Assembly (NCBI RefSeq): GCF_003614185.1
Contig: NZ_KZ987724.1
Span: 4,357,482-4,409,981, forward strand
Source: Paenibacillus aceti
GTDB taxonomy: Bacteria > Bacillota > Bacilli > Paenibacillales > Paenibacillaceae
Reading direction: 5' to 3'
Length of the DNA: 52,500 nucleotides
The stretch's first letter is position 1. Each line of letters begins with the position of its first letter. The notes below the pieces were generated by a model that was not told where the DNA came from, did no database searches, and saw only the letters and a list, made by a program, of their open reading frames with translations. A program made the translations under genes and the position numbers. Shown here one piece after another: positions 1 through 52,500 of this stretch.

Positions 1-1372
<1,372 letters not shown>

Positions 1373-1475
1373 AAAACATCTAAATGCAAATGAAGTTTCG
1401 TATCCAGTTTTCAGGTGATCAAACATCTGAATGATTTTGAAGCGAGCTGTGATTCATAGCCAGCACAAAATCCCG

Positions 1476-1592
1476 TTTGGTGGCGATAGCGGAGGGGTTC
1501 CACACGTACCCATCCCGAACACGACCGTTAAGCCCTCTAGCGCCGATGGTACTTGGACCGAAGGGTCCTGGGAGAGTAGGAAGCTGCCAAGC
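1476..1592 (+). rRNA. 5S ribosomal RNA
   Basis: A 117-base gene that starts TTTGGTGGCGATAGCGG and ends GCTGCCAAGC, so both sides of the terminal helix are visible. Internal landmarks are CCCATCCCGAACACG (loop B/C region) and GCGCCGATGGTACTTGG. It lies about 100 bases after the 23S 3' end, the usual 23S-5S order of a Firmicute rRNA operon. Confidence 0.95.
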
Positions 1593-1596
1593 GACA

Positions 1597-1631
1597 AGAG
1601 CCACTGCCGATAATCCGGTGGTGGTTCTTTT
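1597..1631 (+). terminator. rRNA operon terminator
   Basis: A 13-bp hairpin starts five bases after the 5S gene: AGAGCCACTGCCG pairs with CGGTGGTGGTTCT through G-U wobbles, followed by TTTTTGG. Confidence 0.75.
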
Positions 1632-1970
1632 TGGTTGTCTCGTAACAGAAACGAGTAACGTTATTCTGGCCCCTATAGTAGCTTGAAGTCCAGATGTAGC
1701 TCAAGTAGCGATAAAGCTGCGACTAGAACGGAATTAGCCTTTTTTTGGAGTAAATAGCGGTCTGTTGTTTCGTTAGAGTCAAATCCCCGGCTGTATCCTC
1801 TAAAAGCCTGCAAAAATGCAGGAATTCCCCAATCTCCAATCTTAACTTTGCCCAAACGTGCTTACTCTCGGAGAAAGTGAATCGACGGAGGATCTTGGTT
1901 CGCATATCACAATAAAGATCCTTAGCTTTAAGCGGCCTTTTTTGTGAGACAGATACTATTCTGCACATAA
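1632..1970. other. Intergenic stretch, no gene recognised
   Basis: I see no supported gene here. Two minus-strand open frames (1673-1855 and 1723-1968) have no recognisable protein and only weak start signals. A short hairpin, CCTGCA-AAAA-TGCAGG at about 1807-1822, is followed on the minus strand by CTTTT and could be a weak terminator. The stretch may be decayed sequence where B. subtilis carries yaaC. Confidence 0.5.
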
Positions 1971-1974
1971 TACC

Positions 1975-2003
1975 TTGACTGTCATAGTAATGTGATATAT
2001 ATT
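1975..2003 (+). promoter_or_regulatory. Sigma-A-type promoter of the padR operon
   Basis: TTGACT (1975-1980), 17-base spacer, TATATT (1998-2003), 23 bases before the padR start. The AT-rich stretch TGTGATATATATTGTAT overlapping the -10 is partly palindromic and would be a natural place for autorepression by PadR, which is inference. Confidence 0.65.
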
Positions 2004-2026
2004 GTATCTGAGGAGGTGATCCTTAC

Positions 2027-2353
2027 ATGAGTGAGAAAATGACGTCGGATTTGCTTCGCGGACACACGGATACGATCATACTTAACTTGCTCTTAAGCGG
2101 GGATAAATATGGGTATGAAATAACGAAGCTGATTTTTAAGAATTCCAATGAGCAATATGAACTGAAGGAAGCGACGATGTACTCCAGTCTGAAGCGATTA
2201 GAGCAGGACGGGGCGATTACTTCATACTGGGGAGAAGGCTCTCAAGGCGGACGGAGGAAGTATTACCATATTACTGATCGAGGCATACAGATCTATACAG
2301 AGAACAAGCATAATTGGGAATATGCGAAGTCAATTATTGATCGATTGATATAG
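2027..2353 (+). CDS. PadR family transcriptional regulator
   Basis: A 108-residue winged-helix repressor of the short PadR subfamily. Helices 1-2 are seen in RGHTDTIILNLLLSGDKYGYEI (residues about 10-31), the recognition region in EATMYSSLKRLEQDG, and the beta wing in GGRRKYYHITDRG; the C-terminus supplies the dimerisation helix. The ATG follows an almost perfect ribosome binding site, AGGAGGTGAT, with six bases between. The next gene begins 15 bases after its stop and carries a HAAS domain, a pairing common in Firmicutes, where the PadR protein usually represses its own two-gene operon. The inducing signal cannot be read from the sequence. Confidence 0.9.
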   Translation: MSEKMTSDLLRGHTDTIILNLLLSGDKYGYEITKLIFKNSNEQYELKEATMYSSLKRLEQDGAITSYWGEGSQGGRRKYYHITDRGIQIYTENKHNWEYAKSIIDRLI

Positions 2354-2368
2354 AAAGGATGATTGGAA

Positions 2369-3067
2369 ATGGATCAACAACTGCGTGATCATTTGAATAC
2401 ATTGTTTACTCCTTATGCCAATAGGGAGATGGTGGGAGAACTGAAGGAAGAGCTCTTCGTCAACTTGCAAGAGAAATATTCTGATTTGAAGTCGCAGGGG
2501 CTGGATGATCTAACAGCTTTTCAGAAGACGATCGCATCAATCGGCGATATTCAAGAAATATTAGATGGATCGGCGCCGCCGCTTGTGCATATGGATTTCT
2601 CCATGAAGAATCTCGCACAGGGAGATTTCAAGGATGTGGCTGTACTGGATGGGAAGTTCAACAGCAGCAATCTGCGAAAGGCTGACTTTAGCGGATCTAA
2701 CTTAGTGAACAGCTCTTTTAAATCAAGTGATTGTCAGGAAGCCAACTTTGTTGGCGCGAATTTAAGCGGTGCGCTATTTAAAGGCACAAGCTTGAAGAGT
2801 GCTGACTTCCGCGAAAGTATCCTGGATAAGACCGAGTTCCGCAACAGCGATCTGAATCATGCAAACTTCGATTATCAGGTGCTCAAGGGGACTGTCTTCC
2901 AATACTGCTCTATGAAGCGTACCTCTTTCCGTGGAGCTACCTTTCATCAGGTTACTTTTCAATGCCAGCTGAAGCATACTGATTTTACGGGGGCGATTAT
3001 GGATAAGCTCACATATGCTCTTTTGAAAGGCAGCAAAGCAGATCTCTCCAATGTGACAGTACGTTAA
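2369..3067 (+). CDS. HAAS-domain pentapeptide-repeat protein
   Basis: The first 65 or so residues resemble the helical HAAS/DUF1700-type prefix domain (LRDHLNTLF..., then ...AFQKTIASIGDIQEIL) that typically accompanies PadR regulators. The rest is a pentapeptide-repeat right-handed beta-helix with A(D/N)LxX/A(D/N)FxX units such as ANFVGANLSGALF, SADFRESILD and HANFDYQVL, running to about residue 215. No membrane segment follows the HAAS part, unlike most HAAS proteins, so it is predicted to be cytoplasmic. I prefer the ATG at 2369 over a TTG six bases upstream because AAAGGA (2354-2359) lies 9 bases before the ATG but only 3 before the TTG. Function unknown; partner binding is inferred from the fold. 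Confidence 0.82.
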   Translation: MDQQLRDHLNTLFTPYANREMVGELKEELFVNLQEKYSDLKSQGLDDLTAFQKTIASIGDIQEILDGSAPPLVHMDFSMKNLAQGDFKDVAVLDGKFNSSNLRKADFSGSNLVNSSFKSSDCQEANFVGANLSGALFKGTSLKSADFRESILDKTEFRNSDLNHANFDYQVLKGTVFQYCSMKRTSFRGATFHQVTFQCQLKHTDFTGAIMDKLTYALLKGSKADLSNVTVR

Positions 3068-3128
3068 AAATTGACATTCACAGTTTATACGATAAAATCT
3101 AAGCAGAAGATTTCATCATAAATTTTAC

Positions 3129-3156
3129 ATCACCGTATCGAATGCGGTGATTTTTT
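3129..3156 (+). terminator. Terminator of the padR operon
   Basis: ATCACCG, nine-base loop, CGGTGAT, then a run of six Ts; perfect 7-bp stem. Confidence 0.85.
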
Positions 3157-3254
3157 CGTTTATTACTATGTAGGCTCTGTAATCGAGCAAGATAGGTCCT
3201 GAAAGATCATCAAACGGTGAGGAAGGTGTGGAGCGAGTGCGTCGAGGAATTGCG

Positions 3255-4070
3255 ATGGAACGGGATCAGAAGGTTGAGGCTAAGGAAGCCTTTCCCGAGT
3301 GGATACAGGAGCATCAACAGGCACTGCAGAAATACTGCCGTTCTCTGACCGGCTCGGTCTGGGAAGGGGATGATCTTGCTCAGGAGACCTGGATGAAGGT
3401 ATGGGCATATGTGCAGGTAAGATCAGCGGCACAACAGACCGATATATCGCGGGCTTTTCTATACCGCACGGCTCGAAATGCTTGGATTGACCAAGGGCGA
3501 AGAAAACGATTGGATATGGTCTCGATGCCGATGGAGCCGGAACAAATGCAAATGAATGGCTATCCGCGAGAAGACTCGTACCAGCCGCCTTATGATCATT
3601 CTGCTCTTCATCACATCATGGAGCGCTTGATCCAGGGATTCACCCCGGAGCAGAGAACGGTCTTCTTATTGATTGACGGTCTCAAGTTCACATCCAGAGA
3701 GGTATCGGGGATGCTGAATATGACAGAAGGCGCAGTAAAAGCTCTGCTGCATCGTTCCCGTGTTAAATTAAGAGCGCTGAAGCCCCTAGTGACCCCTGTG
3801 AGCCAAGATGATCCAAAGGGACCAACAAAGGGACCGCACCGTCCCTATCCTGCCTTACAGGTGGATGAGAGCACTGTCTATGCCTATATCAAGGCCTTCA
3901 GTGAACAGGATGCGCTCGCCTTGCTCCAGCTGATGAATGAAGGGAGCCATGACGTTCTTCCGGCTATTCAATATGTGCATAATGAGAATTCTAGCCAGGC
4001 GAACTCTGCTGAGATGAAGGCGACCGGATTGCTGAGCCATTATGACTTTATGTGCAGCATGGTGGCGTAA
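3255..4070 (+). CDS. ECF-type sigma-70 family sigma factor with C-terminal extension
   Basis: Region 2 is seen in LQKYCRSLTGSVWEGDDLAQETWMK, with the LAQETW core, followed by ARNAWIDQGRRKR (region 2.4). Region 4 is FTPEQRTVFLLIDGLKFTSREVSGMLNMTEGAVKALLHRSRVKL, a helix-turn-helix ending in the canonical LHRSR. About 100 extra residues follow, including DESTVYAYIKAFSEQDALALLQLM, which resembles the start of the SnoaL/NTF2-like domain of ECF41-type factors but is shorter than a full domain. Two starts are possible: ATG at 3255 (GAGGA six bases upstream, 271 aa) or GTG at 3228 (280 aa, GAGG five bases upstream). No anti-sigma gene is adjacent; a clpP paralogue follows 125 bases downstream. Confidence 0.85.
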   Translation: MERDQKVEAKEAFPEWIQEHQQALQKYCRSLTGSVWEGDDLAQETWMKVWAYVQVRSAAQQTDISRAFLYRTARNAWIDQGRRKRLDMVSMPMEPEQMQMNGYPREDSYQPPYDHSALHHIMERLIQGFTPEQRTVFLLIDGLKFTSREVSGMLNMTEGAVKALLHRSRVKLRALKPLVTPVSQDDPKGPTKGPHRPYPALQVDESTVYAYIKAFSEQDALALLQLMNEGSHDVLPAIQYVHNENSSQANSAEMKATGLLSHYDFMCSMVA

Positions 4071-4195
4071 ATATTGCTGGAGTTTCAGTGCGCGGTGTTT
4101 CGCCATATGAAGGCGGTCGACTACAGTGCGAGTCATGCAGGCATCACCTCTCCCCTCGAGAGGATTCCGCGGAATAATAAAGGAGGTCATTTAAC

Positions 4196-4786
4196 ATGAG
4201 TACAGTAATCCCCTATGTCATAGACCAGACAGCTCATGGCGAGCGGTCGTATGATATTTACTCCAGGCTGCTTAAGGATCGGATCATTTTCCTGGGCTCG
4301 GAGATTAATGATACAGTAGCGAATAGTATTGTGGCACAATTGCTATTTCTGGCGGCAGAGGACTCGGAGAAGGACATCTATTTCTATATAAATAGTCCTG
4401 GCGGATCGACTTCGGCGGGCTTCGCCATCTATGATACGATGCAGTATGTGAAGCCGGATGTGCAGACGATTTGCTCGGGAATGGCAGCTTCTTATGCAGC
4501 CATACTACTGTTAGCCGGAACCAAAGGAAAGAGGTTCGCGCTTCCGAACAGCGAGGTCATGATTCATCAGCCTCATGGAGGCGTACAGGGCCAGGCCAGC
4601 GACATAGCGATCAGTGCTAAGCGGATTATTAACATTCGTAGTCGGCTCAATCAAATCGCAGCAGAGCATACCGGACAGCCGCTGGAGCGGATCGAGAAGG
4701 ATATGGACCGTGACTTCTTCATGACCGCAGAGGAAGCGAAAAGCTACGGGATTATAGACGATATTATTCAAGCACCGCAGAAATAA
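4196..4786 (+). CDS. clpP: ATP-dependent Clp protease proteolytic subunit, ClpP paralogue
   Basis: A 196-residue ClpP-family serine peptidase; ClpP barrels degrade unfolded or tagged cytoplasmic proteins fed by ClpC/ClpX-type ATPases. The triad is in place: Ser99 in GMAAS, His124 in MIHQPHGG, Asp173 in MDRD. The N-terminus [20 protein letters not shown] matches the axial-loop region of housekeeping ClpP. The residues after the nucleophile are YAAILL rather than the usual MGAFLL, and [12 protein letters not shown] differs from the usual INSPGGSITAGM, so this is probably a second, diverged ClpP rather than the main enzyme; the main copy would be elsewhere in the genome. The start has AAGGAGGTCATTTAAC just upstream. 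It follows the ECF sigma gene and may depend on it, which is inference. Confidence 0.92.
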
Positions 4787-4809
4787 AAAAGCGCAACATC
4801 CTCAAAGAG

Positions 4810-4854
4810 GGGCTGTCTTAAAAGTCGGATTCTGACTTGAAGACGCCCTTTTTT
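4810..4854 (+). terminator. Terminator of the clpP paralogue
   Basis: GGGCTGTCTT...AAGTC pairs with GACTT...AAGACGCCC (one bulged base), followed by TTTTTT. Confidence 0.8.
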
Positions 4855-5038
4855 AGTTTAAACATCGATATCTCTAATTTTGGAGTTATTGTGCGGAAAG
4901 GTTCTCTAATGCAGAATCAAATTGGAAGGTTTAGGGCAGTATTATGATCATAAAATGTTCAAATTTAACGATTCTGTGCACTGCTCGTGGACATGCGTAT
5001 TTACTGGGTAGCCTAAGCCTTATTCCTGATACATTTTC
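4855..5038. other. Intergenic stretch upstream of the guaB promoter
   Basis: I see no gene, RNA or repeat that I can support here; it is AT-rich non-coding sequence between the clpP terminator and the guaB promoter. Confidence 0.4.
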
Positions 5039-6620
<1,582 letters not shown>

Positions 6621-6642
6621 TAGACCGGAAATACCCGATTAT

Positions 6643-6681
6643 AGGCAGGCTTGGCGGAAATCGCTGGGCCTGTCTTTTTTT
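6643..6681 (+). terminator. guaB terminator
   Basis: AGGCAGGC pairs with GCCTGTCT (one G-U) around a 17-base loop, followed by seven Ts. Confidence 0.85.
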
Positions 6682-6746
6682 GCGGGGTACCCTGTGATAG
6701 AATAGATTAAGCAATAATCGAGATGATGAGGGGAGCTTAAGGGACA

Positions 6747-8183
6747 TTGAAACTGAAAAGAAAACAACGTGCAATTTCGACTTCCAAACAACCTGTGAAA
6801 CCGCATTTTATTCGTAAAAGTGCTGCTTCTATATTAGTTTTAAATATGTTGTGCTTCTCTCTAGTTCCAGCGATGGCGCTGGCTGAGGGCGGACAGACAC
6901 AAACACAGCAAACAACGCAGAAGGATTCTGCTACGACGAAATCTACGGCTCCTGCAAAGGCGTCTGCACTGCCATCTGTGGAATCTCTCGACTTGAAAGT
7001 AGACTCAGCGATCCTGATGGATGCTGCGACAGGTCAAATTCTGCTTAATGTAAATGGAGACGAGGCGCTTCCGCCAGCTAGTATGACGAAGATGATGTCT
7101 GAATATATCGTGGCGGAGTATGTGAAGCAGGGCAAGATTAGCTGGGATGATGTCGTAGAAACGAAGAAGAATGCTTCTTTAACCAAAGGCTCGAGAATTT
7201 TTCTGGCCGAAGGGGATAAACATACTGTAAAAGAGTTATATGCAGCGATGGCGATTGGTTCGGCCAATGATGCAACGGTAGCTCTGGCAGAATATGTCGC
7301 TGGATCTGAGCAGGAGTTCGTACAATTAATGAATGATGAGGCTCAGCGTATGGGCATGACAACTGCACATTTCGCCAATTCCACAGGCCTTGATATCAAG
7401 GATATGCCGGAAGAATTCCGGACACCTGGCGATCAGGAGACGGTGATGTCGGCGAAGGATGCGGCCATTCTGGCTAGATATATCGTGACGGATCATCCTG
7501 ATTTTAATGAATTCACTTCATTGCAAACCTTCCAATTTAGGGAGCGTGATAAGACACCGATTGTCAATCTGAATTGGATGCTTGAAGCGAATAAGAATGT
7601 TACGAACTTCAAGAAATATGCCTATGAAGGCTTGGATGGTCTGAAGACGGGGCACACGCAAAATGCGGGTAACTGTTTCACAGGTACCGCTATCCGTGAC
7701 GGACGCCGCTTGATTAGTGTCGTCATGGGTACCGCCACCGACAAAGCCCGCTTCGTAGAGACGCGCAAGGTGCTGGATTATGGCTTTGATAACTTTGAGA
7801 CGAAGCAAATTGTCGCTCCTAATGCGACGGTCACTGGATCAGAGACGATTACGGTGAAGAAAGCCAAGAACACCGAAGTTCCGCTGATCAGCAGCCAAGA
7901 GGTTGCCTTCGTTGTTCCGAAGGGAACAGATGCTAGCAAGGTTGAGGCGAAGGTGACAATGACGCCGGAGAGCGCTTCGCTTAAAGCCCCACTTCCTAAG
8001 GGGACGAAGGTAGGCTCCGTTACTTACAGTCTGAAACCGGATGGCATGAATCAGACGCTGGAGAAGACCGTTGATCTGGTTACGGCACAGGATGCAGAGA
8101 AGGCGAACTGGTTCAAGTTGTTCATGCGTGCTATAGGTGATTTCTTCAGCGATTTATTTAATGGGATCAAGAATTTATTTTAA
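6747..8183 (+). CDS. dacA: D-alanyl-D-alanine carboxypeptidase (PBP5-type)
   Basis: A secreted, membrane-tethered low-molecular-weight penicillin-binding protein that trims the terminal D-Ala from peptidoglycan stem peptides. A long, basic N-terminus with a hydrophobic core (residues about 28-45) and AMALAEGG gives a signal peptide. The active-site motifs are SMTK (Ser112), SAN (172-174) and KTG (300-302). The C-terminus ends in an amphipathic helix, WFKLFMRAIGDFFSDLFNGIKNLF in character, expected to anchor it to the membrane. At 478 residues it is close to B. subtilis DacA. The TTG start has only weak ribosome-binding candidates (GAGGGG 13 bases away, AAGGGA two bases away), so the start is the least certain part. 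Confidence 0.95.
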   Translation: MKLKRKQRAISTSKQPVKPHFIRKSAASILVLNMLCFSLVPAMALAEGGQTQTQQTTQKDSATTKSTAPAKASALPSVESLDLKVDSAILMDAATGQILLNVNGDEALPPASMTKMMSEYIVAEYVKQGKISWDDVVETKKNASLTKGSRIFLAEGDKHTVKELYAAMAIGSANDATVALAEYVAGSEQEFVQLMNDEAQRMGMTTAHFANSTGLDIKDMPEEFRTPGDQETVMSAKDAAILARYIVTDHPDFNEFTSLQTFQFRERDKTPIVNLNWMLEANKNVTNFKKYAYEGLDGLKTGHTQNAGNCFTGTAIRDGRRLISVVMGTATDKARFVETRKVLDYGFDNFETKQIVAPNATVTGSETITVKKAKNTEVPLISSQEVAFVVPKGTDASKVEAKVTMTPESASLKAPLPKGTKVGSVTYSLKPDGMNQTLEKTVDLVTAQDAEKANWFKLFMRAIGDFFSDLFNGIKNLF

Positions 8184-8272
8184 AATAGGAATGAATTCCG
8201 AGTAAATGGGTTGTATATTTATGGCGACTGATGTAAAATAACAAGTTAGATTATTATCGGGAGGCGTGAATT

Positions 8273-9154
8273 ATGGAGACTGGAACATCGAGAGTTAAAA
8301 GAGGTATGGCTGAGATGCAAAAGGGCGGCGTCATCATGGACGTCATGAACGCTGAGCAAGCCAAGGTTGCTGAAGCAGCTGGCGCAACTGCCGTTATGGC
8401 TTTGGAGCGGGTTCCTTCCGATATTCGTGCAGCCGGCGGCGTTGCCCGTATGGCTGATCCGACCATTGTTGAAGAAGTTATGAAGGTCGTATCTATTCCC
8501 GTGATGGCCAAGGCTCGGATCGGTCATTATGTCGAGGCTAAAGTTTTAGAGTCACTTGGGGTAGACTATCTGGATGAGAGTGAAGTTCTTACTCCGGCAG
8601 ATGAAGTATTCCATATCGACAAGCGTGATTTCACCGTTCCATTTGTGTGCGGAGCGAAGGATTTGGGTGAAGCGCTGCGCCGGATCAGTGAAGGCGCATC
8701 GATGATCCGTACGAAGGGCGAACCAGGTACTGGTAACATTGTCGAAGCCGTTCGTCATATGCGTCTGATCAACAGCCAAATCCGCAAAGTACAGAACATG
8801 TCTAAGGACGAGCTGTATGCTGAAGCCAAGAATCTGGGAGTAGCTTATGACCTGTTGCTTGAGGTTCATGAAGCTGGCAAGCTTCCGGTTGTTAACTTCG
8901 CGGCTGGTGGAGTGGCCACTCCTGCGGATGCTGCTCTCATGATGCATCTTGGGGCAGATGGTGTGTTCGTCGGCTCCGGGATCTTCAAATCGGAGAATCC
9001 TGAGAAATTTGCCCGTGCGATTGTAGAAGCGACTACCCATTACACGGATTACAAATTGATCGCTGAAGTATCCAAAAATTTGGGTACGCCAATGAAGGGG
9101 ATTGAAATCTCGAAATTATCCGCCGCTGAGCGTATGTCTGATCGCGGCTGGTAA
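8273..9154 (+). CDS. pdxS: Pyridoxal 5'-phosphate synthase lyase subunit PdxS
   Basis: Condenses ribose 5-phosphate, glyceraldehyde 3-phosphate and ammonia to PLP in the DXP-independent pathway; twelve PdxS form the core of the synthase, each with a PdxT glutaminase. The 293-residue barrel shows Asp23 in MDVMNAEQA, the Schiff-base lysines Lys80 (MAKARIGH) and Lys148 (RTKGEPGTG), and the phosphate-binding [13 protein letters not shown] and [19 protein letters not shown] lies before the ATG. The pdxT partner follows 81 bases downstream, separated by a strong hairpin. Confidence 0.98.
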
Positions 9155-9169
9155 GATGCAAGAAGAGGA

Positions 9170-9200
9170 TAGACGCGGTTCTCATCAAGAATCGCGTCTA
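9170..9200 (+). other. Strong hairpin between pdxS and pdxT
   Basis: TAGACGCGGTTCT and AGAATCGCGTCTA form a 13-bp stem (one G-U) with a five-base loop and no T run. It is therefore more likely an RNA processing or stability element, or partial attenuator, than a full terminator; it could set PdxS above PdxT. Confidence 0.6.
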
Positions 9201-9235
9201 TAGTCGATAGTTGTATAGAGAAAGAAGGTTTGGCC

Positions 9236-9820
9236 ATGAAGGTAGGAGTATTGGCACTACAAGGTGCTGTATCGGAGCATATTCGCAGCATTGAGCTCGC
9301 GGGAGCAGAAGGTGTTGCTGTTAAGCACTCTGAGCAGCTTGAAGAACTGGATGGATTAATTATTCCAGGCGGCGAGAGTACGACAATCGGTAAATTGATG
9401 CGCAAGTATGGATTTATTGAAGCTATTCGGGCGTTCTCGGCGCAAGGTAAGCCGGTATTTGGCACTTGTGCCGGACTGATCGTAATGGCCAAAGAAATTG
9501 AAGGCGAAGAAGAAGCGCATCTCGGGTTGATGGATATGAAGGTCTCCCGCAATGCCTTTGGACGCCAGCGTGAGAGCTTCGAGACGGATCTTGATGTTAA
9601 GGGACTTCAAGAGCCACTTCGAGCGGTATTTATTCGCGCACCCTTAATTACCGAAGTGGGAGAAAATGTAGATATTCTGTCGACCTACAATGATGAAATT
9701 GTAGCAGCCCGGCAAGGAAATCTGCTCGTTTCTTCCTTCCATCCGGAATTGACGGATGATTATTCCCTGCACACTTATTTTACAGAGATGATTAAGACTA
9801 CCCAGGCGGCCGTACAATAA
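9236..9820 (+). CDS. pdxT: Pyridoxal 5'-phosphate synthase glutaminase subunit PdxT
   Basis: Class I glutamine amidotransferase that hydrolyses glutamine and channels ammonia to PdxS. The 194-residue protein has the oxyanion strand IIPGGESTT, nucleophile Cys78 in GTCAGL, and His/Glu of the triad in SFHPELTDD near the C-terminus. I use ATG 9236 (AAGAAGG seven bases upstream) rather than a TTG two codons earlier. It is in one transcription unit with pdxS, ending at the terminator at 9840. Confidence 0.97.
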
Positions 9821-9839
9821 TGCTCTGATAGTAAAGACG

Positions 9840-9874
9840 CCTTGACTCCTTCCAAGGGTTAAGGTTGTTTTTTT
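9840..9874 (+). terminator. pdxST terminator
   Basis: CCTTGACTC pairs with GGGTTAAGG with wobbles, followed by TTGTTTTTTT. Confidence 0.75.
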
Positions 9875-9967
9875 GATCGATTCTTGTCTTTTAAGCGATC
9901 CCGGCGTGTATTGTTCAGCTAATAAATCGGCACGGCTGCTACGGGATGATTCTAGGAGGGACTATCC

Positions 9968-11251
9968 ATGTTAGATGTTAAAATTTTGAGAAATGACTAC
10001 GCTCGTGTCGAACAAGCACTTCAGAACCGGGGCAAATCCCTGGATATGATTGCGGGATTTTTACCGCTCGATGAGAAGCGTCGGGAATTGCTGCAAGAGA
10101 GTGAATCCTTGAAGAACCGTCGTAACACCGTGTCGGCAGAGGTTGCAAAGCGGAAGAAGAATAAAGAGGATGCGGACGAGCTGATCGCGGAAATGCGTGA
10201 GGTTGGAGATCGGATCAAGGCTCTGGATGAAGAAATTCGTGAGCTTGAAGAGAAGATCGATAACTTGATGATGAGCATTCCTAACATTCCTCATGAAAGC
10301 GTTCCGATCGGGGCATCTGAGGATGATAATGTGGAGGTGCGCCGCTGGAGCGAGCCTCGTGCATTTGACTTTGAACCGAAGCCGCATTGGGATATCGCTA
10401 CGGATCTCGATATTCTGGATTTCGAAGCCGGTGCGAAGGTAACAGGTTCGCGCTTTACCTTCTACAAAGGACTTGGAGCCCGGTTAGAGCGTGCTCTAAT
10501 CAACTTCATGATGGATCTGCACAGTAATGAGCATGGCTATGTGGAGATGCTACCTCCATATATCGTGAATCGCGATAGCCTGTTTGGTACAGGACAGCTG
10601 CCGAAGTTTGAAGAGGATGTGTTCAAGCTGACCGCAGAGGGTTATTATTTGATTCCGACGGCAGAGGTTCCGGTTACGAATTACCATCGTGAAGAGATCT
10701 TGAATGGAGAGGATCTGCCTAAGAAATATATCGCGTACAGCGCATGCTTCCGCTCCGAAGCGGGCGCAGCTGGTCGGGATACGCGCGGCTTGATCCGCCA
10801 GCATCAATTCAACAAGGTTGAGATGATCAAGGTCGTTCATCCAGAGACATCTTATGACGAGCTGGAGCAGATGACAGCGAATGCAGAGCGTGTGCTGCAG
10901 CTGCTTAACCTGCCATATCGCGTCCTGGCCCTCTGTACGGCGGATCTTGGCTTCACTGCTGCCAAGACCTATGATCTTGAGGTATGGCTGCCACAGAGCA
11001 ATATGTACCGTGAGATTTCCTCCTGCTCGAACGTAGAGGACTTCCAGGCGCGCCGGGCTAACATCCGTTTCCGTCCTGAACCGAAGGCGAAGCCGGAATT
11101 CGCCCACACCCTGAATGGCTCTGGATTGGCTGTAGGACGCACAGTAGCGGCTATTCTGGAGAATTATCAGCAAGCGGATGGCAGTGTCGTGATTCCGGAA
11201 GTGCTTCGTCCGTACATGGGCGGCGTGGAGAGAATAACCAACAAAAAATAG
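9968..11251 (+). CDS. serS: Seryl-tRNA synthetase
   Basis: Class II synthetase charging tRNA-Ser. The N-terminal 110 residues form the antiparallel coiled-coil arm ([18 protein letters not shown]..., ...[11 protein letters not shown]) that grips the long variable arm of tRNA-Ser. The catalytic core has TAEVP, motif 2 [14 protein letters not shown], and motif 3 [14 protein letters not shown]. It has 427 residues and TAGGAGGGACTATCC before the ATG. The 93 bases between the pdxST terminator and the start are too short for a T-box leader and show no T-box motif. A tRNA-Ser gene follows directly, as in B. subtilis. Confidence 0.98.
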
Positions 11252-11312
11252 CTTGATCAAGCTCTAAATTTATGTTAGAATCTGATTTGTTACGCGAATC
11301 AGATTCATACTT

Positions 11313-11401
11313 GGAGAGGTACCGAAGCGGTCATAACGGGGCGGTCTTGAAAACCGTTAGAGTGCAAGCTCACGTGGGTTCGAATCCCACCCTCTCCGCC
11401 A
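11313..11401 (+). tRNA. tRNA-Ser (anticodon UGA)
   Basis: Acceptor stem GGAGAGG (11313-11319) pairs with CCTCTCC (11391-11397), followed by discriminator G and encoded CCA. The anticodon loop CTTGAAA has TGA at 11348-11350. A long class II variable arm (TAGAGTGCAAGCTCACGT region) and the T-loop GGTTCGAATCC identify a serine tRNA of 89 bases. It lies 61 bases after serS. Confidence 0.96.
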
Positions 11402-11458
11402 TACTAATGACAGTTGACCTTGGTGATTACAAGGTTATATATACGGAAATACATGACG

Positions 11459-11484
11459 ATGAGGATCGAAGGGTCCTCATTTTG
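11459..11484 (+). terminator. Terminator after tRNA-Ser
   Basis: ATGAGGA, eight-base loop, TCCTCAT, then TTTG; perfect 7-bp stem. Confidence 0.65.
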
Positions 11485-11485
11485 T

Positions 11486-11516
11486 TGTATAAAGAGGCCC
11501 GTTTCTTCACAAGTTA
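11486..11516 (+). promoter_or_regulatory. Possible sigma-G promoter of sspP
   Basis: TGTATA (11486-11491) and CAAGTTA (11510-11516), 18 bases apart, resemble the forespore sigma-G elements (GHATR and CATNNTA) with one mismatch in the -10. It lies about 40 bases before the sspP start, and spore small proteins are normally sigma-G dependent. Confidence 0.4.
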
Positions 11517-11558
11517 CAGGAGAGGCATAATATCAAGATAACTGGAGGAGCTAGACCT

Positions 11559-11717
11559 ATGACCAAGCCTAAAGGATACACGACCCCAGGGACGCAGACG
11601 GAGCAGAATGAGCGTCGTCGTATAGAAGAGAGGGAGCATGATGGTCCAGAGCCGCTCTCCGGCTCCAAGAAGGTGAAGAACCGCAACCATGTCAGCCATC
11701 ATAATCCACAGGGATAA
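11559..11717 (+). CDS. sspP: Small acid-soluble spore protein P (SspP-like)
   Basis: A 52-residue frame starting MTKPKGYTTPGTQTEQ and containing EPLSGSKKVKNRNH, the hallmark segment of B. subtilis SspP (CotL), a minor spore-core protein made in the forespore. The ATG is preceded by TGGAGGAG with an eight-base spacer, and a strong terminator follows 13 bases after the stop, so it is a complete monocistronic gene. The protein is highly charged and probably unstructured. Assignment rests on the conserved middle segment; the ends differ from the Bacillus protein. Confidence 0.85.
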   Translation: MTKPKGYTTPGTQTEQNERRRIEEREHDGPEPLSGSKKVKNRNHVSHHNPQG

Positions 11718-11730
11718 CGAGGATGACCCC

Positions 11731-11763
11731 AAAAAAACCGGCAATTTTTTGCCGGTTTTTTTG
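11731..11763. terminator. Bidirectional terminator after sspP
   Basis: AAAAAACCGGCAA and TTGCCGGTTTTTT form a perfect stem around TTTT with T runs on both strands. Confidence 0.9.
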
Positions 11764-11852
11764 TTCTCCATTTGAAATATGCAAGACATGAGACAAAGAA
11801 AATGTCATAATATAAATAGGCTTTTGACCCTGTGAAATTAGAAAGGAATGTG

Positions 11853-12773
11853 ATGCGTTTGAACTCTCTAAACCTCGATGCGATCTCTGAGAAGGCGGAA
11901 TCTCAGTCGATAAGGCAGCATAAGCAGAGATCGGTGGGCAATATTCTAATGAGATCCGTCTTCATTATCATAGGTGCCATTATCGTCTCGGTAGCGCTGG
12001 AGCTATTCTTGGTTCCGAATAAGATTACCGATGGCGGAATAACCGGTATTTCTGTGATGTCCTCTCATTTATTTAAAATACCGCTAGGTGTATTCCTGTT
12101 TCTATTTAATCTCCCGTTTCTTATAGTTGGCTATAAGCAGATCGGTAAGACGTTTGCGTTTTCTACTTTACTCGGCATATCAGTCATGTCGCTTGGCACC
12201 ACCTTACTTCATCCTGTAGCGCCTTTTGTAAGTGATACGCTGCTTGCGTTTGTATTCGGCGGCATTTTGCTCGGTTTGGGGACAGGTATCGTGATCCGCT
12301 TTGGGGGATCATTAGATGGAACGGAAATTGTCGCTATATTAATTTCGCGCAAGACGCCATTTTCAGTCGGCGAGATTATTATGTTTTTCAATTTCTTCAT
12401 CCTGCTGAGTGCAGGCTTTGTATTTCGATGGGAAAGTGCACTATTCTCTTTGTTAGCTTATTATATTGCTTACAAATCGATTGATATCGTGGTGGACGGT
12501 CTGAATGAATCGAAGTCCGTCTGGATTATTAGTGATCAGATCGATGAGATCGGAGAGGCGATCTTGAACCGCTTAGGCCGGGGCGTTACTTATTTGTCTG
12601 GGGAAGGCGGATTTTCAGGAGATCCGAAACGGGTTATATTCTGTGTAATTACTCGCTTGGAAGAAGCGAAGCTTAAGGAAATCGTGAATCATTACGATGA
12701 GAATGCTTTTTTGGCTGTAGGAAATATCCATGACGTAAAAGGCGGACGCTTTAAGAAGAAAGCCATTCATTAA
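11853..12773 (+). CDS. YitT family membrane protein
   Basis: A polytopic membrane protein with five or six hydrophobic segments between about residues 30 and 200 (for example SVFIIIGAIIVSVALELFLV and the glycine-rich FGGILLGLGTGIVIRFGGS) and a cytoplasmic C-terminal DUF2179 ferredoxin-like domain (GRGVTYLSGEGGFSG...VIFCVITRLEEAKLKEIV). The motif ITDGGITGIS after TM1 and GGSLDGTEIVAILISRKT are typical of YitT proteins. Substrate is unknown; a transport role is often assumed. ATG 11853 follows AAAGGA with a five-base gap; an in-frame GTG at 11832 lacks a good site. Confidence 0.88.
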   Translation: MRLNSLNLDAISEKAESQSIRQHKQRSVGNILMRSVFIIIGAIIVSVALELFLVPNKITDGGITGISVMSSHLFKIPLGVFLFLFNLPFLIVGYKQIGKTFAFSTLLGISVMSLGTTLLHPVAPFVSDTLLAFVFGGILLGLGTGIVIRFGGSLDGTEIVAILISRKTPFSVGEIIMFFNFFILLSAGFVFRWESALFSLLAYYIAYKSIDIVVDGLNESKSVWIISDQIDEIGEAILNRLGRGVTYLSGEGGFSGDPKRVIFCVITRLEEAKLKEIVNHYDENAFLAVGNIHDVKGGRFKKKAIH

Positions 12774-12825
12774 TGGCTAAGATGGGTTAACAACTCGGTC
12801 CGGCCACGTTGGTTAATTATATGTT

Positions 12826-12866
12826 CAGATAGGCTGGCCGGAATTTGATCCGAGCCAGCCTGTCTG
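12826..12866. terminator. Long hairpin between convergent yitT-like gene and tadA
   Basis: CAGATAGGCTGG and CCAGCCTGTCTG pair over 12 bp with one wobble. There is no clear T run on either strand, so termination strength is uncertain. Confidence 0.5.
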
Positions 12867-12873
12867 TATAAAA

Positions 12874-13365
12874 TCATTTATGCCGCAGCTTCTTGAAGAA
12901 TTGCTTAAGCAAGTCGGCGCATTCCTCTTCGAGTATGCCGGCTGTTAATTCTGTGCGGTGATTGAATCTAGGCTCCTGGAGCAGATTCATCAAGGTCCCG
13001 CCACAGCCTGCCTTGGGATCGGCGGCTCCATAGATCACATGGGGCACCCGGCATTGTACGATCGCACCAGCACACATGGGACAGGGCTCCAGCGTTACAT
13101 ACAGCCGACAGTGCAAGAGTCGCCAGGCATCGATAGATTCGCTGGCCGCCCGGATGGCGATCATCTCAGCATGGGCTGTTCCGTCTCGTGAGCTTTCCCG
13201 CAAATTGTATCCTCGACCTACAATTTCATCCCCACGAACAATAATTGCGCCGATGGGTACTTCTCCAATGGCTTCGGCCTTGCGCGCCTCAGCTATCGCT
13301 TCACGCATCCAGTATTCATGAGGATAATTCGATGCAGGGGGTTCGTGAGTGTGAGGTGTTGACAT
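12874..13365 (-). CDS. tadA: tRNA-specific adenosine deaminase TadA
   Basis: Deaminates A34 to inosine in tRNA-Arg(ACG), allowing one tRNA to read three arginine codons. The zinc site is His65 and Glu67 in TAHAE and Cys95/Cys98 in EPCPMCAGA. The 163-residue protein has a short extra N-terminus rich in Pro and His. In B. subtilis tadA lies just before the SRP RNA gene and points with it; here it points the other way and is 33 kb from that gene, marking a rearrangement boundary. Confidence 0.96.
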   Translation of the reverse strand: MSTPHTHEPPASNYPHEYWMREAIAEARKAEAIGEVPIGAIIVRGDEIVGRGYNLRESSRDGTAHAEMIAIRAASESIDAWRLLHCRLYVTLEPCPMCAGAIVQCRVPHVIYGAADPKAGCGGTLMNLLQEPRFNHRTELTAGILEEECADLLKQFFKKLRHK

Positions 13366-13432
13366 CGCTTGTTCAGCTCCATTTCATAGATGTTCTACTG
13401 AATTCTAATCAGTAATTTAAGGTTTTGTCCAA

Positions 13433-13446
13433 CGAACAAATATTCG
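13433..13446. promoter_or_regulatory. LexA (SOS)-like box
   Basis: CGAAC-AAAT-ATTCG matches the Bacillus SOS operator CGAAC-N4-GTTCG except for one base. It lies 68 bases upstream of tadA and 190 bases before the kinase promoter. One mismatch in a short site can arise by chance. Confidence 0.35.
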
Positions 13447-13458
13447 TTGTTAACATGT

Positions 13459-13552
13459 TGTGGATAACACTGTTCATAAGTAGCGGTTTATCCCCATTTT
13501 TATACACATATTAGACTTTTGAGCTGTGCATATGTTGATAACTTGTTCATAA
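13459..13552. promoter_or_regulatory. DnaA-box cluster
   Basis: Within 94 bases there is one perfect DnaA box, TGTGGATAA (13459-13467, reverse of TTATCCACA), three with one mismatch (TTATCCCCA 13488-13496, TTATACACA 13500-13508, TGTTGATAA 13533-13541) and three with two mismatches (TGTTCATAA 13471-13479 and 13544-13552, TGTGCATAT 13525-13533). AT-rich DNA follows. The replication origin itself is expected near dnaA-dnaN, not here, so this is read as a secondary DnaA-binding locus that could also regulate the flanking genes. Confidence 0.65.
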
Positions 13553-13635
13553 CTCTTATGAAGAGAAAGTAAAAACCGTTGAAATTAGATATTTTTTCTT
13601 AATTGTAGGTAAAGGAAATAGGAATTTCAACGTCT

Positions 13636-13663
13636 TTGCAAAATCTTACAATACGGTTATGAT
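13636..13663 (+). promoter_or_regulatory. Sigma-A-type promoter of the kinase gene
   Basis: TTGCAA (13636-13641), 16-base spacer, TATGAT (13658-13663). Transcription would start near 13670, about 60 bases before the TTG start codon. Confidence 0.5.
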
Positions 13664-13685
13664 GAGAATAGTATGGTAGCCAGAT

Positions 13686-13692
13686 TTCGACA
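13686..13692 (-). promoter_or_regulatory. Spo0A box downstream of the kinase promoter
   Basis: TTCGACA is an exact reverse complement of the Spo0A core TGTCGAA. It would sit at about +17 relative to the predicted transcript start, a position expected to repress. Confidence 0.4.
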
Positions 13693-13728
13693 CTAACCTC
13701 AACGTCATGCCAAGAGGTGAGAAGATTT

Positions 13729-15633
13729 TTGTCCATTAAATCTAAATTATCTATAGTTATGTCACTTTTTGCTATAGCTATATTAACGGTTAACATCATC
13801 CTTAGTTTCCTGTCTGTTCGTGAGAATCTGCGCCGGGATAGCGAAGCTAATATGATGTTAATCGCTAAGCAAATTGCCTTGGCGGTAGAACAGTCGCGTT
13901 CCGTGAATGATTATGTGCGCAGAAGCAATATCGGCAGAGAGGACCAGAACGGAAGCTTCTTTGCCGGAATGCTGGACATGACAAGTCCGGAACGAATTGT
14001 ACGCGAGTCACTGGGAGCAAATCAAGATCTGTTGGAGATCACTGGTTTCTTCCCTGATGAGTTCAGGGATCGTCATAGCCTCCTATTTGGCTCGTATGAG
14101 TATATGAATGATTCGGATATCTTCGAAGCGGTTTTGGAAGTGTCGGAGAAGGGGACGAGTCTGCTGCGGGACAGTTATATTGATGGACAGCGGGTGTTGG
14201 AGAGCTTCATCCCGATTCAACCTAATAATCAGCCTCCTTATGTCATCCGGATCATTTCCAGCTACGAGCCGATTTCTGCGGCGGTTACCAAGCAGGTGAT
14301 TAATGAGATCTTTATCTCCATTATACTGCTGCAAATTGTCGTATTCGCTAGTTATATTATAGCCGGGGAATTGATTCGTCCAATTCAAGTTATATTGAAG
14401 AAGGTGAATCAGCTTTCATCCGGGGATTTCAAGATGAGAATTGCGTTCGGACGGAAGGATGAACTCGGTGTATTGGCGCGGCAAATTAATATGATGGCGG
14501 ATAATCTGGGACATTATACAGAGGAATTGAAGCTTAAGAACGAAGAGAACCAGGTGATTAAAGAACGTCTCGAATCGATCATTAATCAGATGGCTGATGC
14601 GATTCATGTAACAGACCTGAACGGCAGGATACTAGAGGTAAATAAAGCATTCGAGAAGCTGTATGGTTGGGAGAGCAGTGAAATTGCCGGCACTGAGCTC
14701 GATTTCGTACCTGACTCCTGCAAGGAGGAGAGGGCAGCGTGGCTGAAGCAGCTGGAAGAGGGACGGCCTTACGTCCTTGTTGAGACAACCCGTATATGTA
14801 AGGATGGCAGACTGATCAATGTGAGTGTTAGCGTGTCACCTATATTGGATGAGGAGGGGGAGATCGTGTCTATTATTAGCATTTCAAGGGATATGACCGA
14901 GCATAATAAAATGGAAGAGCTACTGCGGCGTGCGGAGAAATTACGGACGGTCGGACAGCTGGCGGCGGGCGTAGCGCATGAAATACGCAATCCGTTGACG
15001 ACACTACGAGGATTTCTGCAATTGCAGCAGCGGACGGGAAATGTAAATGAGACACATACCGATATTATGCTGTCGGAGCTGGAACGGATCAATATGATCG
15101 TCAGTGAATTTCTGATACTGGCCAAGCCGCAGGCTGTTCAGTTCGAGACAAGAGATGTCCGTTATACTGTTGGCGATGTGATTTCGCTGCTGGATAGTGA
15201 GGCGCACTTACATAATATTGAGTTTGAACACCATTTCTCCTCTTCCCCACTTCTGGTACACTGTGAAGAGAATCAATTGAAGCAGGTCTTCATCAATGTC
15301 TTGAAGAATGCGATGGAGGCGATGCCTGGAGGGGGCAAGATCATACTTCAGGTGAGTGAGGAAGGGGATCATAAGGTTGCCATTCGCGTCATTGACCAAG
15401 GAGAGGGAATATCGGAGGAACGGCTAGAGAAGCTGGGAGAGCCCTTCTATACAAGCAAAGAGAAAGGGACAGGCCTCGGACTTATGGTCAGTCAGCGTAT
15501 CATTGAAGGCCATAAGGGAATGTTTGAGATTGATAGCGAACTAGGCAAAGGAACGATCGTGACAATCACTCTTCCACAGATTACGGAAGCGCATGAAGAG
15601 GCGGCTACGCCCACTACAGGAGAAATAGCATAA
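13729..15633 (+). CDS. Sporulation-type sensor histidine kinase (HAMP-PAS-HisKA)
   Basis: Order of domains: TM1 (about residues 4-26), extracytoplasmic sensor region to about 190, TM2 (INEIFISIILLQIVVFASYI), HAMP (RPIQVILKKVNQLSSGDF), PAS (ESIINQMADAIHVTDLNGRI...) with PAC, HisKA and HATPase_c. The phosphorylated histidine is His417 in AAGVAHEIRNPLTTLRGF, the H-box type of KinA/KinB/KinE kinases that feed Spo0F; N, G1 and G2 boxes are NVLKNAMEA, DQGEGI and GTGLGLMVS. No response regulator is adjacent, as expected for a phosphorelay kinase, and spo0F is in the same window at 39.4 kb. TTG 13729 follows AGAGGTGAG with a seven-base gap and is preferred to GTG 13717. A Spo0F target is inference. 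Confidence 0.9.
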   Translation: MSIKSKLSIVMSLFAIAILTVNIILSFLSVRENLRRDSEANMMLIAKQIALAVEQSRSVNDYVRRSNIGREDQNGSFFAGMLDMTSPERIVRESLGANQDLLEITGFFPDEFRDRHSLLFGSYEYMNDSDIFEAVLEVSEKGTSLLRDSYIDGQRVLESFIPIQPNNQPPYVIRIISSYEPISAAVTKQVINEIFISIILLQIVVFASYIIAGELIRPIQVILKKVNQLSSGDFKMRIAFGRKDELGVLARQINMMADNLGHYTEELKLKNEENQVIKERLESIINQMADAIHVTDLNGRILEVNKAFEKLYGWESSEIAGTELDFVPDSCKEERAAWLKQLEEGRPYVLVETTRICKDGRLINVSVSVSPILDEEGEIVSIISISRDMTEHNKMEELLRRAEKLRTVGQLAAGVAHEIRNPLTTLRGFLQLQQRTGNVNETHTDIMLSELERINMIVSEFLILAKPQAVQFETRDVRYTVGDVISLLDSEAHLHNIEFEHHFSSSPLLVHCEENQLKQVFINVLKNAMEAMPGGGKIILQVSEEGDHKVAIRVIDQGEGISEERLEKLGEPFYTSKEKGTGLGLMVSQRIIEGHKGMFEIDSELGKGTIVTITLPQITEAHEEAATPTTGEIA

Positions 15634-15651
15634 CGGGGTGACCATACAATA

Positions 15652-16353
15652 GTGAGGATCAATAAATTTATCAGTGAGACAGGATATTGCTCCAGACGGG
15701 AAGCGGACAAGCTGGTTGAGTCCGGCAAGGTGACGATTAACGGGGAGACGGCCGTGCTGGGAAGCCAGGCGGAGCCGGGAGACGATGTCAGGATCAATGG
15801 GATTTCTCTGCAGGAGAAGCCGTCCAAGCAGGTTTATATTGCACTTAACAAGCCTGTTGGCATTACTAGTACAACAGAGCAGCATATCAAGGGCAATATC
15901 GTCGATTTTGTCGGGCATGAGGAGCGTATCTTTCCGATCGGACGGCTGGATAAGGACTCGGAAGGGTTAATATTGCTGACCAGCGATGGGGATATCGTGA
16001 ATAGAATATTGCGGTCCGAAGGCAAGCATGAAAAAGAGTATATTGTGACGGTGAATCGTCCGATTACTCCCTCATTTCTAAAGGCGATGGGGGAAGGAGT
16101 GCGGATTCTTGGCACCATGACACTGCCTTGCCGGATTACCCGTATTTCCGATCGGACGTTCCGGATTATTCTTGTTGAAGGCAAGAATCGGCAGATTCGC
16201 CGCATGTGCAGCGCTCTCGGATATGAAGTGAAGAAGCTGCAGCGGATTCGCATTATGAATATCCAGCTTGGGTCATTGAAGGTCGGGGCTTGGCGTGATC
16301 TAACTGAGGCGGAGAAGATAGAGCTGGGGAAAATGCTGAATTATAAGCTTTAA
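15652..16353 (+). CDS. 23S rRNA pseudouridine synthase, RluF/RsuA family
   Basis: An N-terminal S4 RNA-binding domain (MRINKFISETGYCSRREADKLVESGKVTING) precedes the RsuA-type catalytic domain with catalytic Asp in GRLDKDSEGLILLTSDG and the conserved VEGKNRQIRRMCSALGYEV. LNKPVGITSTTE is typical of RluF, which modifies U2604 of 23S rRNA and, in E. coli, tRNA-Tyr. The GTG start follows GGGGTGA by ten bases, and the gene begins 18 bases after the kinase stop, so both are likely co-transcribed. The exact target uridine cannot be told from sequence. Confidence 0.9.
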   Translation: MRINKFISETGYCSRREADKLVESGKVTINGETAVLGSQAEPGDDVRINGISLQEKPSKQVYIALNKPVGITSTTEQHIKGNIVDFVGHEERIFPIGRLDKDSEGLILLTSDGDIVNRILRSEGKHEKEYIVTVNRPITPSFLKAMGEGVRILGTMTLPCRITRISDRTFRIILVEGKNRQIRRMCSALGYEVKKLQRIRIMNIQLGSLKVGAWRDLTEAEKIELGKMLNYKL

Positions 16354-16360
16354 TGAAAAT

Positions 16361-16400
16361 AAAGATGGAGTCCAGAATCAGATGATCTGGCTCCATCTTT
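16361..16400. terminator. Terminator between convergent rluF-like gene and motB
   Basis: AAAGATGGAG-T-CCAGA pairs with TCTGG-CTCCATCTTT, with T-rich sequence on the plus side and on the minus side. Confidence 0.8.
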
Positions 16401-16405
16401 ATTTG

Positions 16406-17218
16406 TTATTCATGAGCAGAAGTAACAGCTTGCTTCTGATCAGGATCGATATATTTTCGAATAATCGATACTTCTACACGGCGATTCTGGGCTCTGCCAG
16501 ATGAAGTATCGTTCGGGGATACAGGATGATATTCACCGTATCCAATCGCACTGAATTTCTTCGGATCCAGATGCGTATTCTGCATCAATATCTTCATGAA
16601 GTTCAATGCCCGGGCCGAGCTCAGATCCCAGTTGGAAGGGAACTCCTTATTCGAGATCGGTACATTGTCCGTATGACCTGAGACGATCACCTCATAGTCC
16701 GGGAATTCCTCCAGCATGGCGGAGATCGCTTCAGCCAGCTTCCTGGCATCCTGTCGCACTTCGGCTTCACCGGAAGCGAATAATGCCTTGTCACTGATCG
16801 TAATCATCAGCTGGGACTGATTGAGCTTCGTATCAAGATCATCCGTCAAGCCGTTCTGTTTGATATAAGTGTCCAATTGCTTCTTGAGCCCTTCCAGATT
16901 CTCCTGCTCTCTGCGCTTGAGCTCGCCGACACTGGCTTTGAAATCTTCCGGATTCTTCGGCATCTTGTTGGCGCCACTGGTACTAAATGACCCATCATCG
17001 AGAATACCCGTTCCGCCTTCAAATATACTGCCGCCAAGCGCATTGGTAAAGGCGTCACTGACCGCCTTGAACTTCTCTGCATTAACTGAGCTCATTCCGA
17101 ACAGGACGATGAACATGGCCAGCAGAAGGGTCATAAGGTCAGAATAAGGGAGCAGCCAGCTCTCGTCAGAATGCTCTTCATGCTCCTGATTTCGTTTATT
17201 CCGTTTGCGCACCTTCAC
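16406..17218 (-). CDS. motB: Flagellar stator protein MotB
   Basis: The proton-channel residue is Asp27 in LLPYSDLMTLLLAMFIVLFGMS, within the single N-terminal membrane segment. A plug/linker region follows, then an OmpA-like peptidoglycan-binding domain with VSGHTDNVPI, NWDLSSARA and GYGEYHPV...GRAQNRRVEVSI. The 270-residue protein anchors the stator to the cell wall. It overlaps the end of motA by 23 bases, so translation is probably coupled. Polar residues typical of proton-type stators suggest MotB rather than the sodium-type MotS, but this is not certain. Confidence 0.95.
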   Translation of the reverse strand: MKVRKRNKRNQEHEEHSDESWLLPYSDLMTLLLAMFIVLFGMSSVNAEKFKAVSDAFTNALGGSIFEGGTGILDDGSFSTSGANKMPKNPEDFKASVGELKRREQENLEGLKKQLDTYIKQNGLTDDLDTKLNQSQLMITISDKALFASGEAEVRQDARKLAEAISAMLEEFPDYEVIVSGHTDNVPISNKEFPSNWDLSSARALNFMKILMQNTHLDPKKFSAIGYGEYHPVSPNDTSSGRAQNRRVEVSIIRKYIDPDQKQAVTSAHE

Positions 17219-17999
17219 CCGCCCCCTTTTCTAGTAATTGTCCGCGTTCGGCAGGGGTTAAGAATACAGCAAGCTTTTGTTGAATAGCGATCGTAGATAC
17301 CCCGGATTGAATAGACAACAGGCCTTCTACCATCATTAGTCGGATCTCTATTTCCTTCTTCGAGAGGCGTTTCAGTTTATTGGCAATCGGATGCCATAAT
17401 ACGTAACCGGTGAATATACCAAACACGGTTGCGATAAATGCGCCTGAGATCGCATGGGACAGTACATCGACGTCATTCATATCTGACAATGCAGCAATCA
17501 GACCGACAACGGCACCGAGTACCCCGAGGGTAGGAGCATACATCCCGGCTTGTGAGAAGATCTGAGCCCCTGCTTTATGTCGTTCTTCGGTAGCGGCGAT
17601 ATCCTCGGTCAGGACATCCTGTACAAATTCCTGATCATTGCCGTCAATGATCATCCGCATTCCGTTACGCAAGAAATCATCATTGATTTCTTCTACTTTG
17701 GCTTCCAGTGCGAGCAGTCCTTCACGACGGGTAATCGTAGCCCATTCCGTGAACATGGCGATAAGCTCGCCCTTCGTAATAATTTTTTGCTTCACGACCG
17801 TCATTTTGAGCAGCTTCGGAAATTTCTTCAGCTCGGCTAGCGGGAACGCCATGAACAGGGTCGCTGCTGTCCCCACGAAGATAATGACAAAGGCCGCGGG
17901 GTTAGAGACCAAGCTTTCGACCGGCGCGCCCTTAAGGATCATTCCCCAAATAAGTGCTACGAGTCCAAGAATAAGTCCAATAATCGTTGAGATTTCCAT
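17196..17999 (-). CDS. motA: Flagellar stator protein MotA
   Basis: Four membrane segments (residues about 3-22, 34-52, 147-170, 180-202) and a large cytoplasmic loop between TM2 and TM3 that contacts FliG. MYAPTLGVLGAVVGLIAAL carries the conserved TM3 proline, and LSHAISGAFIATVFGIFTGYVLWHPIANKLK forms TM4. GAGGTG lies before the ATG. I could not find a convincing sigma-D promoter (TAAA-N15-GCCGATAA) upstream; GCCGATCT occurs but lacks a properly spaced -35. Confidence 0.95.
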   Translation of the reverse strand: MEISTIIGLILGLVALIWGMILKGAPVESLVSNPAAFVIIFVGTAATLFMAFPLAELKKFPKLLKMTVVKQKIITKGELIAMFTEWATITRREGLLALEAKVEEINDDFLRNGMRMIIDGNDQEFVQDVLTEDIAATEERHKAGAQIFSQAGMYAPTLGVLGAVVGLIAALSDMNDVDVLSHAISGAFIATVFGIFTGYVLWHPIANKLKRLSKKEIEIRLMMVEGLLSIQSGVSTIAIQQKLAVFLTPAERGQLLEKGAGEGAQTE

Positions 18000-18182
18000 T
18001 GCACACCTCGTCCTTGAGATAATTATTCCATAATTCTGCCACCCGCATCCTTGCAGATCGGCATTTCTGATTCTATGGAAATGGCTTATCTTTTTTATCG
18101 ACAGATTTCCCTTTTTTTTTAAGGGCGATTTTCCGGTATAATGGGACTACGATGGAATATTTGCTAGGATGAAGGGAGAAGA

Positions 18183-18482
18183 ATGACAGTGGGCGTGAAG
18201 CATGGAAGAGATTATGAATTTATTTTGGCAGATCTCACGAAGGCGGTAGGCCGTATTTCAGATAGCTATATTTTCTTTGAAATGGAGGCAGCGGAATGGG
18301 AGGCGTTGTCTGGGGAAGAGCGGCTAGAGGTGCAGGAGGCGCTGGCGGAGGACTTGTTCTTTGCCCTCGGGACGGAGCCGGTGATTCCGGTGGGCAGCGC
18401 GGTAGTGATGTATGATGCGGAACATCATCGGATCAATTTTCTGATCGGTGAGGAAGAATTGGATTTCGTTACATTGATTTAA
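18183..18482 (+). CDS. Conserved small hypothetical protein
   Basis: A 99-residue acidic protein (many Glu and Asp) without signal peptide or membrane segment. It has an alpha/beta look: YEFILADLTKAVGRISDSYIFFEME, a helical EEWEALSGEERLEVQEAL-like middle, then VIPVGSAVVMYDAEHHRINFLIGEEELDFVTLI strands. I do not recognise the family. The start has AGGGAGAAGA just before the ATG. A TATAAT at 18137-18142 lies 40 bases upstream, though with no good -35. It is flanked by motA (divergent) and the pterin dehydratase gene; neither suggests a role. Confidence 0.65.
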   Translation: MTVGVKHGRDYEFILADLTKAVGRISDSYIFFEMEAAEWEALSGEERLEVQEALAEDLFFALGTEPVIPVGSAVVMYDAEHHRINFLIGEEELDFVTLI

Positions 18483-18677
18483 TACTTATTCCCTGATTAT
18501 GTTTATATAGTAAGTCATGTGTTAATATATTGGATAGCATGATCGGTAAAATAGAAGAATACAATAGAATGAATCTCATGTGCGGATGAGCATGCTTTTT
18601 ATTGCTCTATAGATTAACCATTATGCGAGAATGGAATCGGATACTTTTCTCAGAACGAACGGGAGGTAGAAATTATA

Positions 18678-18977
18678 ATGCCGTTTACACCGCAGGAAAT
18701 AGAAGCGCATTTGGAGAAATTGGAAGGATGGGAACTGGAGGAAGGACGATGGATTGTTCGTAAATACATGTTCTCTAATTATATGAAGGGAATCGCTTTT
18801 GTCGATGAGGTGGCCGCGATTTCGGAGGCCTTTAATCATCATCCCTTTATCACCATTGACCATAAAACAGTGACGCTTCGGCTAACTTCATGGGAGGAAG
18901 GCGGAATAACGGCCGTTGACATCAAAGAGGCGCAGCAATATAACGAAGCTTTTGAGAAAGCCCGCTCTGTAGGTTGA
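18678..18977 (+). CDS. 4a-hydroxytetrahydrobiopterin dehydratase (pterin carbinolamine dehydratase)
   Basis: The family motif is complete: EAFNHHPFITIDHKTVTLRLTSWEEGGITAVD, with the catalytic histidine pair in NHHP. The enzyme dehydrates 4a-carbinolamine pterin after aromatic amino acid hydroxylation. At 99 residues it is full length, with GGGAGGTAG before the ATG. No aromatic amino acid hydroxylase or pterin gene is nearby, so its role here (pterin recycling, or molybdopterin-related as proposed for some homologues) is open. Confidence 0.92.
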   Translation: MPFTPQEIEAHLEKLEGWELEEGRWIVRKYMFSNYMKGIAFVDEVAAISEAFNHHPFITIDHKTVTLRLTSWEEGGITAVDIKEAQQYNEAFEKARSVG

Positions 18978-19039
18978 CGTTAACTGAGGGGTCGGGCTAA
19001 GCTGGTCTGCACTGAAATATGAAGCCGCTTTAACAGAAG

Positions 19040-19076
19040 AGAACGCCTACCAGGATGAATCCCTGGCAGGCGTTCT
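19040..19076. terminator. Terminator between convergent genes
   Basis: AGAACGCCTACCAGG pairs with CCTGGCAGGCGTTCT (one mismatch), flanked by T-rich sequence on both strands. Confidence 0.65.
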
Positions 19077-19088
19077 TGCTGCATACGG

Positions 19089-19445
19089 CTATTTCTGCTC
19101 CGCAAGCCATAAGGCTACGTTAGCAATCTCTTCGTCCTTGAGCCTATCCTTGAAGGCAGGCATTTGGCCTGTGCCTTTCCTGATGATGCCGTAGAGCTGA
19201 TCCGATGACATGGTAGCTCCGATTTTCTGTAAATTCGGACCAACTTGACCTTGCAGTTGTTCGCCGTGACAGCTGATGCAATTCGCCTTAAGCGTAGCTT
19301 CAGCTTGATCTACGGTGAGTGTGACTTCAGGCATGGTCGGTTTCGCTTCTTTTGCCACTTCATCTTTACCAGGCAGGGTAAAAATCAAAATGATGGCCAT
19401 AATGCAAGCCACGCCGAGTAATCCGCTCATGATCCATTTCTGCAC
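19089..19445 (-). CDS. Membrane-anchored cytochrome c (c-550/c-551 type)
   Basis: One N-terminal membrane anchor (WIMSGLLGVACIMAIILIFTLPG, residues 4-26), a short acidic/proline linker, then a single-haem cytochrome c domain with CISCH (Cys56, Cys59, His60) and a likely distal ligand Met in GTGQMPAF. It would carry electrons on the outer face of the membrane to a terminal oxidase. GTG 19445 is chosen because AAGGGGCG lies about nine bases upstream; a longer frame to 19499 has no such site. The lipoprotein-like GVAC lacks a proper lipobox, so anchoring by the helix is favoured. Confidence 0.9.
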   Translation of the reverse strand: MQKWIMSGLLGVACIMAIILIFTLPGKDEVAKEAKPTMPEVTLTVDQAEATLKANCISCHGEQLQGQVGPNLQKIGATMSSDQLYGIIRKGTGQMPAFKDRLKDEEIANVALWLAEQK

Positions 19446-19586
19446 TTCGAATCGCCCCTTTATGTAAGCTATCCATTCCATTATAACGGAACATTGCACT
19501 TGATCATAGCATTTGTGACAAAAAAAGTAATGATAATTTATCTTGTTATTGAAATTATATGCAGATTATCACAGACAGTGACGAGA

Positions 19587-20105
19587 TTAACTGTTATCCG
19601 TTCCGTTATCCTCAGGGAGTCCGCGAAATACCATGCAATAATAAGGCTTGGAGATACCGCCGGGCGTCATCTTCTCATACAGGTCGGTAATCACGAAGCC
19701 GGATTTCTGATAGGCGCGGATGGCCCGCTTATTCCAGGTCAGCACCTCAAGATCCACTTCATTATCAGGCTTGCGCCGGAGCGCCTCCTCCACGATGGCG
19801 ATCACAAAGGCTTTCCCGTAGCCATGACCGCATAAATCTGGCCGCATCCCGACTCCAATACGTGTGACTCCTTTGAGTGGGAAGTATTGAGCGAAGCCAG
19901 CGAGCTCGCCGTTCTCATCCAATAGGGAGGCGTATTGCTCGGCACGAAGCGTAGGATTGCCGAATTCTACATCAAGCGCTTTCATCTGCTCCCAAGGGAG
20001 CCAGCTATATACATCATAGGGAGAGTCGTAACGCCATGTACAGATATCTGCACCATGGTCTTCATCCATAGGTACGATTCGAAATTTTGGAATATACTTT
20101 TCCAT
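19587..20105 (-). CDS. GNAT family N-acetyltransferase
   Basis: A 172-residue GCN5-type acetyltransferase. The acetyl-CoA pyrophosphate loop is in GVGMRPDLCGHGYGKAF (motif A), and motif B is LTWNKRAIRAYQKSGFVITD. The substrate cannot be inferred. AAGGAGGCG lies before the ATG. Nothing in the neighbourhood links it to a pathway. Confidence 0.88.
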   Translation of the reverse strand: MEKYIPKFRIVPMDEDHGADICTWRYDSPYDVYSWLPWEQMKALDVEFGNPTLRAEQYASLLDENGELAGFAQYFPLKGVTRIGVGMRPDLCGHGYGKAFVIAIVEEALRRKPDNEVDLEVLTWNKRAIRAYQKSGFVITDLYEKMTPGGISKPYYCMVFRGLPEDNGTDNS

Positions 20106-20253
20106 ATTTACGCCTCCTTGCTTATTCCGTGATCGGATGCCTATCTATACCTTACCTTTTTAAACTCACTCTAACGGGAATTTCCTTCCTTGTAAAGGTG
20201 TTATGGTAATTTTTGAACAATTTGCTTATTTGGGATGCTTCCGGGATTGGAGA

Positions 20254-20290
20254 TAAAAAAAGCAATTGATCCCCTCCCGGAATCAATTGC
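20254..20290 (-). terminator. Terminator of the first NlpC/P60 gene
   Basis: On the minus strand GCAATTGATTCC...GGATCAATTGC is followed by TTTTTTT. Confidence 0.9.
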
Positions 20291-20354
20291 ATATTCTATA
20301 ATATAAATGATGATGAATGAATGAAATGAAAGTTAAATGGTTTAACGCTGGAGA

Positions 20355-20822
20355 TTAAGCTTGTGCATACAATGAATAGCTGTTTTGGTTAAGAACTCGT
20401 TTGGCGCCGACATAGCGCGCCTTGTAATAGCTGTTGTTCAGGCTATCGATCCTTACGCCCTTGGATGAGGATGAATGAGCGAATTCACCATTGCCAAGGT
20501 AGATGCCAACATGAGAGACGCCTTTGCCCGTCGTATTAAAGAAGACGAGATCGCCTGGCTTCAGCTCGCTCTTGCTTACGGCAGAGCCTTGCTTGAATTG
20601 GTCTGTAGACACACGGGGCAGATTTACGCCCATTTTCTGATATACATACTTAGTGAAGCCTGAGCAATCGAAGCCGCTTGTACTGATTCCGCCGGTTCTA
20701 TAAGGTGTACCGTACACGGAGTCAACAACACTGGTTAAGGTGGTGCTTGCAAAAGCACTGCCGGATTGCATTGTGAAGAAGATCGCCAAACTTGCGGCGG
20801 CTGCCATGATCGTTTTTCTCAA
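20355..20822 (-). CDS. Secreted NlpC/P60 (C40) cell-wall endopeptidase, copy 1
   Basis: A 155-residue secreted hydrolase: signal peptide ending SAFAS (cleavage near residue 25), then a lone C40 domain with Cys53 in GFDCSGF, His104 in GVSHVGIYLG and His116 as the third residue. Such enzymes cut gamma-D-Glu-diaminopimelate bonds in peptidoglycan. The TTG start lies eight bases after GGAAGGAG. A c-di-AMP riboswitch lies immediately upstream, and the paralogue at 21191-21682 has the same length, start codon, catalytic positions and leader, so the pair arose by tandem duplication of gene plus leader. No cell-wall-binding repeats are present. Confidence 0.93.
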   Translation of the reverse strand: MRKTIMAAAASLAIFFTMQSGSAFASTTLTSVVDSVYGTPYRTGGISTSGFDCSGFTKYVYQKMGVNLPRVSTDQFKQGSAVSKSELKPGDLVFFNTTGKGVSHVGIYLGNGEFAHSSSSKGVRIDSLNNSYYKARYVGAKRVLNQNSYSLYAQA

Positions 20823-20840
20823 GATGTAAACTCCTTCCAA

Positions 20841-20960
20841 GGCCTGCGAGGTTAGCTTGTGGATTCGGTTGAAGGTTCCCTATGGCGCATATCAGCCGCC
20901 AATTCACCCTGAATGGTTCCCCCGTTTCCCGGGTGCTGAGGAATTCGGCTGTTCTAAGTT
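20841..20960 (-). promoter_or_regulatory. c-di-AMP riboswitch (ydaO-yuaA), copy 1
   Basis: Read on the minus strand the leader has the conserved ydaO blocks: GCCGAATTCC, GGGGGAACCA, GGGTGAATTG, ATAGGGAACC, AACCGAATCC and AGCTAACCTCGCAGGC, in that order. The last block ends only a few bases before the Shine-Dalgarno GGAAGGAG, and there is no terminator between, so control is probably at translation. c-di-AMP riboswitches are generally OFF switches and commonly control wall hydrolases and K+ transport. Boundaries are approximate. Confidence 0.88.
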
Positions 20961-20994
20961 GCTGCACCCATTAGTTAAGATAGTTACAATAAAG

Positions 20995-21011
20995 ATTACA
21001 AACTTGTTACT
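20995..21011 (-). promoter_or_regulatory. WalR-like direct repeat, copy 1
   Basis: On the minus strand AGTAAC-N5-TGTAAT matches the WalR/YycF box TGTWAH-N5-TGTWAH with one mismatch in the first half. The same element with the same spacing precedes the second hydrolase. Confidence 0.45.
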
Positions 21012-21047
21012 ATTACATTGGTCATTCTACCAGAGCTGACCGGCTTT

Positions 21048-21062
21048 GACAAGCTTGTCGAA
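21048..21062. promoter_or_regulatory. Palindrome with overlapping Spo0A-box match
   Basis: GACAAGCTTGTC (21048-21059) is a perfect 12-bp palindrome; TTGTCGAA at its right side is an exact Spo0A-box octamer. It lies about 35 bases upstream of the WalR-like site. Confidence 0.3.
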
Positions 21063-21135
21063 AGATTTGGTAGAGAAGTCTATGTTTAAAACCAGGTCTT
21101 AATAGGCATAATGGTCTAGCTACACTCGGACAATA

Positions 21136-21178
21136 AGAAAATCCGCGGTTATGATTTCGATTGAAATCGCCGCGGATT
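21136..21178 (-). terminator. Terminator of the second NlpC/P60 gene
   Basis: AATCCGCGG...GATTTC pairs with GAAATC...CCGCGGATT, then TTCTT on the minus strand. Confidence 0.8.
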
Positions 21179-21190
21179 CAGCAGTCGTTA

Positions 21191-21682
21191 TTATTCTACA
21201 TCGTCGTGATCGGTAACATCTTCGGTAACTTCTTCGTATTTGTCAGAGCTCATTACACGCTTAGCTCCCACGTAACGATCTACATAATATTTCTCGCTTA
21301 ATTTGCTAATGACTACACCTTTGGAAGAAGAGGCGTGTGCGAACTTGCCATCACCTACATAGACACCAACATGGGATACGCCCTTGCCTGAAGTGTTGAA
21401 GAACACCAGGTCGCCAGCGATCAGATTGTCTTTGTCTACGGCTTCGCCCATCTTGTATTGGGAGCTTGATTGGTGAGGAAGCTTAACTCCCATCTTGGAG
21501 AATACGTACATTGTAAATCCCGAGCAGTCAAACCCAGAAGTCGATGTACCACCGGACACGTATTTCGTACCTAACGCTCCATCAACAGCAGATTCCAACT
21601 TAGAGTCCGCGAAAGCGCTACCAGTTCCGATGGAGAAAAGTAAAGCAACACCAAGAGCTAATGTAGTTATCTGCTTTTTCAA
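21191..21682 (-). CDS. Secreted NlpC/P60 (C40) cell-wall endopeptidase, copy 2
   Basis: A 163-residue paralogue of the downstream hydrolase with signal peptide to SAFAD, Cys53 (GFDCSGF), His104 (GVSHVGVYVG) and His116. It ends in an acidic tail (EEVTEDVTDHDDVE) that copy 1 lacks, which may alter wall retention. The TTG start follows GGAAGGAG by eight bases. Between the two copies lie its own terminator and the promoter of copy 1, so the units are transcribed separately. Confidence 0.93.
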   Translation of the reverse strand: MKKQITTLALGVALLFSIGTGSAFADSKLESAVDGALGTKYVSGGTSTSGFDCSGFTMYVFSKMGVKLPHQSSSQYKMGEAVDKDNLIAGDLVFFNTSGKGVSHVGVYVGDGKFAHASSSKGVVISKLSEKYYVDRYVGAKRVMSSDKYEEVTEDVTDHDDVE

Positions 21683-21701
21683 GAAAATACTCCTTCCGAT
21701 T

Positions 21702-21815
21702 GCCTACGAGGTTAGCTTAAGGATTCGGTTGAAGGTCCCCTATGATCCCTCTCTAGCGAGATCAATTCACCCAAAGTGGTTCCCCCGTTCCCCTTCAAGG
21801 GAATTCGGCCATGAT
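21702..21815 (-). promoter_or_regulatory. c-di-AMP riboswitch (ydaO-yuaA), copy 2
   Basis: Minus-strand blocks GGCCGAATTCC, GGGGGAACCA, GGGTGAATTG, ATAGGGGACC, AACCGAATCC and AGCTAACCTCGTAGGC match the ydaO consensus and the first copy; the variable P-stems between blocks differ, as expected for two functional duplicates. No terminator separates it from the start of the gene. Confidence 0.88.
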
Positions 21816-21880
21816 TTCATAAAATAATTGTTATAATTACACTTGCTATTGCTATTACTTGACTAATTATGACAATAATA

Positions 21881-21897
21881 ATTACAAAACTGTTACT
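21881..21897 (-). promoter_or_regulatory. WalR-like direct repeat, copy 2
   Basis: AGTAAC-N5-TGTAAT on the minus strand, the same as in front of copy 1; flanking sequence is also partly conserved between the two promoters. Confidence 0.45.
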
Positions 21898-21978
21898 GAA
21901 TTTGTGCTGTTGTTATTGTAACAAGATAAGTATATTTTGGCAATGCCTAATTCACAAGATTCAGAGAGAAAAATGCAG

Positions 21979-22006
21979 AAAAAGGCCCCCGTTTTTGGCG
22001 GAAGCC
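21979..22006 (-). terminator. Terminator of the membrane-protein gene
   Basis: On the minus strand GGCTTCCGCC and GGGGGCC pair imperfectly around AAAAAC, followed by TTTTT. Confidence 0.6.
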
Positions 22007-22040
22007 TTGTCGTATAAGGGATTGCAGTGGTGAAAAAAAT

Positions 22041-22874
22041 TTAACCTTTCTGTGACTTCATTTCCCATAATTGAAATTGAGAGGTTACTTCCCAAACTCG
22101 GAAGAAACTCCGTATGAAAGGATAGCTTTGCTGCAGGATGAGAGCCAGGATTCCGGTCCAGATCCATGACACAGAGCCGAAGATAAGGAACAGTGCGAGT
22201 ACGATCCCGCCGAGAATGAGAGAGATTGCAGCCCCTTGGAGCATATATCGGATGCCTATTAATATAGAGCTCCATACCCCCCGTTTGAAGAGATATCCGA
22301 ATTGTGCGAACAGAAGGCACTGGTCTATGAACCAGCAATAGAGAAGCCACGCGAGCAAATAGGCGGATATTCTAACGATTATCGATATCTGGATAGCCCC
22401 GGAATGCAATAAGTATGGTAACAGGCTCTGTATATGAGGGAGAACCCAGTATAAAGGAAGACTGATCAATATTAGCTCAATGAACAGGAAGATGGAGACG
22501 GGCTTCCAGAATTCCCTCATTCCGCGGAATAGGGGGAGCCCGCTCTTGCGTTCTTCTTTTGGCGTCAGACCATACAGGATACCCGCTTGAAGCAGGGGCG
22601 TGATGAGCAGCCGGATCAGCGTCATGCCCAGCAGCAACCATAAATAGAAGCGAAAATCCGCGCCATGCTTCAATTCATATTGCCCCTCCAGCAGGAATAG
22701 GGGCTGGCTAAGCGGGTTAGGCGGAGGGTCCGGGTATCTGACCAGAACCTCCATCACTACCGAATTCACAAGCCTATATAAAAATAGTCCCCAGAGCAGC
22801 TGATACAGAAACAGAATGATGATAGAGGGAAGCTGTTTTTTTACAAGGCTCCAACCACTACGTATATAGATCAT
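22041..22874 (-). CDS. Integral membrane protein of unknown function
   Basis: A 277-residue protein with about six hydrophobic segments (for example LPSIIILFLYQLLWGLFLYRL near the start, SIFLFIELILISLPLYWVL, and GAAISLILGGIVLALFLIFG). I do not recognise catalytic motifs; the overall look is of the small group of DUF-type multi-helix proteins found in Paenibacillus. ATG 22874 follows GAGGGGGAAAAGT; an upstream start at 22931 would run through a tandem repeat. It lies 79 bases after the M1 peptidase gene on the same strand and may share its transcript. Confidence 0.75.
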   Translation of the reverse strand: MIYIRSGWSLVKKQLPSIIILFLYQLLWGLFLYRLVNSVVMEVLVRYPDPPPNPLSQPLFLLEGQYELKHGADFRFYLWLLLGMTLIRLLITPLLQAGILYGLTPKEERKSGLPLFRGMREFWKPVSIFLFIELILISLPLYWVLPHIQSLLPYLLHSGAIQISIIVRISAYLLAWLLYCWFIDQCLLFAQFGYLFKRGVWSSILIGIRYMLQGAAISLILGGIVLALFLIFGSVSWIWTGILALILQQSYPFIRSFFRVWEVTSQFQLWEMKSQKG

Positions 22875-22887
22875 ACTTTTCCCCCTC

Positions 22888-22917
22888 AAAGTTTTGTTAT
22901 ATAAAGTTTTGTTATAT
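22888..22917. repeat. Two-copy 15-bp tandem repeat
   Basis: AAAGTTTTGTTATAT occurs twice head to tail, just upstream of the membrane-protein start. It looks like a recent slippage duplication. Confidence 0.8.
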
Positions 22918-22953
22918 ATGAAGTAGTTCAAAAAACTCTGCTGAGCTTGCCAT

Positions 22954-24954
22954 CTACCATATAAGTGAGCCGAGTACGATTTCGAGCAGCTTGACTACGG
23001 TAAGGGTGGAACGGGTACTCAGAGGCTCCTGGACTTCAGCTTTTAAATAATTGTTGATATGCTTATTCTCCAAGGCGAGGGTATACTCGGGATCGATTTG
23101 TACCCAATCCACAGGAGCTTTATATTGGACCTTAATCTGCAAGGTATCGTTATCCACATTCCAGTCCTTCCGTAAGGAATGACCGTCTTTGAAGGTAAGT
23201 AGTATCGTGATTTTAGGGTAGTTAGCCCCTTTGCGATGGATGTCGACGACTGATTCATAGGCCGCTCCTTCGCTTGAAGCTACAGGATGGACCTGAATGC
23301 GATCTACTGAGAAATCGGCCATTTGGTCACTATATACATATTGATTGAAGTATTCCTTCCATGACCGCCCGGTTACTTGCTCAACGACCCGCTGAAAATC
23401 TGTGGTTGTGGGATGCTTGAAGCGATACTTCAAACTATAGCTGTACATAATCCGCCGCATCGTCTTGGCGCCTACTTGCTTCTCGATATCGATCAGGACC
23501 AGCTTGCCTCTATAATAGGCATTCTGTGCATATGCATCGCTAGATCCATATTTCCAGGCGGGCTGGGTTAGCGAGGCAGGAGAAGTAATGATCGATGCCT
23601 GAACCGGAAGCGGCGGGTTAATGGTGAATTCCTGCGCCATCAGCTTATCTTCGGCATAAGAGGCGAATCCTTCATCCAGCCAGGCTTCCTCGAATTCATT
23701 GCTAGCGATCATGCCGTAGAAATATTGGTGAGCAATCTCATGAATAATCGTGCGCTCCAGCTCATTATAATCAGGCGAATCGCTCTTGGCTCCGAAGGAA
23801 GTAACCAGCGTCGGATACTCCATGCCACCTGCGCCGTTTGCGTCAGCGGGAGGCACGACAATAGATAATGTAGAGTAAGGATAACGTCCATACCATTTAC
23901 TGAAGTTCGCCAGGGCTACCTTGGCGGCATAGAAATAGCGTTCCTTCAAATCTTTATGGAGCGGGTCAAGGTATAGCTTGATTCTCACACCGGGGACCGT
24001 GTCGGAGGAGAAGGGCTCCTCGGCGTAGATGAAATTGGGTGAAGCTGCCCAGGCAAAGTCATGTACGTCGTCTGCATAGTAATGTACGAGCTTGCGTCCA
24101 TTCTGGTCGCGGGTGGATTTGGTTGGGAAGCCGGTAGCGGCGACCGTATAGTCCTCCGGCACATCGATCATGACGCTATATATACCGAAGTCGGAATAGA
24201 ATTCCGAGCTGCCGTGATATTGATGCAGATTCCAGCCTTCTGTGGCTCGTCCCCTTGTGCCAGCAGGCTCGTACACGCTCAGCTTGGGGAACCATTGCCC
24301 CGCCATGACGAAATCACCGGCTTTACCCATGCGAGCGAATACCTTAGGTAGCTTCACCGTGAATTTAATCTTCAAGGTTACGGTCTCTCCACTATGAACA
24401 GAGATCGGCAGGCGTACTCTGGCGAGCGTTCTGTCCTTGGGATTGCCGTCATCCGGCTGGATATATTGAACGCGATGCAGCAGGGAGATACCATCGGTTG
24501 TCCGAATTTCAGTCAACTCCATAGCTCCCCAGCCATCCTTAGGCATCGCATCACTGCGCAGCTTGCCCCCTGATTCCTTCATAAATGTAGTCTCACTGGA
24601 CTCGAAGGCATTCGGATATAAATGAAGGTAGAGCTCGTTGACCGCTTTTTTGCCGGGATGCGTCCATGTTAATGTCTCCGATCCTGACAGCGTACCTTCC
24701 TGCTCGTCTAGCTTAACGTTGATATGATATTCAGTTATCCGGTTGCTAAGCACCTCTGCGGTTGGCTGCTGAATGCTCTCGCTTTGCGGCGCGGAGGATG
24801 CATGCTCAATTCCGGATATTTGCCCGGGCTTGGTCTTTTCCGAGACGGAGGAGACCGGGGTGACCGCGGTTTGTTGATAGTAATACCGGACTGTTCCGGC
24901 GATGAGGCATAGGGCTACGAAAGAAAGGCCAAAGGTCAAAATTCTTCGGATCAT
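22954..24954 (-). CDS. M1 family metallopeptidase, membrane anchored
   Basis: An aminopeptidase-like zinc protein of 666 residues. An N-terminal hydrophobic segment (ILTFGLSFVALCLIAGTV) acts as signal anchor and is followed by a Ser/Pro/Gln-rich linker. The M1 beta-saddle domain leads into the catalytic domain with GGMEYP (the GxMEN variant), zinc ligands His405 and His409 in HEIAH, and Glu428 in WLDEGFASYAED at the correct 18-residue distance. A C-terminal hydrophobic stretch (VVKLLEIVLGSLIW) could add a second membrane contact. ATG 24954 follows GGGAGG by about eight bases. It likely acts outside the membrane; substrate unknown. Confidence 0.9.
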   Translation of the reverse strand: MIRRILTFGLSFVALCLIAGTVRYYYQQTAVTPVSSVSEKTKPGQISGIEHASSAPQSESIQQPTAEVLSNRITEYHINVKLDEQEGTLSGSETLTWTHPGKKAVNELYLHLYPNAFESSETTFMKESGGKLRSDAMPKDGWGAMELTEIRTTDGISLLHRVQYIQPDDGNPKDRTLARVRLPISVHSGETVTLKIKFTVKLPKVFARMGKAGDFVMAGQWFPKLSVYEPAGTRGRATEGWNLHQYHGSSEFYSDFGIYSVMIDVPEDYTVAATGFPTKSTRDQNGRKLVHYYADDVHDFAWAASPNFIYAEEPFSSDTVPGVRIKLYLDPLHKDLKERYFYAAKVALANFSKWYGRYPYSTLSIVVPPADANGAGGMEYPTLVTSFGAKSDSPDYNELERTIIHEIAHQYFYGMIASNEFEEAWLDEGFASYAEDKLMAQEFTINPPLPVQASIITSPASLTQPAWKYGSSDAYAQNAYYRGKLVLIDIEKQVGAKTMRRIMYSYSLKYRFKHPTTTDFQRVVEQVTGRSWKEYFNQYVYSDQMADFSVDRIQVHPVASSEGAAYESVVDIHRKGANYPKITILLTFKDGHSLRKDWNVDNDTLQIKVQYKAPVDWVQIDPEYTLALENKHINNYLKAEVQEPLSTRSTLTVVKLLEIVLGSLIW

Positions 24955-25125
24955 ACAATGGATACCTCCCGTTGACAAGCATCTACAGCATGTATATGTT
25001 TGCATTTGGGAGATTATTAGCTAAAATTAAATTAAAGTGAAGAAGCCATTCTTACTGCATCTTGGCGGCGGTGTTCGCTTTTGACATAACCGAGCATGAA
25101 CGAATATGGGGAATTGGAGGATATC

Positions 25126-25638
25126 ATGGATCAATCACAAAAGACGGGTAAGAAGATTTTCTCCCTGAATATTATTAGCAATGAAGATAAGAGCAAGCAC
25201 AAAGGCTTCGGGGCCGGTTCCATCGATCTGAACAGTATGTCGCCAGTCATCATTGATGGAGATGAGACGTATATCGATATCGGAGCCATGCATGCGAAGA
25301 GCAAGGTAGAGCGGGGCATTAAATTCTCGACGAATCGGGAGGATGTGCCGAATGGACGTCAGGTATGGATCGTCTGGGTGGCGGTAGACCGGACGGCGGA
25401 AGGGCAATTCTATGGCGGGATGACGGCCTGTGAGATGCTCATCGATAAGGAAGCACGCCGCGGCTGGAAGATTCTTGCCGACCATGTCAACAAGATGGAC
25501 TATGCTTTGAAGCGGAGAGTCATTCTGGACGGTCTGTCGGCTGAACATAAGGCTGCGCTTAAGCAATTGCTGGTAGAGACGAATGCCGAGTGGTGGGAGA
25601 AAACTCCGGAAGAGCTGAAGGCTGAGCTGGAGGCATAG
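25126..25638 (+). CDS. ywhD: YwhD family protein
   Basis: A 170-residue cytoplasmic protein matching the Bacillus YwhD family: FSLNIISNEDKSKHKGFGAGSIDL, then VERGIKF...VPNGRQVWIVWVAVDR and AEWWEKTPEEL near the end. Function is unknown. ATG 25126 follows GGAGG; a longer frame from 25096 has no good site. In B. subtilis ywhD lies beside pbpG and speE; here the metal-efflux operon separates them, which suggests a later insertion or local reshuffling. Confidence 0.88.
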   Translation: MDQSQKTGKKIFSLNIISNEDKSKHKGFGAGSIDLNSMSPVIIDGDETYIDIGAMHAKSKVERGIKFSTNREDVPNGRQVWIVWVAVDRTAEGQFYGGMTACEMLIDKEARRGWKILADHVNKMDYALKRRVILDGLSAEHKAALKQLLVETNAEWWEKTPEELKAELEA

Positions 25639-25668
25639 AAGTACCTAACCTCTATATTTTGAAAATAA

Positions 25669-25723
25669 AGCACCCCATAGAGACAGATGTTGGCGCGGGC
25701 CAGTATCTATTCTATGGGGTGCT
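25669..25723. terminator. Long bidirectional terminator between ywhD and cadA-like gene
   Basis: AGCACCCCATAGA pairs with TCTATGGGGTGCT and an inner stem AGATGTTGGC/GCCAGTATCT extends the structure; TTTATTTT follows on the minus strand. Confidence 0.8.
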
Positions 25724-25736
25724 ATTTGGATCTAGC

Positions 25737-28025
25737 TTATTCGTCTTTGCCGAGCAGGACGGTGAGTCCCAGCAGAGTCACGACGATAGTAGCTCCCATA
25801 TCCGACATAACGGCGATCCAGAGCGTCAGCCATCCCGGTATGGTCAGCAAGAGAGCGATCAACTTCAAGGTCAGGGAAATGCCGATATTCCATTTAATGA
25901 CCTGGCTGGCCTGTCTTGCAATCTTAATGGCGTTAGGCAATTTGCCGAGATGGTCCTGCATCAGCACGATATCTGCGGTCTCTACCGCGCTATCTGTCCC
26001 TTTGCCCATGGCGATGCCTAATTGAGCAGCGGCCAATGCTGGCGCGTCATTGATGCCGTCACCGACCATAGCGACGTTCCAGCGTCCGGCCATTTCCTTC
26101 ACCTGCTGTACCTTCTGCTCAGGCAGCAGCCCGGCATGCCAATCGGTGACACCCGTCCTCTGAGCCACTGACCGGGCCGAGAAGGAATGGTCTCCAGTCA
26201 GCATGACCGTGTGCTCAATTCCGTAGCGGTGCAGCTTGGCGATAACATCAGCACTCTCCGGTCGGAGTTGATCGGCAAGTCCGAACATACCGAGCACCTG
26301 GCTCTGTCCAGCGACGATGACGACCGTTAGCCCTTCTTGCTTGAGCTCCTTCAGCTCGGCTTGAACCTGGCTGCGGGTCTGTTCGCTTATGGTGATCTGT
26401 TCCAGTATTTCCTCACTGCCGGCCCAATAGCGGGCGCCCTCGATGTCTGCCGCAAGTCCGACTCCTGGAAGGGTAATCAGCCCGGTGACAGAAGGGAGGC
26501 TGGCCTTCTCGATGCCTTGAGCAGCTACTTTGCGCACGATGGCTTCCGCGAGCGGATGCAGGGATCCGGCCTCAAGGGCGCCAGCGATGGCGTGGAAGCG
26601 TTCCGGTTCATATACGACTTCACGGATGACAGCCGGTCGGCCTTCGGTTAGAGTCCCGGTCTTATCGAAGGCGATCGCATTGATCTTACCGAGTTGCTCC
26701 AGATGCACGCCGCCTTTGACGAGCACACCATTCCGGGCGCTTCTTGTCATCCCGCTGACGAGAGCGATTGGAGACGAGAGTACGAGCGCACATGGACAGC
26801 CGACGATCAGGATCGCCAAGCCCTCATAGACCCATTTCATCCAAGGCTGACCAAGCAGTAATGGAGGAATAAGTACGACGAGTGCAGCGATGATCATAAT
26901 GGCTGGGGTGTAGTATTTGGCAAATTTATCGATGAATAATTCAGTAGGTGTCTTCGTATCTTGAGCTTCCTGTACCAGATGCATGATCTTGGCCAAGGAA
27001 GAATCCTCATATGCTTTAGTAATCGTAATCTTCAACAAGCCTTCGCTATTCACGCTGCCGCCGAATACATTCGCACCTGGCTTCTTCGATACAGGTATCG
27101 ATTCACCTGTAATTGCCGCTTCGTTCACAGCGCTATGCCCTTCAAGAACTGTACCATCAGATGGGATCTTCTCTCCGGGACGAACCAGCACGACATCACC
27201 GACCTGTAAACTGGCGATCGGAACGATGACCTCTTCACTTCCGCGAATCAGAACCGCTTGCTTCGGTGCGGCATCCAGCAATGCCTCCATGGATTTGCGC
27301 GCTCGGCTCATGCCGTAGCCTTCCAGAATTTCATTTAGGCCGAACAGAATCGCAACCAGGGTCGCTTCCTTCCACTCACCGATAATGACGGCGCCGACCA
27401 GAGCAACAGTCATTAGCGTATCCATATTGAATCTAAAGCGCGTTAAGTTACGAAGTCCGCGCAGGAAGGTTGGATAACCACTGAGCACGATGGCGACCAG
27501 GTACATGCCCACCAGGACGCTCTTTGGTAGAATACTGCCTAATGCGAAGGTCAAAATATAGATAACTGCCGAAGTACCCAGGAACCATTTCTCTCGCTGA
27601 CTCTCGCCATGGCTGTGACCGTGACTGTGGTCATGTCCGTGGCTATGGCCGTGATCATGACTATGTCCATGGTTATGATCTCCGGCGTGGTCATGATCAT
27701 GTGAATGGGTATGTCCATGACCAGGATTGCCAGTTATTCCGGCATCTAAGGCACTGGAAGCCTCGGCTTCAGCCCTGCTTGTTTCCGGATGGATCAGGGA
27801 AGCACCGTCACTCTTCAGAATTTTCTCTACCTTATTGAGGTTAATCCCCGGCCTCATGACCAGGCGTCCGCTATTGTACATCAGAGTAGCATCATGCCCA
27901 TGTTCAAGCTTGCGGATTTGGTCTTGCATCTCGCGGGCACAGTTGGCACAGGATAAACCTTGAACTCGATATTCGACTTTTGGCTCAGAAGCGAGTGCTT
28001 CCTGACGTTCATTAGCTCTACTCAT
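25737..28025 (-). CDS. cadA: Heavy-metal-translocating P-type ATPase (Zn/Cd/Co type)
   Basis: A P1B ATPase of 762 residues. The N-terminus has one HMA-type domain with GLSCANC and then a long His/Asp/Gly-rich segment (about residues 101-143; repeated HGHSHDH units) that should bind metal. Membrane segment 6 holds CPC (410-412), the phosphorylation site is Asp454 in DKTGT, and HP in SLHPLAEA, TGES and MVGDGINDAP mark the other catalytic parts. It exports divalent soft metals to the outside. The coding start overlaps the end of the ArsR-type regulator gene by eight bases. The CPC and the zinc-type regulator favour Zn/Cd/Co over copper. Confidence 0.95.
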   Translation of the reverse strand: MSRANERQEALASEPKVEYRVQGLSCANCAREMQDQIRKLEHGHDATLMYNSGRLVMRPGINLNKVEKILKSDGASLIHPETSRAEAEASSALDAGITGNPGHGHTHSHDHDHAGDHNHGHSHDHGHSHGHDHSHGHSHGESQREKWFLGTSAVIYILTFALGSILPKSVLVGMYLVAIVLSGYPTFLRGLRNLTRFRFNMDTLMTVALVGAVIIGEWKEATLVAILFGLNEILEGYGMSRARKSMEALLDAAPKQAVLIRGSEEVIVPIASLQVGDVVLVRPGEKIPSDGTVLEGHSAVNEAAITGESIPVSKKPGANVFGGSVNSEGLLKITITKAYEDSSLAKIMHLVQEAQDTKTPTELFIDKFAKYYTPAIMIIAALVVLIPPLLLGQPWMKWVYEGLAILIVGCPCALVLSSPIALVSGMTRSARNGVLVKGGVHLEQLGKINAIAFDKTGTLTEGRPAVIREVVYEPERFHAIAGALEAGSLHPLAEAIVRKVAAQGIEKASLPSVTGLITLPGVGLAADIEGARYWAGSEEILEQITISEQTRSQVQAELKELKQEGLTVVIVAGQSQVLGMFGLADQLRPESADVIAKLHRYGIEHTVMLTGDHSFSARSVAQRTGVTDWHAGLLPEQKVQQVKEMAGRWNVAMVGDGINDAPALAAAQLGIAMGKGTDSAVETADIVLMQDHLGKLPNAIKIARQASQVIKWNIGISLTLKLIALLLTIPGWLTLWIAVMSDMGATIVVTLLGLTVLLGKDE

Positions 28026-28392
28026 GATCGTTCCTCTCCTTATGGTGCTCCAGCGTCATCGTAATTAGCGTCTGGATATGATGGTCCTTCAAAGAATAGA
28101 AGACATGCTTGCCATCCTTGCGGGATTTGGTGATATTCATCTGCCTTAATTGACGTAGGTGATGGGATGCTGTAGCGACAGAGCTTCCTAGAATAACAGC
28201 GATGTCACATACACATAGCTCCTGATCCTGCAGCAGGAAAGCGATTTTCATGCGGTTGGGATCGGATAAGGCCTTGAAAATCTGCGTCATGCCCTCGATT
28301 TCTTCATTGTTCAGGGTTCGCCGCAGCACCTCCGTTCTGTTGGGGTCTCCACAAACATGCTCCTGAGTCTCGTCGGTAATGTTATCGGTCAT
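28018..28392 (-). CDS. ArsR/SmtB family metal-responsive repressor (CadC/CzrA-like)
   Basis: A 124-residue winged-helix repressor that releases DNA when it binds metal. The alpha-3 region contains ELCVCDIA, the Cys-x-Cys metal site of CadC and ArsR; SVATASHHLRQLR is the recognition helix; the C-terminal helix DHHIQTLITMTLEHHKE has the Asp/His pattern of the SmtB/CzrA alpha-5 zinc site. So both site types may be present. First gene of the operon with cadA; two inverted repeats around its promoter are likely operators. Confidence 0.93.
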   Translation of the reverse strand: MTDNITDETQEHVCGDPNRTEVLRRTLNNEEIEGMTQIFKALSDPNRMKIAFLLQDQELCVCDIAVILGSSVATASHHLRQLRQMNITKSRKDGKHVFYSLKDHHIQTLITMTLEHHKERNDHE

Positions 28393-28434
28393 TCTTTTCC
28401 CTCCAAAGTGGATAAGTAGTCGTTTATTGCCTTA

Positions 28435-28508
28435 TATTCAAACGTTTATTTGATTGTTTGAATATAGTATACATCCGACACTCATAATATTCAAATGAAT
28501 ATTTGAAT
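28435..28508 (-). promoter_or_regulatory. Promoter and twin operators of the cad-type operon
   Basis: On the minus strand TTGAAT (28489-28494) and TATACT (28466-28471) are 17 bases apart. A perfect palindrome, ATTCAAAT-GAAT-ATTTGAAT (28489-28508), covers the -35, and a 9-bp inverted repeat TATTCAAAC...GTTTGAATA (28435-28464) lies just downstream of the -10. Both share the TCAAA/TTTGA core of known CadC/SmtB operators. Confidence 0.8.
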
Positions 28509-28598
28509 GTTTGGGCAATTTATTGGTTGTGAGCGGAATAAAAGGGCAGGCCAGCCGATGAAGCTGGCTGGCCTGAGCATATGTGAATGCGAGAGAAT

Positions 28599-30674
28599 TC
28601 AGCTTTTATCAGAGTTCATCCACCAGCGCTTCAGATGTCTCCACCACGATTTGCTCTCTGGCTTCTCTTGGACAGGGATCGGTTCTGGTGTCGGGTCTTC
28701 ACTGATATGATCGGTGCAGAATTCCTGCGGCTCTGTTCCCTGAATGAAGACCTCCAGCTTCCTGTCGGGACAATCGGCGGTGGCCAGCTTGCCGGTATCG
28801 GGATCGATATAGATACTGACGACGCTATCGGGAATCGGGAAGATCTTCGGAGGCACCTTCTCCAGCGCCTTCTCCGTGAATTTAGCGAAGATCGGCGCTG
28901 CCTTTCGCGATTCGGCGGTGCCAAGTGTCTTGCCCTTGTCATAGCCTACCCAGACCGCTGTAGATAGCTCGGGCGTGAAGCCGACGAGCCAGGCATCCGT
29001 GCTGGTCGTACCTGTCTTCCCGGCGACAGGCCGTTTAATATCCGCAGATACCCGGTTGCCGGTCCCGCCTGTCTCGAACACACTCTCCATCAATTGGGTG
29101 AGTACGTAGGCAGCTGCAGGCTCTACGATCTGCTCTTCTTTGGGATCGGGAGCCTCGTATAGCACTTTGCCGTCTTCATCGGTTATTTTCAATACAGCGA
29201 CTGGTTTAACGCTCTTGCCCTGGTTGCCGATCACAGCGAACGCGGTAGCCATCTCGAACGGACTGATGGGCGAAGTGCCGAGCGCCAGGGAAGGAACCGC
29301 CTGTAAAGGGCTGGTAATGCCCATTTTCCGCGCTAGCTCGATCACTTGATCTGCGCCGACCTTGAGGATCGTGTTGACGGCATATATATTGTCGGATGCG
29401 GCGATAGCCTGGCGCATATCGATCTCGCCCAAATACTTGCTGCCGAAATTTTTGGGACTGTAGGTTTTACGATTATCATCATAATGGAATAGGGTCGGCT
29501 GACTGTTGAACTGGCTGGCGCTCGTCATTTTCTGAGAGGCCAGTGCCGATAGATACATAATTGGCTTGAAGCTCGATCCGGGCTGTCTGGTTGTCGCGAA
29601 TACATGGTTGTATTGGCTCCGAGTGTAATTCGCCCCGCCGACGAGCGCTCTGATCTGGCCATTTCGCGGATCGATGGAGATTAGGGCAGCTTCCAGATCT
29701 GCGGAATTGCCCAGCTCGGATTTAACCGCAGCCTCTGCTGCTTGTTGGGCCTCCAGGTCAAGGGTCGTATATATTCTAAGTCCACCATGCTCCAGAACGC
29801 TCTCGTCGAAGCCCAGTTCATTGACGATCACGCTCCGCACATAATCGCGGAAATAAGGGGCGATGCTCAGGGTGGTCCGCTCCTGCCGGGTCTGAAAAGA
29901 CAGCAGCTCATCATAGGCTTTATCGGCCTCCTGCTGCGAGATTTCACCGGTGGATACCATCGCGGAGAGCACTATTTTCTGCCGATCCTTGGCATTTTTC
30001 ATATGATTATAGGGCGAGTAATAGGTGGGTCCCTTCGGAACCCCAGCCAGAATAGCGCTCTCCGCCAGATCGAGATCCTTGGCAGGCTTGCCGAAGTACA
30101 TTTGTGCAGCGGCCTCGATCCCATAAGCCCCATGACCGTAATAGATTTCGTTCAGATACATTTGCAGAATTTCCTGCTTGCTGTACTTCATTTCTAATTG
30201 TGCGGTGTACATAGCTTCTTTCACTTTACGCGACCAGGTGCGTTCATGGGACAGGTACAGATTGCGGGCGAGCTGCTGTGTCAATGTGCTGGCCCCCTGA
30301 ACCTTCTCCATCTCTTTTAAATTAATAAATAAGGCTCTCGCCATTCCTCTAATATCAAATCCAATATGGTTATAGAATTGTCGGTCCTCGGTAGCGAGCG
30401 TAGCCCGGATCAGCCAGGGTGAAATCTCCGACAGCTTGACGGTCGAACGGTTACGTCCTGCATCCGAGAAGACGGCGATCGTCTCGCCGTTTCGGCTGTA
30501 GATCTCAGAGCTCTGTTCAGAATAGGAGAGCGGGAGATCAGATTGGTAAAGATATAGCCATAGGACACCGACAGAAATCACGCCGATCAGTCCGGTGAAT
30601 AGCGTGAGCTTGAGTATCCATCTTTTTTTGTGACGTGGTTTACGCCGATTTCCGCTGCGTACGAGCCTTTGCAC
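28599..30674 (-). CDS. pbpG: Bifunctional class A penicillin-binding protein (PBP2d-like)
   Basis: Glycosyltransferase plus transpeptidase in 691 residues. After a basic cytoplasmic tail and one membrane segment (residues about 19-43), the GT51 domain shows the catalytic Glu in ATEDRQFYNHIGFD and QGASTLTQQLARN. The transpeptidase has the nucleophile in GSSFKP, SDN and KTGTT. The tail is Pro/Glu- and Trp-rich. GTG 30674 follows GGAGGGAGG. Its neighbour speE/speB, divergent, is the same as in B. subtilis, where pbpG is expressed in the forespore; a forespore-type promoter is visible upstream. Confidence 0.93.
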   Translation of the reverse strand: MQRLVRSGNRRKPRHKKRWILKLTLFTGLIGVISVGVLWLYLYQSDLPLSYSEQSSEIYSRNGETIAVFSDAGRNRSTVKLSEISPWLIRATLATEDRQFYNHIGFDIRGMARALFINLKEMEKVQGASTLTQQLARNLYLSHERTWSRKVKEAMYTAQLEMKYSKQEILQMYLNEIYYGHGAYGIEAAAQMYFGKPAKDLDLAESAILAGVPKGPTYYSPYNHMKNAKDRQKIVLSAMVSTGEISQQEADKAYDELLSFQTRQERTTLSIAPYFRDYVRSVIVNELGFDESVLEHGGLRIYTTLDLEAQQAAEAAVKSELGNSADLEAALISIDPRNGQIRALVGGANYTRSQYNHVFATTRQPGSSFKPIMYLSALASQKMTSASQFNSQPTLFHYDDNRKTYSPKNFGSKYLGEIDMRQAIAASDNIYAVNTILKVGADQVIELARKMGITSPLQAVPSLALGTSPISPFEMATAFAVIGNQGKSVKPVAVLKITDEDGKVLYEAPDPKEEQIVEPAAAYVLTQLMESVFETGGTGNRVSADIKRPVAGKTGTTSTDAWLVGFTPELSTAVWVGYDKGKTLGTAESRKAAPIFAKFTEKALEKVPPKIFPIPDSVVSIYIDPDTGKLATADCPDRKLEVFIQGTEPQEFCTDHISEDPTPEPIPVQEKPESKSWWRHLKRWWMNSDKS

Positions 30675-30744
30675 GACTGTACGCCTCCCTCCTGCTCTTA
30701 TGTTAAGAAGAGTCTGATGATTTGAACATGAATTCATACATCCT

Positions 30745-30774
30745 TAGTATGGGAAAGTTTGGGGGAGATATTCA
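30745..30774 (-). promoter_or_regulatory. Forespore (sigma-F/sigma-G) promoter of pbpG
   Basis: On the minus strand TGAATA (30769-30774) and CATACTA (30745-30751) are separated by 17 bases, close to the forespore sigma consensus in both parts. It lies about 70 bases before the GTG start. Confidence 0.6.
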
Positions 30775-30825
30775 TGGGCGAGGGCTGTAGGGGTGTAGTA
30801 CATATTTTTTACTGCGGGAAAACTG

Positions 30826-30853
30826 TTGCAATTTCACTTTGATTTAATATAAT
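30826..30853 (+). promoter_or_regulatory. Sigma-A-type promoter of speEB
   Basis: TTGCAA (30826-30831), 16-base spacer, TATAAT (30848-30853), about 140 bases before speE. Apart from this and the pbpG promoter I see nothing in the 318-base stretch between the divergent genes. Confidence 0.6.
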
Positions 30854-30992
30854 CATTCTTATGTTTGGTGCAATATATTAGGAAGTGAAACTTTGCGAGT
30901 AGTCGAGAAGTGAATCTAGAGGCCCCCGAAAATCCGCTCGTGGGTGTAATATGGCGGCTAAACAACTATTCTGTTGGAAGGAATGATGTACG

Positions 30993-31820
30993 ATGGAATT
31001 GTGGTTTACGGAGAAACAAACTCCCGTCTTTGGCATTACCGCAAAAATTAAGGAAACATTAGTGACAGAGAAGACGGATTTTCAGGATTTGTCGATTATC
31101 GATACCGAAGAGTTCGGGCGTATGCTCGTGCTGGACGGGATGGTCATGACAACAGTTAAGGATGAGTTTGTTTATCATGAGATGGTCGCTCATCCGGCAC
31201 TCTTCACGCATCCGAATCCGAAGCGTGTACTGGTAGTAGGGGGCGGTGACGGCGGCGTGATCCGCGAGGTGCTGAAGCACCCGGAGGTGGAGAAGGCTGT
31301 CCTCGTAGATATCGATGGCAAAGTTATTGAATATTCGAAGAAATTCTTGCCGGAGATTGCCGGAGAACTGGACAACCCGCGGGTTGAGGTGCAAGTTAAC
31401 GACGGATACATGCATATCGTTGAGAGCAAGAATAAATATGATGTGATTATGGTGGATTCCACAGAGCCGGTAGGCCCGGCCGTGCAATTGTTCGAGCGTG
31501 GATTCTATCAAGGAATCTATGAGGCGTTGAAGGAAGATGGTATCTTCGTGGCGCAGACGGACAATCCTTGGTTCAAGGCAGATCTGATTCAGCAGGTGAA
31601 CCGGGATGTGAAGGAGATCTTCCCGATCGTTCGCGTGTACGGAGCTAATATTCCGACCTATCCGAGCGGCCTATGGACCTTTACGATAGGCAGTAAAACC
31701 TATGATCCGCTGCAAGTAGATGAGACGAAAATTCCTAAGATCGATACGAAATACTACACGCCGCGTCTGCATAAGGCTGCGTTCGTGCTGCCTAAATTCG
31801 TAGAGGATCTTGTAAAATAG
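30993..31820 (+). CDS. speE: Spermidine synthase
   Basis: Transfers an aminopropyl group from decarboxylated S-adenosylmethionine to putrescine. The 275-residue protein starts with the small beta domain ([10 protein letters not shown]) and has a Rossmann-like fold with [29 protein letters not shown], and the catalytic Asp in [13 protein letters not shown]. Agmatinase follows after 12 bases, so putrescine supply and use are in one operon. Arginine decarboxylase and SAM decarboxylase genes are not in the window. Confidence 0.96.
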
Positions 31821-31832
31821 GGGGAGCCGAAC

Positions 31833-32702
31833 ATGAGATTAGATCAAGCTTATTCTGGTAACGTGTTTATTTGCAGTTCAGATGATTACGCCGCGTCCAA
31901 AGCGGTCATTTATGGGATGCCGATGGATTATACGGTCAGCTTCCGTCCGGGCTCCCGGTTCGGCCCAGCCCGTATTCGCGAAGCCTCCGTCGGCTTGGAG
32001 GAATACAGCCCTTATCTGGACAAGAGCATTCTGGATCTGGCTTATTTCGATGCCGGAGATTTGCTGCTGCCCTTCGGGAATGCATCCCGCAGTCTAGAGG
32101 TTATCGGGGAGTATGTGCGCGGTCTGCTGGCCGATGACAAATTCCCGGTCGGTCTCGGCGGGGAGCATCTTGTTACTTGGCCGGTCATTCAGGCGATGTA
32201 TGAGAAGTACCCCGATTTGGCCTTGATTCATATCGATGCCCATGCTGATCTGCGCGAACAGTATGAAGGCGAGGTGCTCTCGCATTCGACTCCAATCCGC
32301 AAGGCGGCAGCGCTGATGGGCGGGGAGAATGTATATCAATTCGGCATTCGCTCCGGTTCGAAGGAGGAATTCCTGTTCGGACGCGAGCATACCAATTTCT
32401 ATCCATTCGACGTAGCCGCTCCGCTTAAGGGCGCTCTCCCTAAGCTGGGACACCGTCCGGTCTATGTAACGATCGACATCGATGTGCTCGATCCTTCATG
32501 TGCACCAGGGACGGGAACGGCTGAGGCAGGTGGCATCACTTCTCGCGAGCTGCTGGAGGCGGTCCATATGATCGCTGGCTCTGATGTTCAAGTAGTCGGC
32601 TGTGATCTGGTCGAGGTAGCACCGATCTATGATCCGACTGAACAGACGCCAATTGTGGCAGCCAAGCTAATCCGTGAAATGCTGCTCGGTTTTGTAAAAT
32701 AA
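31833..32702 (+). CDS. speB: Agmatinase
   Basis: Ureohydrolase converting agmatine to putrescine and urea. The binuclear manganese site is complete: GGEHLVTWPV, HIDAHADLRE and TIDIDVLDPSCAPGTGT, followed by DLVEVAPIYD. 289 residues; GGGGGAGCCG-type ribosome site just before the ATG. It ends at a terminator 30 bases downstream. Confidence 0.96.
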   Translation: MRLDQAYSGNVFICSSDDYAASKAVIYGMPMDYTVSFRPGSRFGPARIREASVGLEEYSPYLDKSILDLAYFDAGDLLLPFGNASRSLEVIGEYVRGLLADDKFPVGLGGEHLVTWPVIQAMYEKYPDLALIHIDAHADLREQYEGEVLSHSTPIRKAAALMGGENVYQFGIRSGSKEEFLFGREHTNFYPFDVAAPLKGALPKLGHRPVYVTIDIDVLDPSCAPGTGTAEAGGITSRELLEAVHMIAGSDVQVVGCDLVEVAPIYDPTEQTPIVAAKLIREMLLGFVK

Positions 32703-32731
32703 TTGGCTGCGCGACTTATGACGTATAATGG

Positions 32732-32773
32732 AACCTGCCGGGAGGGAAGCCCCTGGTGGGTTTCTCTTTTTTT
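32732..32773 (+). terminator. speEB terminator
   Basis: AACCTGCCGGG pairs fully with CCTGGTGGGTT when G-U pairs are counted, followed by TCTCTTTTTTT. Confidence 0.75.
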
Positions 32774-32948
32774 GTTCCAAACCTAGTTTCGTTGCAATTT
32801 GAGCAGCAGCAATCTGCAACTATTTGAAGCATTATTGCGGTTTTCGAGCCTGTTGGGTGGGGCGGATGTACCTAGTTTCAATCCTACTCCCTCCCATATT
32901 CTTGTTAATTCAGGCAGGATGATGCTGCCGAAATATTGCCGGTGCTGA

Positions 32949-32977
32949 TTGAATTGCGGGGATGAACTGGATATAGT
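32949..32977 (+). promoter_or_regulatory. Promoter of ywiB-argS
   Basis: TTGAAT (32949-32954), 17-base spacer, TATAGT (32972-32977), 45 bases before ywiB. I see no other feature between the speEB terminator (32773) and this promoter. Confidence 0.6.
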
Positions 32978-33022
32978 AGTACAGTGAGAAACAATGTAAT
33001 ATATAGAATGGAGATTTGTGTT

Positions 33023-33442
33023 ATGACCGATAAGAGCGGAGCCAGAATTGTGATCAAGAGTCGCCAGGGGCAGGAGGAGACCATTCAGGAGCTTGCTGGT
33101 GAGGTCTTGGTTCGCGGCGACGTTATCTATATTCGATATGAAGAAGCGGAGAAGGGGCCGACAGGCGGAACTACTCGTGCTCTTGTTAAAATCTCGGGGG
33201 ATGAGATCAAGATTATGCGTCATGGAGAGGTCGAGTCCGAGCAGACCTTCCGTTCTGGACATAAGCTACCCGGGTTCTATTTCTCGCCTTTCACGAAATT
33301 CCATCTTTCCACGGTAACGCATCGGTTGGAATCCCGGCTTGCAGGTGCTTTCGGGCAAGTGGTCTGGGAATACGATCTATATGTTCACGATGAGCTATCC
33401 GGGAATTTTAATATTAGTCTACTTATTCAGGAGGAAGCGTAA
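33023..33442 (+). CDS. ywiB: YwiB family (DUF1934) protein
   Basis: A 139-residue beta-barrel-type protein of the lipocalin-like DUF1934 family. Features: [42 protein letters not shown], and the C-terminal [25 protein letters not shown]. Function unknown. ATG 33023 has GGAG nine bases upstream. The argS start codon comes one base after its stop, so both genes are translated from one mRNA; ywiB-argS is also adjacent in B. subtilis. Confidence 0.9.
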
Positions 33443-33443
33443 G

Positions 33444-35123
33444 ATGACACTTAATCCATTGGAACAGGTCAATCAAACTTTAAAAGAAGCGATACTGGAG
33501 GCGGTCGTGGCCTCGGGTCTGGCGGCGCGCGAGGAAATACCAGCGATTGTGCTGGAGGTGCCGAAGGATAAGGCACATGGGGACTTGGCAACGAATGCGG
33601 CCATGCAATTAACCCGTATTGCCAAGCGCAATCCGCGTCAAATCGCCGAAGCGATTATCGAGCATTTGGATCATGCTAGGGCAGGGGTGGTGAAGGCGGA
33701 GATCGCGGGTCCCGGCTTTATCAATTTCACACTGAGCAAGAGCTATCTGTTCCCGATTATCGAGCAGGTCTGCCGTCAGGGCGAGAATTATGGCCGCACG
33801 GATAAAGGGGCAGGACAGAAGGTTCAGGTCGAATTCGTCAGCGCTAACCCGACGGGCAGCCTGCATCTTGGACATGCCCGCGGTGCAGCCGTAGGCGATG
33901 CGCTCTGTAATGTGCTTGATTACGCCGGCTATCAAGTAACGCGCGAATACTATATTAACGATGCAGGCAATCAGGTTGTCAATCTTTGCAAATCGATCGA
34001 AGCGAGATACCTGCAGGAGCTGGGACAGGCTGCGGAGATGCCGGAGGACGGCTATTATGGCGAAGATATTAAAGGCTTCGCTAAAGAGCTGGTTGCCGAA
34101 CAAGGCGAGGCATTGATGTCGATGACTCCAGAGGAACGTGAGCAGTTCCTGCGTAAATTTGGACTAAATAAAGAGTTGGACAAGATCAAGCGTGATTTGG
34201 GACGCTTCCGGGTCAGCTTCGATGAATGGTTCAGTGAGACATCCCTCTATGCTGATGGACAGGTTGAGGCCGCATTAAGTGAGCTTCGTTCCAAAGGGAT
34301 GACCTATGAGCAGGATGGAGCAACCTGGCTGAAGACGACGCCATATGGCGATGATAAGGATCGCGTGCTCGTTAAGAATGATGGAACCTATACTTATCTG
34401 ACTCCAGATATCGCTTATCACCGCAATAAATATGATCGCGGCTATGACCGGATGATCAATATTTGGGGGGCGGATCACCATGGCTATATCCCGCGGGTCA
34501 AAGCGGCGATGCAGGCGCTGGGTAAAGATCCTGAGAAACTGACGGTGCTGATCGCGCAAATGGTCAGCCTGTTCCAGGATGGCGAGAAAGTGAAGATGTC
34601 CAAGCGTACCGGTAAGGCGGTAACGATGGTCGACTTGATGGATGAGGTCGGTGTGGACGCGATTCGCTATTTCTTCACGATGCGCAGCATGGACTCCCAT
34701 TTGGATTTTGATATGGACCTGGCTATCTCCACTTCGAACGAGAACCCGGTCTATTATGTGCAGTATGCGCATGCGCGGATTTGCAGCATCTTCCGTCAGG
34801 CTGAGGAACAGGGGATAGAACTCCCACGGCCGGAGAATGTCGATTTGAGCAAGCTGACAGCGGAGCATGAATATGATCTGCTGCGCAAGGTCGGTGAACT
34901 TCCCGAGGAGATCGCCATCGCTGCCGATAATTTCGCTCCTCATCGTCTCGTTCGTTATGTATACGAACTGGCGGCGCTGCTTCACAGCTATTATAGAGCA
35001 GAGCGCGTGATCACCGAGGATCGCGAGCAGACCGCAGCCCGGATGGCCTTGCTCGGAGCCGTGCGGACTACACTGGCTAATGTGCTTCGCTTGATCGGAG
35101 TGTCCGCTCCAGAACGGATGTAA
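33444..35123 (+). CDS. argS: Arginyl-tRNA synthetase
   Basis: Class I synthetase charging tRNA-Arg. The 559-residue protein begins with the Add-1 domain that binds the tRNA elbow; the HIGH motif is HLGHARG within [17 protein letters not shown]; the KMSKS equivalent is VKMSKRTGK; the C-terminal helical anticodon-binding domain ends [19 protein letters not shown] within the end of ywiB serves as ribosome site. A strong terminator follows. Confidence 0.97.
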
Positions 35124-35132
35124 CATATAGAA

Positions 35133-35172
35133 GGCGATGTTGACTTGAGTGGAGGTCAGCATCGCCGTTTTA
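35133..35172 (+). terminator. argS terminator
   Basis: GGCGATGTTGAC pairs with GTCAGCATCGCC (one wobble) around a ten-base loop, then GTTTTATT. Confidence 0.8.
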
Positions 35173-35193
35173 TTATGTGTTGCCGCAAGATCA

Positions 35194-36342
35194 TTATGAA
35201 GTAGTCTTGCCGCGACTCCTGGTGCGGAACAATCGTGATGCATTCAGCTCTCCGGCTGTGGGCTTCGATCTCGCTGTGTGGGCTGCTACGGGACGAGCAG
35301 CGCGGCGCAGCTTCCGCTTGATCTCTGCTAGCTTCATACCGGGACGGGCGGCCAGCAGCAGCGCGACAGCGCCGCTGACATGGGAAGTAGCCATCGATGT
35401 GCCGTTCATCTCATGATAGCCTCCGCCTAGCCAACAAGAGGTGATCTTCTCACCGGGAGCATAGATGTCGATATAAGGGCCGTAATTGCTGAAGGAAGCG
35501 ATGCGTCCATCCTTTCCGGTAGCTCCGACGGAAATGGTGTTCGGATATCGCGCCGGGTAATCAATATTACGGCTCTTTTTGTCGTTTCCTGAGGAGGCCA
35601 CGACGATAATCCCTGCCGCGTGGGCTTTGCTGATGATATTCTGCAGGGATTGGCTCTTGTTCTTCATCCCGAAGCTCATGTTAATAATGTGCATGCGGTT
35701 TCTGATGCACCAGTCGATCCCGAGAATGATGTCGGAGACATAGGCGGAGCCATTGTGATCGAATGCTTTGACGGGATAGACGATAGAACGGGGGGCTACG
35801 CCCATCATCCCTCTGGAGCCCCCAGAGGCAGCGATCGTGCCGGCAATATGGGTGCCGTGGCCATTGTCGTCATAGGGGAGCATCCCCCGGTTAAGCAGAT
35901 TGATCCCTCTGCCCAGGCTATATCTGAGGTCGGGATGACTATAGTCGGCACCTGTATCAATGACGCCGATACGGATTTGATTACCAGTGGAGACGGACCA
36001 GGCATCTTGCGCGCCGATGCGCTTCACTCCCCATGGTTGGGGCTGTCTCTTCTCTTTGCCCGAGGAAGTGGAATGAACGCGAATTCGGGAATCTTCTTCT
36101 AGCGTAAAACCGAATCTCGTGTCGACGCTTCCGTTAATTTGGGATAAAGGGCAGAAAAAAGCCTGAAGCAACGGAGAGATGCGTACTCTCCGCAAGGCCG
36201 GAAATTGGCGTTTGTAACCCTGCAGCTGGCGTAAGCATTCTTTATATTGAAACCTGTTGGCGAAGCGGAGGATATACCGTCCGCTAGTTCCGGAGGTGTC
36301 TACGTGCTCGCTCAGATAACGCAGGAATTTGGAGTAGTCCAT
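35194..36342 (-). CDS. S8 family subtilisin-like serine protease without signal peptide
   Basis: A 382-residue subtilase with the triad Asp129 (GVIDTGAD), His162 (NGHGTHIAG) and Ser316 (NGTSMATSH), and the oxyanion Asn in SSGND. The first 105 residues form an N-terminal domain with GRYILRFANRF and ALRRVRISPLLQAFF, similar to an inhibitor-type propeptide, but no hydrophobic signal is visible, so the protein may stay in the cytoplasm or leave by another route (for example cell lysis). The basic C-terminus is rich in Arg and Lys. AGGAGGGGC precedes the ATG. The specific role is unknown. Confidence 0.9.
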   Translation of the reverse strand: MDYSKFLRYLSEHVDTSGTSGRYILRFANRFQYKECLRQLQGYKRQFPALRRVRISPLLQAFFCPLSQINGSVDTRFGFTLEEDSRIRVHSTSSGKEKRQPQPWGVKRIGAQDAWSVSTGNQIRIGVIDTGADYSHPDLRYSLGRGINLLNRGMLPYDDNGHGTHIAGTIAASGGSRGMMGVAPRSIVYPVKAFDHNGSAYVSDIILGIDWCIRNRMHIINMSFGMKNKSQSLQNIISKAHAAGIIVVASSGNDKKSRNIDYPARYPNTISVGATGKDGRIASFSNYGPYIDIYAPGEKITSCWLGGGYHEMNGTSMATSHVSGAVALLLAARPGMKLAEIKRKLRRAARPVAAHTARSKPTAGELNASRLFRTRSRGKTTS

Positions 36343-36601
36343 TGGTTAGCCCCTCCTGACGAAGCGTGTTGCAGTATATTATGATGGCGCCTCAGGACTC
36401 GAATGGGGAAGGGGCCCTGTTTCATGGAAATGGGCAGTTGCAAAAAAAACGAGCCGATGAAGGACTATTTTCTAACTTAGGCTCAGGCGCGTCGTGTCAA
36501 TGCTGCGATCAGTACCATAGGATAAAGCGAAGGCCCTCTGCGGCCTTCAGGGCCATCGGGGAGGGGATAGGGATCTCCTTTTCGAACGGATACAGTCAGC
36601 T
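36343..36601. other. Gene-less stretch before an isolated terminator
   Basis: No convincing coding frame. It holds small hairpins: GAAGGCC-N6-GGCCTTC near 36529-36548, and on the minus strand GAGCC...GGCTC followed by GTTTTTTTTG (about 36447-36486), which could attenuate transcription into the protease gene. The plus strand ends in a clear terminator (36602-36630) with no gene before it, so a small RNA is conceivable. Confidence 0.4.
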
Positions 36602-36630
36602 GGCGGGGGGATAACCTCCGCCTCTTTTTT
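36602..36630 (+). terminator. Terminator without an obvious upstream gene
   Basis: GGCGGGGG-GATAA-CCTCCGCC (one G-U) followed by TCTTTTTT. The nearest plus-strand gene upstream, argS, already has its own terminator 1.4 kb earlier. Confidence 0.75.
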
Positions 36631-36782
36631 ATGCCGATGGTCACTTTTTAAACACATTTTAAAACTTGCAATTTGACTTTAAATAAGGTTTACTATTTTG
36701 TGATATGGATAAGTTAGAGTAAGAAATCGATATTTTGAGCTCGATTTTTTGTGAACTTTGCGTGAGAGGATGTGTCCGTAAC

Positions 36783-37343
36783 GTGAGTAATTCGCTCAAT
36801 TTGAAAATTGACCCGGAGAAGGCACAAGAGATCCCTATGGTGGACCTGGCCTTTATGGTTCTGAAGGCGGCTAATACGCCGTATTATTATCGTGACCTGA
36901 TGAAAGAGGTTGCCAAGATTCGTGGAATGTCTGAGGAAGAGATCGGCGATGTCATCGCACAACTGTACACGGAGATTAATATTGACGGCCGTTTCGCTTG
37001 TGTCGGCACCAATCTGTGGGGCCTGAAGCGCTGGTATCCGCTTGAGAAATCCGAGGATGCCGTCTCCAGCGGGAAACGTCCGCGTATTATTAATGATGAA
37101 GATGATGATCTAGATGATTTTGTTGAAGAGGAAGAGGAAGGATATACCCCTGAAGATGGCGAGGATTTTGACGCAGTCGACGAGGATTCTGAGGATGATC
37201 TGTTCGCGGATGACGACGAAGACGATGAAGAAGTCGAGGGTGTAGAAGACGACTCGCTTCTGGACGAAGAAGATCTGGAGGAAGAAGACGAAGATCTGGC
37301 AGAAGATGAGTTGGAGGAAGAGGAATTTAGCGAAGAGGACTAA
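36783..37343 (+). CDS. rpoE: DNA-directed RNA polymerase delta subunit
   Basis: The Gram-positive-specific delta subunit, which speeds RNA polymerase recycling and increases promoter selectivity. The N-terminal HARE-HTH-like domain (EIPMVDLAFMVLKAANTPYYYRDLMKEVAKIRG...GLKRWYPL) takes about 100 residues; the rest, from about residue 103, is a disordered tail of mostly Asp and Glu. 186 residues from GTG 36783; the best Shine-Dalgarno, AGAGGA, lies 12 bases upstream, so the start is slightly uncertain. No strong promoter stands out; TTGACT at 36673 is a candidate -35. As in B. subtilis it precedes pyrG. Confidence 0.93.
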   Translation: MSNSLNLKIDPEKAQEIPMVDLAFMVLKAANTPYYYRDLMKEVAKIRGMSEEEIGDVIAQLYTEINIDGRFACVGTNLWGLKRWYPLEKSEDAVSSGKRPRIINDEDDDLDDFVEEEEEGYTPEDGEDFDAVDEDSEDDLFADDDEDDEEVEGVEDDSLLDEEDLEEEDEDLAEDELEEEEFSEED

Positions 37344-37353
37344 GAGAGAAAAC

Positions 37354-37390
37354 TTCAAATATTTTACCTATCTCCTTTACTTGACAGGGG
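37354..37390 (+). promoter_or_regulatory. pyrG promoter with G-tract start site
   Basis: TTCAAA (37354-37359), 16-base spacer, TTTACT (37376-37381), then after five bases GGGGCT at 37387. A transcript starting GGGGC is the arrangement needed for G reiteration when CTP is low, as known for B. subtilis pyrG (GGGCU). The -35 and -10 are weak matches. Confidence 0.5.
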
Positions 37391-37454
37391 CTAAGGTAAC
37401 GAGTAAACTATTGCATGGGCTTATGATTCAACCATTAAATAATGTATTTTATAT

Positions 37455-37497
37455 AAAAGTGCCCCGACTTTGTTCGGGTGTCACTTTTTTGTTTTTT
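37455..37497 (+). terminator. Terminator in the pyrG leader (attenuator), also after rpoE
   Basis: AAAAGTG and CCCGA pair with TCGGG and CACTTTT, followed by TTTTTTG and further Ts. It lies between the G-tract start (37387) and the pyrG start (37604). Its 5' arm contains CCCC, able to pair with an extended G tract. Confidence 0.75.
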
Positions 37498-37576
37498 TAT
37501 GCCCATTTGGCTATGTTTTTAAGCTGAATGGGTTACGCTATATTGATCTATAGTCGCCAGAGATTGACAGTAATGA

Positions 37577-39205
<1,629 letters not shown>

Positions 39206-39310
39206 TCGTTTTACCTTTGTTTAACCCGGTTTAACCCATTGATTCCATACGATCCACCTGGCCAAAATTCGCAACCGATGATTTTTATAGTATCTTTTTT
39301 CCAATTTAGA

Positions 39311-39335
39311 AGGGAAATTCATATTTGAAGCGAAT
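39311..39335 (+). promoter_or_regulatory. Possible sigma-H promoter of spo0F
   Basis: AGGGAAAT (39311-39318) and CGAAT (39331-39335), 12 bases apart, resemble sigma-H elements (AGGAWWT and GAAT). B. subtilis spo0F has a sigma-H promoter. No Spo0A box is visible nearby. Confidence 0.4.
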
Positions 39336-39380
39336 ATAGCCAAACAGAACGAAATGGGTGGATCGTAGGAGGTCTGTTTT

Positions 39381-39758
39381 GTGGATGATAAGAAGGTATT
39401 GATTGTTGATGATCAGAATGGTATCCGCATCTTGCTGATGGAAGTCTTCAGCAGTGAGGGATACACGACGTTTCAAGCACCAAATGGCAAAATAGCCTTG
39501 GAGATTGTACGTGCTGAGTCGCCAGACCTGGTTCTGCTAGACATGAAGATTCCGGGAATGGACGGACTTGAGATTCTGAAGCATATCAAGGAGGCTAACC
39601 CTGAGATCAAGGTGATCATGATGACGGCCTATGGCGAACTCGACATGATCAAGGAAGCGACTGAGCTCGGCGCACTAATGCACTTCACCAAACCTTTTGA
39701 CATCGATGAGATTCGTACGGCAGTGAATATGCACCTGAAGGGCGGAGCCGTCCTTTAG
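39381..39758 (+). CDS. spo0F: Sporulation phosphorelay response regulator Spo0F
   Basis: A single receiver domain of 125 residues that accepts phosphate from sporulation kinases and passes it to Spo0B. The acidic pocket is Asp10/Asp11 (LIVDDQNG), the phosphorylation site Asp54 ([12 protein letters not shown]), with Thr in [11 protein letters not shown] and Lys in [12 protein letters not shown]. The sequence around QNGIRILL and [13 protein letters not shown] is nearly that of B. subtilis Spo0F. GTG start after TAGGAGG. The kinase at 13.7 kb is a possible donor. Confidence 0.96.
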
Positions 39759-39764
39759 GAATCG

Positions 39765-39801
39765 GAAGGAACCTCGGGGGAGACTGGAGCGGGGTTCCTT
39801 C
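39765..39801 (+). terminator. Probable spo0F terminator
   Basis: GAAGGAACC and GGTTCCTTC form a perfect 9-bp stem just after spo0F; the T run is poor. Confidence 0.55.
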
Positions 39802-39887
39802 TGCTATTCCGTCCAACTACACCATTATTTACATGATTATTTCCGTATTTTATACACAAAAGCATGAATAGTATTTTTGCCCCGATG

Positions 39888-39896
39888 TGGTATAAT
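39888..39896 (+). promoter_or_regulatory. Extended -10 promoter of fbaA
   Basis: TGG-TATAAT is an extended -10; there is no good -35. It lies 64 bases before fbaA. Confidence 0.55.
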
Positions 39897-39959
39897 AAAG
39901 CATGTGTGAATGTCGGCTAGAAATCTAGATAATCCAACATCCTTAGGAGGATTGAAACC

Positions 39960-40814
39960 ATGCCATTAGTATCAATGACTGACATGTTGAACAAAGCGCT
40001 TGAGGGTAAGTATGCGGTAGGTCAATTTAACATCAACAACCTCGAGTGGACTCAAGGAATTCTCGCTGCTGCCGAAGAAGAGAAATCTCCGGTAATTCTG
40101 GGTGTATCCGAAGGTGCAGCTCGTCATATGAGCGGCTTCTATACCGTTGTTAAGATGGTAGAAGGCCTTATTCATGACATGAAAATTACGGTTCCAGTTG
40201 CGATCCATCTGGACCATGGTTCCAGCTTTGATAAATGTAAAGAAGCCATCGATGCTGGCTTTACTTCCGTTATGATCGACGGTTCCCATCATCCAATTGA
40301 CGAGAACATCGCTATGACGAAGAAAGTAGTAGAATATGCTCATGCTAAAGGCGTGTCTGTCGAAGCTGAAGTAGGTACAGTTGGCGGACAAGAGGATGAC
40401 GTGATCGGCGGCATCCAATATGCGGACACTCAAGAGTGCATTCGTATCGTTAATGAAGCAGGCATCGATACTCTTGCTCCTGCTCTTGGTTCTGTGCATG
40501 GACCTTACCATGGCGAGCCTAACCTTGGCTTCAAGGAAATGGAAGAAATCCGTGATGCAGTGAAGCTTCCGCTCGTTCTTCATGGCGGTACAGGCATTCC
40601 TACACATGATATCCAAAGAGCAATCTCTCTCGGTACTTCGAAGATCAATGTAAATACTGAGAACCAAATTTCCTTCACGAAGAAGGTTCGTGAAGTTCTG
40701 GCTGCAAAACCGGACGTATACGATCCTCGTAAATATATGGTTCCAGGCCGTGACGAAATCAAAGCTACGGTGGTTGGCAAGATCCGTGAATTCGGTTCTA
40801 GCAACAAAGCGTAA
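39960..40814 (+). CDS. fbaA: Class II fructose-1,6-bisphosphate aldolase
   Basis: Zinc-dependent aldolase of glycolysis and gluconeogenesis, cleaving fructose 1,6-bisphosphate to dihydroxyacetone phosphate and glyceraldehyde 3-phosphate. 284 residues. Zinc and substrate residues are in [25 protein letters not shown] and [22 protein letters not shown] precedes the ATG. Alternative members of the family act on tagatose bisphosphate, but position after spo0F supports fbaA. Confidence 0.96.
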
Positions 40815-40885
40815 CTTTCGCTCTAAATAGAGCAGCTTCGGCACTGTAATTGCTGTAATTATAGATAGCCTTTTGTTTACAAATA

Positions 40886-40912
40886 GGACAGCCTTTGACA
40901 TGAAGGCTGTCC
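40886..40912 (+). other. Hairpin downstream of fbaA
   Basis: GGACAGCC-N11-GGCTGTCC is a perfect 8-bp stem without a T run; it may be a weak terminator or a 3' stabiliser of the abundant fbaA message. Confidence 0.5.
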
Positions 40913-41033
40913 GGTCATATATATGGAAGTGAAGAGTACACCGCCTTGTCGGTGTCTTTCCATTTCCACTACTTATTATGTGGGGGCGATATTGTCGTCT
41001 CGCTTGCAAATACGTGGGGGGACCCTTAAACTT

Positions 41034-42287
41034 ATGGAGAAATTAATGATTAGCGGCGGACGCCCGTTGCGCGGTACGGTTTCGATCAGCGGGGCCAAGA
41101 ACAGTGCGATTGCTTTGATTCCGGCTGCGTTGTTGGCAGAATCCGAAGTCGTGTTGGACAACTTGCCGCATTTAAGTGATGTTGCGGTCTATTCAGCAAT
41201 TTTGGAGGAGCTAGGTGCCCGCGTATCGTGGGAAGGGAATCATATGAAGATAGACCCTTCTAATGTAGTATCCATTCCCATGCCTAATGGACCTGTTAAG
41301 AAGCTCCGGGCTTCCTATTACTTAATGGGTGCTTTACTTGGAAGATTTCATGAGGCAACGATCGGTTTGCCAGGAGGCTGTAACTTTGAGCCTCGCCCAA
41401 TTGATCAGCATATCAAAGGATTTGAGGCGCTTGGCGCTACGGTCACGAATGAACACGGTTCCATACATTTATACGCCAAAGAGCTGCGAGGAGCCAAGAT
41501 TTATTTGGATGTCAGCAGCGTAGGTGCGACCATTAATATTATGCTGGCGGCCACTCGGGCCAAAGGCTCTACAATTATCGAAAATGCGGCCAAAGAGCCT
41601 GAAATTATAGATGTAGCTACTTTGTTGAATTCCATGGGTGCAAGTATTAAGGGGGCCGGAACGGAGACGATCCGGATTGAGGGCGTGACCAAGCTGAAGG
41701 GCTGCCGTCACTCTATTATTCCAGACCGTATTCAAGCGGGGACATATATGATTGCGGCGGCGGCTACGCGCGGTGACGTAGTAATCGATGGAGTTATACC
41801 CAAGCATCTGGAGGCACTTACTGCTAAATTGATAGAGATGGGTGTAGGTGTAGAAGAATTAGATGAGTCCATCCGCGTTACCGGCTCTGATAAATATGAG
41901 CATGTAGACGTCAAAGCACTTGTATATCCGGGCTTTCCTACAGATTTACAGTCGCCGATGACGAGTTTGCTTACACAGGCCGAGGGGGTCAGTGTACTGA
42001 GCGATTTCGTATACAGTAATCGGTTCAAGCATGTGCCGGAGCTGGTGCGAATGGGAGCTAAGATCCGCGTAGAGGGCCGCTCGGCGGTGATCGAGGGCGG
42101 GCCGCTTAATGCGGCGAAGGTGAAGGCTTCAGATTTACGTGCCGGTGCTGCCTTGGTGATCGCCGGACTAACAGTTAGAGAGGGAATTACCGAAGTATCA
42201 GGTGTAGAGTATATCGACCGCGGCTATGATAATCTGGTCACGAATCTCCGCTCTCTAGGGGCTGATGTGTGGCGGCAGGTGGAATAA
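41034..42287 (+). CDS. murAB: UDP-N-acetylglucosamine 1-carboxyvinyltransferase, second isozyme
   Basis: First committed enzyme of peptidoglycan synthesis; adds enolpyruvate from PEP to UDP-GlcNAc. 417 residues beginning MEKLMISGG. The fosfomycin-target Cys116 is in [58 protein letters not shown] and [11 protein letters not shown] are typical. Position between fbaA and rho is that of B. subtilis murAB (murZ), so this is the second MurA rather than the primary one. The ATG has GGGGGGA about 11 bases upstream; a downstream ATG (41046) is an alternative. Confidence 0.95.
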
Positions 42288-42311
42288 GTCCTGCCTGCCC
42301 CTGCATAAGTT

Positions 42312-42325
42312 TCCTGTAAACAGGA
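42312..42325. promoter_or_regulatory. 14-bp palindrome upstream of rho
   Basis: TCCTGT-AA-ACAGGA is a perfect palindrome placed just before a -10-like TATACT (42331-42336), so it may be an operator for rho or part of its leader. No protein is suggested by the sequence. Confidence 0.3.
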
Positions 42326-42416
42326 GATAATATACTATGGCTTAACGAACAATGCTCTCATAGATTTAATCAAAGATATGATAGTAAATGATTAAAATTG
42401 AATAGGTGGTTTTTAC

Positions 42417-43751
42417 ATGGATCTTCAAATTGCCGACTTGGAAGGGATGAAGCTGACGGAGCTGTACAAGCTGGCCAAACAGTATCAGATTCCTTATTAC
42501 GGCCAATTAAAAAAGAAAGAATTGATTTTTGCTATTTTAAGAGCTCAGGCAGAGCAGAGCGGACTCATGTTCATGGAAGGTGTGCTTGAGATTCTGCCGG
42601 AAGGCTACGGTTTTCTTCGGCCGATTAACTATTTGCCGAGTACGGAGGATATATATATATCCGCCTCACAGATTCGTAAGTTCGACTTGAGAACGGGTGA
42701 TCTGGTCTCTGGTAAATGTAGAGCACCGAAGGAGAACGAACGTTATTTTGGGTTGCTGCAGGTAAATGCCGTTAATGGTGAGAATCCTAACATCGCTGCC
42801 GAGCGCTTGCATTTTCCGGCACTTACTCCACTCTACCCACAGGAAAAAATCGTACTTGAAACATCCCCAACCCATTTATCCACTCGAATTATGGATTTGC
42901 TCGCTCCCGTTGGTCTTGGCCAGCGTGGTTTGATCGTTGCGCCGCCGAAAGCCGGGAAAACATTATTGCTTAAAGAAATTGCCCACAGCATTTCCACGAA
43001 TTATCCAGAGGTTGAGCTATTCGTACTTTTGATCGATGAACGTCCAGAGGAAGTCACGGACATGCAGCGCTCGGTGAAGGGTGAAGTGATCGCTTCAACT
43101 TTTGACGAGTTGCCTGAGAATCATATCAAAGTGGCTGAATTAGTGCTGCAGCGCGCTTTACGGTTGGTGGAGCATAAGAAGGATGTCGTTATTTTATTGG
43201 ATAGTATTACTCGGTTGGCACGGGCTTATAACCTCGTTGTACCGCCATCAGGCCGGACATTAAGCGGAGGTATCGATCCTGCGGCCTTCCATCGTCCTAA
43301 GCGCTTCTTCGGCTCAGCTCGTAATGTGGAAGAAGGGGGTAGCCTGACTATCCTGGCAACTGCGCTGGTAGATACCGGCTCCCGTATGGATGATATTATC
43401 TATGAGGAATTTAAAGGGACAGGCAATATGGAGCTGCATCTTGACCGCAAGCTGGCGGAGAGAAGGATATTCCCGGCGATCGATATTCGCCGCTCCGGTA
43501 CACGGCGTGAAGAGGTGCTGCTGAGTAAGGAAGAGCTGGATACGATCTGGGCGATCCGTAAGAATATGAATGATTCTTATGATTTCGTAGAAGGATTCCT
43601 GAAGAAATTGCGTGATTCTAAGACCAATCAAGAGTTCCTCGCTTCATTTGATGTGTCGGCGAACAATACATCGTCTGGAGGGACAAGCGCCCGTCGTTCC
43701 GTGCGCAGTGGAGCTCAAGCGTCTGGCTCAGGGTCCAATTCTGGGTCCTAG
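42417..43751 (+). CDS. rho: Transcription termination factor Rho
   Basis: Hexameric RNA-dependent ATPase that ends untranslated transcripts. 444 residues: N-terminal helix bundle, OSB RNA-binding domain ([13 protein letters not shown]...[18 protein letters not shown]), Walker [16 protein letters not shown], Walker [18 protein letters not shown]-loop and R-loop region [22 protein letters not shown] Ser/Gly-rich tail of about 28 residues follows the core. TAGGTGG lies before the ATG. In Bacilli Rho also affects sporulation and motility switches, which fits the neighbourhood only by inference. Confidence 0.97.
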
Positions 43752-43779
43752 CAACAGATTTTCTGAAGAGGAGAACATC

Positions 43780-45048
43780 ATGTATTTAGTATATGCTGAT
43801 TCACAAGGACAGGTATATGATCATCCGTCATTGTATGGCCTGGCTCGCAGCGCCGATATGATCGTTGAGATTATGGAGGATGAATTGATTCCGCTGCCAG
43901 AAGGGGCTACATTAGTAGGTCTTCCATGTACACGCCCGATTGGCATGGACCCCGATACCGGGGAAATGATGCCAGTTCAGGGGGATGTACAAGCGGTGGG
44001 GGCTTTGCTGCCGCAAGGTTATACGAGACTATGTCTGCCTGGCTATGTGAAGACAGATCAAGAGTACAAGCTTCCGCTATTTGGCTATTCGGCGGTAGTG
44101 TGGCAGGATGGGCAGTTCTACGTGACGGCCCGGCAATCAGACGATCCTGAGAAATGGAATCCGCTGAATTGTGATCCGCTTACGCTGAAGGATAATGTGA
44201 AGGCGCTAAAATCGAAGTACCCTGATAATCGTCTCTATGAGCATCTCTCAAATTGTGCTCTGGGATATGAGTGCTTGACGGCCTCCAATACTTTTCTGAA
44301 TCGTTGGGAAGGGGCGGTGCCGGTCTCCTATTCCTGTAATGCTGGCTGCTTTGGCTGTATTTCAGAGCAGCCGGATGATAGCGGATTTGTCTCCCCGCAG
44401 ACACGGATGAATTTCCGCCCGCGAGTAGATGAATTGGTGGAGATTATGCTAGAGCACCTGAAGACCCCGGAATCGATTATTAGCTTCGGACAGGGCTGTG
44501 AAGGAGAACCGTCCACACAGGCCAAGCTGATCATTGAGGCGATCCGTGAAGTTCGGCGCCAGACGGATATGGGGTATATTAACATTAACACCAATGCGGG
44601 GTTGTCCGATCATATCCGCGGCATCGTCGATGCCGGACTTGATCTGATGCGCGTTAGTACGATCAGCGCGCTGGATGATCATTATAATGCATACTATAGG
44701 CCGCGCGGTTATACACTAGCCAATGTGGAGAAGTCGCTTAAATATGCGGCTGATCAAGGGGTGTATACTTCGATTAACTATTTGATCTTCCCTGGAGTAA
44801 CCGACCGGGAGGAAGAGATCGAGGCGATGGTCGAACTCGCCCGCCGTACGGACTTGAAGCTGATCCAGCTGCGGAATTTGAATATTGATCCCGAGAGCTA
44901 TTTAGAGCTTATCCCAGAAGCTAAGGGTGAAGTTCTTGGGATGAAGCAAGCGATTGAGATCTTCCAGGCGGAGCTTCCTGATGTTGTCATCGGCTCCTAT
45001 ACCCATGTGCCTCCAGCGGAATTAGCCCGTGTGAAGGTCAGATGGTAA
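43780..45048 (+). CDS. Radical SAM protein of unknown substrate
   Basis: A 422-residue protein with the iron-sulfur motif CNAGCFGC (Cys186, Cys190, Cys193; CX3CX2C) in the middle of the chain, preceded by a 180-residue N-terminal domain without known motif. After the cluster, FGQGCEGEPSTQAKLIIEAI and NINTNAGLSDHIRGIVDAGLDLMRVSTIS follow the radical SAM barrel; INYLIFPGVTDREEEIE belongs to the end of it. GAAGAGGAG precedes the ATG, and the gene begins 28 bases after rho on the same strand, before rpmE. Peptide or RNA modification is possible, but no substrate can be assigned. Confidence 0.88.
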   Translation: MYLVYADSQGQVYDHPSLYGLARSADMIVEIMEDELIPLPEGATLVGLPCTRPIGMDPDTGEMMPVQGDVQAVGALLPQGYTRLCLPGYVKTDQEYKLPLFGYSAVVWQDGQFYVTARQSDDPEKWNPLNCDPLTLKDNVKALKSKYPDNRLYEHLSNCALGYECLTASNTFLNRWEGAVPVSYSCNAGCFGCISEQPDDSGFVSPQTRMNFRPRVDELVEIMLEHLKTPESIISFGQGCEGEPSTQAKLIIEAIREVRRQTDMGYININTNAGLSDHIRGIVDAGLDLMRVSTISALDDHYNAYYRPRGYTLANVEKSLKYAADQGVYTSINYLIFPGVTDREEEIEAMVELARRTDLKLIQLRNLNIDPESYLELIPEAKGEVLGMKQAIEIFQAELPDVVIGSYTHVPPAELARVKVRW

Positions 45049-45064
45049 TTCACATTTATTGTGA

Positions 45065-45093
45065 TTGCATAGTGTTCTGCGGCGTGCTATAAT
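45065..45093 (+). promoter_or_regulatory. Promoter of rpmE
   Basis: TTGCAT (45065-45070), 17-base spacer, TATAAT (45088-45093). Confidence 0.7.
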
Positions 45094-45155
45094 TTTTTTG
45101 TTGCCATTATAACTCTGTACACGCATGAGGTGCAGGGCGGAAAGAGGTGAAAGTC

Positions 45156-45353
45156 ATGAACGAAGCGATTCAACCAAAATATCACGTGACTACGGTAACT
45201 TGCGCTTGCGGTAATACGTTTGAAACGGGTTCCGTAAAACAAGATCTGCGTGTTGAAATTTGCTCCAACTGCCATCCATTCTTCACAGGTAAACAAAAAT
45301 TTGTGGATGCTGGTGGTCGTGTGGATAAATTCAAAAAGAAATACGGCTTGTAA
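45156..45353 (+). CDS. rpmE: Large ribosomal subunit protein bL31, zinc-binding form
   Basis: A 65-residue bL31 with all four zinc ligands: Cys16 and Cys18 (TCACGN), Cys36 and Cys39 (CSNCHPFF), the C+ form used under zinc sufficiency. It ends [15 protein letters not shown] 45156 follows AAAGAGGTGA; an in-frame GTG three codons earlier is less likely. A zinc-free paralogue would be expected elsewhere if the cell responds to zinc limitation. Confidence 0.96.
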
Positions 45354-45388
45354 GAGTGAAGCTGCTTAGCAGCGAATTGCATAAATGC

Positions 45389-45424
45389 AAAATCCCCTGT
45401 CTATTATGGACGGGGGATTTTTTT
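45389..45424 (+). terminator. rpmE terminator
   Basis: AATCCCCTGTC and GACGGGGGATT form the stem, followed by TTTTTTT. Confidence 0.9.
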
Positions 45425-45461
45425 ATCGCATTTTTTATCGTATATTTTTTATCGTATAAGA

Positions 45462-46721
45462 TTATGATTTGAATTCAACGGTATCATAGAATGTATTCCA
45501 TTCATTCTTGCTGATAATACCAAGCCGCCAGATGGCGATCCCCTTCAGATTATAGCGTTTAGCAAGTCCGATCAAGGTGCTGATAGAGTTCTCATCTTCA
45601 TTATCCATATTCAAGCCAAGAATCAGCTTGGATGGATCAGTTTCCTTCAGGGCCAGCGTGATCGCCTCGTTCACCTTATCGACAGGCTCTGGGCGCTTGG
45701 AGCTGCCGCCCTCATAATTGTAAGCCATGATGACGAGTTCATCGGCCAGTTGACCGAGCGCCTTATAATCGTATCCTTTATAGGAAGAGTTAAGCGGATG
45801 CAGGGCCAAGGATAGCTTCAGGTCTGCTGCCTTCGTAGCCGCGGCGAGTTCCTTGACGAAGGCGTTGAAGGATGCACGGGTTAATTCCTTGTCCGTCGTC
45901 AGTCCCAACCCTTCGAAATCAAGCATGATTCCCTGGAATGGATAGTCTGTTGCCGCTTTGACCATATCAGCTATCGCCTGTTCTCTATAGGATTGATCCT
46001 CAATGATCTTCGTCAGCTCTCCCTTTGCGTCACTGGAATAGACCATTAAGTAAGGGGTCGTATTCGCTTCGGCCGCATTGCGGACCAGAACTTCAGGAGT
46101 TATATCGCCTGCTGCTGGAGGAAGCTGGAACACTTTCCCGTTCGTGGTGAACTTTCCACTCTCATCGATTCTGCTCCAGCCATAAGAGATGGCGCTGAAG
46201 TCAGGGACCGCTTCTACATCAGAGAAGGAAGAGATCGCATAGAAGCCCAGTGTATACATCTTCTTCGGTGGTGAAGTAAGTGAGACTGTACGGGTGGCCT
46301 GATCCCAGCCTACTTTAGCTCCGAATTGCTGACTGAAGAAGCTGAGTGGAATCAATGTGCTGCCCTTCTGTGATATAGGTGCTACATCAAGCTTGACAGC
46401 AGAGCCATTTACAATGGCTTCCGACTGATTCAGTGTCAGCTTAACGTCGATCTTCTGCTCGCCTTCCCCTTTTACCGCCGTAATTGTCTTCTCTGCCTGA
46501 TTCCAGGTAACCTCAATACCCAACGCCTGGGAGATAGGGCGGAAAGGCACCATAGTCGTTCCTTTGATCATGACAATTTCACCAGGGATCGACAGTGGGT
46601 AATTGTCGAGCATAATCTTAATCGGAACCGCCGCGTCCGCTTTTGCTGGATACGAGCCTGATAGACCTGCCGCGAAAATAGATACTGCTAATATAAGTGA
46701 TCCGAACCTTTTCAGTTTCAA
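45462..46721 (-). CDS. Secreted stalk-domain plus GH18-type glycosidase
   Basis: A 419-residue exported protein: signal peptide to about KADAA (residue 31), two copper-amine-oxidase-N-like stalk repeats (MVPFRPISQALGIEVTWNQ and LIPLSFFSQQFGAKVGWDQ, residues about 35-150), then a GH18 barrel with the catalytic strand GIMLDFEGL (Asp and Glu present) and LVIMAYNYEGGSS. GH18 proteins of this type include spore-cortex glucosaminidases such as YaaH/SleL. TTG start after AGGAGGAA. In B. subtilis yaaH lies close to tadA and the SRP RNA gene; this GH18 gene next to SRP RNA could be its counterpart with stalk repeats in place of LysM, which is inference. Confidence 0.85.
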   Translation of the reverse strand: MKLKRFGSLILAVSIFAAGLSGSYPAKADAAVPIKIMLDNYPLSIPGEIVMIKGTTMVPFRPISQALGIEVTWNQAEKTITAVKGEGEQKIDVKLTLNQSEAIVNGSAVKLDVAPISQKGSTLIPLSFFSQQFGAKVGWDQATRTVSLTSPPKKMYTLGFYAISSFSDVEAVPDFSAISYGWSRIDESGKFTTNGKVFQLPPAAGDITPEVLVRNAAEANTTPYLMVYSSDAKGELTKIIEDQSYREQAIADMVKAATDYPFQGIMLDFEGLGLTTDKELTRASFNAFVKELAAATKAADLKLSLALHPLNSSYKGYDYKALGQLADELVIMAYNYEGGSSKRPEPVDKVNEAITLALKETDPSKLILGLNMDNEDENSISTLIGLAKRYNLKGIAIWRLGIISKNEWNTFYDTVEFKS

Positions 46722-46870
46722 CCTAAGTTCCTCCTTTTACCCCATTTCAATGAAAGATACACTCTATAAATATATCAATAATTTCCTGGAATTGATAGTT
46801 TCATAGATAGAGCTTATGGGCATCGAACCTAAGGTTAGAGCTGGGGGAAGAGCCAAGTTTTGCTCCCAGG

Positions 46871-46899
46871 TTGCAATTTAGAAACTCATGAGATATACT
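46871..46899 (+). promoter_or_regulatory. Promoter of the SRP RNA gene
   Basis: TTGCAA (46871-46876), 17-base spacer, TATACT (46894-46899). The primary transcript would start near 46906 and be trimmed. Confidence 0.65.
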
Positions 46900-46925
46900 T
46901 AATTTCACCGTGCTAGATGGGGAGG

Positions 46926-47178
46926 TAGCGGTGCCCTGTAACTCGCAATCCGCTATAGCGAGATTGAATTCCTGTTAGAGGTCTTGTCGATGTGAGGTCT
47001 GGTCTTTATGGCAGACGTTGACGGACGGGTCCTCCGCAATGAGTACCTGTGAACCTGGTCAGGTCCGGAAGGAAGCAGCCATAAGCAGTTTCACTCATGT
47101 GCCGGAGGAGTGCCTGTCTCGAGTCATGCTGTAAAGGTGCCGCTTGGATCGCAATGATCGATAACAGGTGCACGGCTA
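46926..47178 (+). ncRNA. scr: Signal recognition particle RNA, large form with Alu domain
   Basis: The conserved S-domain tip is visible: CCTGGTCAGGTCCGGAAGG with GAAGCAGCC after it (about 47051-47083). The 5' and 3' ends pair: TAGCGGTGC...CCTGT with ACAGG...GCACGGCTA. The length of about 253 bases is that of the Bacillus scRNA type rather than the small 4.5S form. It scaffolds Ffh for membrane targeting. It precedes dnaX, as in B. subtilis. Ends are set by pairing and are approximate. Confidence 0.93.
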
Positions 47179-47193
47179 CATATTTAATAAGAA

Positions 47194-47226
47194 TACATCT
47201 TTGTCTTGGGACAGAGATGTTTTTTT
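47194..47226 (+). terminator. SRP RNA terminator
   Basis: ACATCTTTGTC pairs with GACAGAGATGT (one wobble), followed by TTTTTT. Confidence 0.9.
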
Positions 47227-47345
47227 ATGGGTTGTTTTTGTGGATTAGTTATATGGATTAGAATAGAAGTTTTTCTGTCCACTTGAGTATAGTATAATAA
47301 GGGGGCGGCCATGAGCCGCTCTAGGGAAAGAAAGAAGGTGCCGCA

Positions 47346-49100
47346 ATGGAGCATATTGCGTTGTACCGTGCTTGGCGGCCGCAGTCGTTTCAAGACATGG
47401 TAGGACAACAGCATATTATCCGTACACTGCAGAATGCGATTCGTGAGCAGCGTCTGTCGCATGCTTATTTATTCAGCGGACCGCGCGGAACGGGGAAGAC
47501 AACCACTGCGAAGGTCCTGGCCAAGGCAGTTAACTGCGAGAAGGGTCCTGCAGCCGAGCCTTGTAATGAGTGTGAAGCATGCCGGAGGATCACCGCAGGC
47601 GCTGTCATGGATGTGCTTGAAATTGACGCCGCTTCCAACCGGGGGGTCGAAGAAATTCGCGATCTGCGCGAGAAAGTGAAGTACGCCCCGACGGAAGTGC
47701 GGCAGAAAGTTTATATCATTGATGAAGTTCATATGCTTACAACCGAAGCATTTAATGCGCTGCTGAAGACATTGGAGGAGCCACCTCCACATGTGATGTT
47801 CATTCTGGCTACGACTGAGCCGCACCGGCTCCCGGCGACGGTTATTTCCCGTTGTCAACGGTTCGACTTCCGTCGCGTCTCGATTGAGGAGCAATCCGGA
47901 CGGCTGAAGATGATCTGTGAGCAGGAAGGAATCACGGCGGAAGACGAAGCGATTCAATATATTTGCCGCTTGTCGGAAGGTGGGATGCGGGATGCTCTGA
48001 GTATTCTCGATCAGATCGCTTCATTCACAGACGGGCAGGTCTCTTATGAGCAGGTGCTGAGCCTTACTGGCGGGATTCCCTCGAAGCAGTTCTCCCAGCT
48101 TGCCCAGACTCTGCTCGATGGTGACGTGGGCAGTATGATGCAAATGATCGAGGATCTTATGCAGGAGGGCAAGAGCGCCGATAAATGCATGGAGAATCTG
48201 ATGTATTATTTCCGCGATCTGCTGATGATCAAGACGGTTCCTCAGGCGGACAAGCTGACGGAGCGTGTACTTGATCCCGAAGATTACAGAGAGATGGCGC
48301 ATGCTTTCTCAAGGCCGCAGCTATTCCGGATTATCGAGACGCTGAATCATTACCAGACGGAGATGAAGTATTCACAGCAGCCACAGATGCTATTCGAGGT
48401 GGCGCTGTTGAAGCTGTGCAGCATTCCGCAGCAGGAGCATACTTCGGCAGACAGACCTGCAGCCTCGGCAGCGGGCGTGGATTCCGGTGAGATCACGCAG
48501 CTTAAGAGACAGGTGACTGAGCTGGAGAAGAAGCTGGAGAAGGCTTTGCAGGGCGGATTGACCGCCTCTGGCGGAGGCGGGACGCAGGCATCCGGCCAAG
48601 GCGGCTCCAGTCGATCCTCGAAAGGGGGAGCGCCGCGAGTCTCCAGAGCAGCGAAAATCCCGTCTGGACTGGAGAAGTATGTTGCCCAGAAGGATAGCTC
48701 TGATACCTCAATGATTCAGAGCAAGTGGCATCAGGTGCTGCAGGCCGTGAAGGATGAGAAGGTTACGATCCATGCCTGGTTCATGAATGGTGAGCCGGTA
48801 TCTGTGCTGGAAGACTCCATTCTGGTCGCGTTCAAGAATGATATTCACCGTGAGACGACCGAGAAACCGATGAATAAAGGGGTTATCGAGCAGGTATTCG
48901 AGCGTCTGTTGGGCCAGCCGTATCGTCTGGTTACTATGATGCTTAAGGATTGGAATGAGGCGATCCAGGGGGGAACGGTTGCAGCAGAGAAGCCTTTTGA
49001 GCTGGAGCATGAGGAAGAGCAAGGCGGCGGAGGCAAGGAACCGTGGGTTGATGAGGCGCTGCAGATGTTCGGAGAAGATCTCGTCGTGATTAAAGAATAA
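47346..49100 (+). CDS. dnaX: DNA polymerase III gamma/tau subunit
   Basis: Clamp-loader ATPase of 584 residues. Walker A GPRGTGKTT (45-53), zinc-binding Cys64, Cys73, Cys76 and Cys79, Walker B YIIDEVHML, sensor 1 LATTEPHRLPATVISRCQRFDF, sensor 2 GGMRDALS. After residue about 360 comes the tau-specific part with a coiled coil (ITQLKRQVTELEKKLEKAL), a Gly/Ser-rich linker and a final domain. I see no A-run slippery site, so both gamma and tau from one gene is not suggested. AGAAGG lies before the ATG; TATAAT at 47293-47298 is a likely -10. Confidence 0.97.
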   Translation: MEHIALYRAWRPQSFQDMVGQQHIIRTLQNAIREQRLSHAYLFSGPRGTGKTTTAKVLAKAVNCEKGPAAEPCNECEACRRITAGAVMDVLEIDAASNRGVEEIRDLREKVKYAPTEVRQKVYIIDEVHMLTTEAFNALLKTLEEPPPHVMFILATTEPHRLPATVISRCQRFDFRRVSIEEQSGRLKMICEQEGITAEDEAIQYICRLSEGGMRDALSILDQIASFTDGQVSYEQVLSLTGGIPSKQFSQLAQTLLDGDVGSMMQMIEDLMQEGKSADKCMENLMYYFRDLLMIKTVPQADKLTERVLDPEDYREMAHAFSRPQLFRIIETLNHYQTEMKYSQQPQMLFEVALLKLCSIPQQEHTSADRPAASAAGVDSGEITQLKRQVTELEKKLEKALQGGLTASGGGGTQASGQGGSSRSSKGGAPRVSRAAKIPSGLEKYVAQKDSSDTSMIQSKWHQVLQAVKDEKVTIHAWFMNGEPVSVLEDSILVAFKNDIHRETTEKPMNKGVIEQVFERLLGQPYRLVTMMLKDWNEAIQGGTVAAEKPFELEHEEEQGGGGKEPWVDEALQMFGEDLVVIKE

Positions 49101-49164
49101 CTTTTTGGTATGATTAACAAACATAAATAAATCACTTATTTTCATTGAAGGAGATGTGGCTTAC

Positions 49165-49476
49165 GTGAATAATATGAACCAAATGATGAAGCAAGTTAAG
49201 AAAATGCAGGAGCAAATGCTGAAGGCGCAAGAGGAATTAGGCAATAAAACCATCGAGGGCAGTGCAGGCGGCGGTGTCGTAACAGCGCAAGTGAATGGAC
49301 ATAAGAAAGTGCTGGCTATTAACATCAAACCGGAGGCTGTAGATCCGGATGACGTTGAAATGCTGCAAGACCTTGTGCTTACTGCAGTGAATGATGCTCT
49401 TAACAAAGCGGAAGAGCTAGCTAATCAGGATATGGGCAAATTTACCGGCGGCATGAAAATTCCTGGCTTATTCTAA
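49165..49476 (+). CDS. ebfC: YbaB/EbfC family nucleoid-associated protein
   Basis: A small DNA-binding protein of about 103 residues with the family pattern [23 protein letters not shown] (long first helix), [19 protein letters not shown], and the C-terminal [11 protein letters not shown]. It lies between dnaX and recR, the standard order in Bacteria. Start alternatives are GTG 49156, GTG 49165 and ATG 49174; GTG 49165, 11 bases after GAAGGAG, is preferred. Confidence 0.93.
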
Positions 49477-49501
49477 TCCAGATTGAAGGAGAAAACTCCC
49501 A

Positions 49502-50101
49502 TTGTATTATCCCGAACCGATCGCGAAGCTGATCGATGCTTTCACACATCTGCCGGGTATCGGTCCGAAGACCGCTGCCAGGCTGGCTTTTCATGTGCTG
49601 CGCATGGAAGAGGATGACGTTATTGATTTCGCTAAGGCTCTTGTCAGTGTGAAGAGGAATCTTCACTACTGCTCTGTCTGCTGCAATATTACGGACACGG
49701 ATCCGTGTCGGATCTGTCAGGATAAGACCCGCGACCCTTCTGTCATTTGCGTCGTCCAGGATTCTAAGGATCTGGTGGCGATGGAGAGGACGAAGGAGTT
49801 CGACGGCTATTATCATGTGCTTCAGGGGGCGATATCTCCGATGGAGGGCCTTGGCCCGGATGATATCCGCCTGAAGGAGCTGTTAAACCGTCTGAGTGAT
49901 GAGCGGGTGAAGGAACTGATCCTTGCGACGAATCCGAATATTGAGGGTGAGGCCACGGCTATGTACATTTCGCGGCTGGTGAAGCCTTTCGAGATTCGGG
50001 TTACGCGGATTGCCCACGGATTGCCGGTCGGCGGCGACCTCGAGTATGCGGATGAAGTGACTCTATCCAAAGCGCTTGAAGGCCGGAGAGAGCTAAGCTG
50101 A
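49502..50101 (+). CDS. recR: Recombination mediator protein RecR
   Basis: 199 residues. The N-terminal helix-hairpin-helix ([17 protein letters not shown]) is followed by a four-cysteine zinc finger ([20 protein letters not shown]) and a Toprim domain ([26 protein letters not shown]). With RecO it loads RecA at single-stranded gaps. TTG start, ten bases after AAGGAG; 25 bases after ebfC, so co-transcribed with it. Confidence 0.96.
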
Positions 50102-50116
50102 TAATTGCATAATTGT

Positions 50117-50168
50117 AAAGAACCTTAATTCAGAAGGATATCTTTTGGATTAGGGTTCTTTTGTTTTT
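50117..50168 (+). terminator. recR terminator
   Basis: AAAGAACC and TTAATCC-like arms pair with GGATTAGGGTTCTTT; T-rich sequence follows. Confidence 0.7.
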
Positions 50169-50227
50169 GGTTCTAAGTTTGTCCGCTCCTTGATACACAT
50201 GAAATAAACGTAGACGGAAGGGGCGGA

Positions 50228-50515
50228 ATGATGATGATCCAGAGGAAGATGATGCTCGAGGGTCTGTTGAATTTTCATTTAAGGCCAGATCAGGAGGACG
50301 AATATAAGAGGATGCTCTATCAGGAGGTGAATAAGGCTCGAAAGGAATGGGAGCAGGCTTATATGGCCTTCCAGCAGGCGGTAGGCGAGGCTAATGTAGA
50401 TGTGGCGATTTATACGCTAGAGGCGGCGGAGAGAAGGTATCAGATTGAACTTAAGCGGGCCAAGCAGGCGGATGTGAAGTGGGATGCTTTTCGACAGGGC
50501 TCTTATTTTGACTAA
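50228..50515 (+). CDS. yaaL: YaaL family (DUF2508) protein
   Basis: A 95-residue, mainly helical cytoplasmic protein: LLNFHLRPDQEDEYKRMLYQEV, KARKEWEQAYMAFQQA, and AERRYQIELKRAKQADVKWD, all amphipathic. Function unknown. GGAAGGGGCGG lies before the start. The stop codon TAA is the last three bases of the target duplication of the IS4 element, so the protein is intact even though the element is inserted exactly there. Confidence 0.9.
   Translation: MMMIQRKMMLEGLLNFHLRPDQEDEYKRMLYQEVNKARKEWEQAYMAFQQAVGEANVDVAIYTLEAAERRYQIELKRAKQADVKWDAFRQGSYFD
50509..50515. repeat. Target-site duplication, left copy (right copy 52034-52040)
   Basis: TGACTAA flanks both ends of the IS element. The left copy includes the last codon bases and stop of yaaL. 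Confidence 0.85.
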
Positions 50516-52033
50516 CTCAACTTTCGCAGCTTAATTTCGGCAGGTAGGCCTTGATGTAATTAGGCAAACCAGCGATCCATTGCTGGAGTTGTGTCTGGAT
50601 GAGTATTGTGATCTTCTTACTGGCCTTCTTGGCGATATCCTCAAGCAATTCAATAAGTTGTGTTAAGGCGACTGCCCAATCTAGTTGACTTACTTCGTCG
50701 CACAGCAAATGAAATAAGCCGCCCAGCGTGCGGTTGTCAGTGCTTTGTCGGTGTTGCCATGCCAGCAAAATGTAACGTGAAAAGACAATCGTCGTATGAC
50801 TAATCAGCAGGTCATAAGAACGGCCCTGAAACTCCTTTTGTAGACGCAGCAAGGATTTGGCGCACTTGAAAAACACTTCAATATCCCAACGAATTCCGTA
50901 AATCCGGATAATTTCTTCTTCGGGGATCGAGAGATCGGTGCATAGAATCGCAAGCCATTCCTTCTTCTTCGAGCGGTGGCGGACAAATACCATCATAACC
51001 GGAATCCCTGGGGATAACTCGGTACGGATGGAACGTAAGATTCCCTTGTTTTTTCCTTGGACAGGGGTTGCTCTAAAGTAAAGCTCTTGCAAAGTTAATC
51101 GGCTTCCGCCAACAAGATAACGCTTCTTGTCATCTTTAACCATGCCGATCACATCCAGACCGCGATCAAGTATCGATTGGATCAATGGGGCATGAGTGAA
51201 CCAACTATCCATGAGGACGTATGAAGCCTGCACACCCGCTGAAAGCGCCCGATCAATCATCGCCGGAATGACTTCAGGAGCAGGAAGCAAAGCTTCAACT
51301 CGCCGCTTGTAGCCGGACGTACGCTTATCAATCTCTTGCATGATGCCGTTCACTTGAGACTTCATCGAAGCAAGCAAGGAGAAGTCCACCGGAATGAACG
51401 TATGGCCATCTGACCAACCTAGAGTAAGCATACGAAATCCCTTATAGTAGCACCCCGTTGCATGGTCTTTAAATCGGGAAAGCAGTTCAACCGCTTTGCT
51501 GCGATTGCGCTCGAACATGGAGTCGTCAACTACAAATACGGATACGCGATCTTCTCCCGTTAGCGGTTGAATTTTCTCAATTGTAGAGGAACTGAGCAAC
51601 GACAGAAACCGCCGCCATGCATAGCCGCTGTGATTCAGGAAGCGATAGACCGCATCTTTGCCAGGAAAGGATGCACCTTTCTCGCTTTCCAGTAGACGAA
51701 ACCAGTTCTTGTGGTGGAACAAAAGGACAAAGACAAGCTGGAATAAAAACGAACAGGTATAACCGAATTTCTTTTTAAAGCCCGCTGTTCTTAGGTGTTG
51801 CAGTACTTTTAGTTCTTTAAAGGCTGGTTTAATTTCATTTGGAAGTTGATTCTGCTGTACGTTTTGTTCTATCATGTAGAGGACACCTCTTCTGCGTGGT
51901 AGTGATTGCTTAGGACACTCTCACTTTACCAAACGAAGCGGTGTTTTTCTATTTTTACAACTTCCATATTGAATCGACATTCTACCCAGTAACACCATGT
52001 AATAAGGCTAGTTTTCGCTCTGCGAAAGTTGAG
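50516..52033 (-). mobile_element. IS4-family insertion sequence, complete
   Basis: 1518 bp bounded by perfect 14-bp inverted repeats, CTCAACTTTCGCAG at 50516-50529 and its reverse complement at 52020-52033, with a 7-bp target duplication TGACTAA outside. It carries one intact transposase. Intact ends, intact gene and perfect duplication suggest recent insertion. Removing it restores a continuous yaaL-bofA junction. Confidence 0.92.
50517..51875 (-). CDS. IS4 family transposase
   Basis: A 452-residue DDE transposase. The catalytic Asp residues lie in VFVVDDSMFERN and YVLMDSWFTH, and the Glu in YGIRWDIEVFFKCAK, which fits the IS4 signature Y-x2-R-x3-E-x6-K. The stop codon lies inside the terminal inverted repeat. 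No frameshift or truncation is seen. The exact ISfinder name cannot be given without a search. Confidence 0.95.
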   Translation of the reverse strand: MIEQNVQQNQLPNEIKPAFKELKVLQHLRTAGFKKKFGYTCSFLFQLVFVLLFHHKNWFRLLESEKGASFPGKDAVYRFLNHSGYAWRRFLSLLSSSTIEKIQPLTGEDRVSVFVVDDSMFERNRSKAVELLSRFKDHATGCYYKGFRMLTLGWSDGHTFIPVDFSLLASMKSQVNGIMQEIDKRTSGYKRRVEALLPAPEVIPAMIDRALSAGVQASYVLMDSWFTHAPLIQSILDRGLDVIGMVKDDKKRYLVGGSRLTLQELYFRATPVQGKNKGILRSIRTELSPGIPVMMVFVRHRSKKKEWLAILCTDLSIPEEEIIRIYGIRWDIEVFFKCAKSLLRLQKEFQGRSYDLLISHTTIVFSRYILLAWQHRQSTDNRTLGGLFHLLCDEVSQLDWAVALTQLIELLEDIAKKASKKITILIQTQLQQWIAGLPNYIKAYLPKLSCES

Positions 52034-52076
52034 TGACTAATTATTGAACAATGTCTATGGGAGGGTGGATGAGATC

Positions 52077-52340
52077 ATGAGAATTGCTCTGACAGGAGTG
52101 CTGATCGGTTCATTGATTTTACTGCTGTATATCGTTGTATCTCGCAAGCTTGGTTTGGCCTGGATGACCCGGTTAGGGCTGCATATTGTATTGGCGGCGC
52201 TGGGAATTTATGTTGTGAATTTCTCTGGACTGCTGACGGAAGCCTACATACCATTGAACCCGGTTACGATTAGTACAGCGCTTGTACTTGGACTGCCTGG
52301 GGTAGCGCTTCTGTTAGGTTTGAAATTAGCCTTAATATAA
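52077..52340 (+). CDS. bofA: Pro-sigma-K processing inhibitor BofA
   Basis: An 87-residue membrane protein, the same length as B. subtilis BofA, with two hydrophobic helices (ALTGVLIGSLILLLYIVV and GLHIVLAALGIYVVNFSGLL) and a conserved hydrophobic C-terminal stretch (NPVTISTALVLGLPGVALLLGLKLALI). With SpoIVFA it holds the protease SpoIVFB inactive in the outer forespore membrane until sigma-K is needed. ATG 52077 follows GGGAGGGTGG; an earlier start at 52044 is less likely. The IS element lies only 43 bases upstream, so its normal promoter may be displaced. Confidence 0.93.
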   Translation: MRIALTGVLIGSLILLLYIVVSRKLGLAWMTRLGLHIVLAALGIYVVNFSGLLTEAYIPLNPVTISTALVLGLPGVALLLGLKLALI

Positions 52341-52343
52341 TGG

Positions 52344-52471
52344 TTGACGAGCACTTGAATTCTGTGTTAAAGTATAAATCGCTTCTTTGATAGGCCAAGC
52401 CGTTTTGAAAACTTCAAGCAAATAAAAGTTCAAAAAACTTCTTGACACTTACAAGGCAGCCATGATATATT
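52344..52471 (+). promoter_or_regulatory. Promoter region of the next rRNA operon
   Basis: A consensus TTGACA (52442-52447) with TATATT (52466-52471) 18 bases later is followed by an rRNA-leader-like GGTCGCTGCTGAGAACG. A second set, TTGACG (52344-52349) and TAAAGT (52368-52373), lies upstream, as in tandem rrn promoters. B. subtilis has rrnA directly after bofA. The 16S gene itself is outside the window. Confidence 0.65.
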
Positions 52472-52500
52472 ATAAAGGTCGCTGCTGAGAACGAAAGCGA

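Follow-up and report, generated by a model that had tools for sequence, protein, structure and literature searches.

Clusters of DnaA boxes outside oriC have been described in Bacillus subtilis at gcp/ydiF, ywlC, yqeG/sda, trmE, ywcI/vpr and yydA/yyzF. They are reported to be mostly intergenic and to hold 4-11 high-affinity sites, and two of them sit upstream of trmE and ywlC (PMC4447404). Loss of all six leads to early initiation, an effect reported to be strong only when all six are gone (PMC5295017). Joint control of genes by DnaA and LexA has also been reported: in B. subtilis, DnaA activates sda and LexA represses it (PMC11925247), and in Escherichia coli the two proteins co-regulate the uvrB and recN promoters (PMC8203912).

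Here we compare with these systems a DnaA-box cluster of Paenibacillus aceti that lies between tadA and a histidine kinase gene. An earlier note on this DNA had proposed that the cluster serves the kinase. The evidence set out below points to tadA as the likelier target.

Layout and density of the element

The cluster occupies 94 bp (13459-13552) of a 351-bp intergenic region, with tadA on one side (-) and the kinase gene on the other (+). Positions are those of the window, i.e., the whole stretch of 52,500 bp that was analyzed (4,357,482-4,409,981 of contig 1, in a 5.6-Mb genome). The dnaA gene starts at about 4,267,851, some 103 kb from the cluster, and the origin-side location claimed in the earlier note is borne out. 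The neighboring genes also agree, and the last box ends 83 bp before the promoter-like TTGCAA-16-TATGAT ahead of the kinase gene, where the note had given about 85 bases. The features are as follows.

12874..13365, minus strand: tadA, tRNA adenosine(34) deaminase (NCBIfam PRK10860.1, 180.7 bits against a cut-off of 150)
about 13424..13430, minus strand: possible tadA -10, GACAAA (GNAYAA motif), suggested by positional frequencies and hexamer scores
13433..13446, no strand: LexA-type operator, CGAACAAATATTCG (minus strand CGAATATTTGTTCG), form CGAACN4RTTC
13447..13455, plus strand: TTGTTAACA motif, nearly invariant within the genus, holding a -35-like TTAACA (minus strand, 13448-13453)
13459..13467, minus strand: DnaA box 1, perfect TTATCCACA
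13471..13479, minus strand: DnaA box 2, TTATGAACA in this genome, two mismatches to TTATCCACA
13488..13496, plus strand: DnaA box 3, TTATCCCCA, one mismatch to TTATCCACA
13500..13508, plus strand: DnaA box 4, TTATACACA, one mismatch to TTATCCACA
13525..13533, minus strand: DnaA box 5, weak, ATATGCACA, two mismatches to TTATCCACA
13533..13541, minus strand: DnaA box 6, TTATCAACA, one mismatch to TTATCCACA
13544..13552, minus strand: DnaA box 7, TTATGAACA in this genome, two mismatches to TTATCCACA; TTATGCACA or TTATCCACA in many loci of the genus
13589..13668, plus strand: second conserved block, with the promoter-like TTGCAA-16-TATGAT (13636-13663, picked by eye) ahead of the kinase gene; mean majority fraction 0.86
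13717..15633, plus strand: PAS histidine kinase, sporulation-kinase-like, domains HAMP, PAS, HisKA and HATPase
15652..16353, plus strand: S4-type pseudouridine synthase, the gene after the kinase

An exact recount against TTATCCACA gave four boxes with at most one mismatch (one of them perfect) and three with two, the same figures that the note had given. Against TTATNCACA, none of the seven has more than one mismatch. The LexA-type palindrome, which is absent from the note, directly adjoins the cluster, and TTGTTAACA is itself a degenerate DnaA box, in a 12-bp register with the next two boxes.

The boxes might be chance similarities in A+T rich DNA, without function. Single 9-mers of this kind are indeed fairly common: those within one mismatch of TTATNCACA occur at 0.93 per kb in a sample of 447,501 bp of the same genome (the window, a 15-kb stretch around oriC and 19 evenly spaced 20-kb stretches, scanned in 110-bp windows). 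Their density at the cluster is another matter. When the 351-bp region was shuffled 5000 times with dinucleotides preserved, the observed 4, 7 or 7 boxes per 94 bp (by three counting rules) were never reached, and the best shuffle under the TTATNCACA rule had 4 boxes vs. the 7 observed. In the density comparison that the note had suggested, the cluster was the densest place in the sample by the TTATNCACA rule at one mismatch (the next two places have five boxes each, one of them upstream of dnaA), and by the TTATCCACA rule at one mismatch its four boxes tied with two places of the oriC stretch. Together with conservation across the whole order (see below), the shuffles rule out chance density as the source of the cluster, and we give the chance reading a negligible probability. 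With several predicted boxes packed in intergenic DNA outside oriC, the cluster has the sequence character of a B. subtilis-type DnaA-box cluster.

Two other candidates for the intergenic region were rejected. Seven mechanical ORFs (20-66 aa) overlap it, but sda is located elsewhere in the genome, which speaks against a hidden Sda-like gene; a known structured RNA was discarded on zero Rfam matches at the gathering threshold. Elsewhere in the window there are two c-di-AMP riboswitches (20826-20960 and 21685-21820, -), on the same strand and about 0.7 kb apart.

The LexA operator consensus is CGAAC/T-N4-A/GTTCG. The palindrome at 13433-13446 fits this form, with the recA and lexA boxes of the same genome as a yardstick: recA has the similar CGAATGTATGTTCG about 87 bp upstream of its start, and ahead of lexA there are CGAACGTTTGTTTG, CGAACATTCGTTCC and CGAACGGCAGTTCT, picked by eye and again of similar form. 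The pattern CGAACN4RTTCG is not enriched genome-wide (15 matches vs. 32 on each strand for the reversed pattern used as control), and the case for a LexA site therefore rests on position and conservation. On these two grounds, the palindrome is probably a LexA site.

Conservation and the genes alongside

A DNA search with 13300-13800 found a match in 38 of 41 genomes of the genus, the query genome included. The best-aligned part, about 13425-13670, falls within the intergenic region. The three remaining genomes were later recovered by a sequence-only model, R1, built from 30 aligned loci of the genus. R1 finds the element in 294/296 genomes of the family and 17/19 genera (P. aceti and the 30 model sequences counted in). 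In its two misses, G050 and G054, the tadA-like matches are so weak (best E 1.5e-7 and 4.9e-7) that tadA itself seems absent from those assemblies. A second model, R2, draws on 30 family loci together with 16 of the 30 from the genus (46 sequences) and finds the element in 117/119 genomes of the order, a few of them doubtful and the model-building genomes counted in. Doubtful among the 117 are G297 and G302 (E 7.5e-4 and 5.0e-4), where the 320 bp ahead of tadA are free of boxes. As to the two misses, tadA is preceded in G319 by four boxes, with no LexA-type match, and in G299 by one box. The tadA genes of some genomes (of families f3 and f5, one of f8, four of f32 and one of f19) are without a cluster.

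Comparison with relatives in Paenibacillaceae, along the lines that the earlier note had proposed, came out in favor of the element: the boxes are conserved and the gaps between them are not. In the 30 aligned genus loci the mean majority fraction is 0.86-0.92 for the boxes, 0.93 for the LexA-type box and 0.99 for TTGTTAACA, and just 0.52-0.58 in the DNA that separates the box groups and in the spacer that follows them. The core that is kept across the families of the order consists of CGAACA-NNN-ATTCG, then TTGTTAACA, then two DnaA boxes.

We read 81 loci: 30 of the core genus, 30 of the family (25 from 16 other genera and five divergent members of the same genus) and 21 of a wider set (20 from other families of the order, and L189 from the same family). 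The two core boxes begin about 26 and 38 bp past the start of the palindrome, and both are within two mismatches in all 79 loci that could be anchored; within one mismatch of TTATNCACA, a box stands at the first position in 77/79 and at the second in 79/79. The canonical CGAACN4RTTC is present in 74/79 anchored loci, the anchor for the genus set being the palindrome itself, or in 74/81 when L206 and L209, which have no anchor, are counted. In these two the palindrome was not found and the DnaA boxes are kept; the other five of the 79 have a non-canonical palindrome. The array is longer in Paenibacillaceae, with 5-8 boxes in 27/30 family loci. Outside the family there are 1-5 boxes per 150 bp, with both the LexA-type site and the geometry mostly retained. 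(Per-locus box counts of L031-L034, L037, L052 and L207, where the anchor was misplaced, were disregarded.)

Model matches at the level of the class, outside the family, reach about 32 bits at most and were not counted as the element, because the oriC of P. aceti itself scores 25.6 bits; many of them are without the LexA part of the model. Eight such loci (L190-L197) were read. In four of them, all from family f32 (L190, L193, L194 and L197, near 1500-1570), a LexA-type box and DnaA boxes stand at near-equal spacing, not at tadA. In L193 this module precedes a gene for an 86-aa protein without a Pfam match, followed by a gene for a sigma-70-type factor.

The most constant partner of the element is tadA. 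It adjoins the element in divergent orientation in 30/30 core-genus, 30/30 family and 20/21 wider loci, i.e., in 80/81. The sole exception is L203 (family f9), where the element adjoins an epimerase-like gene; in three f9 genomes, tadA is preceded by seven to nine boxes within 320 bp. Since tadA and dnaA stay close wherever this is measurable, linkage to tadA is not fully separable from linkage to the region.

The kinase gene is a less constant neighbor. A match to it lies beside the element in 30/30 core-genus and 24/30 family loci and in 2/21 of the wider set (56/81 in all), the flanks having been read for about 1.5 kb, so that a kinase farther off would escape. Relatives with a kinase of 61% identity or more belong to Paenibacillus and Fontibacillus, with one further Paenibacillaceae bacterium (18/19 loci compared); the two matches of the wider set are just 27-28% identical. 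In three genera without the kinase (L148, L158 and L161) the gene straight after the element is a relative of the pseudouridine synthase; in L149 and L189 it is a motB relative. The mean number of boxes in the family is 6.2 with the kinase and 6.2 without it. As the kinase match is patchy, the boxes are equal in number with or without it and tadA is constant, the element appears to be older than the place of the kinase there.

These data bear on the reading of the earlier note, in which DnaA controls the kinase and thereby ties sporulation signaling to replication. In its favor, the kinase match is complete in the core genus, the cluster is close to the promoter-like block, and the block is itself conserved. 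The kinase may also act in a phosphorelay, to judge from its sequence: the nearest solved structure to its catalytic part is sporulation kinase B (3d36, E 4.2e-45), and this high likeness suggests that it may work like a sporulation phosphorelay kinase. The description "sporulation-type" stands as far as the catalytic part goes. The protein passes no curated sporulation-kinase model (KinD 224 bits vs. a cut-off of 775), and its best NCBIfam model is AtoS, at 310.5 bits below the cut-off of 646. Neither neighbor gene of the kinase encodes a response regulator. Against the reading, the spacer from the cluster to the kinase promoter is variable (majority fraction 0.52 vs. 0.86 in the block behind it, 30 genus loci), and the element is kept at the 6/30 family and 19/21 wider loci where no kinase was found in the flank. 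A kinase match in only 2/21 wider loci, vs. tadA in 80/81 loci overall, weakens the reading, and control specific to the kinase we reject. The claim that the cluster serves the kinase is not supported. Of the proposed link between DnaA and sporulation, a conserved, origin-proximal DnaA array remains, but the known link, sda, is separate and has DnaA boxes of its own. On the whole we regard control of the kinase as improbable. Within Paenibacillaceae, where the array is longer and lies behind the kinase promoter, the kinase may still be affected as a second target.

Candidate control of tadA

We consider it a little better than an even chance that the element is a cis-regulatory one, placing tadA under the joint control of DnaA, and so of replication state, and probably of LexA, and so of DNA damage. 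The sequence, its conservation, its fixed geometry, its company with tadA and the similar architecture at sda are direct observations. DnaA would assemble on boxes in the register of about 12 bp upstream of the tadA promoter, and LexA would sit on the palindrome between the TTAACA -35 and the weak -10, blocking transcription until SOS induction. Protein binding, the promoter that responds and the direction of the effect are the parts that we infer. Against this reading, there is no established rationale for tying tadA to DNA damage.

The order on the minus strand is TTAACA, an 18-bp spacer containing the LexA-type box, and GNAYAA, and these two hexamers are a plausible tadA promoter. The -35-like hexamer has five of six matches in 71/79 loci (best of seven placements). 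The -10 is weak in the core genus, with 3/6 matches in 23/30 loci and 2/6 in 5/30, and in other genera of the family it has four to five of six in 16/26 loci. Its complement here, TTTGTC, also belongs to a half-DnaA-box-like TTGTCC; outside the family the -10 is not conserved, and by eye a DnaA box often stands there instead. No published link between tadA and DnaA or LexA was found among the matches listed, as judged from titles and abstract openings.

A different function for the array would be that of an origin-proximal reservoir, which mainly titrates DnaA and delays initiation as the non-oriC clusters of B. subtilis do, the LexA-type site and tadA being secondary. By TTATNCACA no place in the oriC stretch is as dense in boxes as the element, which lies 30-142 kb from dnaA in 22/22 contigs that start at dnaA. 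That distance was measurable in 22 of the 39 contig starts checked, which were hand-picked, not random (19 mostly with near-start elements and 20 mostly with elements far from the contig start). A mere sink, however, needs neither a LexA-type site nor a fixed geometry, and outside the family it is these that mostly persist where the boxes have dwindled. Titration as the main role is a possibility that we hold to be unlikely, well short of an even chance. It may coexist with gene control, and the element under tadA control as favored here would then perhaps also act as a DnaA sink.

Other arrangements of DnaA boxes were also seen. In L094 (3446-7852), genes for a 6-phosphogluconate-dehydrogenase-like protein, a GntR-type regulator and an FGGY kinase lie between the rpmH/rnpA side (by eye) and dnaA, i.e., the origin region is split, and a further DnaA-box cluster lies near 3900-3940. 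DnaA boxes just 3′ of an ABC-F-like ATPase gene (L024:1501-1729) recall the gcp/ydiF cluster of B. subtilis. Nine boxes within one mismatch of TTATNCACA fall in about 300 bp, about 1.1 kb before the ctsR start (L294:1733-2034), and eight DnaA boxes in about 230 bp precede an EamA-type transporter gene (L112:13401-13624).

More broadly, and only tentatively, since we rate it somewhat below even, DnaA and LexA would jointly control tadA across the order of Paenibacillus, and tadA and sda would form one small regulon. Inosine tRNA editing (arginine CGN decoding) would thereby be coupled both to the state of replication and to DNA damage. A similar module stands ahead of a small, unrelated gene in another family of the class. 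Should this hold, signals of replication and damage would act on a tRNA-editing gene, the small set of DnaA + LexA promoters would have one more member, and there would be a testable case in which decoding capacity depends on the replication cycle. Even with a target other than tadA, a DnaA array conserved across the order and near the origin is a natural site for studying the control of initiation in Paenibacillus.

Comparison with sda and other known systems

In the 260 bp upstream of the sda gene of P. aceti (C1:3329445-3329567, L117) there are four DnaA boxes that match TTATNCACA with at most one mismatch, and the LexA-type AGAACGCTTGTTCT stands a single base away from the proximal one. 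The same holds widely. Of 28 sda upstream regions, one per genome and taken from 30 loci, two or more DnaA boxes are present in 26 and a LexA-like match in 24. This match lies 0-2 bases from the proximal DnaA box in 23 of the 24; in the other, G303, there is no box nearby. The tadA element resembles these promoters in that several DnaA boxes are joined by a LexA-type box, which at sda is 0-2 bases from the nearest DnaA box and at tadA stands directly beside the cluster. Of what makes up an sda-type promoter, the boxes and the operator are present at tadA and the adjoining promoter is only weakly recognizable. The two also differ: the orientation of the proximal boxes, the TTGTTAACA motif and the spacing are not the same, and the target here would be tadA, not a sporulation checkpoint.

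With the B. subtilis clusters outside oriC the tadA element shares the packing of boxes in intergenic DNA. Two of the genes behind those clusters, trmE and ywlC, have a role in tRNA modification. The tadA gene of B. subtilis goes by the name yaaJ. This name does not occur in the main text of the B. subtilis cluster paper (PMC4447404). Unlike those clusters, the tadA element has a LexA-type site and a geometry that is kept throughout the order. To uvrB and recN of E. coli, which are DNA repair genes of another phylum, it can be likened by the proposed DnaA + LexA co-control. Control by DnaA and LexA together is thus already known, from sda, uvrB and recN, and what would be new is the gene: in the best reading of the cluster, tadA is placed under this known kind of control.
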